Of a DNA stretch of 64,000 nt, positions 1 through 64,000 are shown piece by piece. Position 1 is the first letter of the stretch. Each line of letters begins with the position of its first letter. Under the pieces are notes generated by a model. That model had not been told where the DNA came from, did no database searches, and saw only the letters and a list, made by a program, of their open reading frames with translations. Both the position numbers and the translations under genes were made by a program. This DNA comes from Pseudomonas wenzhouensis (GTDB taxonomy: Bacteria > Pseudomonadota > Gammaproteobacteria > Pseudomonadales > Pseudomonadaceae): positions 4,388,101 through 4,452,100 of the forward strand of contig NZ_CP072610.1 in NCBI RefSeq assembly GCF_021029445.1, in the 5' to 3' direction.

Positions 1-762
<762 letters not shown>

Positions 763-766
763 TCCC

Positions 767-830
767 CGTAGCCCGGATGAAATCCGGGGGCCAGTTGCCT
801 GAGCGGGCCCCGGATTGCATCCGGGCTACG
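767..830. repeat. Palindromic repeat between modA and modB
   Basis: Two 23-base arms (767-789 and 808-830) are inverted copies with one mismatch and share the core GTAGCCCGGATG. A single arm of the same family recurs at 2709-2729. The hairpin lies within the mod operon, so it may act as an mRNA stabiliser or attenuator (inference). Confidence 0.75.
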
Positions 831-862
831 TTTGTCCAGACGCCAGGTGCCGGAATCTGACC

Positions 863-1543
863 ATGCCGCTGTCGAAGAATGACCTCGACGCCATCCTCCT
901 GACCCTGGAGCTGGCTTCGCTGACCACCGTGCTGCTGCTGATCATCGGTACGCCGATTGCCTGGTGGCTGGCGCGCACCGACTCCTGGCTCAAACGCCCG
1001 GTCGGCGCCGTGGTGGCGCTGCCGCTGGTGCTGCCACCGACGGTGATCGGCTTCTACCTGCTGGTGAGCATGGGCCCCAACGGCTTTTTCGGACAACTGA
1101 CGCAGAGCCTTGGTCTCGGCACCTTCACCTTTACCTTCACCGGCCTGGTGATCGGCTCGATCTTCTACTCGCTGCCCTTCGTCGTGCAGCCGCTGCAGAA
1201 CGCCTTCGAGGCCATTGGCCGTGCTCCGCTGGAAGCGGCGGCGACCCTGCGCGCCAGCCCCTGGGACAGCTTCTTCAGCGTGGTGCTGCCACTGGCGCGG
1301 CCCGGCTTCATCACTGCCGCGATTCTCAGCTTCGCCCATACCATCGGCGAGTTCGGCGTGGTGCTGATGATCGGCGGCAATATCCCTGGCAAGACCCAGG
1401 TGGTGTCGGTACAGATCTACAACCATGTCGAAGCCATGGAATACGCCCAGGCGCACTGGCTGGCCGGCGGCATGCTGGCGTTCTCCTTCATCGTTCTACT
1501 CACGCTGTACAGCGGGCGCAGCCATAAGATGAGGGCGCTGTGA
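863..1543 (+). CDS. modB: Molybdate ABC transporter permease ModB
   Basis: Inner-membrane permease of the molybdate importer. The 226-residue protein begins MPLSKNDL and has about five hydrophobic segments. It carries the cytoplasmic EAA-type coupling loop ([18 protein letters not shown], about residues 130-147) that contacts ModC, and the conserved stretch [19 protein letters not shown]. An upstream in-frame ATG at 815 would add 16 hydrophilic residues read through the palindromic repeat, so the ATG at 863 is preferred. The stop codon overlaps the start of modC (TGATG), which suggests translational coupling. Confidence 0.95.
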
Positions 1544-2667
1544 TGTTCGGTTTCGGCAAGCGCCCGGCAGCGGTCGTCGCTGACGATGGGCGCATTCATG
1601 CGCGTTTTCTAGTCAGGCATGCGGGCTTTACCCTGGATGTCGACCTCGACCTGCCCGGGCGCGGCGTCACTGCGCTGTTCGGCCATTCCGGCTCGGGCAA
1701 GACCAGCTGCCTGCGCTGCTTCGCCGGGCTGGATCGCCCGCAGCAGGGCTATCTGCAGGTGGCCGGCGAGCGCTGGCAGGACAGTGCGTGCGGTTTTTTT
1801 CTGCCGGCGCACGAACGTGCCATCGGCTACGTATTCCAGGATGCCAACCTGTTCCCGCACCTGAGCGTGCGCCAGAACCTGGCGTACGGCCAGCGGCGCA
1901 TCCCGCCGGAGCAGCGCAAGGTGGCGCTGGATCAGGCGCTGCAATTGCTCGGCATCGGTCACTTGCTCGAGCGCATGCCCTCGGCGCTGTCCGGCGGCGA
2001 ACGCCAGCGCGTCGGCATCGCCCGTGCACTGGTGACCAGCCCGCGCCTGCTGCTGATGGACGAGCCACTGGCCTCGCTCGATCTCAAGCGCAAGCAGGAG
2101 GTGCTGCCCTACCTGCAGCGCCTGCACGAGGAGCTGGACATCCCCGTGCTCTACGTCAGCCATGCGCCGGACGAAGTGGCGCGCCTGGCCGATCACCTGG
2201 TGCTGCTCGATGAAGGCCAGGTACGCGCCAGCGGCCCGCTCAAGGACATCCTGCTGCGGCCCGACCTGCCCTTCGCCAGCGAGGACGATGCCGAAGCGGT
2301 GATCGAGGGTGAGGTCTGCGGCCATGATGCCGCCTACCACCTGCTGCATCTGCGTCTGCCCGGCAGCGAAGCCCAGTTGCGCCTACCTCATGCAGCACTG
2401 CCTGACGGGCACCGGGTACGGGTGAAGATCAAGGCACGTGACGTCAGCCTCAGCCTGCAGCACGCCGAGGGCAGCAGCCTGCTCAATCGGCTGCCGGTGC
2501 AGGTGGACAGTTGCCAGGCGCTGGACGCGCAGATGCTGCTGACCCTGCGCCTGGGTGAACAGCGCCTGCTGGCACGCATCACCCGCTATTCATTCGATCA
2601 GTTGGGCGTTCATGTCGGCCAGGCGCTCTGGGCGCAGATCAAGTCGGTGTCACTGCTCGCGCCCTAG
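1543..2667 (+). CDS. modC: Molybdate ABC transporter ATP-binding protein ModC
   Basis: ATPase that powers molybdate import. The product has a Walker A loop (GHSGSGKTS), the ABC signature LSGGERQRV, Walker B ([12 protein letters not shown]) and the switch histidine in [10 protein letters not shown]-terminal region of about 120 residues resembles the Mop/TOBE domain that binds molybdate. Total length is 374 residues, usual for ModC. The ATG at 1543 overlaps the modB stop; a GTG one codon earlier is also possible. No ModE regulator is present in the window. A short palindrome (2668-2684, GGTGCGC...GCGCACC) follows the stop. Confidence 0.95.
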
Positions 2668-2708
2668 GGTGCGCCGCGCGCACCGAGCACACGCAGATGC
2701 CGCAGGTT

Positions 2709-2729
2709 CGTAGCCCGGATGCAATCCGG
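2709..2729. repeat. Single arm of the GTAGCCCGGATG repeat
   Basis: This 21-base copy matches the arms of the palindrome at 767-830. It lies between the convergent modC and the sigma-54-activator-like gene. Confidence 0.6.
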
Positions 2730-2734
2730 AGCGA

Positions 2735-3559
2735 TCAAACGCCCCCGGGCAACTCCAGATGTTCCGGCCCGATCTCGGCGTTGCCGGCCAGCAGCAGGGC
2801 GAAGTGGATGACGTTCTCCAGCTCGCGGGTGTTGCCCGGCCAACTGTGCGCCTCCAGCACGGCCTGCGCCGCCGGGCTGATCGACGGAATGCCCAGGCCC
2901 AGGCGCGAGGCGTGGATGCCGAGGAAGTATTCGGCCAGCGGCAGAATATCGCCGACGCGCTGACGCAGCGCCGGGAACAGAAACTGGCCATCGCACAGAT
3001 AGGCGTACAGGCGCTCGTCGAAAGTGCCGGCAGCCACCGTACGCGCCAGGTCGATGCTGCTCGCCGCCAGCAGACGCACATCCACCGGCAGCGCCTGACT
3101 GGCGCCGACGCGATACACCTCGCGGGTTTCCAGCGCGGCCAGCAGCTTGCTCTGCAGAGGCCGCGAGAGGTCGGCGATCTCATCCAGGTAGAGCGTGCCG
3201 CCATTGGCCGAACCGAACCAGCCGGCGCGGCTGCTGGCGGCGCCGACATGGGCGCCTGCAACATGGCCGAACAGCTCGGCCTCGCCCCATTGCGGGCTGA
3301 TCGCCGCGCAGCTCACGGCCACGAACAGGCCGGCGCGCTCACTGTGGCGATGGATGTAGCGCGCCAGCAATTCCTTGCCGGTGCCGGTCTCGCCAAGGAT
3401 CAGCAGCGGCTGGCCATTGCCCGCCAAGGCTTCAGCACGCTCGCGCAACTGGCGCGAACGCGCATCGACGAATACCAGCGCCTTGGCGCGAATGCTCAGC
3501 GGGCTCTTGTCCGCGTCGGCAAAGGTCAGCGGTGCCGGAAAGTCGGCTGAAAAACTCAT
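2735..3559 (-). CDS. Truncated, degenerate sigma-54-activator-like AAA+ protein
   Basis: A 274-residue protein made almost only of the central AAA+ domain of bacterial enhancer-binding proteins. Walker A is intact (GETGTGKE, residues 56-63), as are Walker B (GGTLYLDEIADL, from residue 120) and the sensor II-like WPGNTRELENV (from 240). Three hallmarks are altered. The sigma-54 contact loop GAFTGA reads GAHVGA (102-107). The arginine-finger region that normally reads like FREDLYYRL reads FDERLYAYL (180-188). There is no C-terminal Fis-type helix-turn-helix and no N-terminal sensor domain. The start at 3559 is chosen over the upstream ATG at 3580 because GGAG lies 9 bases before it. It may bind ATP but is unlikely to open sigma-54 promoters alone. 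The sulfur genes nearby suggest a sulfur-control role, which is only inference. Confidence 0.75.
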   Translation of the reverse strand: MSFSADFPAPLTFADADKSPLSIRAKALVFVDARSRQLRERAEALAGNGQPLLILGETGTGKELLARYIHRHSERAGLFVAVSCAAISPQWGEAELFGHVAGAHVGAASSRAGWFGSANGGTLYLDEIADLSRPLQSKLLAALETREVYRVGASQALPVDVRLLAASSIDLARTVAAGTFDERLYAYLCDGQFLFPALRQRVGDILPLAEYFLGIHASRLGLGIPSISPAAQAVLEAHSWPGNTRELENVIHFALLLAGNAEIGPEHLELPGGV

Positions 3560-3608
3560 GACGTGCAGCTCCAAGGCCACACCTCACTGGGCGTAGCCTG
3601 TACGTGAA

Positions 3609-3647
3609 GAAAAAAGAGCGGGCGGCTGCCTGGCCCGACCCCGCTCT
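3609..3647 (-). terminator. Rho-independent terminator after the RBBP9-type hydrolase gene
   Basis: On the minus strand an AGAGCGGG...CCCGCTCT stem of 8 pairs is followed directly by a run of T. It lies 27 bases after the stop of the gene at 3674-4255 and upstream of the AAA+ gene, so the two are probably separate transcripts. Confidence 0.8.
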
Positions 3648-3673
3648 GAAAATGGTGTGACGTGGTGACCGGC

Positions 3674-4255
3674 TCAGGCGCGTAGGCGCGACTGCTGTTC
3701 GATGCGGCTCTGCAGGCGATACAGATAGCCGAAGCCCTGCTCCCAGTAACGGTGCCCGGACTTCACGTTGATATGCCCGGCACCAGTGAGAATCGCCGCC
3801 TCGCTGCCCCAGGCCCGCGCCAGCTCCATGGCACGCAGGGCGCTGGCTGCGGCATCGTTGTCGGAACCCACCAACAGGCTGGGAAAAGGCAGCAGATCAC
3901 GCGGCATCGGTGCGAAATTCTGCAGCGGTGCGGGGCAGCCCGGCCGCTCGACATCGGCCGGCGCGACCAGCAGCGCGCCGCGCACACGGCGCAGCAGTTC
4001 GACCGGTGCCTGCGCGGCCCAATGCGCCACCGTCACGCAGCCCAGGCTATGGGCGATGAGGATGAGCGGACGCGGATCGTCGGCGACTGCCTGGTTCAAC
4101 GCGGTGACCCAGTCGCCACGTTGCGGGTTGAGCCAGTCCTTCTGCTCCACACGCGCGCTGTTCGGCAGGCTGCGCTGCCAATGGCTTTGCCAGTGTTCTT
4201 CGGGTGAGCCCTGCCAGCCCGGCAGGATCAGATAACGGATTGCTTCGCTGCCCAT
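3674..4255 (-). CDS. RBBP9/YdeN-family alpha/beta hydrolase
   Basis: A 193-residue cytosolic serine hydrolase of the RBBP9/YdeN family; the substrate is unknown. It shows the family N-terminus YLILPGWQGSPEEHWQSHW (from residue 7), the nucleophile elbow IAHSLGC, an acidic residue in VGSDNDAAAS and the catalytic histidine in GAGHINVKSG. GGAGG lies 6 bases before the ATG at 4255. It is divergent from oscA across an AT-rich region and could share sulfur-starvation control with it (inference). Confidence 0.85.
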   Translation of the reverse strand: MGSEAIRYLILPGWQGSPEEHWQSHWQRSLPNSARVEQKDWLNPQRGDWVTALNQAVADDPRPLILIAHSLGCVTVAHWAAQAPVELLRRVRGALLVAPADVERPGCPAPLQNFAPMPRDLLPFPSLLVGSDNDAAASALRAMELARAWGSEAAILTGAGHINVKSGHRYWEQGFGYLYRLQSRIEQQSRLRA

Positions 4256-4500
4256 GACGGCGCCTCCTTGAATCGAATGGCGTCAGTCTAGGCAGCACGA
4301 ATAAATTACAAAAAGAATAAGAACTTATTTACTTATTCCAAAAATTCAATAAATCGCATCACGCCTTATATTTCCAAAAAGCATATAAATGTTCTTAAAC
4401 AATATTTTTAAGAATATTTCCGTCTCTCTACTATCCGCTCCACGCCAGCGTCGGTACTCCATACCGCCGCCGTGGCGACCTATTCACAAGGAGCCTGGAA
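4256..4500. promoter_or_regulatory. AT-rich divergent promoter region of the sulfur genes
   Basis: This 245-base gap is strikingly AT-rich compared with its flanks. It holds two inverted repeats: GAATAAG...CTTATTC at 4315-4338 and TTCTTAAA...TTTAAGAA at 4392-4414. CysB, the LysR-type activator of sulfate genes, is known to bind AT-rich sites upstream of sbp/cys promoters, so these are candidate operators. AAGGAG lies 9 bases before oscA. Confidence 0.55.
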
Positions 4501-4683
4501 ATGACCGCGACGCTGAGAAACCTCGAAGGCCAGGATGAAGCCAGCATCCTGCGCGAGATTCAGACCGCCCTGCATGGCCTGAAATTCGGTTCGGTGGAAA
4601 TCACCGTGCACAACGGCCAGGTCGTGCAGATCGAGCGCAAGGAAAAGATCCGCCTGCAACAACCGAGTACCAAGAACAGCTGA
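4501..4683 (+). CDS. oscA: OscA-like small protein (DUF2292/YezD family)
   Basis: A 60-residue cytosolic protein whose core FGSVEITVHNGQVVQIERKEK matches the DUF2292/YezD family. In Pseudomonas this gene is known as oscA, induced by sulfur limitation and needed for growth on organosulfur compounds in some strains; its biochemistry is unclear. A good AAGGAG precedes the ATG. It lies 102 bases upstream of sbp in the same direction, behind the AT-rich promoter region, as in P. aeruginosa as I recall it. Confidence 0.8.
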   Translation: MTATLRNLEGQDEASILREIQTALHGLKFGSVEITVHNGQVVQIERKEKIRLQQPSTKNS

Positions 4684-4785
4684 CACATGATGCGGCCCGA
4701 CTGGACCACCAGAGGGCTCGAGAAAGATCGCCCCGCCTGACAGCCAATACGCCAACACAAGAATTTCACAGTTAGGAGCTGCACC

Positions 4786-5784
4786 ATGTCCCTTCGTCGT
4801 TTTGCCCTGGCCGCGCTGGCCAGCAGTCTGATCGCCGGCCCGGTGGCCGCCGCACAAACCCTGCTCAACGTGTCCTACGACCCGACCCGTGAGCTGTACA
4901 GCGAATTCAACGCCGCCTTCAACAAGCACTGGCAGGCCCAGGGCAATGAAGCGGTGACCATCCAGCAATCCCACGGTGGCTCGGGCAAGCAGGCCCGTGC
5001 GGTGATCGACGGCCTGCGCGCCGACGTGGTGACCCTGGCCCTGGCCGGCGATATCGACGAGCTGTACAAGATCGGCAAGCTGATCCCGCAGAACTGGCAG
5101 GAGCGCCTGCCGGACGCCAGCACCCCCTACACCTCGACCATCGTGTTCCTGGTGCGCAAGGGCAACCCGAAAGGCCTGAAGGACTGGGATGACCTGGTCA
5201 AGCCGGGCGTGGAAGTGATCACCCCGAACCCGAAAACCTCCGGTGGTGCACGCTGGAACTTCCTCGCTGCCTGGGCCTATGCCCAGCAGAAGTACGGCAG
5301 CGAAGCCGAGGCCAAGGCCTTTACCGAGAAGCTCTACAAGAACGTCCCGGTGCTCGATACCGGCGCCCGCGGCTCGACCATCACCTTCGTCAACAACGGC
5401 ATCGGCGACGTGCTGCTGGCCTGGGAGAACGAGGCCTTCCTGGCGCTCAAGGAAGAAGGCGGGGAGAACTTCGAGATCGTCGCGCCGTCGCTGTCGATCC
5501 TCGCCGAACCGCCGGTAAGCGTGGTCGATCAGAACGTCGACAAGAAAGGCACCCGCAAAGTCGCCGAGGCCTACCTCAACTACCTGTACAGCGAGGAAGG
5601 CCAGCGCATCGCCGCCAAGCACTTCTACCGCCCACGCAACCAGGCGGTGGCGGCCGAGTTCGCCAAGCAGTTCCCGCAGCTCAAGCTGGTAACCATCGAC
5701 GCTGACTTCGATGGCTGGAAAACCGCTCAGCCGAAGTTCTTCAACGACGGCGGCGTGTTCGACCAGATCTACCAAGCCCAGTGA
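4786..5784 (+). CDS. sbp: Sulfate-binding periplasmic protein Sbp
   Basis: Captures sulfate in the periplasm for the CysTWA importer. The 332-residue product has a signal peptide (about 24 residues ending GPVAAA) and the family motifs [50 protein letters not shown] and [20 protein letters not shown]. Mature length is typical. TAGGAG lies 8 bases before the ATG. It leads the sbp-cysT-cysW-cysA series, with a hairpin-containing gap before cysT. The paralog CysP (thiosulfate) is the main alternative. Confidence 0.93.
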
Positions 5785-5797
5785 TTGCCACGGCGCG

Positions 5798-5864
5798 TCC
5801 GCCCATGTAGGGCGGATGCAGCCGCAAGATCGTCGCAGCCAGTGGCGGGTTCCACCCGCCCTAC
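5798..5864. repeat. Intercistronic palindromes between sbp and cysT
   Basis: A small hairpin TCCGCCC...GGGCGGA (5798-5816) is nested with a wider inverted repeat GTAGGGCGG (5807-5815) and CCGCCCTAC (5856-5864). The position after a binding-protein gene fits differential expression of sbp over the permeases (inference). Confidence 0.6.
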
Positions 5865-5876
5865 CAAGGAGCTTGC

Positions 5877-6695
5877 ATGTCTCGCCGCACTTCCCCCGTC
5901 ATACCCGGCTTCGGGCTGACGCTGGGTTACACCCTGGTGTACCTCAGCCTGTTGGTGCTGATTCCCCTGGGTGCCATGTTCGTCCACGCGGCCCAGCTCA
6001 CCTGGGATCAGTTCTGGGCCATCATTTCCTCACCGCGCGTGCTGGCCGCCCTGAAACTTAGCTTCGGCACGGCCTTTCTCGCGGCCATCATCAACGGCGT
6101 GATCGGTACCCTGCTGGCCTGGGTGCTGGTGCGCTACACCTTCCCCGGCCGCAAGATCATCGAAGCGATGATCGACCTGCCCTTCGCCCTGCCCACAGCC
6201 GTTGCCGGTATCGCCCTGACCGCGCTCTATGCGCCCAACGGTCTGATCGGCCAGTTCGCCACGTCCCTGGGCTTCAAGATCGCCTACACCCCGCTGGGTA
6301 TCACCCTGGCACTGACCTTCGTCACCCTGCCCTTCGTCGTGCGCACCCTGCAGCCGGTGCTGGCCGACATCCCCCGCGAGGTCGAGGAAGCCGCCGCCTG
6401 CCTCGGTGCCAAGCCATTACAGGTGGCGCGCCACGTGCTGCTGCCGGCGCTGCTGCCAGCCTGGCTGACCGGCTTCGCCCTGGCCTTCGCCCGTGGCGTT
6501 GGTGAATACGGCTCGGTGATCTTCATCGCCGGCAATATGCCGATGAAGACCGAGATCCTGCCCCTGCTGATCATGGTGCAACTGGACCAGTACAACTACG
6601 CCGGCGCCACCGCCATCGGCGTGCTGATGCTGGTGGTGTCGTTCGTCCTGCTGCTGCTGATCAACCTGCTGCAGCGCCGCATCAGCCGTTCTTGA
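5877..6695 (+). CDS. cysT: Sulfate ABC transporter permease CysT
   Basis: One of the two inner-membrane permeases of the sulfate/thiosulfate importer. The 272-residue protein has about six transmembrane segments. It carries [16 protein letters not shown] near the N-terminus, [18 protein letters not shown] in the middle, an EAA loop [15 protein letters not shown], and the conserved [26 protein letters not shown] precedes the ATG at 5877. Ten bases separate it from cysW. Confidence 0.95.
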
Positions 6696-6705
6696 GGAGC
6701 CAGGC

Positions 6706-7578
6706 ATGTCATCTGCAACCCTGACGGCCAGCGCCGTCAACAACGCCGCGCGTCGCGGCAACCCCCTGGGCCGCCGCCTGCTGATCATCTCGGCCTGGCT
6801 GGTGTTCGCCTTCTTCCTGCTGCTGCCGTTGTTCGTGGTGGCGACCGAGGCGCTCAAGCAGGGCGTCGGCGTGTTCGTCAGCTCGATCCTCGAACCCGAT
6901 GCCGTCAGCGCGCTGAAACTGACCCTGCTCGCCGTGGGCATCGCCGTGCCACTCAACCTGGTGTTCGGCGTAGCCGCCGCCTGGTGTGTGAGCAAGTACG
7001 AGTTTCGCGGCAAGAGCATTCTGGTGACCCTGATCGACCTACCGTTCTCGGTGTCGCCGGTGATCGCCGGTCTGATCTACGTGCTGCTGTTCGGCGCCCA
7101 GGGCTTCTTCGGCCCCTGGCTGCGCGAGCACGACATCCAGATCATCTTCGCCCTGCCCGGCATCGTCCTGGCGACCATCTTCGTCACCGTGCCCTTCGTC
7201 GCCCGCGAGCTGATCCCGCTGATGCAGGAACAGGGCACGCAGGAGGAAGAGGCCGCGCGCCTGCTCGGTGCCAACGGCTGGCAGATGTTCTGGCACGTGA
7301 CCCTGCCCAATATCAAATGGGGCCTGATCTACGGCGTGGTGCTGTGCACCGCCCGGGCGATGGGCGAGTTCGGCGCGGTATCGGTGGTCTCCGGGCACAT
7401 CCGCGGCTACACCAACACGCTGCCGCTGCATGTCGAGATTCTCTATAACGAATACAATCACGTCGCCGCCTTCAGCGTTGCAAGCCTGCTGCTGCTTCTG
7501 GCGCTGTTCATCCTGCTGCTCAAGCAGTGGAGCGAATCCCGTATCAACCGCCGCAAAGCCAGTGCTGGCGAGGAATAA
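6706..7578 (+). CDS. cysW: Sulfate ABC transporter permease CysW
   Basis: Second permease of the sulfate importer, pairing with CysT. The 290-residue protein has about six membrane segments, [19 protein letters not shown], the EAA-type loop [17 protein letters not shown] and the family signature [25 protein letters not shown] is found 7 bases before the ATG. The stop codon is 2 bases before cysA, consistent with a tight operon. Confidence 0.95.
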
Positions 7579-7580
7579 AC

Positions 7581-8576
7581 ATGAGTATCGAAATCCGTAA
7601 CGTCAGCAAGAACTTCAATGCGTTCAAGGCGCTGAACGAGATCAACCTGAACATCCAGAGCGGCGAACTGGTCGCCCTGCTCGGCCCGTCCGGCTGCGGC
7701 AAGACCACCCTGCTGCGCATCATCGCCGGCCTGGAAACCCCGGACAGCGGCACCATCGAGTTCCACGGCGAGGACGTCTCCAACCACGACGTGCGTGATC
7801 GCAACGTCGGCTTCGTGTTCCAGCACTACGCGCTGTTTCGCCATATGACGGTGTTCGATAACGTCGCTTTCGGCCTGCGCATGAAGCCCAAGGGTCAGCG
7901 CCCGAGCGAAGAGGTGATCAAGCGCAAGGTCCACGAACTGCTCGACCTGGTGCAGCTCGACTGGCTCGGCGATCGCTACCCGGAGCAGCTCTCCGGCGGT
8001 CAGCGCCAGCGTATCGCCCTGGCCCGCGCCCTGGCCGTGGAGCCGCGCGTACTGCTGCTCGACGAACCCTTCGGCGCGCTGGATGCCAAGGTGCGCAAGG
8101 AGCTGCGCCGCTGGCTGGCGCGCCTGCACGAGGACGTGCACCTGACCAGCGTATTCGTCACCCACGACCAGGAAGAAGCCATGGAAGTGGCCGACCGCAT
8201 CGTGGTGATGAACAAGGGCGTGATCGAGCAGATCGGTACACCGGCCGAGGTTTACGAGAATCCAGCCAGCGATTTCGTCTACCACTTCCTCGGTGATGCC
8301 AATCGCCTGTATGTGGGCAACGATCATCACGTGCTGTTCCGCCCGCACGAGGTCGACCTGTCCAGCGAACCGAGCCCGGAGCACAAGGCCGGCGAGGTGC
8401 GCGACATTCGTCTGCTCGGCGCCATCACCCGCATTACGCTGAAGGTCGAGGGCCAGGACGAGCTGATCGAGGCCGAGGTGGCCAAGGATCACCTGAGCCT
8501 GAACAACCTGGGCCGTGGCACCACGCTGTACTTCAAGCCCAAGGGCGGCAAGCCGGTGAGCAACCCGGCCGGCTGA
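7581..8576 (+). CDS. cysA: Sulfate ABC transporter ATP-binding protein CysA
   Basis: ATPase of the sulfate importer. The 331-residue product shows Walker A (GPSGCGKTT), the Q-loop FVFQHYALF, signature LSGGQRQRI, Walker B ([11 protein letters not shown]) and the switch histidine in [12 protein letters not shown]-terminal TOBE-like region follows (about residues 245-325). The start [12 protein letters not shown] at 7581 is preceded by GAGGAA and lies 2 bases after cysW. The protein ends GKPVSNPAG, normal for the family. Confidence 0.95.
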
Positions 8577-8894
8577 TCGCTCGCTGCCCGGAGCCGAACA
8601 CGCTCCGGGCGCCCCTCACGTGTGGCTGCCAGCGGCGGGCAGGCAGCCGCATCGCTCGCCTGTGCAAGCCGCCCCCGCCTCAGCGCATCTGCCCTTTGCA
8701 GTCCCACCCAGCGCTGATACCAACAGCATCGAGCGCCCGCACAATCTGACGAAAAGCCCATGAACGGTAGCGATTTCCGACGAAATCACTCTTTTGGGTC
8801 ATGCTACAGGGCGTCCGACGCAGTAGTCTTGGCGCTGCGTCCTTGACGCTGCCCACTGCATACCTGCTCAAAACAATAACAAGGAGCACCCCGG
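8577..8894. other. Intergenic region after cysA with hairpin
   Basis: A perfect 9-pair hairpin GCCCGGAGC...GCTCCGGGC occupies 8586-8610, ten bases after the cysA stop. No clear T-run follows, so termination is likely but not certain. The remaining bases hold no ORF with coding character. AAGGAG before the next gene marks its ribosome binding site. Confidence 0.6.
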
Positions 8895-9641
8895 ATGCGC
8901 TGTAAAGCACTGTTACGCCATGCCGTTCTCTGGACGCTGGGCGTCTTCATCGGGCTCTCGCCGATGAACATCGCCCACGCCGTCAGCCTGCAGGAACAGA
9001 TTCAGATACACGCCAGCCGCGCCACCAGCAGCCTGATGCTGTTACGTGGCGAAGGTTTCCAGAAGACTCACCAGCAACGCCTGGACGCCGACCTGACCGC
9101 GCTGGCGGGTGCCATGCAGAGCCTGGCGCAAGGCAACGCCGCACTTACCAGCGCCCATCAGGCACTCGTTACCCAATTGCGCAACGGTGTTTCCTATGGC
9201 CCCGGCGAAGAGAACGTACCCTGGCGCTTCACCGAAGACCTGAGCCGTGCCCTGCGCGATTTTCTCAGCGCCGCACGCGCCCTACCCGGCGCCGAAGGCC
9301 AGAGCGAGCTGGCGGCGAAGATCGAATACCTCAGCGTGCAATACCTCAGCCGCTCCTACCTGGGCAACTTCGAGATCGCCCGCGAGCAGCCCGACACCTA
9401 CCTCGGCCAGGACGAACGCCTGCTGCTGCCGGCCATCGACAAAGAGCTGCAGGCACTCCCGGCACAGTCCGATCCGCAGGTGGTCAAACTGCAGACCCGC
9501 TGGAGCTATCTGCGCACGGCACTGGCCGACATGAACAGCCAGAGCAACGCCCTGCAGAGCGTCTCCGGCCGCCCCTTCGCGCCCATCACCGTGGATCGCC
9601 ACACCCGCGCGATGACGGCGCAATGGATGGCGATGTTCTAG
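8895..9641 (+). CDS. Secreted helical protein of unknown function
   Basis: I do not recognise this 248-residue protein. It begins with a signal peptide (MRCKALLRHAVLWTLGVFIG onward; likely cleavage after AHA near residue 30). The mature part is predicted mostly alpha-helical, rich in Gln, Ala and Leu, with no cysteines and no enzyme motif that I can see. AAGGAG lies 8 bases before the ATG. It is flanked by intergenic gaps and appears to be a single-gene transcript, so context gives no function. A periplasmic location is inferred. Confidence 0.75.
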   Translation: MRCKALLRHAVLWTLGVFIGLSPMNIAHAVSLQEQIQIHASRATSSLMLLRGEGFQKTHQQRLDADLTALAGAMQSLAQGNAALTSAHQALVTQLRNGVSYGPGEENVPWRFTEDLSRALRDFLSAARALPGAEGQSELAAKIEYLSVQYLSRSYLGNFEIAREQPDTYLGQDERLLLPAIDKELQALPAQSDPQVVKLQTRWSYLRTALADMNSQSNALQSVSGRPFAPITVDRHTRAMTAQWMAMF

Positions 9642-9650
9642 AAAGTCTCG

Positions 9651-9812
9651 CGGCTGAAGCCCCTCCCACAGCCTCTCAAGCTTGTGGGGGGCTTCAGCCG
9701 CGCTCCGGTGACTTCATAGGAGCCGCGCCCCGCGGCGAATCATGCCGGCAACGCCAATCGAGCGTCACGGCGACGATCATTTCGCGCCGGGGCGGCGCTC
9801 CTGCGGGTAGGG
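9651..9812. repeat. Two palindromic repeat elements in tandem
   Basis: The first element has arms CGCGGCTGAAGCC and GGCTTCAGCCGCG around a CCCACAG core. The second has AGGAGCCGCGCCCCGCGGCG and an inverted partner ending GGCGCTCCTG. The second belongs to the same family as the clusters at 35860-36340 and 43742-44173. Confidence 0.65.
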
Positions 9813-9817
9813 CAGAC

Positions 9818-10342
9818 TCAGGCCAGCGCCTTCTTCTCGCGGATGCAGGTCGGCCCGGCGCGCTCCACCACGGCCTGCTCGACGTCCTTGCGCAGACCGA
9901 GCAGAAAGGCCAGCTCAGCGACCACGAACAGCGGGCCGACCACCAAGCCCATGACGTCATCGACGAACGCCGGCTTGCGTCCTTCGTAGTAGTGCCCGAT
10001 GAACTGGATGATCCAGCCGATCACGAACAGGCCAATGCCTGCCGTCAGCCACAGGGCAGTGGAGGCAACCGCCAGGCTGGCGCCCGCCCATAGGCACAGC
10101 CCCAGCAACGCGGTCATGAGCAGGCCGAAGCGGGTGTCCAGACGCAGGTAGAACCATGCCGACGCCAACGCCACCAGTGTGGCCGGCGCCAGCCACAGGC
10201 CAGCGATTTCGAAACCGGGCCGCGACAGCAGCACGGCGACAGCCAGCACGATCATCGGGATGCCGATGAAATGGCTGGCGATATTGCGCCGGTCGCGGTG
10301 GTAGGCGGCATACTGCGCCAGGTGATCGACGAGGGTTTTCAT
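9818..10342 (-). CDS. Mpo1/DUF962 family membrane protein
   Basis: A 174-residue integral membrane protein of the Mpo1 (YGL010w, DUF962) family. Yeast Mpo1 is an iron-dependent dioxygenase that shortens 2-hydroxy fatty acids; whether the bacterial proteins do this is not settled. The N-terminal signature YHRDRRNIASHFIGIPMIVL (residues 12-31) contains two family histidines, and IGHYYEGRKPAFVDDVMGLV holds further conserved His/Glu/Asp residues. Four or five hydrophobic helices are visible. The start at 10342 has GAGGA 7 bases upstream; a longer frame to 10393 would run into the divergent promoter. Confidence 0.85.
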   Translation of the reverse strand: MKTLVDHLAQYAAYHRDRRNIASHFIGIPMIVLAVAVLLSRPGFEIAGLWLAPATLVALASAWFYLRLDTRFGLLMTALLGLCLWAGASLAVASTALWLTAGIGLFVIGWIIQFIGHYYEGRKPAFVDDVMGLVVGPLFVVAELAFLLGLRKDVEQAVVERAGPTCIREKKALA

Positions 10343-10454
10343 TGTTATCGTCCTCAGGTGTGAAACGGGCCTGAGCATGATCGCCTCGCCCAACGCCGTC
10401 GCACTGTCGGCTAGCCGACAATGGCTGCTGCGGCCACAGCCTACAGGAGTCGTA

Positions 10455-11138
10455 ATGCCCGATCCGCGTCACTACCTCGGCCAGCTGAGCCAGGGTCACT
10501 GGTTCGCTGCGCTGCCCCAGGCGCTGCGTCATACCCTGCTGAACATGGCCCAGGTGCAGCGCCTGGATGCCGGCCAGCGGCTGTTTCACCGTGGCGACAA
10601 ACCCAGTGGGCTGTATGCGGTGGTCGAAGGCGCGGTGCGCGTCGGTGCGGTCAGCGAAACCGGCAAGGAGGCGCTGCTGACCCTGGTCGAGCCGCCCTAC
10701 TGGTTCGGCGAGATTTCCCTGTTCGATGGCCTGCCGCGCACCCACGATGCCTTCGCCGACAGCGCCAGCACCCTGCTGCTGTTGCCGCAGGCCGGACTGC
10801 TCGCCCTGCTCGAACGCGAGCCGCAGCACTGGCGCGACTTCGCCCTGCTGATGAGCCACAAGCTGCGTCTGGCCTTTATCGCCCTGGAAGACATGAGCCT
10901 GCTGCCGGCCGCACCCCGCCTGGCTCGGCGCCTGCTGTTGATCGCCGAGAACTACGGCGAGAGCGAGCCACGCCGCGTGCTGCACCTGGCCCAGGAACAA
11001 CTGGCGCTGATGCTCTCGCTGTCACGCCAGACCACCAACCAGATTCTCAAGGAGCTGCAGGCGCAGGGCGTGGTGCAACTCACCTATGGCGAGATCGAGA
11101 TTCTCGACTTCGAGCACCTGCGCCGCCTGGCCACCTGA
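10455..11138 (+). CDS. Crp/Fnr-family transcriptional regulator
   Basis: A 227-residue regulator with an N-terminal cyclic-nucleotide-binding fold (about 15-130: FHRGDKPSGLYAVVEGAVRV, WFGEISLFDGLPRTHDA) and a C-terminal winged helix (about 165-222: LAQEQLALMLSLSRQTTNQI). It has no N-terminal cysteine cluster, so it is not an oxygen-sensing Fnr. PRTHDA sits where Crp has its phosphate-binding residues, so cAMP binding is plausible but unproven. The ATG at 10455 has AGGAG 6 bases upstream; an upstream in-frame start at 10377 is less likely. It is divergent from the Mpo1 gene, which it might control. Confidence 0.88.
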   Translation: MPDPRHYLGQLSQGHWFAALPQALRHTLLNMAQVQRLDAGQRLFHRGDKPSGLYAVVEGAVRVGAVSETGKEALLTLVEPPYWFGEISLFDGLPRTHDAFADSASTLLLLPQAGLLALLEREPQHWRDFALLMSHKLRLAFIALEDMSLLPAAPRLARRLLLIAENYGESEPRRVLHLAQEQLALMLSLSRQTTNQILKELQAQGVVQLTYGEIEILDFEHLRRLAT

Positions 11139-11199
11139 ACCGCTGGCCTCCTGCCACTGTCCAAGCCCTGTCGTGTTTTCCGCCAAAAGAACCGTATCG

Positions 11200-13164
11200 A
11201 TGCCAGACAATGCCCACGCTCCACTGCCCGCCGTGCTCGCCGGCCCGCTGCTGCGCCGCCTGGAGCCCGGCCGCCTGGTGCTGTGGCTGGTGGCCAGTGG
11301 CGAGCTGAACCTGCACCTGTGGCTGCAGCCCGAAGGCCAGGCGCCGCAAACCCATGCCCTGCACGCGCACTGTCAGCAGTTGCCGCTGGGCCGGCATGCC
11401 GTGCTGCACCTGATCGACCTGCCGCTTGCCGAGGCACTTCCGCAGGACACGCGCATCGCCTACGACCTGCAGATCATCGACAGCGCAGGCGCGAAAGGCA
11501 TGCGCGACTGGGCGCCGCACCTGCTCTACGACGGCGCTGAGCACGCTGATTTCGTCCTGCGCGCGCGGGTCGACCAGTTGCTCCATGGTTCCTGCCGCAA
11601 ACCGCATCACGCCGCGACGGATGGCCTGCTCTGCGCCGACCGCCTGCTGGCCGAGCCTCACGACGCCAGGCAACGCCCGGCGCTGCTGCTGATGAGCGGC
11701 GATCAGGTCTACGTCGATGACGTCGCCGGGCCGCTGCTGTGCGCCATCCACCAACTGATCGCCCGCCTCGGCCTGTTCGACGAGTTTCTCCAGGGCGCCG
11801 TGATCGAAGACAGCCAGGCGCTCTACGCCAACCCGGTGGGCTACTACCAACGCGCCGACCTGCTGCCGGCGGTGAAGAGCAACCAGACCCTACGCGACAA
11901 GTTCTTCGGCGGTGTGGAGAAACCCGTCTTCACCAGCAGCAGTGCCGACAACCATCTGGTGACCTTCGCCGAGATGATCGCCATGTACCTGCTGGTCTGG
12001 TCGCCTGTGCCCTGGACGCTGATCAGCGAACAGCAGCCGCCGCTGAGCGCAGAACAGCAGCAGCGTTATGCCCGTGAGCGCGAACGCATCGATGCCTTCC
12101 GCCAGAGCCTCGGCCAGGCTGCACGGGTGTTCGCCCACCTGCCGACGCTGATGATCTTCGACGACCACGACGTCACCGATGACTGGAACCTCTCCGCGCG
12201 CTGGGAGCAGACCGCCTACGGCCACCCCTTTTCCAAGCGCATCATCGGCAATGCCCTGCTTGCCTACCTGCTGTGCCAGGGCTGGGGCAACAATCCCGAT
12301 GTATTCGATGAGCCGCTGCAGGCCTTTGCCGACCTGCTGCAGCAGCGCCAGAACGAGCATCTGCGGGCCGCAGCGCAGGACGCGCTGATCGACCAGTTGC
12401 TGCACTTCGAACAATGGCATTACGTGCTGCCCACCACGCCGGCCTTGTTGGTGCTCGACACCCGCACGCGTCGCTGGCGCAGTGAAGGGCATCTGTCGAA
12501 ACCCTCGGGGCTGATGGACTGGGAGGCGCTGTGCGACTTCCAGCAGGCACTGCTCGATCACCCCAGTTGCATCATCGTCTCGCCCGCGCCGATGTTCGGC
12601 GTGAAGCTGATCGAGGGCATCCAGAAGCTGTTCACCTACGCCGGCCACCCGCTGATGGTCGATGCGGAAAACTGGATGGCCCATCGCGGCGCGGCCAGCG
12701 TGATACTGAACATCTTCCGCCACTCGCGTACGCCGGGGGATTTCGTCATTCTCTCCGGCGACGTGCACTACTCCTTCGTCTACCGCGTGAGCATCCGCCA
12801 CAAGCGTGCCAGCCCGACCATCTGGCAGATCACCAGCAGCGGCATCAAGAACGAATTTCCGGCCAGGCTGCTGGACTGGTTCGACCGCCTCAATCGCTGG
12901 CTCTACGCGCCTTGGTCGCCGCTCAACTGGCTGACCAAACGCCGGCGCATGCGCGTCACCCCGCTGATCCCCGACCGCAGCCGCTCCGGCGAACGCCTGT
13001 GGAACGGCGCCGGCCTCGGCCAGGTGTTCTTCGACGAGCAGGGCCGACCCAAGCGCATCCTCCAGCTCAATGCCGATGGCTCGAAGCCGGTGACGTTCAT
13101 CAGCGAACGCGAAGAGCGGCCGGCCCACGCCACTACGCCTCGCAGTCGCAATGCTGCGCCTTAG
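11200..13164 (+). CDS. PhoD-like metallophosphatase
   Basis: A 654-residue protein with the PhoD-like metallophosphatase core. Visible metal-binding motifs are LLMSGDQVYVDDVAGP (about 165-180), LMIFDDHDVTDDWN (about 317-330) and VILSGDVHYSFVYR (about 515-528). Tat or Sec signal sequences are not evident, so it may be cytoplasmic, unlike secreted PhoD. PhoD enzymes hydrolyse phosphodiesters or phosphomonoesters; the substrate here is unknown. The long upstream frame from 11086 overlaps the Crp-like gene, so the ATG at 11200, 61 bases after that gene, is preferred. No strong ribosome binding site is seen. Confidence 0.85.
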   Translation: MPDNAHAPLPAVLAGPLLRRLEPGRLVLWLVASGELNLHLWLQPEGQAPQTHALHAHCQQLPLGRHAVLHLIDLPLAEALPQDTRIAYDLQIIDSAGAKGMRDWAPHLLYDGAEHADFVLRARVDQLLHGSCRKPHHAATDGLLCADRLLAEPHDARQRPALLLMSGDQVYVDDVAGPLLCAIHQLIARLGLFDEFLQGAVIEDSQALYANPVGYYQRADLLPAVKSNQTLRDKFFGGVEKPVFTSSSADNHLVTFAEMIAMYLLVWSPVPWTLISEQQPPLSAEQQQRYARERERIDAFRQSLGQAARVFAHLPTLMIFDDHDVTDDWNLSARWEQTAYGHPFSKRIIGNALLAYLLCQGWGNNPDVFDEPLQAFADLLQQRQNEHLRAAAQDALIDQLLHFEQWHYVLPTTPALLVLDTRTRRWRSEGHLSKPSGLMDWEALCDFQQALLDHPSCIIVSPAPMFGVKLIEGIQKLFTYAGHPLMVDAENWMAHRGAASVILNIFRHSRTPGDFVILSGDVHYSFVYRVSIRHKRASPTIWQITSSGIKNEFPARLLDWFDRLNRWLYAPWSPLNWLTKRRRMRVTPLIPDRSRSGERLWNGAGLGQVFFDEQGRPKRILQLNADGSKPVTFISEREERPAHATTPRSRNAAP

Positions 13165-13209
13165 GCTGTGCACGAAAAGGGCCCGCGCTCGGTGATGCTG
13201 CGTTGAAAA

Positions 13210-13229
13210 CGGGCTCGTGCGCGAGCCCG
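13210..13229. terminator. Hairpin between convergent phosphatase and puuB genes
   Basis: CGGGCTCG-TGCG-CGAGCCCG is a perfect 8-pair stem in the gap between converging genes. There is no adjacent T-run on either strand. The surrounding bases look like a dispersed intergenic element. Confidence 0.5.
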
Positions 13230-13300
13230 AGCAATCAGTTCGACGACCTTTCGCCCAGCCCTCAGGAAAACGCCCCATCACAGCTGAGGGCTTGTGGCAC

Positions 13301-14617
13301 TCAGCGCAGCTTCTCCAGCATCTGGTAGTACCACATGCCGGCGGCCAGCATCGGGTTGCCGAGCTGGTCGCCCAGCGGCACCTTGATGTGCTTGCAGGCG
13401 GCGAAGGTGTCGTACTGCTCCAGGTCGCCGGTGATGGCCTTGGCCATGATCTCGCCCATGATGTGGGTGGTCGCCACGCCATGGCCGGAGTAGCCCTGGC
13501 AGTACCAGACGTTGGACGAGAGCTTGCCCAGCTGCGGGATGCGGTTCATCACGATGCCCATGGCGCAGCTCCACTGGAAATCGATCTGCACGCCCTTGAG
13601 CTGCGGGAAGGTGCGCTCGATGCACGGGCGCAGCTCGCCGGCGATGTCGCGTGAGTCGCGCCCGGAGTAGTTGGCACCGCCGCCGAACAGCAGGCGGCCA
13701 TCGCCGGTCAGGCGGTAGTAGTCGAGCACGAAGCGGCAGTCGTACACCGCCAGGTCATGTGGGTTGATCGCCTCGATCAGCTCGGCGCCCAGCGGCGCGG
13801 TGGTGACGATGCCACCCATGGCCGGGAAGATCATGCCCTTGAGCCTGCGCCGCTCCAGCTTGTGGTAGACGTCGCCGGCCAGCAGCACCTGTTTGGCCTC
13901 GATCCGCCCGCCCGTGGTGACCACCGCCGGGCGCGGGCCGTGGACGATATCCAGCACCTGGGAGTGTTCGAAGATCAGCGCGCCCAGGCTCTCGGCGGCC
14001 TTGGCCTCGCCGAGGCACAGGTTGAGCGGGTGCAGGTGCATGTTGCGGGTGTTCTTCAGCGCGCCGCAGTACAGCTCGCTGCCCAGTTGCGCACGCACGC
14101 CAGCGGCGTCGAGCAGGGTGACATCGGCTTCCATGCCACGGCGCAGCGCTTCCTCGTAGGTCGCCTTGAGCTCGTCCATATGGCTGGCTTTCATCGCCGT
14201 ATGCAGATGGCCGTGCTTGAGGTCGCAGTCGATGCCGTACTTGGCCACACGGCTCTTGATGATCTCGTGGCCGCGCCAGCGCAGGTGCCAGATGAAGTCG
14301 TCCACTTCATCGCCCAGCGTGTTGCGCATCTGCTTGCGCATGGCCTCGTCGCCGGACAGGCTGCCGGTGACCTGGCCACCGTTGCGCCCGCTGGCGCCCC
14401 AGCCGACCTTGTGGGTCTCCACCACGGCCACCTTGAGGCCACGCTCGGCCAGCTCCACCGCCGTGGCGATGCCGGTAAAGCCACCACCGATGATGGCCAC
14501 GTCGACGGTGACACTGCCCTGCAGCGTCGGGTAGTCGCTCTCGAAGTTGAGCGAGGCCGAGTAATAGGAGGGCGCGCGCTCGGCGGCGGGTTTGGCGGGT
14601 TGCTTGATCATGTTCAT
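13301..14617 (-). CDS. puuB: Gamma-glutamylputrescine oxidoreductase-like FAD enzyme (PuuB)
   Basis: FAD-dependent oxidase of the DAO family, probably oxidising gamma-glutamylputrescine to the aldehyde in putrescine breakdown. The 438-residue protein has the dinucleotide-binding motif VDVAIIGGGFTGIATAVELAE (from about residue 36), the family block VGWGASGRNGGQVTGSLSGD, and a C-terminal NVWYCQGYSGHGVATTHIMGE. AAGGA lies 6 bases before the ATG at 14617; an in-frame extension upstream reads through intergenic repeat. It follows puuA on the same strand after a 140-base gap, which strengthens the assignment. Related amine oxidoreductases are the alternative. Confidence 0.85.
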   Translation of the reverse strand: MNMIKQPAKPAAERAPSYYSASLNFESDYPTLQGSVTVDVAIIGGGFTGIATAVELAERGLKVAVVETHKVGWGASGRNGGQVTGSLSGDEAMRKQMRNTLGDEVDDFIWHLRWRGHEIIKSRVAKYGIDCDLKHGHLHTAMKASHMDELKATYEEALRRGMEADVTLLDAAGVRAQLGSELYCGALKNTRNMHLHPLNLCLGEAKAAESLGALIFEHSQVLDIVHGPRPAVVTTGGRIEAKQVLLAGDVYHKLERRRLKGMIFPAMGGIVTTAPLGAELIEAINPHDLAVYDCRFVLDYYRLTGDGRLLFGGGANYSGRDSRDIAGELRPCIERTFPQLKGVQIDFQWSCAMGIVMNRIPQLGKLSSNVWYCQGYSGHGVATTHIMGEIMAKAITGDLEQYDTFAACKHIKVPLGDQLGNPMLAAGMWYYQMLEKLR

Positions 14618-14639
14618 TGCATGTCCTTGTGGCGGCAAG

Positions 14640-14745
14640 CCGCCGTAGGGTGCGCTGTGCGCACAGTTGAATCCGTATTCGCAGACAAGTCCGCTCCCAC
14701 AAGCCCCTGCTGCGCCCTGTGGGAGCAGCCTTGGCCTCGAAGCTG
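14640..14745. repeat. Intergenic inverted repeats between puuA and puuB
   Basis: The gap contains the short palindrome GGTGCGCTGTGCGCAC and a longer inverted pair GCTCCCACA...TGTGGGAGC (about 14692-14735). Both look like dispersed Pseudomonas intergenic elements. Confidence 0.5.
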
Positions 14746-14757
14746 TTGTCCCTCGAC

Positions 14758-16125
14758 TCAGGCGTTGCTCAGATACCAACGCCAGTCCTGCTCGCCGACC
14801 TCGCCCATGAACTGGCGATACTCGGCGCGCTTGACGGCCACATACACCTTGAGAAATTCCGCGCCGAAAGCTTCGCGTGCCCACTCGGACTGCTCCAGCG
14901 CCTGGATCGCTGCCGACCACTGGGTCGGCAGGTACTCGGTGGCCTGGGCGTATCCATTACCTTCGATCGGTGCGCCGGGATCGAGGCGTTCACGAATGCC
15001 CCGGTGAATGCCGGCCAGAATCGCCGCAGCGGCAAGGTAAGGGTTGGCGTCAGCGCCACAGATACGGTGTTCGACGTGACGGGTCTTGGCCGGGCCACCC
15101 GGCACGCGCAGGCTGACGGTGCGGTTGTCCACACCCCAGGTTGGCGCCAGCGGCGCGTAGCTGTTGGCCTGGAAGCGCCGGTAGGAGTTGGCGTTGGGGC
15201 AGAACAGCAGCAGCGAGTCGAGCAGGCTGGCGAGCATGCCGCCAACGGCGTGACGCAGCAGCGGCGTGCCGGCGGGGTCTTCACTGGCAAACAGGCTGTT
15301 GCCCTGTGCATCGGCCAGGCTGACGTGCATGTGCATGCCAGTGCCGGCAATCTCGGCGAACGGCTTGGCCATGAAGCAGGCCTGCATGCCGTGGGCATGG
15401 GCCACCCCCTTGACCAGGCGCTTGTAACGCACCGCCTGATCCATCGCCGCCAGCGCCGGGCCATGCTCCAGGGTGATTTCCACCTGGCCGGGGGCGTACT
15501 CGGAAATCGCCGTACGCGCCGGGATGCCCTGCGCCTTGCAGGCCATATAGAGATCACGCAGGAACGGCTCGATCTGTTCCAGCTCGCGCAGGCCGTAGAC
15601 CTGGGTCTGCCGTGGACGGCCGCCATCGGCGTCCAGCGCCGGCTGCGGGCGGCCCTGGGCGTCGCGCTTCTGGTCGAGCAGGTAGAACTCCAGCTCGCAG
15701 GCCATTACCGGGTGATAGCCGTCGGCTGCAAGCTGCTCGATCACCCGCAGCAACAACTGACGCGGGTCGGCCGGGGTGGCCGGCAGGCCTTCGCTGGGGT
15801 GCATCGACACTTGCACGGCAGCGGTGGGCAACTGCCGCCAGGGCAGGCGCACCAGGCTGCCGGCCAGCGGATAGGCGCGGCAATCGATATCGCCCACCTC
15901 CCAGACCAGGCCGGAGTCTTCGACGTCCTCACCCTGGATGGTCAGCCCGAGCATGGTGCTCGGCAGCGGTCGCCCCGTTTCATAGAGCGCGAGCAGTTCC
16001 TCGCGGTGCAGCAGCTTGCCGCGCGGCACGCCATTGGCGTCGAGGATGAACAGCTCGATCAGTTCGATATCGGGATTGCTGGCCAGGAAATTCTGGGCTT
16101 CCTGTACAGCCGCGAAAGTCGTCAT
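14758..16125 (-). CDS. puuA: Gamma-glutamylputrescine synthetase-like protein (PuuA)
   Basis: Glutamine-synthetase-fold ligase that joins glutamate to putrescine or a related polyamine at the cost of ATP, starting the glutamylated pathway. The 455-residue product has IELIELFILDANGVPRGK near the N-terminus, the catalytic-core blocks MACELEFYLLD and TAISEYAPGQVEITLEHG, GTGMHMHVSLADAQGN, and the C-terminal arginine/ATP region NRTVSLRVPGG and HVEHRICGADANPYLAAAAI. It is shorter than GlnA and lacks the GlnA adenylylation loop, which fits the PuuA/SpuI group. It pairs with puuB downstream. Several paralogs exist in pseudomonads, so substrate is inferred. Confidence 0.88.
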   Translation of the reverse strand: MTTFAAVQEAQNFLASNPDIELIELFILDANGVPRGKLLHREELLALYETGRPLPSTMLGLTIQGEDVEDSGLVWEVGDIDCRAYPLAGSLVRLPWRQLPTAAVQVSMHPSEGLPATPADPRQLLLRVIEQLAADGYHPVMACELEFYLLDQKRDAQGRPQPALDADGGRPRQTQVYGLRELEQIEPFLRDLYMACKAQGIPARTAISEYAPGQVEITLEHGPALAAMDQAVRYKRLVKGVAHAHGMQACFMAKPFAEIAGTGMHMHVSLADAQGNSLFASEDPAGTPLLRHAVGGMLASLLDSLLLFCPNANSYRRFQANSYAPLAPTWGVDNRTVSLRVPGGPAKTRHVEHRICGADANPYLAAAAILAGIHRGIRERLDPGAPIEGNGYAQATEYLPTQWSAAIQALEQSEWAREAFGAEFLKVYVAVKRAEYRQFMGEVGEQDWRWYLSNA

Positions 16126-16559
16126 ATCGCACTCGCTTGCGCCAGGTGGGCGCTCGGTGTCCGCACGGCCCGTTCGCGTCTCGAACGGGTTGCACAGGCA
16201 GACAAGGTCATGGCAGCGGCTGCGGGCTTGGCGCAGCCATCGGAGTCAGCGGGTGGGGGCGACGTCCGGCGGGCGGGCGTGGCGACAATGCCACAGCGCC
16301 CAGAAGGCGAGGATGATCGTCAGCAGCGGGTTGAGGCGCTCCAACAAACGCCGCCGCGCTGGAGCGCAGTACAGCGGAACATGGATTTGGCAGGCCGGGG
16401 AGATCATGGTTTGGCAGCGTCGCACAGGGTTTGACGTGCGTTAAATCGGGTTTTTCATACGCTTGGTTATACGCCTGCTAAACAATCCTGCCCGTGCAGA
16501 GCAAAACGATCCACAGGGTGCGCCAGGCGCACCATGACCCGCACGACAGTCAGCGCAGT
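16126..16559. other. Intergenic region upstream of puuA
   Basis: This 434-base region separates puuA from the convergent-side end of the chemoreceptor gene. It contains one possible short ORF (annotated separately) and presumably the puuA promoter. I see no clear terminator or repeat. Confidence 0.4.
16246..16407 (-). CDS. Possible 53-residue single-pass membrane protein
   Basis: A short frame upstream of puuA on the same strand. It encodes an arginine-rich segment (CAPARRRLLERLN), one hydrophobic helix (PLLTIILAFWALWHC) and a proline-rich tail. The positive-inside layout before a single helix looks protein-like. However, no convincing ribosome binding site precedes the ATG at 16407 and no family is recognised. 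It may be a small membrane peptide or chance. Confidence 0.25.
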   Translation of the reverse strand: MISPACQIHVPLYCAPARRRLLERLNPLLTIILAFWALWHCRHARPPDVAPTR

Positions 16560-18131
16560 CTACGGCTCCGGCCGATAACCCAGACGCAAACCGCCCCAAT
16601 GCCGCCCGCGCACCATGATCGGCACCGACAGGTCATGCATCAGCTCGCCGGTATCGCGCATGTAGGTCTGCAACAACACCGCCTGCCGGTGGCTGCCACA
16701 GCGGATGCCGGTGCGGTCGTTGAACAGGCGCTTGCCACGGCTCTTCGTTGCATCCACCGCCGGATCGCCGCAGGGCGGATGGTTGAATGCGGCATTGTGG
16801 GTCGGCACGTAGCCTTCGGGGGTGGTGGAGATGGCGAACACCAGCCCTTCATGACGCTTGAGCAGCGGCTCCTGCAGCGCCGGCAGTACCTGATCGGCGT
16901 ACTGGTCGAAGCGTGTGCGGTATTTCTGCGGCTGGGTGCCGGCAATCGGCTGGTAATGACGGTCGAACAGATCATCGAGGCTGATGCGCCCGGCCTGCAG
17001 GTCCTGCTCGAACTGCGCGGCGATGGCTGCAGCCCCCTCGCGGGCCAGGTCATAGGCGCGCTGGTGGTAATCATCCAGCCCCACCTCAGCAAGCTGCTCG
17101 CTGACGGTTTCGGCCTGGCCGACCAATTGTTCGGCAGCGTCGGCCAGCTCCCGTGTCTGCCCTTCACTGCTCTGCACGTCGTCCTGCAATTGCAGGGCAG
17201 CAGCCGACAGGCTGGCCAGGCACTGATGGTTTTCGGCCGTGCCGGCACTGATCTGCGCCACCTGCTGTTCGACCTCTTCGGCCTGCTCGGCAATGCCCTG
17301 CAAGCCACTGCCGGCGGTCTCGATCTGCTGCGCCGCCTGCTCCAGCTCGACGCTCTGGCGCTGGATGTGGGCCACCACCGCCGTGCTCTGCTGGCGGATA
17401 TCGGCGATCATCTGGCTGACTTCCTCGGTGGCGCTGGCGGTGCGCGCGGCCAGGTTGCGCACCTCGTCGGCGACTACGGCAAAACCACGGCCCATCTCAC
17501 CGGCTCGCGCAGCCTCGATGGCGGCGTTGAGCGCCAGCAGGTTGGTCTGGCTGGCGATGGACTGGATGACCTGGGTGACCTGCTCAATCTGCTCGGTACG
17601 GCTGCCCAGGCCATCGATCAGCTCGCGGCTGGCCAGGGTCTGCGCACTGAGTTGCTGCATGCGCGCGATGGCCTGGTTGAGCTCGGCCTGGCCGTTGGCG
17701 CTGGCTTCACGGACATGGCGGGCAGCGACCAGGGTGTGTTCGGCACGGGCGGCGCTGTCCTGCTCGGTGTGGGTGATGGCCTCGGCGGCCTGACTGACCT
17801 GCTGCACCGCCGCCAGTTGCGATTGCAGGCGGCCGGCCAGGTGCTTCACGGCATGGGCCACCTTGGCGGCAGACAGCGCGTTGTGGCAGGTGTGTCGCGA
17901 CAGCCCCCGGCTCAGCTCGACAAAGTCGCCCGTCGCGGCCTGCCGGGCAGCCTGTTGCGGCTCGTCACGCCGCTGCCAGGGCCCCAGCCAGGGCCATAAC
18001 GCCAGCAATAAGTAGGATGGCACGCTCACGTAGAGAGGCAGCTGCATCTGCTGATAGGCGAGCATGAGCCCAGCCAGCCCCAGTGCATGCAGTACGAAAG
18101 CGATCGGCGAACGGATAAAGGCAGCTTGCAT
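16560..18131 (-). CDS. Methyl-accepting chemotaxis protein without periplasmic sensor
   Basis: A 523-residue chemoreceptor. Two close hydrophobic segments near the N-terminus (about 7-50) leave almost no periplasmic loop. A long coiled-coil signalling domain follows, with the hairpin tip region [19 protein letters not shown] that contacts CheA/CheW. The C-terminal 130 residues ([38 protein letters not shown]) match a PAS/Cache-like extension common in Pseudomonas receptors. The ATG at 18131 has GAGG 6 bases upstream. A GTG at 18191 with AAGGAG is a competing start that would add 20 basic residues. Ligand unknown; sensing may be intracellular. Confidence 0.88.
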
Positions 18132-18495
18132 GACCGACCTCAGGGTTCTTGTTCTGGTGCGCGGCGAGGCGCTGTAGGCGGACGGAGTCACGACGGGTTC
18201 TCTCCTTGAATATCCCACGCAGTCTGGCAATAGGCTACGCATAAGAAAGGCCCGACGAAAAATGCACCAGCAGATCGGGCAACATGACCGCGATTCGAGC
18301 AGCTTGGAAGCGCCAGCACCATAAAACTTTGGTAGCAACCTGCCATACATCAAAGCAGTACCCGACAGGACGAGCCCATCCCGCTCAAGTTCGCCGCAGG
18401 GCGCCAACGTGCCTATTCGCTGTATCGGCACTTAACCGGGAGGCATTAACCGACCCTGGCACGGCATCCCGGCCTCGGACGTCTTCGCCGCGCCG
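18132..18495. other. Gap between chemoreceptor and FAD oxidoreductase genes
   Basis: No convincing gene is visible in these 364 bases. The left part is the leader of the chemoreceptor gene and contains AAGGAG before the alternative GTG start at 18191. I could not identify a flagellar sigma-28 promoter. Confidence 0.4.
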
Positions 18496-19572
18496 CTACC
18501 CGACCATGCGGTGGCGTTTGACGAAACGTCGGTCCAGCCAGTCCTTGTAGTGCCCGTAAAGCTGCCCGCCGGCACTCCAGTCATGCCAGCCGAGCAGGGC
18601 TCCGCCGTCACCGGTGGCGAGCAGGGCCAGGCTCTGCCATTGCGCGCGGTACGCACGCAGCGGGCGGCCCTGCAGCGCCGCCTGCAGGTTGGCGGTGAGC
18701 ACCGGCGCCTGACGCACCGCGAAGCGGCCACTGCGACGCATGCCGTCGAGACTGGCGCTGTCGCCAACAGCGAAGATCTGCGCATGGGATTCGCATTGCA
18801 GGGTTGGACGAATGGCGATGAAGCCGGCCGCATCGCTGCTCAGTTGGCTGGCTGCCAGCCACGGCCAGGGCCGCGCGCCACTGGCCAGCAGCAGACGGCG
18901 CCCACGCCAGACCGGCTCGTCGCCGCTGAGCAGCCAGTCGTCTTCGATGCGGCCAATCGGGCAATGCTCACGTACCTGCACGCCACGCTGACGCAAATGT
19001 CCCAGCGCGCGCAGGCGCAGCCCAGGGGCCAGCCCGTCGAGCAACGAGCCACCGCAGAACAGCGCCAGGGTCGGCACCTGGCCGGCCAGCGCCAGAGCCA
19101 GTTCCACGCCACCGGCACCTCCGCCGAGAATCGCCATGCGCCGGGGCTCGCTCTGCCACTGCTGCCAGCCTTCGAGCAGCCGTTCGATCGGCCTGGCGGC
19201 CAGCACCTGCATGGCATCGCCCTGCTGCGGCGGTATGGCCATACCGGCACCGACATTCAGCGACAGCCATTCGCCCTGCAGTTGGCGCCCGTCCGCAAGC
19301 TGCAGGATGCGCGTATCGGCATCGAGCGCGGCGATTTCGCCCTCGATCAACTCGACCTTGGCCGCGCGACACAGCGGCTGCAGCTCTACCCGGCAGTCAG
19401 CTGGGCTGAAGCGGCCGCTGATCAGCCCCGGCAACATGCCCGCGTACCAGGCTTCCGGGCCCGGGCTGAGCAAGCCGATACGGCCTGGCGGACGCTCCAC
19501 CAGCGCCCAGCGGCGCAACACCCCCAAGTGGGCATGGCCGGCCCCGGCCAGGATCAGGTCGTACTGGGTCAT
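18496..19572 (-). CDS. NADH dehydrogenase-like FAD/NAD(P) oxidoreductase
   Basis: A 358-residue flavoprotein of the pyridine nucleotide-disulfide/NDH-2-like superfamily. It has an FAD-binding N-terminus (YDLILAGAGHAHLGVLRRWA), a second nucleotide motif (RRMAILGGGAGGVELALALA, about 143-162) and the FAD-contacting IFAVGDSASLDGMRRSGRFAV near the C-terminus. The GHAHLGVLR signature resembles the oxidoreductase domain found fused to or near SelD (selenide water dikinase) in some bacteria, but no selD or selenium gene is visible here. No redox-active CxxxxC motif is seen. Electron acceptor unknown. Confidence 0.8.
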   Translation of the reverse strand: MTQYDLILAGAGHAHLGVLRRWALVERPPGRIGLLSPGPEAWYAGMLPGLISGRFSPADCRVELQPLCRAAKVELIEGEIAALDADTRILQLADGRQLQGEWLSLNVGAGMAIPPQQGDAMQVLAARPIERLLEGWQQWQSEPRRMAILGGGAGGVELALALAGQVPTLALFCGGSLLDGLAPGLRLRALGHLRQRGVQVREHCPIGRIEDDWLLSGDEPVWRGRRLLLASGARPWPWLAASQLSSDAAGFIAIRPTLQCESHAQIFAVGDSASLDGMRRSGRFAVRQAPVLTANLQAALQGRPLRAYRAQWQSLALLATGDGGALLGWHDWSAGGQLYGHYKDWLDRRFVKRHRMVG

Positions 19573-19593
19573 GCGTTCATTGCATCCATCGCG

Positions 19594-19833
19594 TTACTGG
19601 CGCGGCACCTGGCCGGTCCAGCGTTTGAAAGCTCGATAATCCGATTCATGCTCACTTCGCAGCGCCTGCTTTTCTGCGCACTCTGACGCCCGGCACGCCT
19701 TGTCAAAGTCACACCCGAACGCAGAGAGTGTCGCCCCGTCCGCACCACCGCAACCGTTGACCACGAGAAACCTGTGACAGGCTGTAAGCCATCCTTGTTC
19801 GTCCGATCCAAGCAGATGAGACTCGCTGCGCAA
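19594..19833 (-). CDS. Possible small cysteine-rich protein
   Basis: A 79-residue frame starting at TTG. It carries five cysteines (LTACHRF, NGCGGAD, FGCDFDKACRASECAEK) and a charged tail (SEHESDYRAFKRWTG) that looks like real protein. It ends 21 bases before the FAD oxidoreductase on the same strand. Against it: a weak start, no clear ribosome binding site and lower third-position GC than the neighbours. It may be a small gene, a transferred fragment or a remnant. Confidence 0.3.
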   Translation of the reverse strand: MRSESHLLGSDEQGWLTACHRFLVVNGCGGADGATLSAFGCDFDKACRASECAEKQALRSEHESDYRAFKRWTGQVPRQ

Positions 19834-19939
19834 TCATTGCGCCAGCAGTTGGCTAGAATTGCCTTCGCGCCCGAGCGCCTGAGACAAGACAGCGTCCTGC
19901 GGACTTCGGCGCCCTCGTAGTAGCCATAAGGCGCCCGGA

Positions 19940-22819
19940 ATGCATCAACCGCTTTGCTCACTGCTCCTGCTGCTCTGCCTGGCCTGTGCCATGCCGGTCG
20001 TGGCGGACAACGCCCTGCCGCTCCTGAAACTCAGCAATGCCGACCTGGCCCAGCCGGTCAGCATCGAGCGCAGTCTCCTGCTGGAAGATCCCGGCGGCCA
20101 GCTGACCGCCGCCGAGGTGCTGCAGCGAATCACCACTGATGGCCGCGAAGTCCGGGGCACCGCGCGCATCGGCTACACACGCAGCGCCTGGTGGCTCGCC
20201 GCACAGGTGCAGGCACCCGCAGCCGAACGCCTACAACTGATCATCGGTCAGACCTTCCTCGATGATCTGGAAATCTGGTTGTTCGACGGCGAGCAGCCGC
20301 TCGCTCCGCTGTACAGTGGCGCCAAACGCTCATTCAGTGAGCGCGGCGAGCCCTACCCGCAGTTTCTGCTCAGCCTGCCACGCCTGGATGACGGCCCGCA
20401 CAGCCTGCTGCTGCGCGTACAGAGCCAGTCGGCGATCAACCTGCCGCTGCAACTGGTCGGCGCCGAACACGGCCAGCAACTGATTGCCCACAGCTGGCTG
20501 CGCAGCGGTCTGCTGATCGGTGCGCTGCTGGCCCTGGCCGTGTTCTACCTGGTCAAGTACAGCACCCTGCGTGAAGCCAAACTGGCCTACTTCAGCCTCA
20601 CCTCGCTGTGCGTGGCGCTGTACAACACCAGCCTGTACAGCCTGCCGGGCCTGCTCTGGCCACAGTGGCCGCTGTTGCCCAAGTTACTGGTCAACCTGCC
20701 CACAGCGGGCATGCTGATCTTCAGTTCGCTGTTCATCGCCAGCGCCCTGGGCCTGCAACTGGGGCGCCTGCGCTGGCTGCGCGATGCACTGTTCGCCGCC
20801 ACCCTGCTGATCAGCCTGGGCGGCGTGATCATCGACCCGCCGCACGCCTACCAGATGCTCAACCTGCTGACCCTGGCCATCGGCCTGTATCAACTGCTGT
20901 TGATGGTGCTCGGCATTCGCCAGCGCCGCCCCTATGCACCGGGCTACATGCTGTGCTGGAGCGCAGCGTTAGTACTGATGCTGCTGGTGCCGCTGAGCCG
21001 CGCCGGAGTGATTCCGCTGCCGGCCGGCTTCTATGCGCTGTACGCCTACCTGCCGGCCCTGAGCATGCTGCTGTTCGGCGCCCTGCTCGACAAACAACTG
21101 GAGCGCGTGCGCCGCGTACTGCTCAGCAGCCAGGCGCAGGCCATCGACAACCTGGAACAATACCAGGCGCTGTTCCGGCACAGCGGTGAGGGCATCTTCC
21201 GCTGCCAGCACGACGGCCAACTGCTGGAGGCCAATCCGAGCCTGACGCGCCTGCTCGGTAACGCGACCCTGCCGGATGACCCGGGTAATCTGTCCCTGCA
21301 ACGCTTGCTCGGCGCCGCGCAGTGGCGCTCGCTGCTGGCACAGTTCGATGCGCAGGCTGGCACGATCAGCTGCGAATGCCAGCTTTACGATTTGCAGCAA
21401 CGACCGCGTTGGGTCTACCTGTCACTGCACCGTCGCCCGCATCAGGATCTCATCGAAGGCATCGTGGTCGATCTCAGCGAGCGCCGCGCACTGGAAGAGC
21501 GCCTGCAACAGTTGGCGGCCCGCGATGCCCTGACCGGCCTGCTCAACCGCCGCGAGTTGGAAAGGCTGCTGTCGGAAACCCTCAGTGGCACCGCCAAGCG
21601 CCGCTTCAGCCACCTGTTGCTGATGGGGCTGGATCGTTTCAAGCAGGTCAACGACCTGTTTGGCCATTCGGCCGGCGATCAACTGCTCAAGCAACTGAGC
21701 AGCCAACTGCTGCATCAGCTACCGCGCCATGCCGAGCTGGCGCGCGTCAGCGGTGACGAATTCGCCATCCTCCTGCGTGAAGTCGACGACGCCGCCGCCC
21801 TGAGCCAGGCCGACCACCTGCGCAAGGCTGTCGGGCAATTCGTCTTCACCTGGCAAGGCCGACCGCTGCGCCTCAATGCCAGCATCGGCCTGCTCAACCT
21901 CAACGCCGATGTCAGCGACTGGGAGACCGCACTCAACTGGGCCGGTAACGCGGCGCAACTGGCCAAGCATCAGGGGCGCAACCGCATCCACGCCTTCAGC
22001 CCGGCAGACGGCGCCCTGCTCGAACACCAGCGCCAGCTGCAATGGATCACGCGCCTGCGCGAAGCCACCGAGCGCGGCCATTTCGAGCTGTTCCAGCAAC
22101 CCGTGCAGGCACTGCAGAGCGTCACCAGCGGCCTGCACTACGAAGTGCTGTTGCGCTACCGTGACCCGCACAGCGGTGAGTGGATCAGCCCGGCGCAGTT
22201 TCTCGACGCGGCGGCGCGCTATGACTTTCTCGGTGCCATCGACCGCTGGGTGATCCAGCACCTGTGCGCCTGGCTCGCAGCCAACCCCAAGCACCTGGCG
22301 CAACTGGCCCAGGTCAACGTCAACCTCAGCGCCAACTCGCTGCTCGATGACAACTTCCATCGCCTGCTGCAGGACGAACTGCAACGCCACGACTTGCCAC
22401 CCGGCAAGCTGTGCATCGAAGTCACGGAAATGGTGGCCCTCGGCGAGCTGAACGTCTCCGCTCAGTGGATCGAGGAACTGCGCAGCCAGGGGCTGAAAGT
22501 CGCCCTGGACGACTTCGGCAGCGGCTTCGCTTCATACGCCTATCTGCGCCACCTGCCACTGGACATTCTGAAGATCGACGGCAGCTTCATCAGCGGTATC
22601 GAGCACGACCCGATCAACCAGGCCATGGTCGGCTCCATGCGCCAGATCGCCGGGCAACTGGGCCTGCTCACCGTCGCCGAGTTCGTCGAAACCCAGGCCA
22701 GCCTGGACTGCCTGCGCAACCTCGGCATCGACTATGCCCAGGGCTATTTCGTTGGCCGCCCGCAGCCACTGCGGCAGTTGGCTGACGATGCCTGCCAGTA
22801 CACTCAGGCAGACCGATAA
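19940..22819 (+). CDS. 7TMR-DISM GGDEF-EAL membrane protein (cyclic-di-GMP turnover)
   Basis: A 959-residue inner-membrane protein likely to make and/or degrade cyclic-di-GMP. Domains in order: signal peptide (about 1-23); periplasmic 7TMR-DISMED2-like sensor (about 25-170); seven transmembrane helices (about 190-395); PAS (about 410-520); GGDEF (about 530-690); EAL (about 700-950). The diguanylate cyclase signature reads SGDEF (604-608), with LDRFKQVNDLFGHSAGDQLL before it. The phosphodiesterase motif reads EVLLRY (735-740) with DDFGSG at 857-862 and LKIDGSFI. Both variants are seen in active enzymes, so dual activity is possible. Tail-to-tail overlap of 16 bases with the REC-HDOD gene. Confidence 0.92.
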   Translation: MHQPLCSLLLLLCLACAMPVVADNALPLLKLSNADLAQPVSIERSLLLEDPGGQLTAAEVLQRITTDGREVRGTARIGYTRSAWWLAAQVQAPAAERLQLIIGQTFLDDLEIWLFDGEQPLAPLYSGAKRSFSERGEPYPQFLLSLPRLDDGPHSLLLRVQSQSAINLPLQLVGAEHGQQLIAHSWLRSGLLIGALLALAVFYLVKYSTLREAKLAYFSLTSLCVALYNTSLYSLPGLLWPQWPLLPKLLVNLPTAGMLIFSSLFIASALGLQLGRLRWLRDALFAATLLISLGGVIIDPPHAYQMLNLLTLAIGLYQLLLMVLGIRQRRPYAPGYMLCWSAALVLMLLVPLSRAGVIPLPAGFYALYAYLPALSMLLFGALLDKQLERVRRVLLSSQAQAIDNLEQYQALFRHSGEGIFRCQHDGQLLEANPSLTRLLGNATLPDDPGNLSLQRLLGAAQWRSLLAQFDAQAGTISCECQLYDLQQRPRWVYLSLHRRPHQDLIEGIVVDLSERRALEERLQQLAARDALTGLLNRRELERLLSETLSGTAKRRFSHLLLMGLDRFKQVNDLFGHSAGDQLLKQLSSQLLHQLPRHAELARVSGDEFAILLREVDDAAALSQADHLRKAVGQFVFTWQGRPLRLNASIGLLNLNADVSDWETALNWAGNAAQLAKHQGRNRIHAFSPADGALLEHQRQLQWITRLREATERGHFELFQQPVQALQSVTSGLHYEVLLRYRDPHSGEWISPAQFLDAAARYDFLGAIDRWVIQHLCAWLAANPKHLAQLAQVNVNLSANSLLDDNFHRLLQDELQRHDLPPGKLCIEVTEMVALGELNVSAQWIEELRSQGLKVALDDFGSGFASYAYLRHLPLDILKIDGSFISGIEHDPINQAMVGSMRQIAGQLGLLTVAEFVETQASLDCLRNLGIDYAQGYFVGRPQPLRQLADDACQYTQADR

Positions 22820-24018
22820 AGCTCCGCCGGCAGGCGTTCAAGCAGCCGCAAATCAAGCCGTAGCATGCGTACACAGCGCGCCTCGGCCAGGCTCGCCGGC
22901 TGCTCGCTGACCGCGAGCGCCAACAGCAAGCCGCTGAGGTTGAGCAACAACGCCTCGCGCGAGAACACGCCGCTGCCCAGGCCATAGAACGCCGCGATCA
23001 ATTCGCGCAGGCCGAATGGCAGACGCCAGCGGATGCGCAAGGCCAAGCCGAAGCTGGCCGACCGGCGCTGCATGGCCTGCTCGATCTGCTCATCACTCAA
23101 CTCACCCCCCGTATCCAGCCAGTCCTGCAGACTGCGCAGCAAGGCCAACTCGCCCATGTTGTGCAGCAGGCCGGCGGTGTAGCACAGCTCGGCATCGAGC
23201 CTCAGTTCGAGCGCCAGCCAGCGTGCCAGATCGGCACTGCGGCGTGCCTGCTGCCAGGCATGCGCGGCCAGTTCGGCCAGGCGCGGATCGCGTAACTGTG
23301 CGTTGCGCTGCAGGGCCATCCCCAGCACCAGATTCAGCGTACGCGCCACTCCCAGACGATGCAGCGCCTGCGCCAGCGTCTGGCAAGGTACGCCCTGATG
23401 CTGGGCGGCGGTGCTGGCCGCAGCGATCAACAGCGCGGTGATCTGCGGGTCATTGCCGAATACCGCTTGCAGCTCACCCAGATCCTGCTCACCCGACTGC
23501 AGCGCCTGGCTAACCGCGTCGCGCACATCGCTGAGCAGCGGCGCGCCCTGCCCCTCTTCACGCACCGTATCGAGAAAATCGCGCAGCTCGCTGACCAGCA
23601 GCGGCTGAGGCACCGCCATGGCCCCCGCAGACGCGGGCAACAAGGTACGCAAGCGCTGGCGCAGGCTCTCGGCATTGAATGGTTTGGCCAGATAGGCACT
23701 GGGCGCCAAAGGCCGCGCCGCACAGACGCTACTGGCATCGAAACGACCGCTGATGAGCACGAACGGCAACGCCGGCGTACGTGGATGACGGCGCAACTGA
23801 CGCAACAGTTCCAGACCATCGAGCCCCGGCAGCTCGCCATCGGCGATCACCAGGTCAGGCAGGCGGCGCTTGCAGCGTGCCAGTGCCGTTTGGCCATCAC
23901 TGACCTGCAGCACGCGGGCATCACCGCGCACATCGAGCACCAGTTGCTGCAGCAGATTGGAGGTCCAGGGGTCCGCTTCGGCGATCAGAACTTCCACACA
24001 ATGAGCTGAAGCGGTCAT
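22804..24018 (-). CDS. Response regulator with HDOD output domain
   Basis: A 404-residue two-domain protein. The N-terminal receiver (about 8-125) has the acidic pocket (EAD, 14-16), a phospho-acceptor Asp60 in VIADGELPG and the conserved lysine in LAKPFN (Lys112). The C-terminal HDOD domain (about 145-390) shows CYTAGLLHNMGELALL and related helices; HDOD domains resemble HD hydrolases but usually lack catalysis and act in signalling. The ATG at 24018 with AGAGG upstream is preferred to the frame extending to 24225, which runs through intergenic sequence. No cognate kinase is adjacent. It converges on the GGDEF-EAL gene, hinting at shared second-messenger control (inference). Confidence 0.88.
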   Translation of the reverse strand: MTASAHCVEVLIAEADPWTSNLLQQLVLDVRGDARVLQVSDGQTALARCKRRLPDLVIADGELPGLDGLELLRQLRRHPRTPALPFVLISGRFDASSVCAARPLAPSAYLAKPFNAESLRQRLRTLLPASAGAMAVPQPLLVSELRDFLDTVREEGQGAPLLSDVRDAVSQALQSGEQDLGELQAVFGNDPQITALLIAAASTAAQHQGVPCQTLAQALHRLGVARTLNLVLGMALQRNAQLRDPRLAELAAHAWQQARRSADLARWLALELRLDAELCYTAGLLHNMGELALLRSLQDWLDTGGELSDEQIEQAMQRRSASFGLALRIRWRLPFGLRELIAAFYGLGSGVFSREALLLNLSGLLLALAVSEQPASLAEARCVRMLRLDLRLLERLPAELYRSA

Positions 24019-24230
24019 GCGAGCCTCTGGGCAAATGACGAACGGCGGGTGCCCGAACCCCATATGCCCGCATCCAGCAAAAGCTGACGGATGAGTCAGT
24101 ACCACGGCAACGGCGCAGTCTAAACCCGACCCCGGCCTGGCGTAAGTAACGGATGGTCGGGTTGCACGAAAAACGCCGCGACCAAAGGTCGCGCCGACTT
24201 GCTTACAGCCAGGCCGTGACCGCAACAGGC

Positions 24231-24260
24231 ATAAAAAAACCCGCCGGTGAGGGCGGGTTT
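24231..24260 (-). terminator. Rho-independent terminator of rpmB-rpmG
   Basis: On the minus strand AAACCCGCC and GGCGGGTTT form a 9-pair stem, followed by an uninterrupted T-run at 24239-24233. It begins 21 bases after the rpmG stop. Confidence 0.92.
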
Positions 24261-24281
24261 CTTCGACAGGTCGCCGATCAA

Positions 24282-24437
24282 TTACTTGATCTTGGCTTCC
24301 TTGTACATCACGTGCTTGCGCACGACCGGATCGAATTTCTTGATTTCGATCTTGTCTGGGGTGGTGCGCTTGTTCTTGTCGGTGGTGTAGAAGTGGCCGG
24401 TACCGGCGCTGGACACCAAACGGATCAGTTCACGCAT
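24282..24437 (-). CDS. rpmG: 50S ribosomal protein L33
   Basis: Large-subunit ribosomal protein of 51 residues. The sequence [20 protein letters not shown] followed by [20 protein letters not shown] is the cysteine-free (zinc-independent) L33 type. A ribosome binding site (AAGGAGAG) lies before the ATG. It sits 10 bases after rpmB on the same strand and is followed by a strong terminator, as in other Pseudomonas. Confidence 0.97.
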
Positions 24438-24447
24438 GACTCTCTCC

Positions 24448-24684
24448 TTAAACCTTTTCGCCGCGAGCGCGCAGCTCAGCCAGCACTACGTCGATGCCAC
24501 GCTTGTCGATGACGCGCATGCCCTTGGCAGATACGCGCAGACGCACGAAGCGCTTCTCGGACTCGACCCAGAAGCGATGATGCTGCAGGTTCGGCAGGAA
24601 ACGACGACGGGTTTTGTTGTTTGCGTGGGAAATGTTGTTCCCGGTTACCGGACCCTTACCGGTAACTTGACAGACTCTCGACAT
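24448..24684 (-). CDS. rpmB: 50S ribosomal protein L28
   Basis: Large-subunit ribosomal protein of 78 residues. [37 protein letters not shown] and the C-terminal [15 protein letters not shown] are diagnostic. It is the first gene of rpmB-rpmG, downstream of a leader of about 140 bases with its own promoter. Confidence 0.97.
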
Positions 24685-25029
24685 GCCTCAGCCCTCTAAA
24701 ACCACATGCCCAACCCGGCATGGGTTGGCCGCTTAAACTCAATGTCATTGGCGCTCGGCGCCGCGTTTCCCGAGGGTCTTACCGGGCGCACTGGATAGCG
24801 CAAGAACCGGGCCCCTAGAAAAGAGCGCTGCTTTATACCAGAAACCCTATGGAGCAACAAGGAAAAACGCAGGATAAAACACCGAGTCTGGCCCCCAGGC
24901 TGGCCAGGAGCCGGGGTTCCGGGGTTTGATCAGGATTTGACCGCTCGTCGCCTCGCTCCGGTATTCAGCGCCCGGCAAATCGACTAGGGTTGCACACTTG
25001 CCGTCAACGCCAGGAATAAGGACTTGATC
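24685..25029. other. Divergent regulatory region between rpmB and the dipeptide-binding gene
   Basis: The left part is the rpmB leader and contains a stem CCAACCC...GGGTTGG at 24710-24728. The rpmB promoter is at 24832-24860. The right part leads into the binding-protein gene and ends with AAGGACTTGATC before its ATG. No gene was found in it. Confidence 0.5.
24832..24860 (-). promoter_or_regulatory. Sigma-70-type promoter of rpmB-rpmG
   Basis: On the minus strand TTGTTG (24860-24855) and TATAAA (24837-24832) are separated by 17 bases, close to the sigma-70 consensus. Predicted transcription would start near 24825, giving a leader of about 140 bases that includes a hairpin. Confidence 0.6.
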
Positions 25030-26607
25030 ATGCGCCTTTTGCTTGCCGCTCTGCTGTGTACCCCGATACTGGCCCAGGCCGCCACCCTTAGCGTGTGCAC
25101 CGAAGCCAGCCCGGAAGGTTTCGATGTGGTGCAGTACAACTCGCTGACCACCACCAACGCCTCGGCTGACATGCTGATGAACCGCCTGGTGGAGTTCGAC
25201 GCCGAGCAGGGCACGCTGCTGCCGAGTCTGGCGCGCAGCTGGTCGGTCTCGGACGACGGCCTGGTTTACGACTTCCAGTTGCGCGACGACGTGCAATTCC
25301 ATCACAGCGCCGACTTCACCCCCAGCCGCCACCTCGATGCGCAGGATGTAGTGTTCAGCTTCCAGCGCATGCTCGACCCCAATCACCCCTGGCACGCGGT
25401 CGCCGCCAGCGGTTACCCACACGCCCAGTCGATGCAGTGGCCAAGCCTGATCGCCAAGGTCGAAGCACCGGGCACACATGACGTACGCATCACCTTGAAC
25501 CGCCGCGATGCCACCTTCCTCGCCACCCTGAGCATGGGCTTCGCCTCGATTTACTCCGCCGAGTACGCCGACCAGCTGATGGCCGCCGGCACCCCGCAGC
25601 GGCTCAACAGCGCCCCTGTCGGCAGCGGCCCGTTCGTCTTCGAGCGTTTCCAGAAGGATGCCGTAGTGCGCTACCGCGCCAACCCGGATTATTTCGCCGG
25701 CAAGCCGGGGGTGGAGCGGGTGATTTTCGCCATCACCCCGGACAGCAACGTGCGCCTGCAGAAGCTACGCCGTGGCGAATGCCAGATCGCCCTGTCGCCA
25801 AAACCGCAGGACGTGCAGGCCATCGCTGGTGACGCCAAGCTGAAAAGCGCACAGACCGCCGCCTTCATGACGGCCTTCGTCGGTATCAACAGTCAGCATG
25901 CGCCGCTGGACAAGCCGCAGGTGCGCCAGGCGATCAACCTGGCGTTCGACAAGGCCAGCTACGTCAAGGCGGTGTTCGAGGGCAGCGCCGAACCGGCCAG
26001 CGGCCCTTACCCGCCGAACACCTGGAGCTATGCCAGCGATCTGCCCGGTTATCCGTATGATCCGGACAAGGCCCGCGCCCTGCTGGCCGAGGCGGGCCTG
26101 GCGGAGGGTTTCAAGACCACCATCTGGACGCGCCCCAACGGCAGCCTGCTCAACCCCAACCCGAGCCTCGGCGCGCAACTGCTGCAGGCGGATCTGGCCA
26201 AGGTGGGTATCGACGCCGAGATTCGCGTGATCGAGTGGGGCGAACTGATCCGCCGCGCCAAGGCCGGCGAGCATGACCTGCTGTTCATGGGCTGGGCCGG
26301 CGACAACGGCGACCCGGACAATTTCCTTACCCCGCAATTCGCCTGCGCGTCGGTCGAGTCCGGCCTCAACTTCGCGCGTTATTGCGACGAGACGCTGGAC
26401 AAGCTGATCGCCGATGGCAAAACCAGCAACGACCAGGCCGAACGCAGCCGCCTCTATCAGCAGGCGCAGCAGATCATCCAGCAGCAGGCGCTGTGGCTGC
26501 CGCTGGCTCATCCCACCGCCTTCACGCTGCTCAGCGCCAAGGTCGAGGGCTACCAGGTCAGCCCGTTCGGCCGGCAGAATTTCGCTTCGGTGCAGATCGC
26601 ACCCTAA
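25030..26607 (+). CDS. Dipeptide/oligopeptide ABC transporter substrate-binding protein (DppA-like)
   Basis: A 525-residue periplasmic binding protein of family SBP_bac_5. It has a signal peptide (cleavage likely after AQA, residue 19). Family motifs include CTEASPEGFDVVQYNS, the signature region VSDDGLVYDFQLRDDVQFH, the disulfide-type ECQIALSPKPQDVQAI, and a C-terminal WAGDNGDPDNFLTPQFAC. The strong match in the substrate region to DppA proteins suggests peptides, but exact ligand is open. No permease or ATPase genes adjoin it, so it must use a transporter encoded elsewhere. A TTG two codons upstream is possible; ATG at 25030 follows AAGGA. Confidence 0.9.
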   Translation: MRLLLAALLCTPILAQAATLSVCTEASPEGFDVVQYNSLTTTNASADMLMNRLVEFDAEQGTLLPSLARSWSVSDDGLVYDFQLRDDVQFHHSADFTPSRHLDAQDVVFSFQRMLDPNHPWHAVAASGYPHAQSMQWPSLIAKVEAPGTHDVRITLNRRDATFLATLSMGFASIYSAEYADQLMAAGTPQRLNSAPVGSGPFVFERFQKDAVVRYRANPDYFAGKPGVERVIFAITPDSNVRLQKLRRGECQIALSPKPQDVQAIAGDAKLKSAQTAAFMTAFVGINSQHAPLDKPQVRQAINLAFDKASYVKAVFEGSAEPASGPYPPNTWSYASDLPGYPYDPDKARALLAEAGLAEGFKTTIWTRPNGSLLNPNPSLGAQLLQADLAKVGIDAEIRVIEWGELIRRAKAGEHDLLFMGWAGDNGDPDNFLTPQFACASVESGLNFARYCDETLDKLIADGKTSNDQAERSRLYQQAQQIIQQQALWLPLAHPTAFTLLSAKVEGYQVSPFGRQNFASVQIAP

Positions 26608-26644
26608 GCATCGTCGTGGTGGGCTAAAGCCCACCCTACGCAAT

Positions 26645-26713
26645 GTAGGAGCGGATTTATCCGCGATGGGGCCGGCACCAAGCCGCCAGGATCGCGGATA
26701 AATCCGCTCCTAC
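26645..26713. repeat. Perfect 23-base inverted repeat
   Basis: Arms at 26645-26667 and 26691-26713 are exact inverted copies (core GGAGCGGATTTATCCGC) around a 23-base loop. Just upstream is the small palindrome GTGGGCTAAAGCCCAC. It lies between two convergent genes and may terminate both. Confidence 0.75.
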
Positions 26714-26729
26714 CGTCAGTGCGTCGCCC

Positions 26730-27404
26730 CTACATCCAGCCCAGCTCGGCCATCGACAGCGGCTCGCCATCGCCGACAATGAAATGATCGAGCACGCGCA
26801 CCTCGACCAGTGCCAGGGCATCCTTGAGGCGCTGGGTCAGTACGCGGTCAGCCTGGCTGGGTTCCGACACACCCGAGGGGTGGTTATGCGTGAGGATGAC
26901 GGCGGCGGCGTTATTGGCCAACGCACGCTTGACCACTTGCCTGGGATACACGCTGGCACTGTCGATGCTGCCGCGAAATAGCACCTCGAACGCCAACACC
27001 CGGTGCTTGGCATCGAGAAACAGGCAGCCAAACACCTCATGCGGCTCATGGCGCAGTTGCGCCTTGAGGTAATCGCGCACGGCCTGCGGGCTTTCCAGCG
27101 CTGAATCGCGACGCAGGCGCTCGGCCAGATGGCGCCGCGACATCTCCAGCACTGCCTGTAGCTGTGCGTACTTGGCCGGGCCCAGGCCGAGGTACTGGCT
27201 GAAACCGGCCAGGTCGGCTTCGAGCAACGCCCTCAGGCTGCCGAATTCGCTCAGCAGATAGCGCGCCAGATCCACCGCACTCTTGCCGGTCACCCCGGTG
27301 CGCAGAAAGATCGCCAACAGTTCGGCATCGGTCAGTGATGCTGCGCCCTGCTCCAGCAATTTCTCTCGCGGACGCTCTGCCGCAGGCCAATCGCGAATGC
27401 TCAT
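26730..27404 (-). CDS. radC: RadC-family JAMM/MPN protein
   Basis: A 224-residue member of the RadC (UPF0758) family. The N-terminal helix-hairpin-helix-like region (about 20-95) includes [20 protein letters not shown]. The C-terminal JAMM metalloprotease-like domain has the zinc motif [16 protein letters not shown] and a conserved glutamate in [10 protein letters not shown]. Despite the name, a role in recombination repair is not established. The start at 27404 is fixed by AAGGAGG 5 bases upstream. It is divergent from coaBC, the usual Pseudomonas arrangement. Confidence 0.92.
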
Positions 27405-27544
27405 TCCCACCTCCTTATCGAGCCAGTCGCCCGCTGCTTCCGTTACGGGCCCTGTGCTATCGTAGCCCATCTTTTTGCCTGCGACCGGCCTGGGGAGGCG
27501 TTGGTCGCGTGGCGCACATCCATCCGTCCAGACAAGGCAGGCCT

Positions 27545-28753
27545 ATGCAGCGGCTGTATCGCAAACGCATCATCGTCGGCGTGGGGGGCGGTATTGCCGC
27601 CTACAAGAGCGCCGAACTGGTTCGCCGACTCAAGGATCAGGGCGCCGAAGTGCGCGTAGTGATGACCCAGGGCGGCCGCGAGTTCATCACCCCGCTGACC
27701 CTGCAAGCCCTTTCCGGCCACCCGGTTCATCTCGACCTGCTCGACCCTGCTGCCGAAGCGGCGATGGGCCATATCGAGCTGGCGCGCTGGGCCGATCTGA
27801 TCCTCATCGCCCCGGCCACCGCCGACCTGATCGCGCGCCTGGCCCAGGGCATCGCCAACGACCTGCTGACCACCCTGGTGCTGGCTACCGATGCGCCGAT
27901 TGCCCTGGCTCCGGCGATGAACCAGGCCATGTGGCGCGACGCGGCCACTCAGGCCAACCTCGAACTGCTGCAACAGCGCGGCATGCGCCTATTCGGCCCG
28001 GCCTCCGGCAGCCAGGCCTGCGGCGATGTCGGCCTTGGCCGCATGCTCGAAGCCAATGATCTGGCCCTGCTGGCCGCCGACTGCTTCCAGCGTCAGGCGC
28101 TCGATGGCCTGCATGTCCTGATCACCGCCGGCCCGACTCAGGAAAACATCGACCCGGTGCGCTACATCACCAACCACAGCTCCGGCAAGATGGGCTTTGC
28201 CCTCGCCGAGGCCGCTGCCGAAGCCGGCGCGCGCGTGACCCTGGTCAGCGGCCCGGTGCACTTGCCGACGCCAGACCGGGTCAGCCGCATCGATGTGGTC
28301 AGCGCCCGCGACATGCTCGCTGCCTGCGAAGCCGCCATGCCCTGCGACGTGCTGATCGCCGCCGCCGCGGTGGCCGACTACCGCCCGGAAGTGGTCGCGC
28401 AGCACAAGTTGAAGAAAGACCCCAGCAGCGGCGAGGGCATGCTCCTGCAAATGGTGCGCAACCCGGATATTCTCGCCACCATCGCCGGCCGCGAGGATCG
28501 CCCGTTCAGCGTGGGCTTCGCCGCCGAAACCGAGAACCTGCTGGAATACGCCTCGCGCAAGCTGCGCGACAAGAATCTCGACCTGATCGTCGCCAATGAT
28601 GTGGCCAACCCCAGCATCGGCTTCAATAGTGAAGAGAACGCCATCACCGTGATCGACCGTGGGCTGCAGCAAATCAGCTTCGCCCAGACCAGCAAGGGCA
28701 AGATCGCCCGCCAGTTGATCACCCTTATCAAAGAACGACTGAACAAGAACTGA
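27545..28753 (+). CDS. coaBC: Bifunctional phosphopantothenoylcysteine decarboxylase/synthetase
   Basis: Bifunctional enzyme of coenzyme A synthesis: the CoaB domain joins 4'-phosphopantothenate to cysteine, and the flavin-dependent CoaC domain decarboxylates the product. The 402-residue protein has CoaC at about 1-190 ([20 protein letters not shown], and the APAMNQAMW active-site block) and CoaB at about 191-402 ([39 protein letters not shown] and the KLKKD lysine motif). It starts at ATG 27545, though upstream in-frame codons exist. dut follows after 2 bases, so the two are co-transcribed. Confidence 0.96.
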
Positions 28754-28755
28754 CC

Positions 28756-29211
28756 ATGCACGCTCTGCAAGCCAAGATCCTCGACCCCCGCCTCGGCCAG
28801 GAATTTCCCCTGCCGCAATACGCCACACCAGGCTCCGCCGGCCTTGACCTGCGTGCCATGCTCAAGGAAGAGATCATCCTCGAGCCGGGGCAGACCGTGC
28901 TGATTCCCACCGGGCTGTCGATCTACATCGGCGACCCCGACCTGGCCGCGCTGGTCCTGCCGCGCTCGGGCCTCGGCCACAAACATGGCATCGTCCTCGG
29001 CAACCTGGTCGGCCTGATCGACTCGGACTACCAGGGCGAACTGATGGTGTCGTGCTGGAACCGTGGCCAGAGCCCCTTCACCATCGCCATCGGCGAGCGC
29101 ATCGCGCAACTGGTACTGGTGCCGGTGGTGCAGGCGCATTTCGAACTGGTCGAGCAGTTCGACGAGACCCAACGCGGCGCCGGCGGCTTCGGCCACTCCG
29201 GCAGCCACTGA
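28756..29211 (+). CDS. dut: Deoxyuridine 5'-triphosphate nucleotidohydrolase
   Basis: Homotrimeric dUTPase that hydrolyses dUTP to dUMP and pyrophosphate, keeping uracil out of DNA and feeding thymidylate synthesis. The 151-residue protein carries the five dUTPase motifs: [12 protein letters not shown] (I), [16 protein letters not shown] (II), [11 protein letters not shown] (III), [12 protein letters not shown] (IV) and the C-terminal [10 protein letters not shown] (V). It begins 2 bases after coaBC and is followed by algC after 37 bases. Confidence 0.97.
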
Positions 29212-29248
29212 CTCTCTCCCACAGGACGACCCGCCGAGGAGCACCTGC

Positions 29249-31831
29249 GTGAAACTCTTCAAGCGCAATGCCAAGGAAGCCGACACCCCTGCCAGCCCAG
29301 CGCCAGCCAGCAAGAGCGCCGCTGCCAAGCCCGCACTTGGGCCGCTGCTGCCCGGCCTGCTTGCCGCACTGATTGGTACGGGCGCAGGTGGCGCCTTGCT
29401 CTGGTTCGCCGAAGACAGCAGCAAGCAGGCGCGCCAGAGCGAGCTGGTCCAGGCTATCGGCAGCAGTCAGGCGGCAGCGGTGCAACAGGCGCTCAAACAA
29501 CTGCAGGCCGACAGCCTGGCAGCCGCGCGCAACCCGGAACTGCTACAGGCGCTGCAAAGCGGTGACAGCCTGCAGGTCAGTGAGGCCGAACGGCGCCTGG
29601 GCTATTGGCACGGCGTGATCGACGCCCACCTCAATCGCCGTGGCGAGGCCGTGCAGAACACCACCCGCGCCGCGCCAATGAACTTCGCCGGGCTGGACAT
29701 GCTGCGCCGCGCCGAGAGTGGTCAGCAGCCCGCTGTCGAAGCCTATCGCGTCGGCCAGCGCTGGCTAGCCTACAGCGCCGTGACCCTGCGCGTCAGCGAC
29801 AGCCAGCCGGCGCAGGGCACCCTGTTGCTGGCCGTCGATCTGCAACGCCTGCTGGCCGCCCTGCCGCCACTACCGGCCGAATATGGCCAGGTGCAACTGC
29901 TGCAGCAGTTCGCCAATACGGCGCCGCAGGTGCTGTTGCAACGCGGCGTGGCAGGCGCAGGCAGCGCGCAGACCTTCTCGACCGGCAACCCACAATGGAT
30001 TCTCAGTTTCACCCCAGGCCCAGGCCTGGCACAGGGCGGCATACCACCGCTGATGCTGGGCCTTGCCGCCCTGCTGGCCCTGGGCGGCGCACTGATCGGC
30101 CTGATACTGGTGCAAGGTGCACTGCAAGGCCGGGTCAACAGCGATGCCCGCCAACTCGGGCAAATGCTCAAAGAACTCTCTGCGGGCAAGAGCGTCAAAG
30201 CCTTCAGCCTCAGCGTACCGGCACTCGACGCCCTGGCTCAGAGCCTGGCTCGTCTGCCGCGTCGCAGCAGTGAAGGCAGCAATACACCCCTGAAAGGAAC
30301 AGCTGCGGCCCCCGCCGCTCAGCCGGCCGCCAAGCCCGCCGAGCTGGTCGACCCGCTGTTCCAGGACACCGATATCCTCGATATCGACATTCTCGATGAA
30401 GACCAGGATCTCCTGGGACTGGAGCAAAGCCCCGCAATGAGCAACAGCCAAAGCGCCCCCAAACTTCCCGACGACATCTTCCGTGCCTACGACATCCGTG
30501 GCGTGGTCGGTGACACCCTGACCGCCGAATACGCCTACTGGATCGGCCGGGCCATCGGCTCGCAAAGCCTGGCTCAGGGTGAACCCAAGGTCATCGTCGG
30601 CCGCGATGGTCGCCTGTCCGGCCCCGAGCTGCTGCAGCAACTGGTGCAGGGCCTGCTCGACTGCGGCTGCGAAGTGACCGATATCGGCATGGTGCCGACC
30701 CCGGTGGTGTACTTCGCCGCCAACGTGCTGGAAGGCCGCTCAGCGGTCATGCTCACCGGCAGCCATAACCCGCCGGACTACAACGGCTTCAAGATCATCA
30801 TCGCCGGTGACACCCTGGCCAACGAGCAGATCCTCGCGCTGAAAACCCGCCTGGACAATAACGACCTGGCCACAGGCGTCGGCAGCGTGCAGCAGATCGA
30901 CGTCCTGCAGCGCTACTTCAAGACCATCCGTGACGACATCGCCCTGGCCAAGCCGCTGCGCGTGGTGGTCGACTGCGGCAACGGCGCCGCCGGCGTGATC
31001 GCCCCACAGCTGATCGAAGCCCTGGGCTGCAGCGTGATTCCGCTGTTCTGCGAAGTCGATGGCACCTTCCCCAACCATCACCCGGACCCGGGCAAGCCGG
31101 AGAACCTGGTCGACCTGATCGCCCGCGTCAAAGCGGAAAACGCCGACCTCGGCCTGGCCTTCGACGGTGACGGCGACCGCGTCGGCGTGGTGACCAATAC
31201 CGGCACCATCGTCTACCCCGACCGCCTGCTGATGCTGTTCGCCAAGGACGTTGTCTCGCGTAACCCCGGCGCCGACATCATCTTCGACGTCAAATGCACC
31301 CGTCGCCTGACCCCGTTGATCAGCGGCTACGGCGGCCGCCCAGTGATGTGGAAGACCGGCCACTCGCTGATCAAGAAGAAAATGAAGGAAACCGGCGCCC
31401 TGCTGGCTGGCGAGATGAGCGGTCACATCTTCTTCAAGGAGCGCTGGTACGGTTTCGACGACGGCATCTACAGCGCGGCCCGTCTGCTAGAAATCCTCAG
31501 CCTGGAAAAACGCAACGCCGAGCAGGTGTTCAGCGCCTTCCCCAGCGATATTTCCACGCCGGAAATCAACATCAAGGTCACCGAGCAGACCAAGTTCGGC
31601 ATGATCGAGCGCCTGCAACGTGAAGGCCAGTGGGGCGAGGCGAACATCACCAGCATCGACGGTGTACGCGTCGACTATCCCAAGGGCTGGGGCCTGATCC
31701 GTGCCTCCAACACCACACCGGTGCTGGTGCTGCGCTTCGAGGCCGACACCCAGGAAGAGCTGGAGCGCATTCAGGACGTGTTCCGCGCGCAACTGCTCAA
31801 GGTCGCCCCCGACCTGCAACTGCCCTTTTAA
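29249..31831 (+). CDS. algC: Phosphomannomutase/phosphoglucomutase AlgC with N-terminal membrane domain
   Basis: Interconverts hexose 1- and 6-phosphates (mannose, glucose), supplying alginate, LPS, Psl and rhamnolipid precursors. The catalytic part starts near residue 397 (SNSQSAPKLPDDIFRAYDIRG) and has the phosphoserine loop TGSHNPPDYNG (Ser505, equal to Ser108/109 of short AlgC), the metal loop FDGDGDRVG, GEMSGHIFF and the C-terminal RASNTTPVLVLRFE. Before it lie about 396 residues: a transmembrane helix (about 30-53), an apparent periplasmic region, a second helix (about 263-289) and an acidic linker. The GTG at 29249 has GAGGAG 7 bases upstream. An internal ATG at 30437 would yield the classic 464-residue enzyme, but its ribosome binding site is weak. 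Confidence 0.9.
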   Translation: MKLFKRNAKEADTPASPAPASKSAAAKPALGPLLPGLLAALIGTGAGGALLWFAEDSSKQARQSELVQAIGSSQAAAVQQALKQLQADSLAAARNPELLQALQSGDSLQVSEAERRLGYWHGVIDAHLNRRGEAVQNTTRAAPMNFAGLDMLRRAESGQQPAVEAYRVGQRWLAYSAVTLRVSDSQPAQGTLLLAVDLQRLLAALPPLPAEYGQVQLLQQFANTAPQVLLQRGVAGAGSAQTFSTGNPQWILSFTPGPGLAQGGIPPLMLGLAALLALGGALIGLILVQGALQGRVNSDARQLGQMLKELSAGKSVKAFSLSVPALDALAQSLARLPRRSSEGSNTPLKGTAAAPAAQPAAKPAELVDPLFQDTDILDIDILDEDQDLLGLEQSPAMSNSQSAPKLPDDIFRAYDIRGVVGDTLTAEYAYWIGRAIGSQSLAQGEPKVIVGRDGRLSGPELLQQLVQGLLDCGCEVTDIGMVPTPVVYFAANVLEGRSAVMLTGSHNPPDYNGFKIIIAGDTLANEQILALKTRLDNNDLATGVGSVQQIDVLQRYFKTIRDDIALAKPLRVVVDCGNGAAGVIAPQLIEALGCSVIPLFCEVDGTFPNHHPDPGKPENLVDLIARVKAENADLGLAFDGDGDRVGVVTNTGTIVYPDRLLMLFAKDVVSRNPGADIIFDVKCTRRLTPLISGYGGRPVMWKTGHSLIKKKMKETGALLAGEMSGHIFFKERWYGFDDGIYSAARLLEILSLEKRNAEQVFSAFPSDISTPEINIKVTEQTKFGMIERLQREGQWGEANITSIDGVRVDYPKGWGLIRASNTTPVLVLRFEADTQEELERIQDVFRAQLLKVAPDLQLPF

Positions 31832-32761
<930 letters not shown>

Positions 32762-32765
32762 AAGC

Positions 32766-32783
32766 AAGCCGCGAACGCGGCTT
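32766..32783 (+). terminator. Terminator-like hairpin after argB
   Basis: AAGCCGCG-AA-CGCGGCTT is a perfect 8-pair stem starting 5 bases after the argB stop. Only TTCT follows, so the T-run is short. Confidence 0.65.
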
Positions 32784-32790
32784 TCTGATG

Positions 32791-33063
32791 CCCCTCTCCC
32801 TCCGGGAGAGGGTGCCCGAAGGGCGGGTGAGGGCAAAGCGGCTACCACGCATCCCTCTGACGCCCCTCTCCCTCCGGGAGACGACTGCATGGATGCAGGA
32901 GGTAGAGCGACGCAGAAAGCCAAAGCCGAGGGTGCCCGCAGGGCGGGTGAGGGTAAAGCGGCTACCACGCATCCCTCTGATGCCCCTCTCCACCGGAGAC
33001 GACTGCATGGGAGCGACGCAGGAAGCCAAAGCCGGGAGTGCCCGCAGGGCAGGTGAGGGCAAG
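32791..33063. repeat. Three tandem CCCCTCTCC...GGTGAGGG repeats with a nested insert
   Basis: Units begin at 32791, 32863 and 32983. Each has CCCCTCTCC and later GTGCCCG(C/A)AGGGC(G/A)GGTGAGGG; the first two end in AAAGCGGCTACCACGCATCC. Units two and three contain an added segment of about 40-48 bases (ACGACTGCATGG... CAAAGCCG) absent from unit one. No protein-like frame explains the region. Confidence 0.7.
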
Positions 33064-33102
33064 CGCACCCTCAACCCGCTGCGCACGGCGCACCCCTACG
33101 AG

Positions 33103-33219
33103 ATGACGCCGGCCATAGAGCAGCCTTATCGCAAGCCATCCGCATACCGACTCGAACTTGCCGCAACCCTCCTCAACCAGCACGCTCACCAGGCAACCCT
33201 GATAGAGGATCGCCCATGA
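33103..33219 (+). CDS. Possible 38-residue leader-like protein overlapping the thioesterase start
   Basis: A small frame beginning MTPAIEQPYRKPSAYRLELA and ending IEDRP. Its stop overlaps the next gene's start (ATGA at 33216-33219), as in translationally coupled pairs. The upstream ribosome binding site is weak and the frame is open back into the repeats, so it could be chance. No family is recognised. If real, it may set translation of the thioesterase gene. Confidence 0.35.
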   Translation: MTPAIEQPYRKPSAYRLELAATLLNQHAHQATLIEDRP

Positions 33220-33662
33220 GTGCCCTGCCTGAACTTAGCCAGTTCACCTTCTTCCACACCTTGCGCGTACGCTGGGCCGAAGTCGACCCGCAAAGCATCG
33301 TTTTCAACGGCCACTACCTGACCTACGCCGATGTCGCCATCACCGAATACTTTCGCGCGCTGGGTGTCGCCTACCCCGGTGACCTGGCTCGGGATGGCGG
33401 CGATTTCTTCGCCATCCGCACGCTGCTCGAATACCGCGCGCCGGCACGCTTCGACGACCTGTTGCAGGTCGGCATCCGCAGCGCACGCCTGGGCCGCTCC
33501 AGCCTGACGTTTGCCCTCGGCATCTGGCGCGACGGCGAGCTACTGACCGGCGGCGAAATCGTCTATGTTCACGCCGACGGCGCGACACGCAGCAGCGCCA
33601 CGCTGCCGCAGTGGCTCAGGGAAAAGATCGAGAGTTTCGAGAAGACTCAGCCGCAAGGCTGA
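33216..33662 (+). CDS. Hotdog-fold acyl-CoA thioesterase (YbgC/4HBT family)
   Basis: A 148-residue single-hotdog thioesterase, expected to hydrolyse acyl-CoA or 4-hydroxybenzoyl-CoA-like thioesters. The catalytic signature RVRWAEVDPQSIVFNGHYLTYADVA (from about residue 17) has the aspartate position characteristic of the 4HBT/YbgC group. TLLEYRAPARFDDLLQVGIR and GGEIVYVHAD follow the fold. GAGGA precedes the ATG. No tol-pal genes adjoin it, so it is not the tol-linked ybgC. Substrate unknown. Confidence 0.85.
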   Translation: MSALPELSQFTFFHTLRVRWAEVDPQSIVFNGHYLTYADVAITEYFRALGVAYPGDLARDGGDFFAIRTLLEYRAPARFDDLLQVGIRSARLGRSSLTFALGIWRDGELLTGGEIVYVHADGATRSSATLPQWLREKIESFEKTQPQG

Positions 33663-33673
33663 ATCACTGAGCC

Positions 33674-34276
33674 CTAAGGTTTTTTCTGCGGCTCGCCAAA
33701 CAACTCGGCCAGGCGTGCACGGTCAGCGGCAAAACCGGCCTCGGCCTGAGTGCGCGCTTCCTTGTAGCGCGCGATATCACGCTGCAGGCGCTGCTGTTCT
33801 TCCTTGAGATTGTTGATCTGCACCAGCAAATGCTCCGGTACCTCACGCCCGGCGCGCTCATGGTCAGCGGCCTGGCTCTGCAGGTTGGCCTGTTGCGTGC
33901 GCACCGACTGCAGGTTGCCGCGCGCCACGCTGGTGACGCCGTCGAGCTCGACCAGCTTGCGTTCGCGGGCGCGGTCGACATCATCGAGGTTGGTGTACAG
34001 GCGCAGCAACTGCGCATCGCTGCTGGCACGGGCCTTGTCCGCCTGCATGCGGGCGAATTCTTCCGGCGTCGGCGCCGGCGGTATGACCCGCAGCACACGT
34101 CCCTGGTCGTTGAGCACCTCATAACCCTTGCCGATGAATTCCGGCGGCACGCCCTGACGACTAAGCACCGTCACGCCCTTGTCGTCGACATAGCGATACA
34201 GCTCGGCAGCCACTCCAGACAACGGCAGCAGCAGGCTACAGAGCAGCGTACAGCGGGTCAGGAGCGGTGCAGGCAT
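33674..34276 (-). CDS. Exported DUF4124 protein with coiled coil
   Basis: A 200-residue periplasmic protein of unknown function. It has a signal peptide (about 1-24, ending SGVAA), then a DUF4124 module (ELYRYVDDKGVTVLSRQGVPPE), and a long charged helical region (about 75-190) with strong coiled-coil character (NLKEEQQRLQRDIARYKEAR). It converges on the thioesterase gene and follows pyrE by 20 bases on the same strand, so it may be co-transcribed with pyrE. Short DUF4124 modules occur in many Pseudomonas envelope proteins. Confidence 0.8.
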   Translation of the reverse strand: MPAPLLTRCTLLCSLLLPLSGVAAELYRYVDDKGVTVLSRQGVPPEFIGKGYEVLNDQGRVLRVIPPAPTPEEFARMQADKARASSDAQLLRLYTNLDDVDRARERKLVELDGVTSVARGNLQSVRTQQANLQSQAADHERAGREVPEHLLVQINNLKEEQQRLQRDIARYKEARTQAEAGFAADRARLAELFGEPQKKP

Positions 34277-34296
34277 AGGACGACCTTGTGCGAGGG

Positions 34297-34938
34297 CTAG
34301 ATTCCGTACTCGGCGCGGTAGGCTTCGACGGCCGGCAGATATTGCTTCAGTTCAGCATCACCTGCCAGATATTCCAGTACCTGTTCGAGTGACACAATGC
34401 TCACTACCGGCATGCCGAAGTCGCGTTCGACCTCCTGAATGGCGGAGAGCTCACCCTGACCGCGCTCCTGGCGGTTCAGCGCGATCAGGGTACCGGCGGC
34501 CTGGGCGCCCTGGCTTTGGATGATCTGCATCACCTCGCGGATCGCCGTGCCGGCAGTGATCACGTCATCGACGATCAACACACGGCCCTTGAGCGGCGCA
34601 CCGACCAGGGTGCCGCCCTCGCCATGGTCCTTGGCTTCCTTGCGGTTGAAGCACCAGGGCAGATCACGCTGATGATGCTCGGCCAGCGCCACGGCCGTGG
34701 TCGCCGCCAGCGGAATACCCTTGTAGGCCGGGCCGAACAGCACGTCGAAATCGATACCACTGTCGACGATGGCCGCCGCATAGAAACGCCCCAGCTGGGC
34801 CAGAGCAAGGCCGCTGTCGAACAGGCCGGCATTGAAGAAATAGGGGCTGGTACGCCCGGACTTGAGGGTGAACTGACCGAAACGCAGAACCCCGCGTTCG
34901 ATGGCAAAGCGAATGAAATCGCGCTGGTACGCTTGCAT
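34297..34938 (-). CDS. pyrE: Orotate phosphoribosyltransferase
   Basis: Converts orotate and PRPP to orotidine 5'-phosphate in pyrimidine synthesis. The 213-residue protein has the N-terminal [20 protein letters not shown], the catalytic loop [13 protein letters not shown] and the PRPP-binding motif [16 protein letters not shown]. The start at 34938 is preceded by a weak site. It is divergent from crc with an 81-base gap, the arrangement known from P. aeruginosa. Confidence 0.96.
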
Positions 34939-35019
34939 GAAAAAGTCCTGGGCGGCACGGATTTAGCTAATTAAGGTGAGCTCGGGTATCATACACGCAC
35001 GTGTTTTTGGGGGCCATTT

Positions 35020-35799
35020 ATGCGGATCATCAGTGTGAACGTGAATGGTATTCAGGCTGCGGCCGAGCGAGGTCTGCTCAGCTGGCTGCAAGCCCAGAAT
35101 GCCGACGTGATCTGCCTGCAAGACACCCGTGCCTCCGCCTTTGAAATGGACGACCAGGCCTTCCAGCTGGATGGTTATTTCCTCTATGCATGCGACGGTG
35201 AAGTGCCCAGCCAAGGTGGCGTGGCGCTCTACTCGCGTTTGCAACCCAAGGCGGTGATCAGCGGCCTCGGCTTTGAAATGGCCGATCGCTATGGGCGCTA
35301 CCTGCAGGCCGATTTCGACAAGGTAAGTATCGCTACCCTGCTGCTGCCAAGCGGACGGGAGGGCGACGAGAACTTGAATCAGAAATTCAAGTTCATGGAC
35401 GACTTCACCCATTATCTGGACAAGCAACGTCGCAAGCGCCGCGAATACATCTATTGCGGCTCGCTACACGTGGCACACCAGAAGCTGGACGTGAAGAACT
35501 GGCGCGATTGCCAGCAGTCACCGGGTTTCCTGGCGCCTGAGCGTGCCTGGATGGATGAGGTGGTTGGCAACATGGGTTATGTCGACGCGCTGCGCGAAGT
35601 CAGTCGCGAAGGCGACCAGTTCAGCTGGTGGCCGGATAACGAGCAGGCGGAAATGCTCAATCTGGGCTATCGCTTCGACTATCAGCTGCTCACTCCGGGC
35701 ATGCGCCGTAGTGTGCGCAGCGCACGCCTGCCACGTCAGCCGCGCTTCTCCCAGCATGCGCCGCTGATCGTCGATTACGACTGGATTCTCAGCGTCTGA
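35020..35799 (+). CDS. crc: Catabolite repression control protein Crc
   Basis: Acts with Hfq to block translation of catabolic mRNAs carrying A-rich motifs, imposing carbon-source hierarchy in Pseudomonas. The 259-residue length and sequence (MRIISVNVNGIQAAAERGLL, QDTRASAFEMDDQAFQLDGY, LNLGYRFDYQLLTPGMRRSV) fit Crc. The fold is that of exonuclease III/AP endonucleases, but Crc itself is not an active nuclease. Here QDTRA replaces the typical QETK metal-binding stretch of ExoIII. It is divergent from pyrE as expected and is followed by a repeat cluster. Confidence 0.95.
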   Translation: MRIISVNVNGIQAAAERGLLSWLQAQNADVICLQDTRASAFEMDDQAFQLDGYFLYACDGEVPSQGGVALYSRLQPKAVISGLGFEMADRYGRYLQADFDKVSIATLLLPSGREGDENLNQKFKFMDDFTHYLDKQRRKRREYIYCGSLHVAHQKLDVKNWRDCQQSPGFLAPERAWMDEVVGNMGYVDALREVSREGDQFSWWPDNEQAEMLNLGYRFDYQLLTPGMRRSVRSARLPRQPRFSQHAPLIVDYDWILSV

Positions 35800-36346
35800 C
35801 CGACAGCTGGTGCACTGTCTAACGCCCGCCATTTAGATGTCGACGCGGTAGTGTTGCGAGAGCCTCACTTCGAAGCGAAGCGATAGCAGAACCAAACGCT
35901 TCGCCCCGGGGCGGGGCTCCCACACGGCCAATCGCAAAACCCACGCACCACTCCTGTAGGAGCCGCGCCTCGCGGCGAAGCGATAACAGACACACCGCAA
36001 AACCAAAAGCCCCGCCCCGGGCGGGGCTCCTACACGGCCAATCGCAAAAACCTACGCACCACTCCCGTAGGAGCCGCGCCTCGCGGCGAAGCGATGGCCG
36101 GCACACCGCAAAACCAAAGGCCCCGCCCCTGGACTCCCACACGGCAAATCGCAAAAACCTACGCACCACTCTCGTAGGAGCCGCGCCTCGCGGCGAAACA
36201 ATGGCCGGCACACCGCAAAACCAAAAGCCCCGCCCCTGGGCTCCCACACAGCAAATCGCAAAAACCTACGCATCGCTCTCGTAGGAGCCGCGCCTCGCGG
36301 CGAAGCGATGGCCGGCACACCGCAAAACGGGGCTACAGAGTCAAGC
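35800..36346. repeat. Cluster of tandem palindromic repeats after crc
   Basis: From about 35860 to 36340 there are successive units about 107-111 bases long, with starts at 35956, 36067, 36174 and 36282 plus a diverged unit before them. Each has GTAGGAGCCGCGCCTCGCGG, then CACCGCAAAACC, a GCCCCGCCCC block and AATCGCAAAAACCTACGCA. The arms are self-complementary (GGAGCCGCG against GGGGCTCC). Frames through it on both strands are repeat-driven and not genes. The region ends against the ABC ATPase stop codon. Confidence 0.85.
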
Positions 36347-37258
36347 TCAGGCCGGGGTTTTGTTACCGGCGCTGTCGAGAATATTGAAGAACACCGTCTC
36401 CAGCGAAACTGCAGGCTTGACCGTCAACAGATGGCCACCCACCTGATTCAACTGGGCGATAAAGGCCGGCAGCTCAGCCTGCAGCACCTCACATTCGAAC
36501 TCCCCCTCGCGCAGCACACGCAACGGCTGACCAATCGGCTGCGTCGCGTGATAACGAACCAGCATATCGTCAGCCCGCTCGGCAGCCAGCTCGCGCGGCG
36601 AGCGCACGGTCAGCAACTCGCCCTTGTTGATAAAGCCAAAGCGGTCGGCAATACGCTCCACATCATGCAGCACGTGGGAGGTGAAGAAGATCGCCCCACC
36701 CTGCTGCTTGAACTCGGTAAGGATATCCACCACATCCTTGCGCCCGACTGGATCAAGACCGGAAAGCGGCTCATCCAGCACCAGCAGCTTGGGCTGCACG
36801 ACCATCGCATGGGCCAGCGCCACACGCTGCACATTGCCCTTGGACAACTCACGAATGCGCCGCTTGGCATTCATATCCACGGAGAAGCGCTCCAGCCAAT
36901 GCATGCACCAGGCATCGGCATCCGCCCGCTTGATGCCATACATGGACAGGCCCATGCGCAGTATTTCCAGCGGGGTGAACTGCTCATAGAGCGCTGGCGA
37001 CTCGGGCACAAACGCCAAAGGCTGACGTGCCTCGGCACGATGAGCATCGACACCGTAGATGCTTACCTTGCCCTGATAGTCGTTGATGATATCCAGCATC
37101 ACTTTGATGGTGGTGGACTTACCGGCACCATTAGGGCCAACGAAACCGAAGACTTCGCCTTCGGTGAGAGCGAAATTCACGTTATTCAGTGCGCGAAGTT
37201 CCTTACCTTTGGCGCGAAAGGTATGACTGACGCCTTTGAACTCCAGTACAGCGCTCAA
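36347..37258 (-). CDS. ABC transporter ATPase of the pilin operon (PilH-like)
   Basis: A 303-residue ATP-binding subunit, probably working with the permease at 38096-38905. It has Walker A (GPNGAGKST), a signature variant LSKGNVQRV in place of LSGGQ, Walker B (LLVLDEPLSGLDP) and the switch histidine in FFTSHVLHD. The C-terminal 80 residues match the ABC-2 (drug/NatA-type) class. Its ATG overlaps the upstream stop (ATGA), so it is translationally coupled. In Myxococcus the ATPase PilH with PilG and PilI is needed for type IV pili; the same trio lies here after a pilin. The symbol pilH is avoided because Pseudomonas uses it for a chemotaxis regulator. Confidence 0.88.
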   Translation of the reverse strand: MSAVLEFKGVSHTFRAKGKELRALNNVNFALTEGEVFGFVGPNGAGKSTTIKVMLDIINDYQGKVSIYGVDAHRAEARQPLAFVPESPALYEQFTPLEILRMGLSMYGIKRADADAWCMHWLERFSVDMNAKRRIRELSKGNVQRVALAHAMVVQPKLLVLDEPLSGLDPVGRKDVVDILTEFKQQGGAIFFTSHVLHDVERIADRFGFINKGELLTVRSPRELAAERADDMLVRYHATQPIGQPLRVLREGEFECEVLQAELPAFIAQLNQVGGHLLTVKPAVSLETVFFNILDSAGNKTPA

Positions 37259-38094
37259 GGCTGCTCCTCCAAACCTGCAATTTTCAATTTACGTAGTTCG
37301 ATACGCCCTTCACGCAACTCATAGCCCAGCCCCAGAGGATCATCTGGAAATGCTAATAACTCACCGGAGCTTACCAATTGGGTTAGATCCCCCAGGGGGC
37401 CATGCAGAACCTCATAACGATGCTGTGCGGCACGCAAATCTACCAAGCCCTGCAGGCGAACAACCCGTCGATCCAACATCTCACGTAGTTGGAGGTCATC
37501 AGCTACATCGCGCTGTAGAGTCAGATACTCTAAAGCCAGACGCTCATCGGAGAACTTCTCAACCCTCAGCATTACGGCCAACTTGCGCAAAGCAGCAGCA
37601 TTCTCTGGCCATCGAGTCGCCGACTCCTCCAACACCCGAGCAGCTTCATCGGCATTTCGATTGAAGAAAGAAAGATTTATGCCATAGAAAAACCCGGGCA
37701 TGCCATCCCAGAAACGGCAGTCAATGGCTCGACGCAGAATATCATTCCCTTCTACCACAGCTCCGCCCCATGTAAGAAGACCGTTAGCGAGGTAATAGTT
37801 ATCCTCATGACAGGGGTTAAGCTCGGAAACAACACGCTGAGCACGAATCAAGTAATGCGAGTTAAACTGACCGTAATCCATTCCAGTTGCAGACAGACGC
37901 ATAACCTCTAAATTGGCAGCAAGAAATCGATCCCCACCATAAAGAGCTAAAAGGATTGGAGCACTAACCACAACCCGATCTGACGCCACACCGTAATTCG
38001 GCTCAGGCAGTTGCTGAGAGCGCCAGAAGACCAAAGTAGCAAATAGAGCAAAACCCAATATCGTCAAAAACAGAGAAATATAGTAGCGCCGCAT
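37255..38094 (-). CDS. Membrane-anchored helical-repeat protein of the pilin operon (PilG-like)
   Basis: A 279-residue protein with one N-terminal transmembrane helix (about residues 5-25: YISLFLTILGFALFATLVFW), and a long soluble part that looks like TPR-type helical repeats (NYYLANGLLTWGGAVVEGND, ADEAARVLEESATRWPENAA). No catalytic motif is visible. It lies between permease (1-base gap) and ATPase (ATGA overlap) genes, suggesting an accessory subunit of that transporter. Myxococcus PilG is the analogue by position and layout; sequence homology could not be tested here. The start at 38094 rather than 38133 keeps it clear of the permease gene. Base composition is lower in GC than the flanking chromosome. 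Confidence 0.75.
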   Translation of the reverse strand: MRRYYISLFLTILGFALFATLVFWRSQQLPEPNYGVASDRVVVSAPILLALYGGDRFLAANLEVMRLSATGMDYGQFNSHYLIRAQRVVSELNPCHEDNYYLANGLLTWGGAVVEGNDILRRAIDCRFWDGMPGFFYGINLSFFNRNADEAARVLEESATRWPENAAALRKLAVMLRVEKFSDERLALEYLTLQRDVADDLQLREMLDRRVVRLQGLVDLRAAQHRYEVLHGPLGDLTQLVSSGELLAFPDDPLGLGYELREGRIELRKLKIAGLEEQP

Positions 38095-38095
38095 A

Positions 38096-38905
38096 TCAAA
38101 CAAAACGCTTACGATTGAAAGCCCAGACAGCAAGCGCCATCAAAGCAAAAGCATAAATCAGACAGGACAACAACAACCACGGCCAATCTACAGGCAGAAA
38201 TTCCATCTGCCCATACAATGAAACCCCCCTAACATCTAGCGCTCCCAAATCAGGAAGAAGGTAAGCGAGTAACCCAACACCCGAACCATAACTTTCAGCG
38301 TTAGACACCACACTAGAATCCCGAGCCAGCAATTCAATAATAGCCGCAAAGGAACGTGCCACCAACATAAACCCAAAAGTGCCTACTAATACAAAACTCG
38401 ATGTCGAAGCGGTCAACGCCAGAAAGCTAGACAGAGCAGTTAACACCAGGAGATCTAAAGCGATGAAACCCATCGTAATAAGATACCCGCCCACAAGGTC
38501 TACTGGAGTAGACTGCACGTACCCCTCCCCAGCCAACCTAACCAAAACACTCAGCAAAATCGCCAAAAGACACAGGAGACCAAATATTAAAACTGTGACA
38601 GCAAAAAAACGCCCCCACAACCAAGATAGTCTTGTATAAGGATATGAAAGAGAACTAAGAAAATAACGTCGCTCAAACTCATTAGAAAGCAGCTCTTGAG
38701 TCAACATCACGACAACAAAAGGCAACAACAAACGAATGATCGAGATACCCACATCCAGAGCAACAGTTGCTGGCTGCCGCCCGGCAAACTGAGCCCCCAA
38801 CAGCACTGCTAATGACAAGAAAACAACCGAAAACAAAACAAGCCCAATATAACGAGCTCGAAAAGACAAACGAATGGTCACAAAAAAAATGGCAGGAAAC
38901 TTCAT
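38096..38905 (-). CDS. ABC-2 type permease of the pilin operon (PilI-like)
   Basis: A 269-residue integral membrane protein with about six transmembrane segments. The cytoplasmic loop ELLSNEFERRYFLSSLSYPY between helices two and three is a pattern typical of ABC-2 export permeases. It begins MKFPAIFFVTIRLSFRARYI and ends in a basic tail (FNRKRFV). The gene has markedly lower GC than pilBCD and the rest of the window, which suggests horizontal origin. It follows the exported pilin-like gene by 82 bases that include a hairpin. Cargo unknown; a role in pilus assembly is inferred from the neighbours. Confidence 0.8.
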   Translation of the reverse strand: MKFPAIFFVTIRLSFRARYIGLVLFSVVFLSLAVLLGAQFAGRQPATVALDVGISIIRLLLPFVVVMLTQELLSNEFERRYFLSSLSYPYTRLSWLWGRFFAVTVLIFGLLCLLAILLSVLVRLAGEGYVQSTPVDLVGGYLITMGFIALDLLVLTALSSFLALTASTSSFVLVGTFGFMLVARSFAAIIELLARDSSVVSNAESYGSGVGLLAYLLPDLGALDVRGVSLYGQMEFLPVDWPWLLLSCLIYAFALMALAVWAFNRKRFV

Positions 38906-38951
38906 AACAAACTACAATCCACCCAACACTCTCCACACCAAACTTAAAGCT

Positions 38952-38981
38952 GGCAGGCGAGACACATAAATCTCGCCCGCC
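38952..38981 (-). terminator. Hairpin between the second pilin gene and the ABC genes
   Basis: On the minus strand GGCGGGCGAGA pairs with TCTCGCCTGCC (11 pairs, one G-T) around an 8-base loop, 6 bases after the stop. There is no T-run, so it looks like partial termination or 3'-end protection that would favour pilin over transporter expression (inference). Confidence 0.6.
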
Positions 38982-38987
38982 AATACA

Positions 38988-39440
38988 TTACGGGTTAAGC
39001 AGCATAACAGTAGAGTTAGTTTCGGCGCCCGCTGCAGTGCAAGTATTACCACCAGGATACTGAGTATTAACAGTACCCAAGATAGTAGTTGCAGAAGGCA
39101 TAGCAGGACCTACCACATCTTCTAGAGCACAGTCTGGATCTGCCGCACCCACAGTGCACGACACTATATGCTCTGGAATACCATCAGCCGGGACGGCAGC
39201 AACAGTCTTAACCGGCACAGAGCGAGTAGTCACCTTGCCACCAGTATGGCACGCAGATAGAGCAACCGCATTGGCATTACACGTAACGCCAGCATGAACA
39301 TTATTGCTCAAGTTAATACGTACGTTTTCATTCAGCGGAGCACAATCATCCATGCTAACACTGCCTGACTGGGTCAACTGAACAGCAGAGGCCATACCGG
39401 ACACCATCAGCCCCGCGAGAACAAGAGTAATCTTTTTCAT
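38988..39440 (-). CDS. Exported cysteine-rich protein, candidate PilA-C-type pilin partner
   Basis: A 150-residue protein directly after the short pilin. A standard Sec signal peptide (MKKITLVLAGLMVSGMASA) replaces the prepilin leader. The mature part of about 131 residues has six cysteines (MDDCAP, VTCNAN, SACHTG, VSCTVG, PDCALE, NTCTAA), enough for three disulfides. It ends STVMLLNP. I recognise no family firmly. Gene order and size recall PilA-C of Geobacter, which supplies the globular half of a split pilin. The start at 39440 is chosen because GGTGAT lies 4 bases upstream; an in-frame ATG at 39458 overlaps the pilin stop (TAATG). Low GC, as for the permease gene. Confidence 0.75.
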   Translation of the reverse strand: MKKITLVLAGLMVSGMASAVQLTQSGSVSMDDCAPLNENVRINLSNNVHAGVTCNANAVALSACHTGGKVTTRSVPVKTVAAVPADGIPEHIVSCTVGAADPDCALEDVVGPAMPSATTILGTVNTQYPGGNTCTAAGAETNSTVMLLNP

Positions 39441-39457
39441 ATTCATCACCCAGACCA

Positions 39458-39643
39458 TTAGCGCAGAGAAGAAATAATAGATGTAACACCGTTCTTCACA
39501 TCAGCAACCGCCGAAGTATCGTTCGCTTTTTGACGATAATCATTAAACTGAGGAATGGCGATAGCAGCCAGAATACCGATGATCGCGATCACGATCATCA
39601 GCTCGATCAGGGTAAAACCCTTTTGCTTCTTAAGAGACTTCAT
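39458..39643 (-). CDS. pilA: Short type IV pilin (N-terminal helix only, PilA-N-like)
   Basis: A 61-residue prepilin. The basic leader MKSLKKQKG is followed by the prepilin peptidase site G/F and the invariant Glu5 ([20 protein letters not shown]). The mature protein is only 52 residues, whereas usual Pseudomonas pilins have about 140. It stops after the N-terminal helix and has no beta-sheet domain or D-loop cysteines. [11 protein letters not shown] resembles IPQFSAYRVKA of Geobacter PilA, a split pilin. The AGGAG 8 bases before the ATG and the sigma-54 promoter upstream show it is a live gene. It sits divergent from pilB, where major pilin normally lies. Confidence 0.9.
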
Positions 39644-39689
39644 GGACGAACTCCTATTGTGGTTAAGGTCAACGACCTAGAACACCCAA

Positions 39690-39705
39690 AGCAGATAGCG
39701 TGCCA
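39690..39705 (-). promoter_or_regulatory. Sigma-54 promoter of the short pilin operon
   Basis: The minus strand reads TGGCAC-GCTAT-CTGCT, matching the -24/-12 consensus TGGCAC-N5-TTGCW except for one base in the -12 part. The predicted start lies about 35 bases before the ATG. PilS/PilR is the known activator of pilA in Pseudomonas. Upstream GTGTCAGTTGGTGAC (around 39823-39837) may hold PilR sites (inference). Confidence 0.75.
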
Positions 39706-39916
39706 AGAAAGTTGGTCCCTATCGCGAAGCTCGGCCACGCCGCTAGCCCAGTGCAAACCAGCTTCTAGCGAGCCCTTAAGCGGGCCGACTGCTGGCAGAG
39801 CCATCCCTGCAAGAGTCACCAACTGACACTTTTGGTCACCCCTATAGAACCTGCTTGGGCGACTGCATGGCTTTGGGCTATAAAGATGGTCTAGCCATCA
39901 GTCGATACCTATTGCA

Positions 39917-41617
39917 ATGAATGACACCATGATCGCAACCGGCCTGGCCCGGCAACTCGTCAACGCCGAATTGCTCGACGAGCGCGCCGCCAGCAATGCT
40001 CAGGCACAGGCTGCCCGCAACAAGATCCCCCTGGTGTCATACCTGGTACAGAACAAGCTGGTCGCTAGCCGTGCACTGGCGGAAGTAGCGGCAGAACAAT
40101 TCGGTGTCCCGTATTTCGACCTGACTGCCATCGACAAGGACAGCCAACCCCGGGATGTACTGAGCGAAAAGCTCTGCCGACAACACCGGGTATTGCCGCT
40201 CTATCGCCGGGGAAACAAACTGTTTATTGCACTGTCCGACCCGACTAACCACCAGGCGCTGACCGATGTGCAATTCAGCGCCGGACTGAGCACAGAAGCC
40301 CTGCTGGTCGAAGATGACAAACTGGGCGATGCCTTGGAGCGTTTTTTCGATACAGGCAATACGGGCATGGAGGATTTAGCCGATGTTGACCTGGACGGCC
40401 TGGATGTGGAGGCCGTCACCGATGACAAGGACGATGCCGTCTCTGGTGGCGATGCCGACGATGCACCGGTAGTGCGTTTTATTAACAAGATGCTGCTGGA
40501 TGCGATCAAGGGCGGCTCTTCCGATCTGCACTTCGAGCCGTACGAAAAAACCTACCGCGTGCGCTTTCGTACCGACGGCATGCTGCATGAGGTCGCGCGC
40601 CCGCCCATCCAGTTGGCCAGCCGCCTTTCCGCTCGTCTCAAGGTCATGGCGCAGCTGGATATCTCCGAGCGGCGCAAGCCACAGGATGGCCGCATCAAGA
40701 TGAAGGTTTCGAAAAACAAGGCCATCGACTTTCGCGTCAACACCCTGCCCACCTTGTGGGGTGAGAAGATCGTGATGCGGATTCTCGACCCCACCAGCGC
40801 ACAAATGGGCATCGATGCGCTTGGTTATGAGGAGGAGCAGAAGGAGCTGTATATGACCGCCCTGAAGCAGCCTCAGGGCATGATCCTGGTGACCGGCCCC
40901 ACCGGCTCAGGCAAAACCGTATCGCTGTATACCGGCCTGAATATCCTCAATACTACGGACATCAATATTTCCACGGCAGAAGACCCGGTGGAAATCAACC
41001 TGGAAGGTATTAACCAGGTCAATGTCAACCCGAAGCACGGCATGGACTTCGCCCAGGCGCTGCGCGCTTTCCTGCGTCAGGATCCGGACGTGATCATGGT
41101 CGGCGAGATTCGTGACCTGGAAACCGCCGAGATTGCCATCAAGGCTGCGCAAACCGGACATATGGTGATGTCCACCCTGCACACCAACAGCGCCGCCGAA
41201 ACGCTGACCCGCCTGCGCAATATGGGTGTGCCGGCCTTCAATATCGCCACATCGGTCAACCTGATCATCGCCCAGCGCCTGGCGCGCAAACTCTGCAGTT
41301 GCAAGAAGGTCGTTGAGCTGCCGCGCGAGGCTCTGCTGAAAGAGGGCTTCCCGGAAAGCCAGATTGGCAGCTTCAAACTTTACGCCCCCAATGGCTGCGA
41401 TAATTGCAAAGGCGGCTATAAAGGAAGGGTGGGGATTTATGAAGTAGTTAAAATCACGCCTGCCCTGCAACGCATTATCATGGAGGAAGGCAACTCCATT
41501 GAAATTGCCGCCCAGGCCAGGGCCGACGGCTTCAATGACCTCCGTACTTCCGGCCTGCTCAAGGCGATGCAGGGCATCACCAGCCTGGAAGAAGTCAACC
41601 GTGTGACCAAGGATTAA
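39917..41617 (+). CDS. pilB: Type IV pilus assembly ATPase PilB
   Basis: Hexameric secretion-type ATPase that drives pilus extension. The 566-residue product has an N-terminal MshEN-like domain (about 1-150), Walker A (GPTGSGKTVSLY), the Asp box EDPVEINLEG, Walker B (DPDVIMVGEIRD), the His box (GHMVMSTLHTNSA), and a four-cysteine zinc site (CSCKK and CDNCKGG). It is the first gene of pilBCD, with 3-base gaps. Divergent from the short pilin gene. The ATG at 39917 is followed by an in-frame ATG at 39929. Confidence 0.96.
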   Translation: MNDTMIATGLARQLVNAELLDERAASNAQAQAARNKIPLVSYLVQNKLVASRALAEVAAEQFGVPYFDLTAIDKDSQPRDVLSEKLCRQHRVLPLYRRGNKLFIALSDPTNHQALTDVQFSAGLSTEALLVEDDKLGDALERFFDTGNTGMEDLADVDLDGLDVEAVTDDKDDAVSGGDADDAPVVRFINKMLLDAIKGGSSDLHFEPYEKTYRVRFRTDGMLHEVARPPIQLASRLSARLKVMAQLDISERRKPQDGRIKMKVSKNKAIDFRVNTLPTLWGEKIVMRILDPTSAQMGIDALGYEEEQKELYMTALKQPQGMILVTGPTGSGKTVSLYTGLNILNTTDINISTAEDPVEINLEGINQVNVNPKHGMDFAQALRAFLRQDPDVIMVGEIRDLETAEIAIKAAQTGHMVMSTLHTNSAAETLTRLRNMGVPAFNIATSVNLIIAQRLARKLCSCKKVVELPREALLKEGFPESQIGSFKLYAPNGCDNCKGGYKGRVGIYEVVKITPALQRIIMEEGNSIEIAAQARADGFNDLRTSGLLKAMQGITSLEEVNRVTKD

Positions 41618-41620
41618 TCC

Positions 41621-42841
41621 ATGGCGGAAAAAGCACTGAAAACCAGCGTATTCGCCTGGGAAGGTACCGATCGTAAAGGCGGCAAGGTCAAGGGCGAGAT
41701 TTCCGGGCAATCCCCCGCTTTGGTAAAGGCCCAACTGCGCAAGCAGGGCATCAACCCGCTCAAGGTACGTAAAAAGGCCGTTTCGCTGTTCAGCGCGGGC
41801 AAAAAGATCAAGCCGATGGACATCGCCTTGTTCACCCGCCAGATGGCCACCATGATGAAGGCAGGCGTACCGCTGCTGCAGTCGTTCGACATCATCGCCG
41901 AAGGCTTCGACAACCCGAACATGCGCAAGCTGATCGACGAGGTCAAACAGGAAGTCGCTGCCGGTAACAGCTTTGCCTCATCCTTGCGCAAGAAGCCGAT
42001 GTACTTCGACGACCTGTATTGCAACCTGGTCGACTCAGGCGAGCAGTCCGGCGCGCTGGAAACCCTGCTGGACCGAATTGCCACCTACAAGGAAAAGACC
42101 GAATCCCTCAAGGCCAAGATCAAGAAGGCCATGACCTATCCGATCGCGGTCATCGTGGTGGCGGTGATCGTGACCGCCATTCTGCTGATCAAGGTAGTGC
42201 CACAATTCGAAGCAGTTTTCCAAGGCTTTGGTGCTCAACTGCCGGCGTTTACGCAAGTAGTTGTAAACCTCTCCCGAGGCTTGCAGGAATGGTGGTACGT
42301 CGTGCTGGGGGTGATGTTCATTGCGTCCTACACCTTTACCCAAGCCTATAAGCGTTCAGAGAAATTCCGTGATTCACTGGACAGGGCTCTACTAAAAGCG
42401 CCTATTGTTGGTGATATTTTGTACAAAGCAGTGGTAGCCCGTTTCGCCCGTACCCTGGCCACCACCTTTGCAGCGGGTGTTCCACTGGTGGATGCGCTCG
42501 ACTCCGTGGCAGGCGCAACCGGCAATGTGGTTTTCCGCAACGCCGTGCATAAAATCAAAGTCGATGTTTCGTCCGGTATGCAGCTCAACTTCTCCATGCG
42601 CAGTACGGGTATTTTCCCCACCATGGCCGTGCAGATGACCGCCATTGGCGAAGAGGCCGGCTCCCTGGACGAAATGCTTGATAAAACCGCCAGTTATTAC
42701 GAAGAAGAAGTAGACAATGCCGTGGACAACCTGACCACGCTGATGGAGCCGCTGATCATGGCCGTGCTGGGTGTGTTGGTCGGTGGCCTTATCATTGCGA
42801 TGTATCTGCCTATCTTCCAGCTTGGTGCGGTGGTCGGCTAA
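41621..42841 (+). CDS. pilC: Type IV pilus inner-membrane platform protein PilC
   Basis: Polytopic platform on which PilB and PilT act. The 406-residue protein has the GspF/PilC duplicated layout: DIALFTRQMATMMKAGVPLL (about 66-85), a hydrophobic segment (about 170-190), a second repeat (FARTLATTFAAGVPLVDALD, about 270-290) and a C-terminal helix (MAVLGVLVGGLIIAMYLPIF). Stop to pilD gap is 3 bases. Length and motifs are standard, so nothing in it explains the unusual pilin. Confidence 0.96.
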   Translation: MAEKALKTSVFAWEGTDRKGGKVKGEISGQSPALVKAQLRKQGINPLKVRKKAVSLFSAGKKIKPMDIALFTRQMATMMKAGVPLLQSFDIIAEGFDNPNMRKLIDEVKQEVAAGNSFASSLRKKPMYFDDLYCNLVDSGEQSGALETLLDRIATYKEKTESLKAKIKKAMTYPIAVIVVAVIVTAILLIKVVPQFEAVFQGFGAQLPAFTQVVVNLSRGLQEWWYVVLGVMFIASYTFTQAYKRSEKFRDSLDRALLKAPIVGDILYKAVVARFARTLATTFAAGVPLVDALDSVAGATGNVVFRNAVHKIKVDVSSGMQLNFSMRSTGIFPTMAVQMTAIGEEAGSLDEMLDKTASYYEEEVDNAVDNLTTLMEPLIMAVLGVLVGGLIIAMYLPIFQLGAVVG

Positions 42842-42844
42842 CCC

Positions 42845-43711
42845 ATGGTGTTCGAATTTCTGGCCGACAATCTGTCGGCCTTTGTTTTTATCTGTACCCT
42901 TTTCGGCCTGTTGATTGGCAGCTTCCTCAATGTGGTGGTTTACCGCCTGCCGCTGATGCTGCAGCGCGACTGGCAGAGCCAGGCGCGTGAAGTGCTGGAA
43001 TTGCCCCCAGCCCCACAGGCAGAAACCTTCAACCTGTTGCTACCCAATTCTGCGTGTCCTGGCTGCGGTCACGAGATACGCCCCTGGGAGAATATCCCGG
43101 TACTCAGCTACCTGTTCCTGCGCGGTCAGTGCTCGAACTGTAAAACGCCAATCAGCAAGCGCTACCCCCTCGTCGAACTGGCCTGCGGGCTGCTTTCCGG
43201 CTACATCGCCTGGCATTTCGGTTTCACCTGGCAGGCCGGCGCAATGCTGCTTCTGGCCTGGGGGCTGCTGGCGATGAGCCTGATCGATACTGATCACCAG
43301 CTTCTACCTGACGTGCTGGTGCTGCCGCTTTTGTGGCTGGGTTTGATCGTCAATTACTTCGGGCTGTTCACCCGCCTGGAAGATGCTCTGTGGGGCGCGA
43401 TTGCCGGTTACCTGAGCCTATGGTCGGTGTACTGGCTGTTCAAGCTGATCACCGGCAAGGAAGGCATGGGCTACGGTGACTTCAAGCTGCTGGCCATGCT
43501 TGGCGCCTGGGGGGGCTGGCAGATTTTGCCGCTGACCATTCTGCTGTCGTCGCTGGTCGGCGCTGTACTGGGGGTGATTCTGCTGCGGATACGCGGTAGC
43601 GACTCCAGCACACCAATGCCCTTTGGCCCTTACCTGGCTATTGCCGGGTGGGTCGCGCTGCTGTGGGGCGATGTGATTACCGGCAGCTATCTGAAGTTCG
43701 CCGGCTTCTGA
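42845..43711 (+). CDS. pilD: Prepilin peptidase/N-methyltransferase PilD
   Basis: Inner-membrane aspartyl protease that cleaves prepilin leaders after glycine and N-methylates the new first residue; also serves type II secretion. The 288-residue protein has the cytoplasmic four-cysteine domain (CPGCGHEIRPWENIPVLSYL and CSNCKTPISKRYP), catalytic aspartates in LIDTDHQLLPD and GYGDFKLLAMLGAWGG, and about eight transmembrane segments. It should process the adjacent short pilin, whose G/FTLIE site is canonical. A repeat array follows before coaE. Confidence 0.96.
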   Translation: MVFEFLADNLSAFVFICTLFGLLIGSFLNVVVYRLPLMLQRDWQSQAREVLELPPAPQAETFNLLLPNSACPGCGHEIRPWENIPVLSYLFLRGQCSNCKTPISKRYPLVELACGLLSGYIAWHFGFTWQAGAMLLLAWGLLAMSLIDTDHQLLPDVLVLPLLWLGLIVNYFGLFTRLEDALWGAIAGYLSLWSVYWLFKLITGKEGMGYGDFKLLAMLGAWGGWQILPLTILLSSLVGAVLGVILLRIRGSDSSTPMPFGPYLAIAGWVALLWGDVITGSYLKFAGF

Positions 43712-44254
43712 TCCACACAAACACTATCGGCAACCCAGACTGTAGGTACCCCGCCCTGGAGCGAAACTTTTGGGTTTGCACTGGCCTTGCTACCGATTCG
43801 CGGCGGGGCGCCGCTCCTACAGCTACGCAACAATTATCGCCGGCGCCGAACCTGCACAGTAGGAGCCCCGCCCCGGGGCGAAGCTTTGGTTTTGCGCTGG
43901 CCTTACTATCGATTCGCGGCGGGGCGCCGCTCCTACAGCTACGCAGCAATTATCGCCGGCGCCGAACCTGCACGGTAGGAGCCCCGCCCCGGGGCGAAGC
44001 TTTTGGGGGTGCGCTGGCCTTGCTACCGATTCGCGGCGGGGCGCCGCTCCTACAGCTACGCAACAATTATCGCCGGCGCCGAACCTGCACGGTAGGAGCC
44101 CCGCCACGGGGCGAAGCTTTTGGGTTTGCGCTGGCCTTGCTATCGATTCGCGGCGGGGCGCGGCTACAGGTAGGTGCACAGCACGGACGTGGTCGCATCA
44201 CATTACAATCCCCCCTACAATCGCGCCCTTGAGCAATAACGAGGCGGCATTGGC
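43712..44254. repeat. Four tandem palindromic repeats of about 117 bases
   Basis: Units start at 43742, 43859, 43975 and 44092, with the last truncated near 44173. Each has GTAGGAGCCCCGCCCCGGGG, GCGAAGCTTTTGG, CGCTGGCCTTGCTA, ATTCGCGGCGGGGCGCCGCT and a spacer AACAATTATCGCCGGCGCCG. Units are almost identical, including the spacers, so amplification is recent. Overlapping frames seen here are repeat-driven. The remaining bases to 44254 lead into coaE. Confidence 0.88.
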
Positions 44255-44866
44255 GTGATGAAACCCTGGATTCTCGGCCTGACTGGCGGCATTGGCAGCG
44301 GCAAGAGCGCAGTCGCGCAAGGTTTTATCGCGCGCGGCATACATGTGGTCGATGCCGACCACGCGGCGCGCTGGGTAGTAGAGCCTGGGCGCCCGGCGCT
44401 GGCGAAAATCGTCGAGCATTTCGGCGAGGGCGTGCTGCAAGCCAGTGGCGAACTGGATCGCGCCGCACTGCGCAAGCTGGTGTTTGCCAACCCCGAACAG
44501 CGCCGCTGGCTGGAAAGCCTGCTGCATCCGCTGATCGGCCAGGAAATCGCTGAGGTACTGGCACGCGCCGAGTCGCCTTACGCCATCCTGGTGTCACCGC
44601 TGCTGGTCGAATCCGGCCAGCGGCATATGACCCAACGTGTGCTGGTGGTCGATACACCCGCAGAGTTGCAGCTGCAACGCACCATCGCGCGCGACCAGAG
44701 TTCGGAAGAGCAGGTACGCGCCATCATGCAGGCCCAGGCCAGCCGCGAAGAACGCTTGCGTCATGCCCACGATGTACTGGTCAATGACCGCGACATGGCC
44801 TGGCTGGATACGCAGGTCGAGCGCCTGCACACTTTCTACCTGACCCTACGCGGAGGCCAGCCATGA
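44255..44866 (+). CDS. coaE: Dephospho-CoA kinase
   Basis: Last step of coenzyme A synthesis: ATP-dependent 3'-phosphorylation of dephospho-CoA. The 203-residue protein has the P-loop [13 protein letters not shown] at its N-terminus, [13 protein letters not shown], the LID region and a C-terminal [18 protein letters not shown]. The GTG at 44255 has GAGG 10 bases upstream; the ATG one codon later is equally possible. Linkage to pilD upstream and yacG downstream is a long-standing proteobacterial arrangement. Confidence 0.95.
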
Positions 44867-45057
44867 CCACGACTGTTCAATGCCCCACCTGTGGTGCGCC
44901 CGTCGAGTGGAAAACCGAAAACACCTACCGTCCGTTCTGTTGCGAGCGCTGCAAGCTGATCGATCTCGGCGCCTGGGCTGCCGGTGAACATGCGATTCCC
45001 GGCAATGATCTGGAAGACGATGTGTTCAGTGGTGACCTGCCGACACAGCCACACTGA
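44863..45057 (+). CDS. yacG: DNA gyrase inhibitor YacG
   Basis: A 64-residue zinc protein; E. coli YacG binds GyrB and inhibits gyrase. Four zinc ligands are visible in [11 protein letters not shown] and [12 protein letters not shown] (C-x2-C and C-x3-C spacing). The C-terminal tail is acidic, as in the family. Its ATG overlaps the coaE stop (ATGA), so it is translationally coupled. Confidence 0.95.
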
Positions 45058-45228
45058 AGGCATCGGGGCCCACCTGCTGGCTTTACGCAGCCTCCAGAAC
45101 CATCCGTCGCGCTGATCGAAGCGACAAGCCTGGGTTGGCATATGCGATCGTTTTCAATGCAGCAGGGCAATACCGGTAGTTGCGCAACAGCCCATCAGGC
45201 CTAGCCATGGCCTTTCATTGCCTACGAT

Positions 45229-45600
45229 CTACTTCAGCAACCGCCAACTGAAGGGATAGCGATAAGGCTGTCCCTCGTTGGCTTTGATCCCGGCGATGAT
45301 GGTCAGCACCAGCGCGGCCAGCCCCAGCAACATGAGCATGGGGAAGCCGATCACCACCACCATCAGGATGAAGCAGATCACTGCGGCCAGGGCCACGCTG
45401 ATCTGGAAGTTCAGCGCTTCCTTGCCCTGCGCATCGACGAAGGGGTCGAGATCCTTCTTCACCTGCCAGACGATAAGCGGGCCAAGCAGATTGCCAAAGG
45501 GGAACACCAGGCCGAGAAACGCGGCGAAGTGACAGAACATGGCCCACTGGCGCGCTTCCTGACTGGGCGTCGGAAGCGGGTTTTGCAGATCGTCGTTCAT
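45229..45600 (-). CDS. DUF4870 membrane protein
   Basis: A 123-residue inner-membrane protein of the DUF4870 (Tic20-like) family, function unknown. Family features are the N-terminal QWAMFCHFAAFLGLVFPFGN, the central loop WQVKKDLDPFVDAQGKEALNFQIS, and two further hydrophobic segments. The ATG at 45600 has AAGGAG 6 bases before it. It is downstream of rph on the same strand with a 26-base gap, so the two may be co-transcribed. Confidence 0.88.
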   Translation of the reverse strand: MNDDLQNPLPTPSQEARQWAMFCHFAAFLGLVFPFGNLLGPLIVWQVKKDLDPFVDAQGKEALNFQISVALAAVICFILMVVVIGFPMLMLLGLAALVLTIIAGIKANEGQPYRYPFSWRLLK

Positions 45601-45626
45601 CCTGATGCTCCTTGCTCGTTACGGGT

Positions 45627-46346
45627 TCAGTCGACCAGAGCGGCCTGCTGCAGTTCAAAGATCTCGTTCATGCCTTTCTGCGCCAATGCCAGCATGGCGT
45701 TGAATTCGTCAGGCTGGAACGGTGCGCCTTCAGCGGTGCCCTGCACTTCGATGAAGCCACCGGCATTGGTCATCACCACGTTGAGGTCGGTCTCGGCGGC
45801 GGAGTCTTCCAGGTAGTCCAGATCCAGCACCGGCTCGCCCTGGTAGATGCCGACCGATACCGCCGCAATCATCTGCTTGAGCGGCTCGCCCTTGAGCGAA
45901 CCACGTTTCTTCAGCACTTTCAGTGCATCGATCAGCGCCACCATGGCACCGGTGATGGACGCGGTGCGGGTGCCACCGTCAGCCTGGATCACATCGCAAT
46001 CGACGTACAGGGTGTTCTCACCGAGCTTGCTCATGTCCAGTGCGGCACGCAGCGAACGACCGATCAGGCGCTGGATCTCCAGGGTACGACCACCCTGCTT
46101 GCCGCGACTGGCCTCACGCTGGTTACGCTCGCCGGTGGCACGCGGCAGCATGCCGTATTCGGCAGTCAGCCAACCCTGGCCCTGCCCCTTGAGGAAGCGC
46201 GGCACGCCGGACTCGACGCTGACGGTGCAGATCACCTTGGTATCGCCAAATTCCACCAGCACCGAGCCTTCGGCGTGCTTGGTGTAGTTGCGGGTGATGC
46301 GAATCGAGCGCAACTGATCGGCGGCGCGGCCACTGGGACGTTTCAT
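45627..46346 (-). CDS. rph: Ribonuclease PH
   Basis: Phosphate-dependent 3'-5' exoribonuclease that trims tRNA 3' ends. The 239-residue protein begins [20 protein letters not shown] and has the phosphate-binding [20 protein letters not shown] and the metal-site [20 protein letters not shown]. Length is standard, with no truncation like that of E. coli K-12 rph. It is divergent from yicC with a 185-base promoter region between them. Confidence 0.97.
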
Positions 46347-46531
46347 CGAGCGATACCTACTTCATTAAGTGAAAACAGCTCGCATTATAGGGGCCAGCCG
46401 CCGACAGGGCACGACGATTTGGCAGCGACTGACAGCAGGCAGGGCCAAGAGCTGATCACCGGCGCATGAAACAGGCGCTCTCCCTGGGCTACAATCCTGC
46501 GTTTTTCGAATCGACATTCGCGAGGTATCCC

Positions 46532-47395
46532 ATGGTTCACAGCATGACGGCCTTTGCCCGCCACGAGCAGGCAACCGCCCACGGCACCCTGAGCTGGGAA
46601 CTGCGCTCGGTCAATCACCGTTATCTCGAACCACACCTGCGCCTGCCGGAAGCCTTTCGCGACCTCGAAGGCGCCGTGCGCGAAGCGCTGCGCCAGGGGC
46701 TGTCACGCGGCAAGGTGGAGTGCACCCTGCGCTTCGCCGAGGAAAACGCCGGCAAGCAACTGCAGGTCGACAGCGAGCGCGCCCGCCAAGTGATCGCCGC
46801 TGCCGAACAGGTCGCCGCGCTGATCCAGCAACCGGCGCCGCTCAACCCGCTGGAAGTGCTGGCCTGGCCCGGCGTACTGGTGGCCGACTCGGCCGACCCG
46901 CAGGCGCTCAACGCCGCTGCGCTGAATCTGTTCGACCAGGCCTTGGGCGAACTCAAGGCCGGACGTGCCCGCGAAGGCGCCGAGCTGGCCAAGCTGCTCA
47001 ACGAACGCCTGGACAGCATCCTCGACGAAGTCGCCGCCCTGCGCGAGCTGGTGCCGCAGATGCTCGCCGGCCAGCGCGCCAAGATCGAAACCCGCTTCGC
47101 AGAAATGCAGGCAGAACTCGACCCGCAACGCCTGGAGCAGGAGCTGGTGCTGCTCGCACAAAAGAGCGATGTCGCCGAGGAGCTGGATCGCCTCAGCACT
47201 CACGTCAGCGAGGTGCGTCGCGTACTCAAGGCCGGCGGCGCTGCCGGGCGGCGCCTGGACTTCCTGATGCAGGAACTCAACCGCGAGGCCAATACCCTCG
47301 GTTCCAAGGCGTTCGATACACGCAGCACACAGGCTGCGGTCAACCTCAAGGTGCTTATCGAGCAGATGCGCGAGCAAGTACAGAACATCGAGTGA
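46532..47395 (+). CDS. yicC: YicC-family endoribonuclease-like protein
   Basis: A 287-residue protein of the YicC family; E. coli YicC (YicC/YloC) has been described as an endoribonuclease acting on RyhB and other RNAs. It begins MVHSMTAFARHEQATAHGTL, has the family block SVNHRYLEPHLRLPEAFRDL, and ends with the conserved DUF1732 region (GGAAGRRLDFLMQELNREAN, and KVLIEQMREQVQNIE). CGAGG lies before the ATG at 46532. The upstream in-frame start at 46466 lacks support. gmk follows after 148 bases. Confidence 0.92.
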   Translation: MVHSMTAFARHEQATAHGTLSWELRSVNHRYLEPHLRLPEAFRDLEGAVREALRQGLSRGKVECTLRFAEENAGKQLQVDSERARQVIAAAEQVAALIQQPAPLNPLEVLAWPGVLVADSADPQALNAAALNLFDQALGELKAGRAREGAELAKLLNERLDSILDEVAALRELVPQMLAGQRAKIETRFAEMQAELDPQRLEQELVLLAQKSDVAEELDRLSTHVSEVRRVLKAGGAAGRRLDFLMQELNREANTLGSKAFDTRSTQAAVNLKVLIEQMREQVQNIE

Positions 47396-48161
<766 letters not shown>

Positions 48162-48310
48162 AAGCCGCGCATGCTTCGAGCCACAAGCTGCAGGTAAAAG
48201 CAAGGCCGTTTTGGCGCCTACTTGTAGCTTGAAGCTTGAAGCTGCTTTACACTATTCAGTCCGCTCGCCCTCTCGGGCCAAGCTTATCCGCACACGTTAC
48301 GAGGAACACC

Positions 48311-48574
48311 ATGGCTCGCGTTACCGTCGAAGATTGCCTGGACAACGTTGATAACCGCTTCGAACTGGTCATGCTCGCGACCAAGCGTTCGCGCCAGCTG
48401 GCCACCGGCGGCAAAGAGCCGAAAGTGGCTTGGGAAAACGACAAGCCCACCGTCGTGGCCCTGCGTGAAATCGCCGCCGGCCTGGTGGATTACGACGTGA
48501 TTGCCCAGGACGACATCGTCGAAGAAGAACCGCTGTTCGCTGCCTTCGAGGAAGAGGCCAACGAGCCTCTGTAA
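48311..48574 (+). CDS. rpoZ: RNA polymerase omega subunit
   Basis: Small RNA polymerase subunit (87 residues) that supports assembly of the beta-prime subunit and forms part of a ppGpp site. [20 protein letters not shown] and [12 protein letters not shown] followed by [16 protein letters not shown] are diagnostic. GAGGAACACC precedes the ATG at 48311. The 149-base gap upstream contains tandem AGCTTGA repeats and probably its promoter. spoT follows after 63 bases. Confidence 0.97.
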
Positions 48575-48637
48575 GTCGATGATGCCGGGTCGAAGTCGCG
48601 CGGCGTGTAGCCAAGCCAGCCCTGAAGGGAATACCCC

Positions 48638-50749
48638 ATGGCTGGCATAGACGCTCTCGCCGACCGACTTTCGGCCTACCTCGGCCATGACCAGGTCAAC
48701 CTGGTGCGCCGAGCCTATTTCTACGCCGAACAGGCGCACGATGGCCAACGCCGCCGCAGTGGCGAAGCCTACGTGACCCATCCGCTGGCCGTGGCCAGCA
48801 TCCTCGCTGAAATGCACATGGATCATCAGAGCCTGATGGCCGCCATGCTGCATGACGTGATCGAAGACACCGGCATCGCCAAGGAAGCGCTCAACGCGCA
48901 GTTCGGCGAAACCGTGGCCGAACTGGTCGACGGGGTCAGCAAACTGACCCAGATGAACTTCGAGACCAAGGCCGAGGCGCAGGCCGAGAACTTCCAGAAG
49001 ATGGCCATGGCCATGGCCCGCGACATCCGCGTGATTCTGGTCAAGCTCGCCGATCGCCTGCACAACATGCGCACCCTCGATGCCATGCCGCACGAGAAGA
49101 GCCGGCGCATCGCCAAGGAAACCCTGGAAATCTACGCGCCCATCGCCAACCGGTTGGGCATGCACAACATGCGCGTGGAGTTCGAAGACCTGGGCTTCAA
49201 GGCCATGCACCCGATGCGCTCCGAGCGCATTCGCGCCGCTGTGCGCCGCGCCCGGGGCAACCGCAAGGAAATCGTCGCCAAGATCGAGGAATCGATCCAG
49301 ATGTGCCTGCAACGCGAGGGCATGGAAGGCGAAGTGATCGGCCGCGAGAAGCACCTCTACAGCATCTACCAGAAGATGCGCGGCAAACGTAAGGCGTTCA
49401 ACGAGATCATGGACGTCTACGCATTCCGCATCATCGTCGACAAGGTCGACACCTGCTACCGCGTGCTCGGCGCCGTGCACAACTTGTATAAACCCTTGCC
49501 CGGGCGCTTCAAGGATTACATCGCGATTCCCAAGGCCAACGGCTACCAGTCGCTGCACACCACGCTGTTCGGCATGCACGGCGTACCCATCGAGATCCAG
49601 ATCCGCACCCGCGAGATGGAAGAGATGGCCAACAACGGCATCGCCGCGCATTGGCTGTACAAGTCCAACGAGGACGAAGCGCCCAAGGGCAACCATGCCC
49701 GCGCGCGCCAGTGGGTCAAGGGCGTGCTGGAGCTGCAGCAACGCGCCGGCAACTCGCTGGAATTTATCGAGAGCGTGAAGATCGACCTGTTCCCGGACGA
49801 GGTCTACGTGTTCACGCCCAAGGGTCGCATCATGGAGCTGCCGAAGGGCTCCACGGCGGTCGACTTCGCCTACGCGGTGCACACTGACGTCGGCAACACC
49901 TGCATCGCCTGCCGTATCAACCGCCGTCTGGCGCCGCTGTCGCAAGCACTGGAAAGCGGCTCGACCGTGGAAATCGTCACCGCCCCCGGCGCCCGACCGA
50001 ATCCGGCCTGGCTCAACTTCGTGGTCACCGGCAAGGCGCGCACGCACATCCGCCACGCTCTCAAGCAGCAGCGCCGCTCGGAATCCATCAGCCTCGGCGA
50101 ACGCCTGCTGAACAAGGTGCTGGCCAGCTTCGATACGCACCTGGAGAAGATTGCGCCCGAGCGCGTGCAAACGGTGCTCGGCGAATACCGCCAGGAGGTC
50201 ATCGAGGACCTGCTGGAGGATATCGGCCTGGGCAATCGCATGGCCTACGTCGTGGCCCGCCGCCTGCTGGCCGAAAATGGCGACGACACCCTGCCGAGCA
50301 GCGAAGGGCCGCTGGCGATCCGTGGCACCGAAGGCCTGGTAATGAGCTACGCCAAGTGCTGCACGCCGATTCCGGGCGACCCCATCGTCGGCTACCTGTC
50401 CGCCGGCAAGGGCATGGTGGTACACATGGAGAGCTGCCGGAACATCGTCGATATCCGCCACAACCCGGAAAAGTGCATCCAGCTCAACTGGGCCAAGGAC
50501 GTCACCGGCGAATTCAACGTCGAGCTGCGCGTCGAGCTGGAACACCAGCGCGGCCTGATCGCCCTGCTGGCCAGCAGCGTCAATGCTGCCGATGGCAACA
50601 TCGAGAAGATCAGCATGGACGAACGTGATGGCCGTATCAGCGTGGTGCAACTGGTGGTCAGCGTGCATGACCGCGTGCACCTGGCCCGCGTGATCAAGAA
50701 ACTGCGCGCGCTCAAGGGCGTGATGCGTATCACCCGAGTGCGCGCCTGA
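48638..50749 (+). CDS. spoT: Bifunctional (p)ppGpp synthetase/hydrolase SpoT
   Basis: Makes and degrades the alarmone (p)ppGpp. Domains of the 703-residue protein: HD hydrolase (about 20-180; GEAYVTHPLAVASILAEM and MLHDVIEDTG, intact), synthetase (about 235-350; VYAFRIIVDKVDTCYRVLG and YIAIPKANGYQSLHTTLFG), TGS (about 385-445; VYVFTPKGRIMELPKGSTAV), a helical/zinc-finger-like region and a C-terminal ACT domain. The active HD motif identifies SpoT rather than RelA. GAAGGGAATACCCC precedes the ATG. ridA follows after a 68-base gap with a hairpin. Confidence 0.97.
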   Translation: MAGIDALADRLSAYLGHDQVNLVRRAYFYAEQAHDGQRRRSGEAYVTHPLAVASILAEMHMDHQSLMAAMLHDVIEDTGIAKEALNAQFGETVAELVDGVSKLTQMNFETKAEAQAENFQKMAMAMARDIRVILVKLADRLHNMRTLDAMPHEKSRRIAKETLEIYAPIANRLGMHNMRVEFEDLGFKAMHPMRSERIRAAVRRARGNRKEIVAKIEESIQMCLQREGMEGEVIGREKHLYSIYQKMRGKRKAFNEIMDVYAFRIIVDKVDTCYRVLGAVHNLYKPLPGRFKDYIAIPKANGYQSLHTTLFGMHGVPIEIQIRTREMEEMANNGIAAHWLYKSNEDEAPKGNHARARQWVKGVLELQQRAGNSLEFIESVKIDLFPDEVYVFTPKGRIMELPKGSTAVDFAYAVHTDVGNTCIACRINRRLAPLSQALESGSTVEIVTAPGARPNPAWLNFVVTGKARTHIRHALKQQRRSESISLGERLLNKVLASFDTHLEKIAPERVQTVLGEYRQEVIEDLLEDIGLGNRMAYVVARRLLAENGDDTLPSSEGPLAIRGTEGLVMSYAKCCTPIPGDPIVGYLSAGKGMVVHMESCRNIVDIRHNPEKCIQLNWAKDVTGEFNVELRVELEHQRGLIALLASSVNAADGNIEKISMDERDGRISVVQLVVSVHDRVHLARVIKKLRALKGVMRITRVRA

Positions 50750-50775
50750 CATAATTCCCCTATTTCGATTCTGTA

Positions 50776-50796
50776 GGCTGGGTGCTCGACCCAGCC
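50776..50796. terminator. Hairpin between spoT and ridA
   Basis: GGCTGGGT-GCTCG-ACCCAGCC is a perfect 8-pair stem 26 bases after the spoT stop. There is no T-run, and the sequence looks like a GTAGGCTGGGT dispersed element. Confidence 0.5.
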
Positions 50797-50817
50797 AGTT
50801 CTCACGAGGAGCGATTC

Positions 50818-51198
50818 ATGAGCAAGACCGTCATTACCAGCGATAAGGCACCGGCCGCCATCGGCACTTACTCCCAGGCGATCAAGGCTGGCAACACCGT
50901 GTACATGTCCGGGCAGATCCCGCTCGATCCGGTAAGCATGGAGCTGGTCGAAGGCTTCGAAGCCCAGACCGTACAGGTGTTCGAGAACCTCAAGGCCGTT
51001 GCCGAAGCCGCCGGTGGTTCGTTCAAGGACATCGTCAAGCTGAACATCTTCCTCACCGACCTGTCGCACTTCGCCAAGGTCAACGAAGTGATGGGCCGTT
51101 ATTTCGAGCAGCCCTACCCGGCGCGTGCCGCCATCGGCGTAGCCGCTCTCCCGCGCGGCGCGCAGGTGGAAATGGACGCCATCCTGGTCATCGAGTAA
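50818..51198 (+). CDS. ridA: Enamine/imine deaminase RidA
   Basis: A 126-residue trimeric RidA (YjgF/YER057c) protein that hydrolyses reactive 2-aminoacrylate and similar imines. [20 protein letters not shown] (from about residue 17), and the C-terminal [20 protein letters not shown], which contains the catalytic arginine, are diagnostic. The ATG at 50818 has GAGGAG 7 bases upstream; an in-frame start at 50782 is weaker. Confidence 0.96.
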
Positions 51199-51253
51199 GT
51201 CGTTCGAGCGGGGCACCCGGCTCCGCTCGCCCTTCCCCGGCATGGAGATCGCC

Positions 51254-51979
51254 ATGCGTCTGCTTCCTCTGCTGCTATGCGGCGCCCTGCTCGGCGGCTG
51301 CGCCAGCACACCGAACAACGACCCGACTGGCACCTGGATCAACCAGGCAGCCATCGATGCCGCGCGCGAAAGCGGTCGCCTGCGCGAAGCCCTGCTCGCC
51401 TACGGCCCCAACCTCGAATGGCATATCGACGCTGAACAGCACCAGGCCAGCTACAGCAACGGCTTCGAACTGGCCGAAGGCACGCTGCAGAGCACGGGTG
51501 AGGGCCGCTGGCAGGTGACCTTCTACGGTGATTACAACGAACAGTTGGCCATGCACAACGGCGAGCTGGTGCAGAGCGCCAGCGAATACTGGCCCGAGCA
51601 GCACTTCACCCGCGTTGCCGGTGAGTCCAGAGCGCTGGGCGGCAGTTTCGAGCAGGCACTGTACCGTGATTACCTGGGCGGCGACTGGCTGATCGAGGAA
51701 GGCCTCGGCCAGGGCGGTCTGGTGCGCTTCAACAGCAACGGCCAGGTGCAAGGCCTGCCCGGTGCCGAACGTTTCGCCCTGTGCCTGGCAGGCGATTGCG
51801 CCGCCATGAGCGGCGAGCATGACAGCATCTGGCTACAAGCCGGCGAGCAAGGCAGCCCCTGGTTGTTCGTGCACGAGGGCAACCAGTTGCGCATCTTCGA
51901 AGCGCACAATCGCGCCCAATTCGACGAGATGCCCGAGTACCAGCCTGGCCCGCAGCGCTGGCTGCTCAAACGCCGCTAA
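51254..51979 (+). CDS. Lipoprotein of unknown function
   Basis: A 241-residue predicted lipoprotein. The signal sequence ends in the lipobox LLGG-Cys (cysteine at about residue 16), followed by Ala-Ser-Thr, so outer-membrane retention is likely. The rest has no motif I recognise; it is rich in short tryptophan/glycine patches (GRWQVTFYGDYNEQ, GGDWLIEEGLGQGG). The ATG at 51254 has GGAG 6 bases upstream, inside the alternative start at 51242. It lies downstream of ridA in the same direction and converges on the epimerase gene. Confidence 0.8.
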   Translation: MRLLPLLLCGALLGGCASTPNNDPTGTWINQAAIDAARESGRLREALLAYGPNLEWHIDAEQHQASYSNGFELAEGTLQSTGEGRWQVTFYGDYNEQLAMHNGELVQSASEYWPEQHFTRVAGESRALGGSFEQALYRDYLGGDWLIEEGLGQGGLVRFNSNGQVQGLPGAERFALCLAGDCAAMSGEHDSIWLQAGEQGSPWLFVHEGNQLRIFEAHNRAQFDEMPEYQPGPQRWLLKRR

Positions 51980-51995
51980 AGGTAACGGCCACCCG

Positions 51996-52853
51996 TCATT
52001 GGCCTTGCAAGATCGCCGCATAGCCCTCGCGGTAACTGGGATACTGCGGCGTCCAACCCAGCGCGCGAGCGCGGGCATTGCTGCAACGCTTGCTGCCGGC
52101 GCGGCGCACGCGCTGCTCGTCACTCCAGTGGCTCACGCCCAGTTGCTCACGCAGCCAAGCGACTACTTCGTGTAGTGGCGCCGGCTCGTCATCGACACCC
52201 AGATAGCAATCGGCCAAGGGCTTACCGGCAACGTCTGCCTGCAACAGCGTGGCGAACAGCCCGGCAGCATCGTCGACATGAATACGATTGCCATATAACG
52301 GCGGCGTCTCACTGACCCGATAGCCACCGCGCACCTGGCTCAGCAACCACTCACGACCAGGGCCGTAGAGGCCGGTCAGGCGCACAGTGGTGGCCGGCAG
52401 ACCACTGTCGAGCGCGACGCGTTCGGCCTCGCGCATGATCACCGCCGAAAAGCTCTGCGCCTCAGCCGCAGAGTCTTCGTCGACCCACTCGCCGCCTTGT
52501 TGCCCATACACCCCACTGCTGGAGGCGAACAGGATGCGCCGTGGACGCTGGCCATGCTGCGCCAGCCAACCCAGCACGCGGCGCAGGCCATCGACATAGG
52601 CCGCGCGGTAGCCGGCCTCGTCGTGCTGGGTCGCCGCCGCACAGTAGACGAGGTAGTCCAGCGGCCCCTGCGGCCAATCCGCCGGGCAGGCATCGGCATG
52701 CAGATCGCCCGCCAGCGGTTCGATGGCAGACGGCAGAGCCGCCACGTTGCGGCGCATGCCCAGTACGCGCCAGCCCTGTTCGGCCATACGCAGGCCCAGA
52801 CGGGTTCCGACGTCTCCACACCCGGCAATCAGCAGGCTGTTGCAGTGCGACAT
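51996..52853 (-). CDS. NAD-dependent epimerase/dehydratase-like protein (YeeZ family)
   Basis: A 285-residue extended short-chain dehydrogenase of the YeeZ type. The Rossmann motif LLIAGCGDVGTRLGLRMAEQ lies at about 6-25. The region FASSSGVYGQQGGEWVDEDS sits where the catalytic Ser/Tyr-x3-Lys would be; the Tyr is present (VYGQ) but the following lysine is replaced by glycine. The C-terminal RRAGSKRCSNARARALGWTP is family-typical. Substrate unknown. The ATG at 52853 has GGAG 6 bases upstream; longer frames reach the oxyR promoter region. Confidence 0.82.
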   Translation of the reverse strand: MSHCNSLLIAGCGDVGTRLGLRMAEQGWRVLGMRRNVAALPSAIEPLAGDLHADACPADWPQGPLDYLVYCAAATQHDEAGYRAAYVDGLRRVLGWLAQHGQRPRRILFASSSGVYGQQGGEWVDEDSAAEAQSFSAVIMREAERVALDSGLPATTVRLTGLYGPGREWLLSQVRGGYRVSETPPLYGNRIHVDDAAGLFATLLQADVAGKPLADCYLGVDDEPAPLHEVVAWLREQLGVSHWSDEQRVRRAGSKRCSNARARALGWTPQYPSYREGYAAILQGQ

Positions 52854-53036
52854 GCTGTTCTCCATGACTGTTATGCGATGGCGCAGTGTAACAGCCCGCG
52901 TGCAACCGTCAGCGCCTGCCTGGCAGTAGGGCACAGCGGACGCCAACCTCGCGATAGTTTTGCAACAGTCTATTAGCGCGGTTGGTTCATCTGTTTGCAA
53001 AGGCTATGCTTGGCGGCAACTTAATGGATAAACACT

Positions 53037-53966
53037 ATGACCCTCACCGAACTGCGCTACATCGTCACCCTCGCCCAGGAACAGCATTTCGGCCGCGCCG
53101 CGGAACGCTGCCACGTCAGCCAGCCGACCCTGTCGGTGGGCGTGAAGAAGCTGGAGGACGAGCTCGGCGTACTGATCTTCGAGCGCAGCAAGAGCGCCGT
53201 GCGCCTGACCCCGGTCGGTGAGGGCATCGTCACCCAGGCGCAGAAAGTGCTGGAGCAGGCCCAGGGCATTCGCGAGCTGGCTCAGGCCGGCAAGAACCAG
53301 CTGACCGCCCCGCTGAAGATCGGCGCCATCTACACCGTCGGCCCCTATCTGTTCCCGCACCTGATTCCGCAGCTGCACCGGGTCGCCCCGGACATGCCGC
53401 TGTACATCGAGGAAAACTTCACCCACATCCTGCGCGACAAGCTGCGCACTGGCGAGCTGGACGCCATCATCATCGCCCTGCCGTTCCAGGAGGCCGATGT
53501 CCTGACCAAGCCACTGTACGACGAGCCCTTCTACGCGCTGCTGCCAGCCGGCCACCCCTGGGCAGCGATGGAAACCATCGACACCAAGCTGCTCAACGAC
53601 AAGAGCCTGCTGCTGCTCGGTGAAGGCCACTGCTTCCGCGATCAGGTGCTGGAAGCCTGTCCGACCCTGCGCAAGGGCGGCGACGACCACGGCAAGCACA
53701 CCACGGTGGAATCCAGCTCGCTGGAAACCATCCGCCATATGGTCGCCTCCGGCCTGGGCGTGTCGATCCTGCCGTTCTCGGCGGTGGACAGCCATCACTA
53801 CGCGCCGGGCGTGATCGAAGTGCGTCCGCTCAGCGCACCAGTCCCCTTCCGCACCGTGGCCATCGCCTGGCGCGCCAGCTTCCCGCGGCCCAACGCCATC
53901 GAAGTGCTGGCCGACTCGATCCGCCTCTGCTCGGTCGCCCGCAGCCCGCAGACCAAGGCAGTCTGA
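53037..53966 (+). CDS. oxyR: Hydrogen peroxide-responsive LysR-type regulator OxyR
   Basis: Activates catalase, alkyl hydroperoxide reductase and related genes when oxidised. The 309-residue protein has an N-terminal winged helix (ELRYIVTLAQEQHFGRAAER, QPTLSVGVKKLEDELG) and the redox pair Cys199 (LGEGHC) and Cys208 (LEAC) at the classical OxyR spacing. recG follows after 8 bases, so the two are probably co-transcribed, as I recall in P. aeruginosa. Confidence 0.96.
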   Translation: MTLTELRYIVTLAQEQHFGRAAERCHVSQPTLSVGVKKLEDELGVLIFERSKSAVRLTPVGEGIVTQAQKVLEQAQGIRELAQAGKNQLTAPLKIGAIYTVGPYLFPHLIPQLHRVAPDMPLYIEENFTHILRDKLRTGELDAIIIALPFQEADVLTKPLYDEPFYALLPAGHPWAAMETIDTKLLNDKSLLLLGEGHCFRDQVLEACPTLRKGGDDHGKHTTVESSSLETIRHMVASGLGVSILPFSAVDSHHYAPGVIEVRPLSAPVPFRTVAIAWRASFPRPNAIEVLADSIRLCSVARSPQTKAV

Positions 53967-53974
53967 GGCCGGAC

Positions 53975-56050
53975 GTGAGCGAGCTGTCTGCGGTTTCCGT
54001 CACCGCGCTGAAAGGCGTAGGCGCCGCGCTGGCGGAAAAACTGGCCAAGGTTGGCCTGGAAAACCTGCAGGACGTGCTATTCCATCTGCCGCTGCGCTAC
54101 CAGGATCGCACCCGCATCACCCCCATCGGCGCGTTGCGTCCGGGGCAGGATGCGGTGGTCGAAGGCATCGTTGCCGGCGCCGACGTGGTCATGGGCCGGC
54201 GCCGCAGCCTGCTGGTGCGTCTGCAGGACGGCAGCGGCACGCTGAGCCTGCGTTTCTTTCACTTCAGTCAGGCGCAGAAGGACGGCCTCAAGCGCGGCAC
54301 CGCCCTGCGCTGCTACGGTGAAGTACGCCCCGGCGCCACCGGCCTGGAGATCTACCACCCGGAATACCGCGCGCAGAGCGGCGACGAGCCGGCCCCGGTA
54401 GAGCAGAGCCTGACGCCCATCTACCCGACCACCGAAGGCCTGACCCAGCAGCGTCTGCGCCAGCTCAGCCAGCAGGCTCTGGCGCGTCTCGGCCCACGCA
54501 GTCTGCCGGACTGGCTGCCCGACGAGCTGGCCCGCGACTATCGCCTGGCACCTTTGGATGAGGCTATCCGCTACCTGCACCGGCCGCCGCCGGACGCCGA
54601 TGTCGAAGAACTCGCCGAGGGTCGCCACTGGGCCCAGCATCGTCTGGCCTTTGAGGAACTGCTCACTCATCAGCTGTCGCTGCAACGCCTGCGTGAACAG
54701 GTGCGCGCGCAACAGGCGCCAGCACTGCCGCCAGCGAAGAAGCTGCCGCAGCAGTACCTGGCCAACCTCGGCTTCGCCCCCACCGGCGCGCAACAGCGCG
54801 TGGGGGCCGAGATCGCCTACGACCTGGCGCAGAGCGAGCCCATGCTGCGCCTGGTGCAGGGTGACGTCGGCGCCGGCAAGACGGTGGTCGCCGCACTGGC
54901 CGCGCTGCAGGCGCTGGAGGCCGGTTATCAGGTGGCGCTGATGGCGCCGACCGAGATTCTCGCCGAGCAGCACTTTCTCAATTTCAGCAAGTGGCTGGCA
55001 CCGCTCGGCCTGGACGTCGCCTGGCTGGCCGGCAAGCTCAAGGGCAAGGCCCGCACAGCGGCGCTGGAACAGATCGCCAGCGGCTGCCCGATGGTGGTCG
55101 GCACCCACGCCCTGTTCCAGGACGAGGTGAAGTTCAAGCGCCTGGCCCTGGTGATCATCGACGAACAGCACCGCTTCGGCGTGCAGCAGCGCCTGGCCCT
55201 GCGCCAGAAGGGCATCGACGGTCGCCTCTGCCCGCACCAGTTGATCATGACCGCCACCCCCATCCCGCGCACCCTGGCGATGAGCGCCTACGCCGACCTG
55301 GACACCTCGATCCTCGACGAGCTGCCGCCAGGGCGCACGCCGGTCAACACCCTGGTGATCGCCGACAGCCGCCGCGATGAGGTGGTCGAACGCGTACGCA
55401 ACGCCTGTCAGCAGGGGCGCCAGGCCTACTGGGTGTGCACCCTGATCGAGGAATCCGAGGAGCTCACCTGCCAGGCGGCGGAAACCAGCTTCGAGGAGCT
55501 CTCCGCCGCGCTCGGCGAGCTGCGCGTCGGGCTGATCCACGGGCGCATGAAGCCGGCCGAAAAGGCCGCGGTGATGGACGAATTCAAACAGGGCAACTTG
55601 CAGCTGCTGGTGGCCACCACGGTCATCGAGGTCGGCGTCGACGTACCCAACGCCAGCCTGATGATCATCGAAAACCCCGAGCGCCTGGGCCTGGCCCAGC
55701 TGCACCAGTTGCGTGGCCGGGTCGGTCGCGGCAGCGCCGCCAGCCACTGCGTGCTGCTCTATCACGCCCCCTTGTCGCAACTGGGCCGCGAACGCCTGGC
55801 GATCATGCGCGAGACCACCGATGGCTTCATCATCGCCGAGAAGGATCTGGAGCTGCGTGGCCCAGGGGAAATGCTCGGCACCCGGCAGACCGGCCTGCTG
55901 CAATTCAAGGTCGCCGACCTGATGCGCGACGCCGACCTACTGCCCGCCGTGCGTGATGCCGCGCAGGCACTTTTGCAACATTGGCCACAACATGTAGCGC
56001 CATTGTTGGAACGCTGGTTGCGTCATGGCCAGCAATACGGTCAAGTGTGA
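53975..56050 (+). CDS. recG: ATP-dependent DNA helicase RecG
   Basis: Branch-migration helicase for stalled forks and Holliday-type junctions. The 691-residue product has an N-terminal wedge/OB domain (about 1-190; LQDGSGTLSLRFFHF), Walker A (GDVGAGKTVVAALAAL), the DEQH box (VIIDEQHRFGVQQR), TATPIPRTLAMSAYADLD and the C-terminal helicase motif VI (LHQLRGRVGRG). It starts at GTG 53975, 8 bases after oxyR, with GAGG just upstream. Confidence 0.96.
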   Translation: MSELSAVSVTALKGVGAALAEKLAKVGLENLQDVLFHLPLRYQDRTRITPIGALRPGQDAVVEGIVAGADVVMGRRRSLLVRLQDGSGTLSLRFFHFSQAQKDGLKRGTALRCYGEVRPGATGLEIYHPEYRAQSGDEPAPVEQSLTPIYPTTEGLTQQRLRQLSQQALARLGPRSLPDWLPDELARDYRLAPLDEAIRYLHRPPPDADVEELAEGRHWAQHRLAFEELLTHQLSLQRLREQVRAQQAPALPPAKKLPQQYLANLGFAPTGAQQRVGAEIAYDLAQSEPMLRLVQGDVGAGKTVVAALAALQALEAGYQVALMAPTEILAEQHFLNFSKWLAPLGLDVAWLAGKLKGKARTAALEQIASGCPMVVGTHALFQDEVKFKRLALVIIDEQHRFGVQQRLALRQKGIDGRLCPHQLIMTATPIPRTLAMSAYADLDTSILDELPPGRTPVNTLVIADSRRDEVVERVRNACQQGRQAYWVCTLIEESEELTCQAAETSFEELSAALGELRVGLIHGRMKPAEKAAVMDEFKQGNLQLLVATTVIEVGVDVPNASLMIIENPERLGLAQLHQLRGRVGRGSAASHCVLLYHAPLSQLGRERLAIMRETTDGFIIAEKDLELRGPGEMLGTRQTGLLQFKVADLMRDADLLPAVRDAAQALLQHWPQHVAPLLERWLRHGQQYGQV

Positions 56051-56140
56051 ACCTGTTCACAGGACAACCGTCGCCACCAACCATTGCGCAAATCCTCGCT
56101 GGTTATACTCCGAGGACATGCGCCAACGCTGGATATCGAT

Positions 56141-57547
56141 ATGACTGAAGCCGCCCTCGCCGCCAACGCCACAGCCCAAGCGCCTGCCGTGATCGTGCAA
56201 TTGCTGGAGAAACTCGCCGTGCCCTATCAGGTGCGCGCGGAGCGCCTAGGTCAGCCAAGTGAGGCGCGCCTGCAGGCCGTGCTGGTGGACGATGCTATCG
56301 GTGCCCTGCTGGTGCTCTATCCGCGTAGCCAAATGCTCGATCTGTCGCGCCTGGCCGAACTGACTGGGCGCCAGCTCACGGCGGTCAAGCCGGAACGCCT
56401 GGAGCGCATGCTCGGCAAGCACAATCTGGCCGCACTGCCCGGTTTGCCGCCGCTGACCAGCTCGCCCTGCCTGTACGAAGAACGCCTGCTGCAGGTGCCC
56501 AGTCTGCTGATCGAGTCCGGCCAGCCTGGGGTGTTGCTGGAAATCCCCACCGAAGCCTTCAAGGCGCTGCTGAGCAAGGCCAGCGCGGCGCGTTTCGGTG
56601 AGCCGGTCAGCGCGATCAAACCAAACCTCGATCGCCCGCATGATGACCGCGCGGAAATCACCCAAGCCGTGCAGGCCTTTACCGCACGCCGCATCCAGCA
56701 ACGCCTGGAAGAAACCATCGAGATTCCGCCGCTGCCGGAAACCGCGCAGAAGATCATCAAGCTGCGTGTCGATCCCAATGCCACGGTGGACGACATCACC
56801 GGCGTGGTCGAAACCGATCCCGCGCTGGCCGCTCAGGTGGTCAGCTGGGCAGCCTCACCGTATTACGCGGCGCCCGGCAAGATCCGCTCGGTGGAAGATG
56901 CCATCGTCCGCGTGCTGGGCTTCGATCTGGTGATCAACCTGGCCCTGGGCCTGGCCCTGGGCAAGACCCTGAGCCTGCCCAAGGATCAGCCGCAGCACGC
57001 CACCCCTTACTGGCAGCAAGCGATCTATACCGCTGCAGTGATCGAGGGCCTGACCCGCGCCATGCCGCGCGCACAGCGCCCGGAAGCCGGCCTGACCTAC
57101 CTGGCCGGTCTGCTGCACAACTTCGGCTACCTGGTCCTGGCGCATGTGTTCCCACCGCACTTCTCGTTGATCTGCCGTCACCTGGAGGTCAACCCGCACC
57201 TGTCGCACAGCCATATCGAGCAGCACCTGCTGGGCATCACCCGCGAACAAATCGGTGCCTGGCTGATGCGTCACTGGGATATGCCCGAAGAGCTGTCCAG
57301 CGCGCTACGCTTCCAGCATGATCCGTCCTATGCCGGTGACAGTGCCGCCTTCCCCAACCTGGTGTGCCTGGCGGTCAGCCTGCTGCGCAATCGGGGCATC
57401 GGTGCCGGCCCGCAGAGCGAGATCCCTGATGAGCTGTTCGAGGCGCTCGGTATCAGCCGGGAAAAAGCCGAAGACGCCGTGAGCAAGGTGCTCAGCGCCG
57501 AAGTCGCCCTGCGTGAACTGGCCGCGCAATTCCAGCAGCCGCACTGA
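56141..57547 (+). CDS. YbaK-like plus HDOD domain protein
   Basis: A 468-residue two-part protein. The N-terminal part (about 15-165) resembles the YbaK/aminoacyl-tRNA deacylase fold (LEKLAVPYQVRAERL, LPGLPPLTSSPCLYEERLL). The C-terminal HDOD domain (about 190-400; EIPPLPETAQKIIKLRVDPN and TYLAGLLHNFGYLVLAHVFP) is intact. HDOD proteins act in signalling, and catalytic HD residues are not fully kept. Same order after recG as I recall in P. aeruginosa. The ATG at 56141 is preferred over the frame open from 56084; function unknown. Confidence 0.85.
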   Translation: MTEAALAANATAQAPAVIVQLLEKLAVPYQVRAERLGQPSEARLQAVLVDDAIGALLVLYPRSQMLDLSRLAELTGRQLTAVKPERLERMLGKHNLAALPGLPPLTSSPCLYEERLLQVPSLLIESGQPGVLLEIPTEAFKALLSKASAARFGEPVSAIKPNLDRPHDDRAEITQAVQAFTARRIQQRLEETIEIPPLPETAQKIIKLRVDPNATVDDITGVVETDPALAAQVVSWAASPYYAAPGKIRSVEDAIVRVLGFDLVINLALGLALGKTLSLPKDQPQHATPYWQQAIYTAAVIEGLTRAMPRAQRPEAGLTYLAGLLHNFGYLVLAHVFPPHFSLICRHLEVNPHLSHSHIEQHLLGITREQIGAWLMRHWDMPEELSSALRFQHDPSYAGDSAAFPNLVCLAVSLLRNRGIGAGPQSEIPDELFEALGISREKAEDAVSKVLSAEVALRELAAQFQQPH

Positions 57548-57555
57548 CCACGGCC

Positions 57556-58308
57556 TCAGGGCTTGCGCGCAACCTGGCGCAACTGCTCGCGGCGCTCAGC
57601 GAACAGTTGCGGCAGCACCTCCAGGCTGACGGCCAGCAACTGGCTGACGCTGGCGTGCTCGTAGAGCGCCGCGTACTCGGCCAACTGATCGCTGGGCATC
57701 TGCCGGTAGGCATAGAACATGAACGTTGCCACGGCCTGCTCGCTGGACTGGCGAATGGCGCTTGCCTGCTGCTGCGTCTGTGCCTGCAGTTCGACCTCAT
57801 CGAGACTTTCGCCGCGCGCCTTCAGCGCCAGCAGCGCCTGGGTCTTGCCGACTTCATAACGCAGCAGGCTGGCCAGCTCGGTGGTGCGTGCAGCAGCATC
57901 GAGGCGCTTGACCAATTCCAGGCGTACGCCGCGCGGGGGGTGCTCCTGCAACCGCTGGCGGTATTCGGCCAGGCCTTCAGGATCTTCGCCGACCGCACGC
58001 TCGGCCGCCGTGAAACGCTGCGCCAGCGGGCTGTCGAGGCGTTCACGGGCTTGCTCGCCTTGCTGCGCATCGAAGCGCGTCGCCACGCGCCGGGCCAGCT
58101 CCAGACACAAGGCCTCGGCCGCGAACAGCTCGGCGAGACGTTGCTGTTCAATTTCGCCCTGGCCCCGCTGCAGCATTGGCGCACTCTGTTCGCACAGCAG
58201 ATGGATGCCCGCCAGCTCGAACAGTGGCAACAGGGCTTTGGCCGAGGCCGGCTCCGCACGCGCCGTGGCGGCGGTCAGCAATAACAGGGGCAACAGGAAA
58301 AGACGCAT
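57556..58308 (-). CDS. Exported helical protein of unknown function
   Basis: A 250-residue protein with a signal peptide (MRLFLLPLLLLTAATARAEP, cleavage about residue 18). The mature part is mostly helical and charged, has two cysteines (LLCEQS and ALCLEL), and ends QVARKP. No motif is recognised. Downstream end is 8 bases from the convergent YbaK-HDOD stop. Periplasmic location is inferred. Confidence 0.75.
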   Translation of the reverse strand: MRLFLLPLLLLTAATARAEPASAKALLPLFELAGIHLLCEQSAPMLQRGQGEIEQQRLAELFAAEALCLELARRVATRFDAQQGEQARERLDSPLAQRFTAAERAVGEDPEGLAEYRQRLQEHPPRGVRLELVKRLDAAARTTELASLLRYEVGKTQALLALKARGESLDEVELQAQTQQQASAIRQSSEQAVATFMFYAYRQMPSDQLAEYAALYEHASVSQLLAVSLEVLPQLFAERREQLRQVARKP

Positions 58309-58466
58309 GGCCAGGCTTTCCTCAGGAACATGCCTGGCAGCCTAACCAAAGCGCAGCGTCGCGACCAGCCGCGACCTGTATAAGGCGCTAGTCAGGCTGA
58401 GGCGTCTTGTAGGAACCTCAGCACGGGGCGACGCTCGTCGACGCCTGACGGACTGGCATTGGCCGA

Positions 58467-58862
58467 TCAGGCGGCCTTTTTCGGCGCCTCGGTTTTCTTC
58501 TTCGGCATCAGGTACTTGGTCAGCCCCTGGAACCACATGACCAGCGCCGGATTGCCCTGGATCTGGATGTCCTTGTTCTGGATGCCCTGCATAAAGGCCA
58601 ACTGCTTGTTCTTCGCGGTCATGGTCGCGAACCCGTAGGCAGCGTCCTTGAAACCAATGGCGAAAGCAGGGTCCTTGGCGGCACCGCGCTTGCTGCTGAC
58701 GCGCTGCCCCGCCACGATGAAGTGGCGTGCCACCTTGCCGTCGAGGGTGTGCAACTGGAAGACCATATCGCGGCCTTCGAGTTGTTGGCGGAACGCCGGG
58801 TTTTCACGGCTGGCCTTGGCCATCAGGCGGCCCAGCATCCACAGAAGAAAACGGAATTTCAT
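58467..58862 (-). CDS. SCP2-like sterol-carrier-fold protein
   Basis: A 131-residue cytosolic or membrane-associated protein. It has an N-terminal hydrophobic segment (MKFRFLLWMLGRLMA) and a fold matching the SCP-2-like lipid-binding family (EGRDMVFQLHTLDGKVARHF, FAIGFKDAAYGFATMTAKNK, IQNKDIQIQGNPALVMWFQG). The C-terminus is lysine-rich. The ATG at 58862 is preferred to the frame starting at 58931, which is intergenic-like. Ligand unknown; single-gene transcript. Confidence 0.78.
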   Translation of the reverse strand: MKFRFLLWMLGRLMAKASRENPAFRQQLEGRDMVFQLHTLDGKVARHFIVAGQRVSSKRGAAKDPAFAIGFKDAAYGFATMTAKNKQLAFMQGIQNKDIQIQGNPALVMWFQGLTKYLMPKKKTEAPKKAA

Positions 58863-58981
58863 GCACAGGCCCTCGTGATCGAAGATGATGGCCGCGCATT
58901 GTAGTGGTTTTCTTGCAGGACTACAGCCCACTGGGAGTACAGTTGTAGCGCCGCACGGTGGCGCCGGGCTGCTTGGGGGAA

Positions 58982-59003
58982 CCCGGAGCCGAGCGGCTCC
59001 GGG
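58982..59003 (-). terminator. Terminator-like hairpin after the HU gene
   Basis: CCCGGAGCC and GGCTCCGGG form a 9-pair stem around a GAGC/GCTC loop, 9 bases after the HU gene stop. On the minus strand only TT follows, so termination strength is uncertain. Confidence 0.65.
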
Positions 59004-59011
59004 AAACGGGC

Positions 59012-59284
59012 TCAGTTGACCGCGTCTTTCAGGGACTTGCCCGGTTTGAAGGCGACGGTGTTGCTGGCCTTGATCTTCACCGGCTGGCCGGTTTGCGGGT
59101 TCTTGCCTGTGCGGGCGCCACGGTGGCGCTGGACGAAAGTACCGAAGCCAACCAGGGTGACACTGTCCTTGCGGTTCAGTGCTCCGGTGATTTCTTCCAG
59201 TACGGCGTTGAGTACACGATTGGCCTGATCCTTGGTCAGATCAGCCTTTTCGGCGATGGCGGCGGCGAGTTCCGGTTTACGCAT
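59012..59284 (-). CDS. HU/IHF-family DNA-binding protein
   Basis: A 90-residue nucleoid protein of the HU family. The start MRKPELAAAIAEKADLTKDQ and the DNA-binding arm VGFGTFVQRHRGARTGKNPQTG are diagnostic, with the intercalating proline in NPQTG. It is distinct from the main hupB next to lon; I recall this copy as a conserved second HU (PA5348-type) in Pseudomonas. The start at 59284 excludes an N-terminal extension reaching 59401. It lies downstream of the rubredoxin reductase gene, 188 bases away. Confidence 0.92.
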   Translation of the reverse strand: MRKPELAAAIAEKADLTKDQANRVLNAVLEEITGALNRKDSVTLVGFGTFVQRHRGARTGKNPQTGQPVKIKASNTVAFKPGKSLKDAVN

Positions 59285-59472
59285 AAATGCCTCTTTGACG
59301 GTTTTTTGTTGTTGTGTCCGTGCTGTTCTTCCAGAACAGCGCCCAAGGCGCCGCAACAGCTCTGCGCTGCGGCAGACCAGTTGGAGGATGGCATGCCGCA
59401 CCGTGCAGCGCCAGCCTCGCCAGGTAGTTTAAGTCGGCAACTTCGTGGCGTATCCGACAGAACGGCAGGTGA

Positions 59473-60621
59473 TCATGCCAGCAGTGCCGGCAGCTCCCGG
59501 TTCAACGCCTGTTTCTCCTGCACGGCCGTCCCGGTCAGGGCATAGCCGAGCAGCGCCCCAGCGCTATCGCGGCAGAGCGCCTTGATGTCGCCACCACTGC
59601 CTTCGACCGTCCATTCGCCTGCGCAGCCACGCGGCGGCGGCGAAACCACCAGCGGGCACACTGGCGTCTTCACCGTCACCGGCATCGGACCGTAGCTGAC
59701 CGCCGCCGGCTCACCGGCCAGGGTCTTGGCCAGCGCGCGGGCACCGGCCATCAACGGCATGACGTAGAGCAGGTTGAGCCCGTCGACCTCGGCGCAGTCG
59801 CCGAGGGCGTAGATATTGGCGTGCGAGGTGCGCAGGTAGCGATCGACCATCACCCCACGATTGACGTCGAGCCCGGCCGCTGCCGCCAGGGCGATACGCG
59901 GGCGTAGGCCGACAGCCGAGACCACCGCATCGCAGCTGATCAGGCGGCCATCGGACAGCGACGCCTGCAGCGCATCCCCCTGACGGTCGAGGCTGACCAG
60001 CACCGGGCCGAGGTGGAAACGTACGCCCAGACCCTCAAGGCCACTCTGCACGGCAGTCGCGGCGGCTGGAGGCAGCAGGCCTGGCATCACCTGCTCGCAG
60101 GGCGCCAGCACTTCGACTTCATAGCCGCCGGCGCTGAGGTCGTTGGCAAACTCGCAGCCAATCAGGCCGGCGCCGAGGATCAATACCCGGTGCTTGCCGG
60201 CCACGGCGCTGCGAAAGCGCGCATAGTCTTCCAGGTCATTGATCGGCAACAGCGCGTCCTGGGCATCGCCCTGCACGGGCACACGCATCGGCTCGGCGCC
60301 CCAGGCCAGCACCAGGTCGCGGTACGGCACGGCTTCTTCGCCAATCCACAGGCGCTTGTGCCCGGGGTCGATACCGGTGATGCGGGTATGGGTGCGGATC
60401 TGCGCATTGAGCTGCTCGGCCATGACGCCGACTTCGGCCATGACCAGGCCATCGGCCTCCTTGTGCTTGCCGAAGCCGGTGGAGAGCATCGGCTTGGAGT
60501 AGGAGCGGCCATCGTCAGCGGTGATCAGTAGCAGAGGCGTCTGCACGTCGAGCTTGCGCCACTCCTTGGCCAGGTTGTAGCCGGCCAAGCCGGTACCGAT
60601 GATGACGACGGGTGCACTCAT
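59473..60621 (-). CDS. rubB: Rubredoxin-NAD(+) reductase
   Basis: A 382-residue FAD enzyme that passes electrons from NADH to rubredoxins. The FAD motif [20 protein letters not shown] (about 5-24), the NAD motif [20 protein letters not shown] (about 146-165) and [12 protein letters not shown] place it in the rubredoxin reductase group, close to AlkT/RubB. No redox-disulfide CxxxxC is present. In P. aeruginosa the rubredoxin genes adjoin this one, but none is visible here. The ATG at 60621 is preceded by a weak GAGGAAT site; the frame open to 60720 has no supported start. Confidence 0.88.
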
Positions 60622-60803
60622 AAGGTGATTCCTCGCAAGATGAACGACACGATGGCCTGCCGGCCGTCTGTAATTATTCAGCAGATTAGAATGGCCCCGA
60701 AGAAGCGGCCCCGTGACCACGGAGGCTGCAATCGGAGTCTCGCGCCCCGGTCAATCAGGCCACCGGCGCCATGAGCGGATCAAAAGACCACGGAGACGCA
60801 TGA

Positions 60804-62144
60804 TCAATCCAGCTTGACCACCTTGGCCAAAACCACCTTGGGCCCTTTCATCTTCTTGACGATGATGCGCAGGCCATCGGTTTCCAGCACTTCCTCTTCT
60901 TCGGGCATGCGCTTGAGGGTGTCATAGATCAATCCGGCGAGGGTTTCAGCCTCGACGTGATCAAGATCGATCCCCAGCAGGCGTTCGACCTTGGCCAGCG
61001 GCGTGTCGCCACGCACCAGCAACTTGCCCGGTTGGTAGGCGAGAATGCCGCGCTCGGCCTTGCGGTGCTCGTCCTGAATATCGCCGACCAGTGCTTCGAG
61101 CACGTCTTCCATGGTCAGGTAGCCAATCACCTTGCCGTCGGCCTCTTCGACCAGGGCGAAGTGTGCGCCACCCTGGCGGAACTGCTCGAGCAACTGCGAC
61201 AGCGGCATGTGCCGGCTGACCCGCTCCAGCGGATGCATCAGATCCCCCAGCTTCAGCGCTGACGGCAGCATCTCCAGCAGCGACAGGTGCAGCAGCAGAT
61301 CCTTGATATGCAGCACGCCAACGAACTCGCCCTTGCTCTCGTCGAAAATCGGGTAGCGGCTGTATTTGTGCCGGCGGAAGGTGGTGAACACCTGATCGAG
61401 GCTGGCGTTGAGCTCCAGAAAAACCAGATCTTCACGCGAGTTGGCCCAGTCCACCACCTCCAGCTCACCCAACTCGACCGCCGACGCCAGCACGCGCAGA
61501 TCCTGGTCGTTGTCGCTGGTGGCACGGCTGGAGTGCAGGATCAGCTTGAGCTCTTCACGGCTGTAGTGATGCTCGTGGTGCGGCCCCGGCTCACCCTGCC
61601 CGACGATACGCAAAATGGCGTTGGCACTGGCGTTGAGGACGAAGATCGCCGGGTACATCAGCCAGTAGAAGGCGTACAGCGGCGCGGCCGTCCACAACGA
61701 CAACAGCTCGGGCTTGCGGATCGCCCAGGACTTGGGCGCCAGCTCGCCGATGACGATGTGCAGGTAGGAAATGATCGAGAACGCAGTGAAGAAGGCGATG
61801 CCGTGAATCAGCTTGGGTGACTCCACACCAACCGCCACCAACAGTGGCGTCAACAGCTCGGCAAAGGCCGGCTCACCGACCCAGCCAAGCCCCAGTGACG
61901 CTAGGGTGATACCCAGCTGGCAGGCTGACAGATAGGCGTCCATCTGATTGTGCACGGTGCGCAGGATATGCCCGCGCCAGCCATGGGCTTCGGCCAGGGC
62001 ATCGACCTTGGTCGCACGCAGACGCACGATAGCGAACTCCGCCGCAACGAAGAAGCCGTTGAGCAGCACCAGGAACAGGGCGAACAGCATGAGGCCGAAA
62101 TCGGCGAAGTAATCGGGGGCAGGGAGACTCGTGGAGGGGTCCAT
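60804..62144 (-). CDS. CNNM/CBS-domain membrane transporter (hemolysin C-like)
   Basis: A 446-residue inner-membrane protein of the UPF0053/YfjD (CNNM) type. Domains: a DUF21 membrane part (about 15-200; three to four helices with LVLLNGFFVAAEFAIVRLRA), paired CBS domains (about 215-345; DESKGEFVGVLHIKDLLLHL), and a C-terminal CorC/HlyC transporter-associated domain (about 360-440). Relatives take part in Mg2+/Co2+ handling; hemolysin in the name is historical. PhoR is upstream on the same strand after 62 bases. Confidence 0.9.
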   Translation of the reverse strand: MDPSTSLPAPDYFADFGLMLFALFLVLLNGFFVAAEFAIVRLRATKVDALAEAHGWRGHILRTVHNQMDAYLSACQLGITLASLGLGWVGEPAFAELLTPLLVAVGVESPKLIHGIAFFTAFSIISYLHIVIGELAPKSWAIRKPELLSLWTAAPLYAFYWLMYPAIFVLNASANAILRIVGQGEPGPHHEHHYSREELKLILHSSRATSDNDQDLRVLASAVELGELEVVDWANSREDLVFLELNASLDQVFTTFRRHKYSRYPIFDESKGEFVGVLHIKDLLLHLSLLEMLPSALKLGDLMHPLERVSRHMPLSQLLEQFRQGGAHFALVEEADGKVIGYLTMEDVLEALVGDIQDEHRKAERGILAYQPGKLLVRGDTPLAKVERLLGIDLDHVEAETLAGLIYDTLKRMPEEEEVLETDGLRIIVKKMKGPKVVLAKVVKLD

Positions 62145-62206
62145 GAAGGTTCGAATTGGCCAGGAATCGCTAGAGGTTGGAGCTTCGCCACGCTGAATGC
62201 AAGCAT

Positions 62207-63526
62207 TCAGCGTGCGCGTTGCACCACCTGCGCGGCAGCGAAATGGCAGGTGAAGGTGCTGCCCTTGCCCGGCACACTGCTGATCTCCAGATTGCCACGG
62301 TGACGCAGCAGCACATGCTTGACGATGGCCAGGCCCAGACCGGTACCGCCGGTGTTGCTGGCGCGGCTGGAGTCGACCCGATAGAAGCGCTCGGTCAGGC
62401 GGGGCAAATGCCTGGTCTCGATGCCCATGCCGGTATCGCTGACCGCCAGATGTGCGCCCTGCTCGTCACCCCACCAGCGGATACGGATATCGCCACCGGC
62501 CGGCGTGTACTTCACGGCATTGAACACCAGATTGGAGAAGGCGCTGCGCAACTCCGCCTCACTGCCCTTGAGCTTGAGGTGCGGGTCGGCCTCGAGACTG
62601 ATGCGATGCTGCTGGTCGCCGGACAACGCCTGAGCATCGTTCTTGATCGACAGCAGCAACAGGTCGATGGCCAACGGCTGATTGTCCGACGGGTAATCGG
62701 TGGACTCCAGCTTCGCCAGCAACAACAGGTCGTTGAGCAGTGTCTGCATGCGTGCACCCTGTTGCTGCATCTGCTGCAGGGCACGTAACCAGCGCGGGTT
62801 GACCGCCTCGACGTTGTCCAGCAGGGTCTCCAGGTAGCCGGCGATCACCGTCAGCGGTGTACGCAACTCGTGGGAGACGTTGGCGACGAAGTCCTTGCGC
62901 ATCTGTTCCAGCTGATACAGGCGCGTGACGTCACGTACCAGCAACAGGTGCTCGCGATTGCCATACCGGGTGATGTGAAATTGCAGACGCCGGCGATCAT
63001 TGGTCGGTGCAGGAATTTCCAGCGCCTCGGCATAGTTGCCGCGCTCGAAGTATTCCTTGAAGCGTGGGTCGCGCACCAGGTTGGCCAGTTGCTGACCACT
63101 GTCCTGTGGCGTTTTCAGGCCCAGCAAGGTTTCGGCAGCACGGTTCCACCACTCCAGATTACCCTGGCTGTCGAGCATCACCACCGCATCCTTGAGCGCC
63201 GTCGTCGACTCCTGCACACGGTCGATCACTGCCTGAAGGCGGCCACGCGCCTTCTGGTTACGCCGTTGCAGGTGGTAGATGCTGTCGAACACCTCGCCCC
63301 ACAGGCCGTAGCCATCCGGAGGCGGCTCGTCGGTTTTGTGCTCACGCAGCCATTTGTGCAGGCGCAGCAGCTGGCTGAGGGTCCAAGCGAGATGAATGGC
63401 CAGGCCACAGGCCAGCACCCAGGCGTACTCACCGGTGAGGGCACCCAACAGCAGGCAGGCACCAACCAGCAGCAACAGGCGGCGCACCACGGCGCCGCGC
63501 CAGTCTTGATTCACGATGGAGCGCAT
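62207..63526 (-). CDS. phoR: Phosphate regulon sensor kinase PhoR
   Basis: Senses phosphate limitation (through Pst/PhoU) and phosphorylates PhoB. The 439-residue protein has two close N-terminal membrane helices (about 15-50; LLLLVGACLLLGALTGEYAW), a PAS domain (about 95-200; LEWWNRAAETLLGLK), the H-box NVSHELRTPLTVIAG (His219), and a C-terminal ATPase with NAVKYTPAGG, DTGMGI and GTGLGLAIVKHVL. phoB is upstream on the same strand after 42 bases, so phoBR is one operon. Confidence 0.96.
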   Translation of the reverse strand: MRSIVNQDWRGAVVRRLLLLVGACLLLGALTGEYAWVLACGLAIHLAWTLSQLLRLHKWLREHKTDEPPPDGYGLWGEVFDSIYHLQRRNQKARGRLQAVIDRVQESTTALKDAVVMLDSQGNLEWWNRAAETLLGLKTPQDSGQQLANLVRDPRFKEYFERGNYAEALEIPAPTNDRRRLQFHITRYGNREHLLLVRDVTRLYQLEQMRKDFVANVSHELRTPLTVIAGYLETLLDNVEAVNPRWLRALQQMQQQGARMQTLLNDLLLLAKLESTDYPSDNQPLAIDLLLLSIKNDAQALSGDQQHRISLEADPHLKLKGSEAELRSAFSNLVFNAVKYTPAGGDIRIRWWGDEQGAHLAVSDTGMGIETRHLPRLTERFYRVDSSRASNTGGTGLGLAIVKHVLLRHRGNLEISSVPGKGSTFTCHFAAAQVVQRAR

Positions 63527-63568
63527 CCTTGTCAGCAGAGCGAGTACGCAGAAACGCTGCGTCAGCGC

Positions 63569-64000
63569 TTAACCTTTGGTGGAGAAACGATACCCAGTCC
63601 CACGCACGGTTTGCACCAGATTTTCATAGGCCGTACCGAGCGCCTTGCGCAGGCGACGGATATGCACATCGACGGTGCGTTCCTCGACATAGACGTTGCC
63701 ACCCCAGACCTGATCGAGCAGTTGGCCACGGGTATAGGCGCGCTCCTGGTGGGTCATGAAGAACTGCAGCAGACGGTATTCGGTGGGCCCCATCTCGGCC
63801 GGTTTGCCATCGATGGTCACGCGATGGCTGACCGGGTCGAGCAGCAGGCCGCCAACCTCGATCGGCGCCTCGCCGTCACTGGGGCCGGCACGGCGCAGCA
63901 CGGCCTTGAGACGGGCGACCAGTTCACGCGGCGAGAACGGCTTGGTGATGTAGTCGTCTGCGCCGACTTCCAGCCCCTGGATCTTGTTGTCCTCTTCACC
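63569..64000 (-). CDS. phoB: Phosphate regulon response regulator PhoB (3' part)
   Basis: The C-terminal 143 residues of PhoB; the start is beyond the right edge. Visible are the end of the receiver domain with the conserved lysine ([15 protein letters not shown]) and a winged-helix DNA-binding domain ([59 protein letters not shown]). It precedes phoR. The frame is open to the window edge without a stop, so it is partial only because of the window. Confidence 0.95.

Follow-up and report, generated by a model that had tools for sequence, protein, structure and literature searches.

The window, a 64,000-nucleotide stretch of the Pseudomonas wenzhouensis genome (NZ_CP072610.1, positions 4,388,101 to 4,452,100), carries the genes for the pilus extension ATPase PilB (39917..41617, +; NCBIfam type_IV_pilB, 848 bits, over the cut-off), the inner-membrane platform protein PilC (41621..42841, +; Pfam T2SSF) and the prepilin peptidase PilD (42845..43711, +; Pfam A24_N_bact and Peptidase_A24). 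Divergent from pilBCD (39917-43711), at the position of pilA, we recovered on the minus strand all five open reading frames of the operon described in the original prediction. The first gene (39458..39643, -) encodes PilA-N, a short prepilin of 61 residues with an N_methyl Pfam match that, as proposed, comprises only the N-terminal helix, with 52 mature residues past its GFTLIE cleavage site. The second gene (38988..39446, -) encodes a PilA-C-like exported globular subunit, in which reading of the sequence places six cysteines downstream of a putative signal peptide. Its first possible start (39458) would give 156 residues; the ATG at 39446 is likelier and gives 152, in agreement with the length of a database copy (P0001). 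The next three genes encode an ABC-2 type permease of 269 residues (38096..38905, -; matched weakly by Pfam ABC2_membrane_2 at E=0.0048, which misses the cut-off), a membrane-anchored TPR-like accessory protein of 279 residues (37255..38094, -; weak Pfam TPR matches), whose N-terminus reads as a hydrophobic segment, and an ABC transporter ATPase of 303 residues (36347..37258, -; Pfam ABC_tran, 1.3e-27). These three are tightly spaced: the gap between permease and TPR genes is 1 base with the TPR start at ATG 38094, which yields the 279 residues of database copy P0053, and becomes an overlap with an upstream TTG start (38133), while 4 bases are shared by the TPR and ATPase genes. A promoter-like site, TGGCACGCTATCTGC (39691..39705, -), starts 86 nt upstream of the cleavage-site Gly codon, and we take it to be sigma-54-like from the -24/-12 consensus. 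Such sites lie upstream in 46/66 split-pilin entries and 37/59 full-length-pilin loci versus 38/1320 random stretches, matches being slightly favoured in both pilin groups alike because a locus could be scanned from more than one prepilin motif.

We then surveyed gene neighbourhoods and found that the five-gene set recurs widely in other Proteobacteria. The TPR protein has 927 relatives at E<=0.001 (the best 120 of 927 listed), and through it we collected 67 relative loci, namely 53 named loci and 14 of 44 strong family matches, among which L102 duplicates L042 and L103 duplicates L047; 30 short loci (L060-L089) were left uncounted because their stretches often stop short of the prepilin. The TPR gene is present at 67/67 by construction. 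Ahead of it, a short prepilin, a small exported protein and a permease were found in all 67 (at L044 and L101 with the script's signal-peptide filter relaxed, both matching PilA-C by sequence), and the ATPase lies behind it in 65, being undetected at L039 and L048 within the DNA stretch taken at each locus. Given these relative loci, the arrangement of the operon is more than chance.

The best PDB matches of PilA-N are the Geobacter PilA-N chains ("Geopilin domain 1"; 9egp_A, 1.1e-17, and 7tgg_A, 2.2e-16). For PilA-C, direct sequence searches of Pfam and NCBIfam gave no match, single-sequence and A1-profile searches of the PDB returned nothing below E 0.12, and Foldseek against the PDB gave no match at E<=0.001. 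The PilA-C family profile does match 9egp_B, and structure alignment of the AlphaFold model found its closest match in a PilA-C chain from the pilus structure solved for a second Geobacter species. Profile and predicted fold thus both point to Geobacter PilA-C, in line with the original prediction, and the gene adjoining the short prepilin encodes an exported, beta-rich PilA-C homologue. We considered whether the signal peptide produced the 9egp_B match, which was lost when a mature-only profile was searched against the PDB, and rejected this explanation after a shuffle control showed that the mature part contributes to it. Across 62 loci and the window, PilA-N tails co-vary with PilA-C; this set is without near or exact duplicates (L098, L102, L103) and two loci whose prepilins are visible by eye and were missed by the script's motif filter (L033, L056), the PilA-C frames of L026, L040 and L101 entered it with untrimmed upstream extensions, and the low-scoring L050 PilB in it may be another ATPase.

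We propose, with a probability of about 0.82, that the operon replaces pilA and encodes the major type IV pilus subunit as two chains, with the ABC-TPR module probably loading or folding PilA-C. The gene set, its conservation, the search of this genome, which gave no further major-pilin candidate, the profile and fold of PilA-C and the co-variation of the two chains support the split-pilin part of this reading, as originally suggested. PilD would cut PilA-N, whose 52-residue helix would form the filament core. PilA-C would take the Sec route separately and be processed by signal peptidase I. Once in the periplasm it would probably become oxidised, with disulfides formed there, and it would dock where the PilA-N helix ends on its outer side, so that the two chains pair physically and PilA-C lies on the pilus surface, as in Geobacter; both chains would be present in surface pili. 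A single inner-membrane complex of permease, ATPase and TPR protein is probable; it would spend ATP on folding PilA-C or on loading it onto PilA-N, ahead of filament assembly by PilB and PilC.

It could be argued that the split pilin is real and the ABC-TPR module unrelated to it, for example exporting another substrate, with only the promoter shared. One genome (G124) has both pilin halves without the ABC genes, and divergent relatives of the TPR protein adjoin full-length pilins in Mariprofundaceae-like genomes, which indicates that splitting is not what makes the module necessary. However, split-pilin genes and module co-occur closely in 398 genomes, the order permease-TPR-ATPase follows the pilin genes in 65/67 loci, and no intact short pilin was found in 60 pilB neighbourhoods of module-less relatives (60 of 100 such loci over the cut-off). 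In addition, Myxococcus pilGHI mutants are said, in passages of PMC3724824, to be without pilins and pili. We consider an unrelated module unlikely. Of the original suggestion that the module helps the second subunit, the gene association stands; the role itself is weaker than claimed, a probable and inferred one, tempered by the module-less G124. As a separate matter, we asked whether the Mariprofundaceae-like full-length pilins are fused PilA-N and PilA-C. With hhalign they gave P 0.025 and the canonical pilins 0.14, and a one-sided rank test of 13 against 62 pilins gave p 0.028, with the top single score belonging to a canonical pilin (L139); the comparison is suggestive and was set aside as a main argument.

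For Geobacter, the place of PilA-C in the filament is itself debated. PilA-C could assist the short pilin as a chaperone in the periplasm or inner membrane and stay outside the filament, with PilA-N alone forming thin pili. In passages of PMC8844916, Geobacter PilA-C is said to have been shown to be an inner-membrane trimer and pilin chaperone and the heterodimer model is disputed, and the 6.5 nm filament with a second protein is called an artefact in part of PMC9207759. In contrast, the closest structural match of our PilA-C model is the chain within a solved pilus, and the alignment shows a short conserved core with high variability around it, which in our judgement suits a surface domain better than a chaperone. 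Conductive e-pili of the aromatic-based type are built from a short pilin rich in aromatic residues. The 63 pilins are not rich in them, with three F/W/Y/H per 52 residues in 48/63 and four in 15/63, and fit poorly with the aromatic-based conductivity model (PMC5174107). Taken together, we regard a purely chaperoning PilA-C as improbable.

A third possibility is that the two chains form a periplasmic, secretion-type pseudopilus, a model proposed for Geobacter PilA-N/PilA-C as reported in part of PMC8844916. This appears very unlikely here, as the locus adjoins pilBCD at the pilA position with a pilA-like promoter site, and the genome has, besides four proteins that score over the cut-off for the PilT family, a cluster of five further prepilins. 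Six N_methyl prepilins were found in the complete genome, these five at 1.00-1.01 Mb, where by our reading the one member translated adjoins a PilY1-like open reading frame. The complete genome around the window yielded no further candidate for a major pilin, against the originally stated refuting case of a complete major pilin elsewhere, so that any surface type IV pilus would need PilA-N/PilA-C; this result concerns the window's own genome among the carriers. PF00114 likewise had no match in it, a weak test on its own because the family was detected in only 1/14 control genomes. Finally, a full-length pilA split by a frameshift into a pseudogene deserves almost no credence: the two genes do adjoin, the PilA-C ATG lying 11 bases past the prepilin stop in a different frame, but PilA-C starts on a codon of its own and carries a signal peptide, the mature prepilin is exactly 52 residues in 63/63 entries (62 loci and the window), and both halves are open across several classes in 67/67 loci.

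A literature search found no description of this operon in Pseudomonas among the best matches in open-licence papers. Truncated pilins, however, had been listed for Pseudomonas among other genera in 2016 (PMC5174107), and the original statement of novelty is to that extent weaker than made. Published accounts disagree on whether PilA-C of Geobacter makes up half of the pilus or acts only as a chaperone (passages of PMC8844916 and PMC9207759). Relatives in Pseudomonas and Stutzerimonas that share the split and have aromatic-poor short pilins would make the question testable in easily handled bacteria, with the added value that the window's genome has no other major-pilin candidate. The close link to the ABC-TPR module further suggests the globular pilin domain as a candidate substrate of the Myxococcus PilGHI transporter, itself little understood. 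Neither Pfam nor NCBIfam recognises PilA-C, so that annotation of these genomes may overlook one of the two halves of the major pilin.

It is tempting to speculate, though we regard this as a doubtful possibility, that the two-chain design of type IV pili recurs across Proteobacteria, with a fixed 52-residue core, a swappable disulfide-bonded coat secreted apart from the core, loading of the coat by a dedicated ATP-driven ABC-TPR machine, mixed filaments and transfer of cassettes with the core tail. Mixed filaments would concern the loci with a second short prepilin (13/67, none in the window), and in transfer the coat cassette would move between genera along with the matching core tail.

Compared with canonical Pseudomonas PilA, the operon shares the position next to pilB, a similar promoter site and the N-terminal motif, whereas canonical PilA is one chain of 105-185 mature residues (58 regions with a complete pilin) and the canonical-PilA genomes sampled have no TPR profile match. 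In Myxococcus xanthus, an ABC ATPase, a permease and an accessory protein share the pilAGHI operon with the major pilin (passages of PMC3546991), and PilGHI homologues outside Myxococcus are already in print (part of PMC6060248). By gene content the two are alike, yet Myxococcus PilA is a single chain of 208 residues (part of PMC11046646) versus two here, and the gene order here is permease-TPR-ATPase. The order accessory-ATPase-permease occurs in 4/9 Mariprofundaceae-like regions, where permease matches are weak (9 of 11 weak TPR matches were covered, leaving out G497 and G588), and a PDB search with the TPR profile gave no informative solved relative by sequence. The original label "PilGHI-type" holds in that ABC genes are encoded with a pilin, and otherwise in a weaker sense than claimed, from gene content and divergent relatives. 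The operon also resembles that of the Geobacter PilA-N/PilA-C pilus (PDB 7tgg, 9egp), in which, too, the gene for a helix-only short pilin precedes a separate one for an exported, beta-rich protein; PilA-N agrees by sequence match and PilA-C by profile and fold. Unlike in Geobacter, most PilA-C proteins here have six cysteines, where 9egp_B, over the 97 residues compared, has none past the signal peptide, PilA-N is poor in aromatics, the genes are divergent from pilBCD in most pilB-containing loci, and 13/67 loci carry the additional short prepilin.

The original prediction placed five ORFs at 36347..39643 of the window, and these coordinates were confirmed; the ORFs are on the minus strand, divergent from pilB, pilC and pilD. 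The prepilin, PilA-N, carries a GFTLIE motif and 52 mature residues, and the gene for the exported second subunit, PilA-C, probably starts 11 bases past the prepilin stop. The PilA-C ORF, aligned with its relatives in A1, has an apparent signal peptide, as read from the sequence, followed by a mature part with six cysteines. Downstream of it, the permease matches ABC-2 weakly and the membrane-anchored protein gives weak TPR matches; the ABC ATPase comes last. A scan with the -24/-12 consensus located a sigma-54-like site on the minus strand (39691-39705) that begins 86 nt ahead of the codon at the cleavage site. Sites of this type were found upstream of 46/66 split-pilin entries and 37/59 canonical pilA loci versus 38/1320 random stretches from the same loci, although the scan chose among motifs and hits are thus slightly favoured. 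The operon therefore seems to stand in for pilA, with control of the pilA type. Tandem repeats of ~107 bp (4-5 copies, 35860-36344) follow the ATPase gene and contain GC-rich palindromic segments, REP-like by eye, and a second array of four copies with 116-117 bp spacing (43732-44165) lies directly 3' of pilD.

In PDB searches the best matches of PilA-N were the Geobacter PilA-N chains 9egp_A (1.1e-17) and 7tgg_A (2.2e-16), with full-length pilins ranking behind them from 1.9e-10. PilA-C had no match in Pfam or NCBIfam, and its 52 database relatives share 44-100% identity. The family gathered through gene neighbourhoods is far more variable: in alignment A3 (58 members) column identity averages 23%, and a majority consensus exists near LSxNV, in the CHxxGS region and near GGxV. 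The A3 profile matches 9egp_B (E=1.8e-5), whose annotation is Geopilin domain 2 protein. This score is partly due to the signal peptide, since A4, a profile of the mature part only, missed 9egp_B in the PDB search. The mature part nevertheless scored 14.0 bits (A3) and 12.0 bits (A4) against 9egp_B, compared with maxima of 9.9 and 9.3 in 500 shuffles, and hhalign aligned the same segment at P 0.023.

The gene set also recurs in other genomes. We compared 67 loci, 53 named loci found with the TPR-protein profile A2 (from Pseudomonas, Stutzerimonas, Thauera, Thiohalophilus, Deefgea, Lampropedia, Mariprofundus and others) plus 14 from Pseudomonadaceae; L102 duplicates L042 and L103 duplicates L047. 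All 67 encode a short prepilin and, after it, a small exported protein and the permease; the order permease-TPR-ATPase was seen in 65/67, no ATPase being detected within the fetched stretch of L039 and L048. A pilB-like gene lies on the opposite strand in 48/67 loci and on the same strand in 4/67, with none found in the locus in 15/67. In the 63 entries used for co-variation analysis (62 loci and the window), PilA-N invariably has 52 mature residues, of which residues 1-9 are invariant, and the whole PilA-C ORF contains six (36 entries), seven (11), two (9), four (4) or eight (3) cysteines. A second short prepilin of 52-54 mature residues, which may be another core subunit or else a minor pilin, is placed between PilA-C and the permease in 13/67 loci (L008, L009, L013, L014, L016, L018, L019, L028, L041, L049, L051, L054 and L059), the window not being among them. 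A second PilA-C-like gene precedes the permease at L023:4628-5065, L048:4706-5077 and G015:C1:245471-245863, and Thauera sp. Sel9 (L037, L039) has two operon copies differing in PilA-N tail and PilA-C type.

Among 398 Pseudomonadaceae genomes, the TPR profile matched 47, 44 of them strongly; the three weak matches (5.7e-4 to 0.001, ~57 residues) were set aside. The PilA-C profile matched 44, partly by construction because A3 includes members from some of these genomes, and 43 were common to both searches. In G102 (locus L093), PilA-C is present by position with a profile score below threshold. The one clear exception is G124, with PilA-N and PilA-C but no ABC module within the 9 kb read; with its changed PilA-N motif (FTLTELM) and divergent PilB and PilC, this locus (L195, G124:C1:1579500-1588500) may be drifting. 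Of 60 pilB neighbourhoods from module-less relatives, 57 contained full-length pilins alone. Of the remaining three, one had a pilin of 114 residues together with a fragment at the edge, another had a fragment truncated where the contig ends, and the third had no pilin.

Distances of the PilA-N tail (residues 25-52) correlated with those of PilA-C at 0.69-0.74. Where a pilB-like gene is present (48 entries), the tail correlated with PilA-C at 0.72 and with PilB at only 0.09; values for the TPR protein, permease and ATPase were 0.58-0.61 over all entries and 0.22-0.34 without the class whose PilA-C has two cysteines. Partial correlations between tail and PilA-C, controlling for the TPR protein, permease, ATPase or PilB, were 0.58 to 0.72, and leaving out the two-cysteine class gave 0.61 to 0.71. 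In each of eight tests, 0/999 permutations reached the observed value. Gene adjacency and joint transfer may contribute to this correlation; the permease, the other neighbour of PilA-C, correlates less with PilA-C (0.44; 0.29 without the two-cysteine class).

A search for another major pilin, valid for the window's own genome, which is complete (a single contig of 4,452,100 bases), gave six N_methyl matches, namely PilA-N and five at 1.00-1.01 Mb, one of which, when translated, has a PilY1-like neighbour and resembles PilE by eye. The Pfam Pilin family had no match, a weak test as it matches just 1/14 control genomes. No canonical major pilin was found by these searches. Four PilT-family matches exceeded the cut-off, at G000:C1:2233205-2234224 and 32369-33379 besides an adjacent pair at 4.22 Mb. 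Each of the 44 genomes that the TPR profile matched strongly has 6 to 22 N_methyl matches, unsorted (six in the window's genome and in G324), and in Thiohalophilus a full-length prepilin of 117 mature residues lies between the split-pilin operon and pilB (L036:7835-8239). None of this counter-evidence, to which the correlations with the ABC genes also belong, touches the window's own genome, and the two-chain reading keeps its strength.

Computation gives good support to a predicted Geobacter-type two-chain pilin in Pseudomonas whose partner, an ABC-TPR module, is conserved. Published work describes Geobacter PilA-N/PilA-C filaments (PMC12954529, PMC11046646), a chaperone view of PilA-C (PMC8844916) and an artefact view of the filaments (PMC9207759). 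PMC5174107, which argues for gene fission in Geobacter, already places Pseudomonas among groups with truncated pilins; no word in its text starts with 'ABC' or 'cysteine'. PMC9118636, a study of Pseudomonas stutzeri S116, states that databases yielded no truncated pilA; it applies pilG, pilH and pilI to chemotaxis-type twitching proteins, making these names unsuitable for the ABC module. According to PMC6060248, almost all of the bacteria it covers have PilGHI homologues, some Geobacter relatives included, so the pairing of such a transporter with a split pilin may already be visible in that group.

PilA-C seems to bear a Sec-type signal peptide; provided that this signal acts in the normal way, membrane passage of PilA-C would not require the ABC complex. 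A likelier task for the complex would be ATP-driven work at the inner membrane, in which the permease and ATPase, with a TPR domain whose predicted topology is periplasmic, fold PilA-C or load it onto PilA-N.

In a phylum-wide search the TPR profile matched 19/398 genomes, 14 of them outside Pseudomonadaceae and all from one family, which looks like Mariprofundaceae. Three strong matches have a split pilin; of the 11 weak ones nine were read, and 8/9 have full-length prepilins (118-178 residues) in the stretch. Tandem full-length pilins adjoin a divergent ABC-TPR module in L187, L188, L189 and L193. By a weak test, the C-terminal domains of the full-length pilins in this family may resemble PilA-C. 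The ATPase comes first in one of the nine regions, and four run TPR-ATPase-permease, their permeases matching at just 15-35 bits; TPR-ATPase-permease corresponds to the accessory-ATPase-permease order reported for Myxococcus pilAGHI (PMC3546991). Taken together, these regions suggest that the module predates the pilin split or does not depend on it, and that it serves the globular domain.
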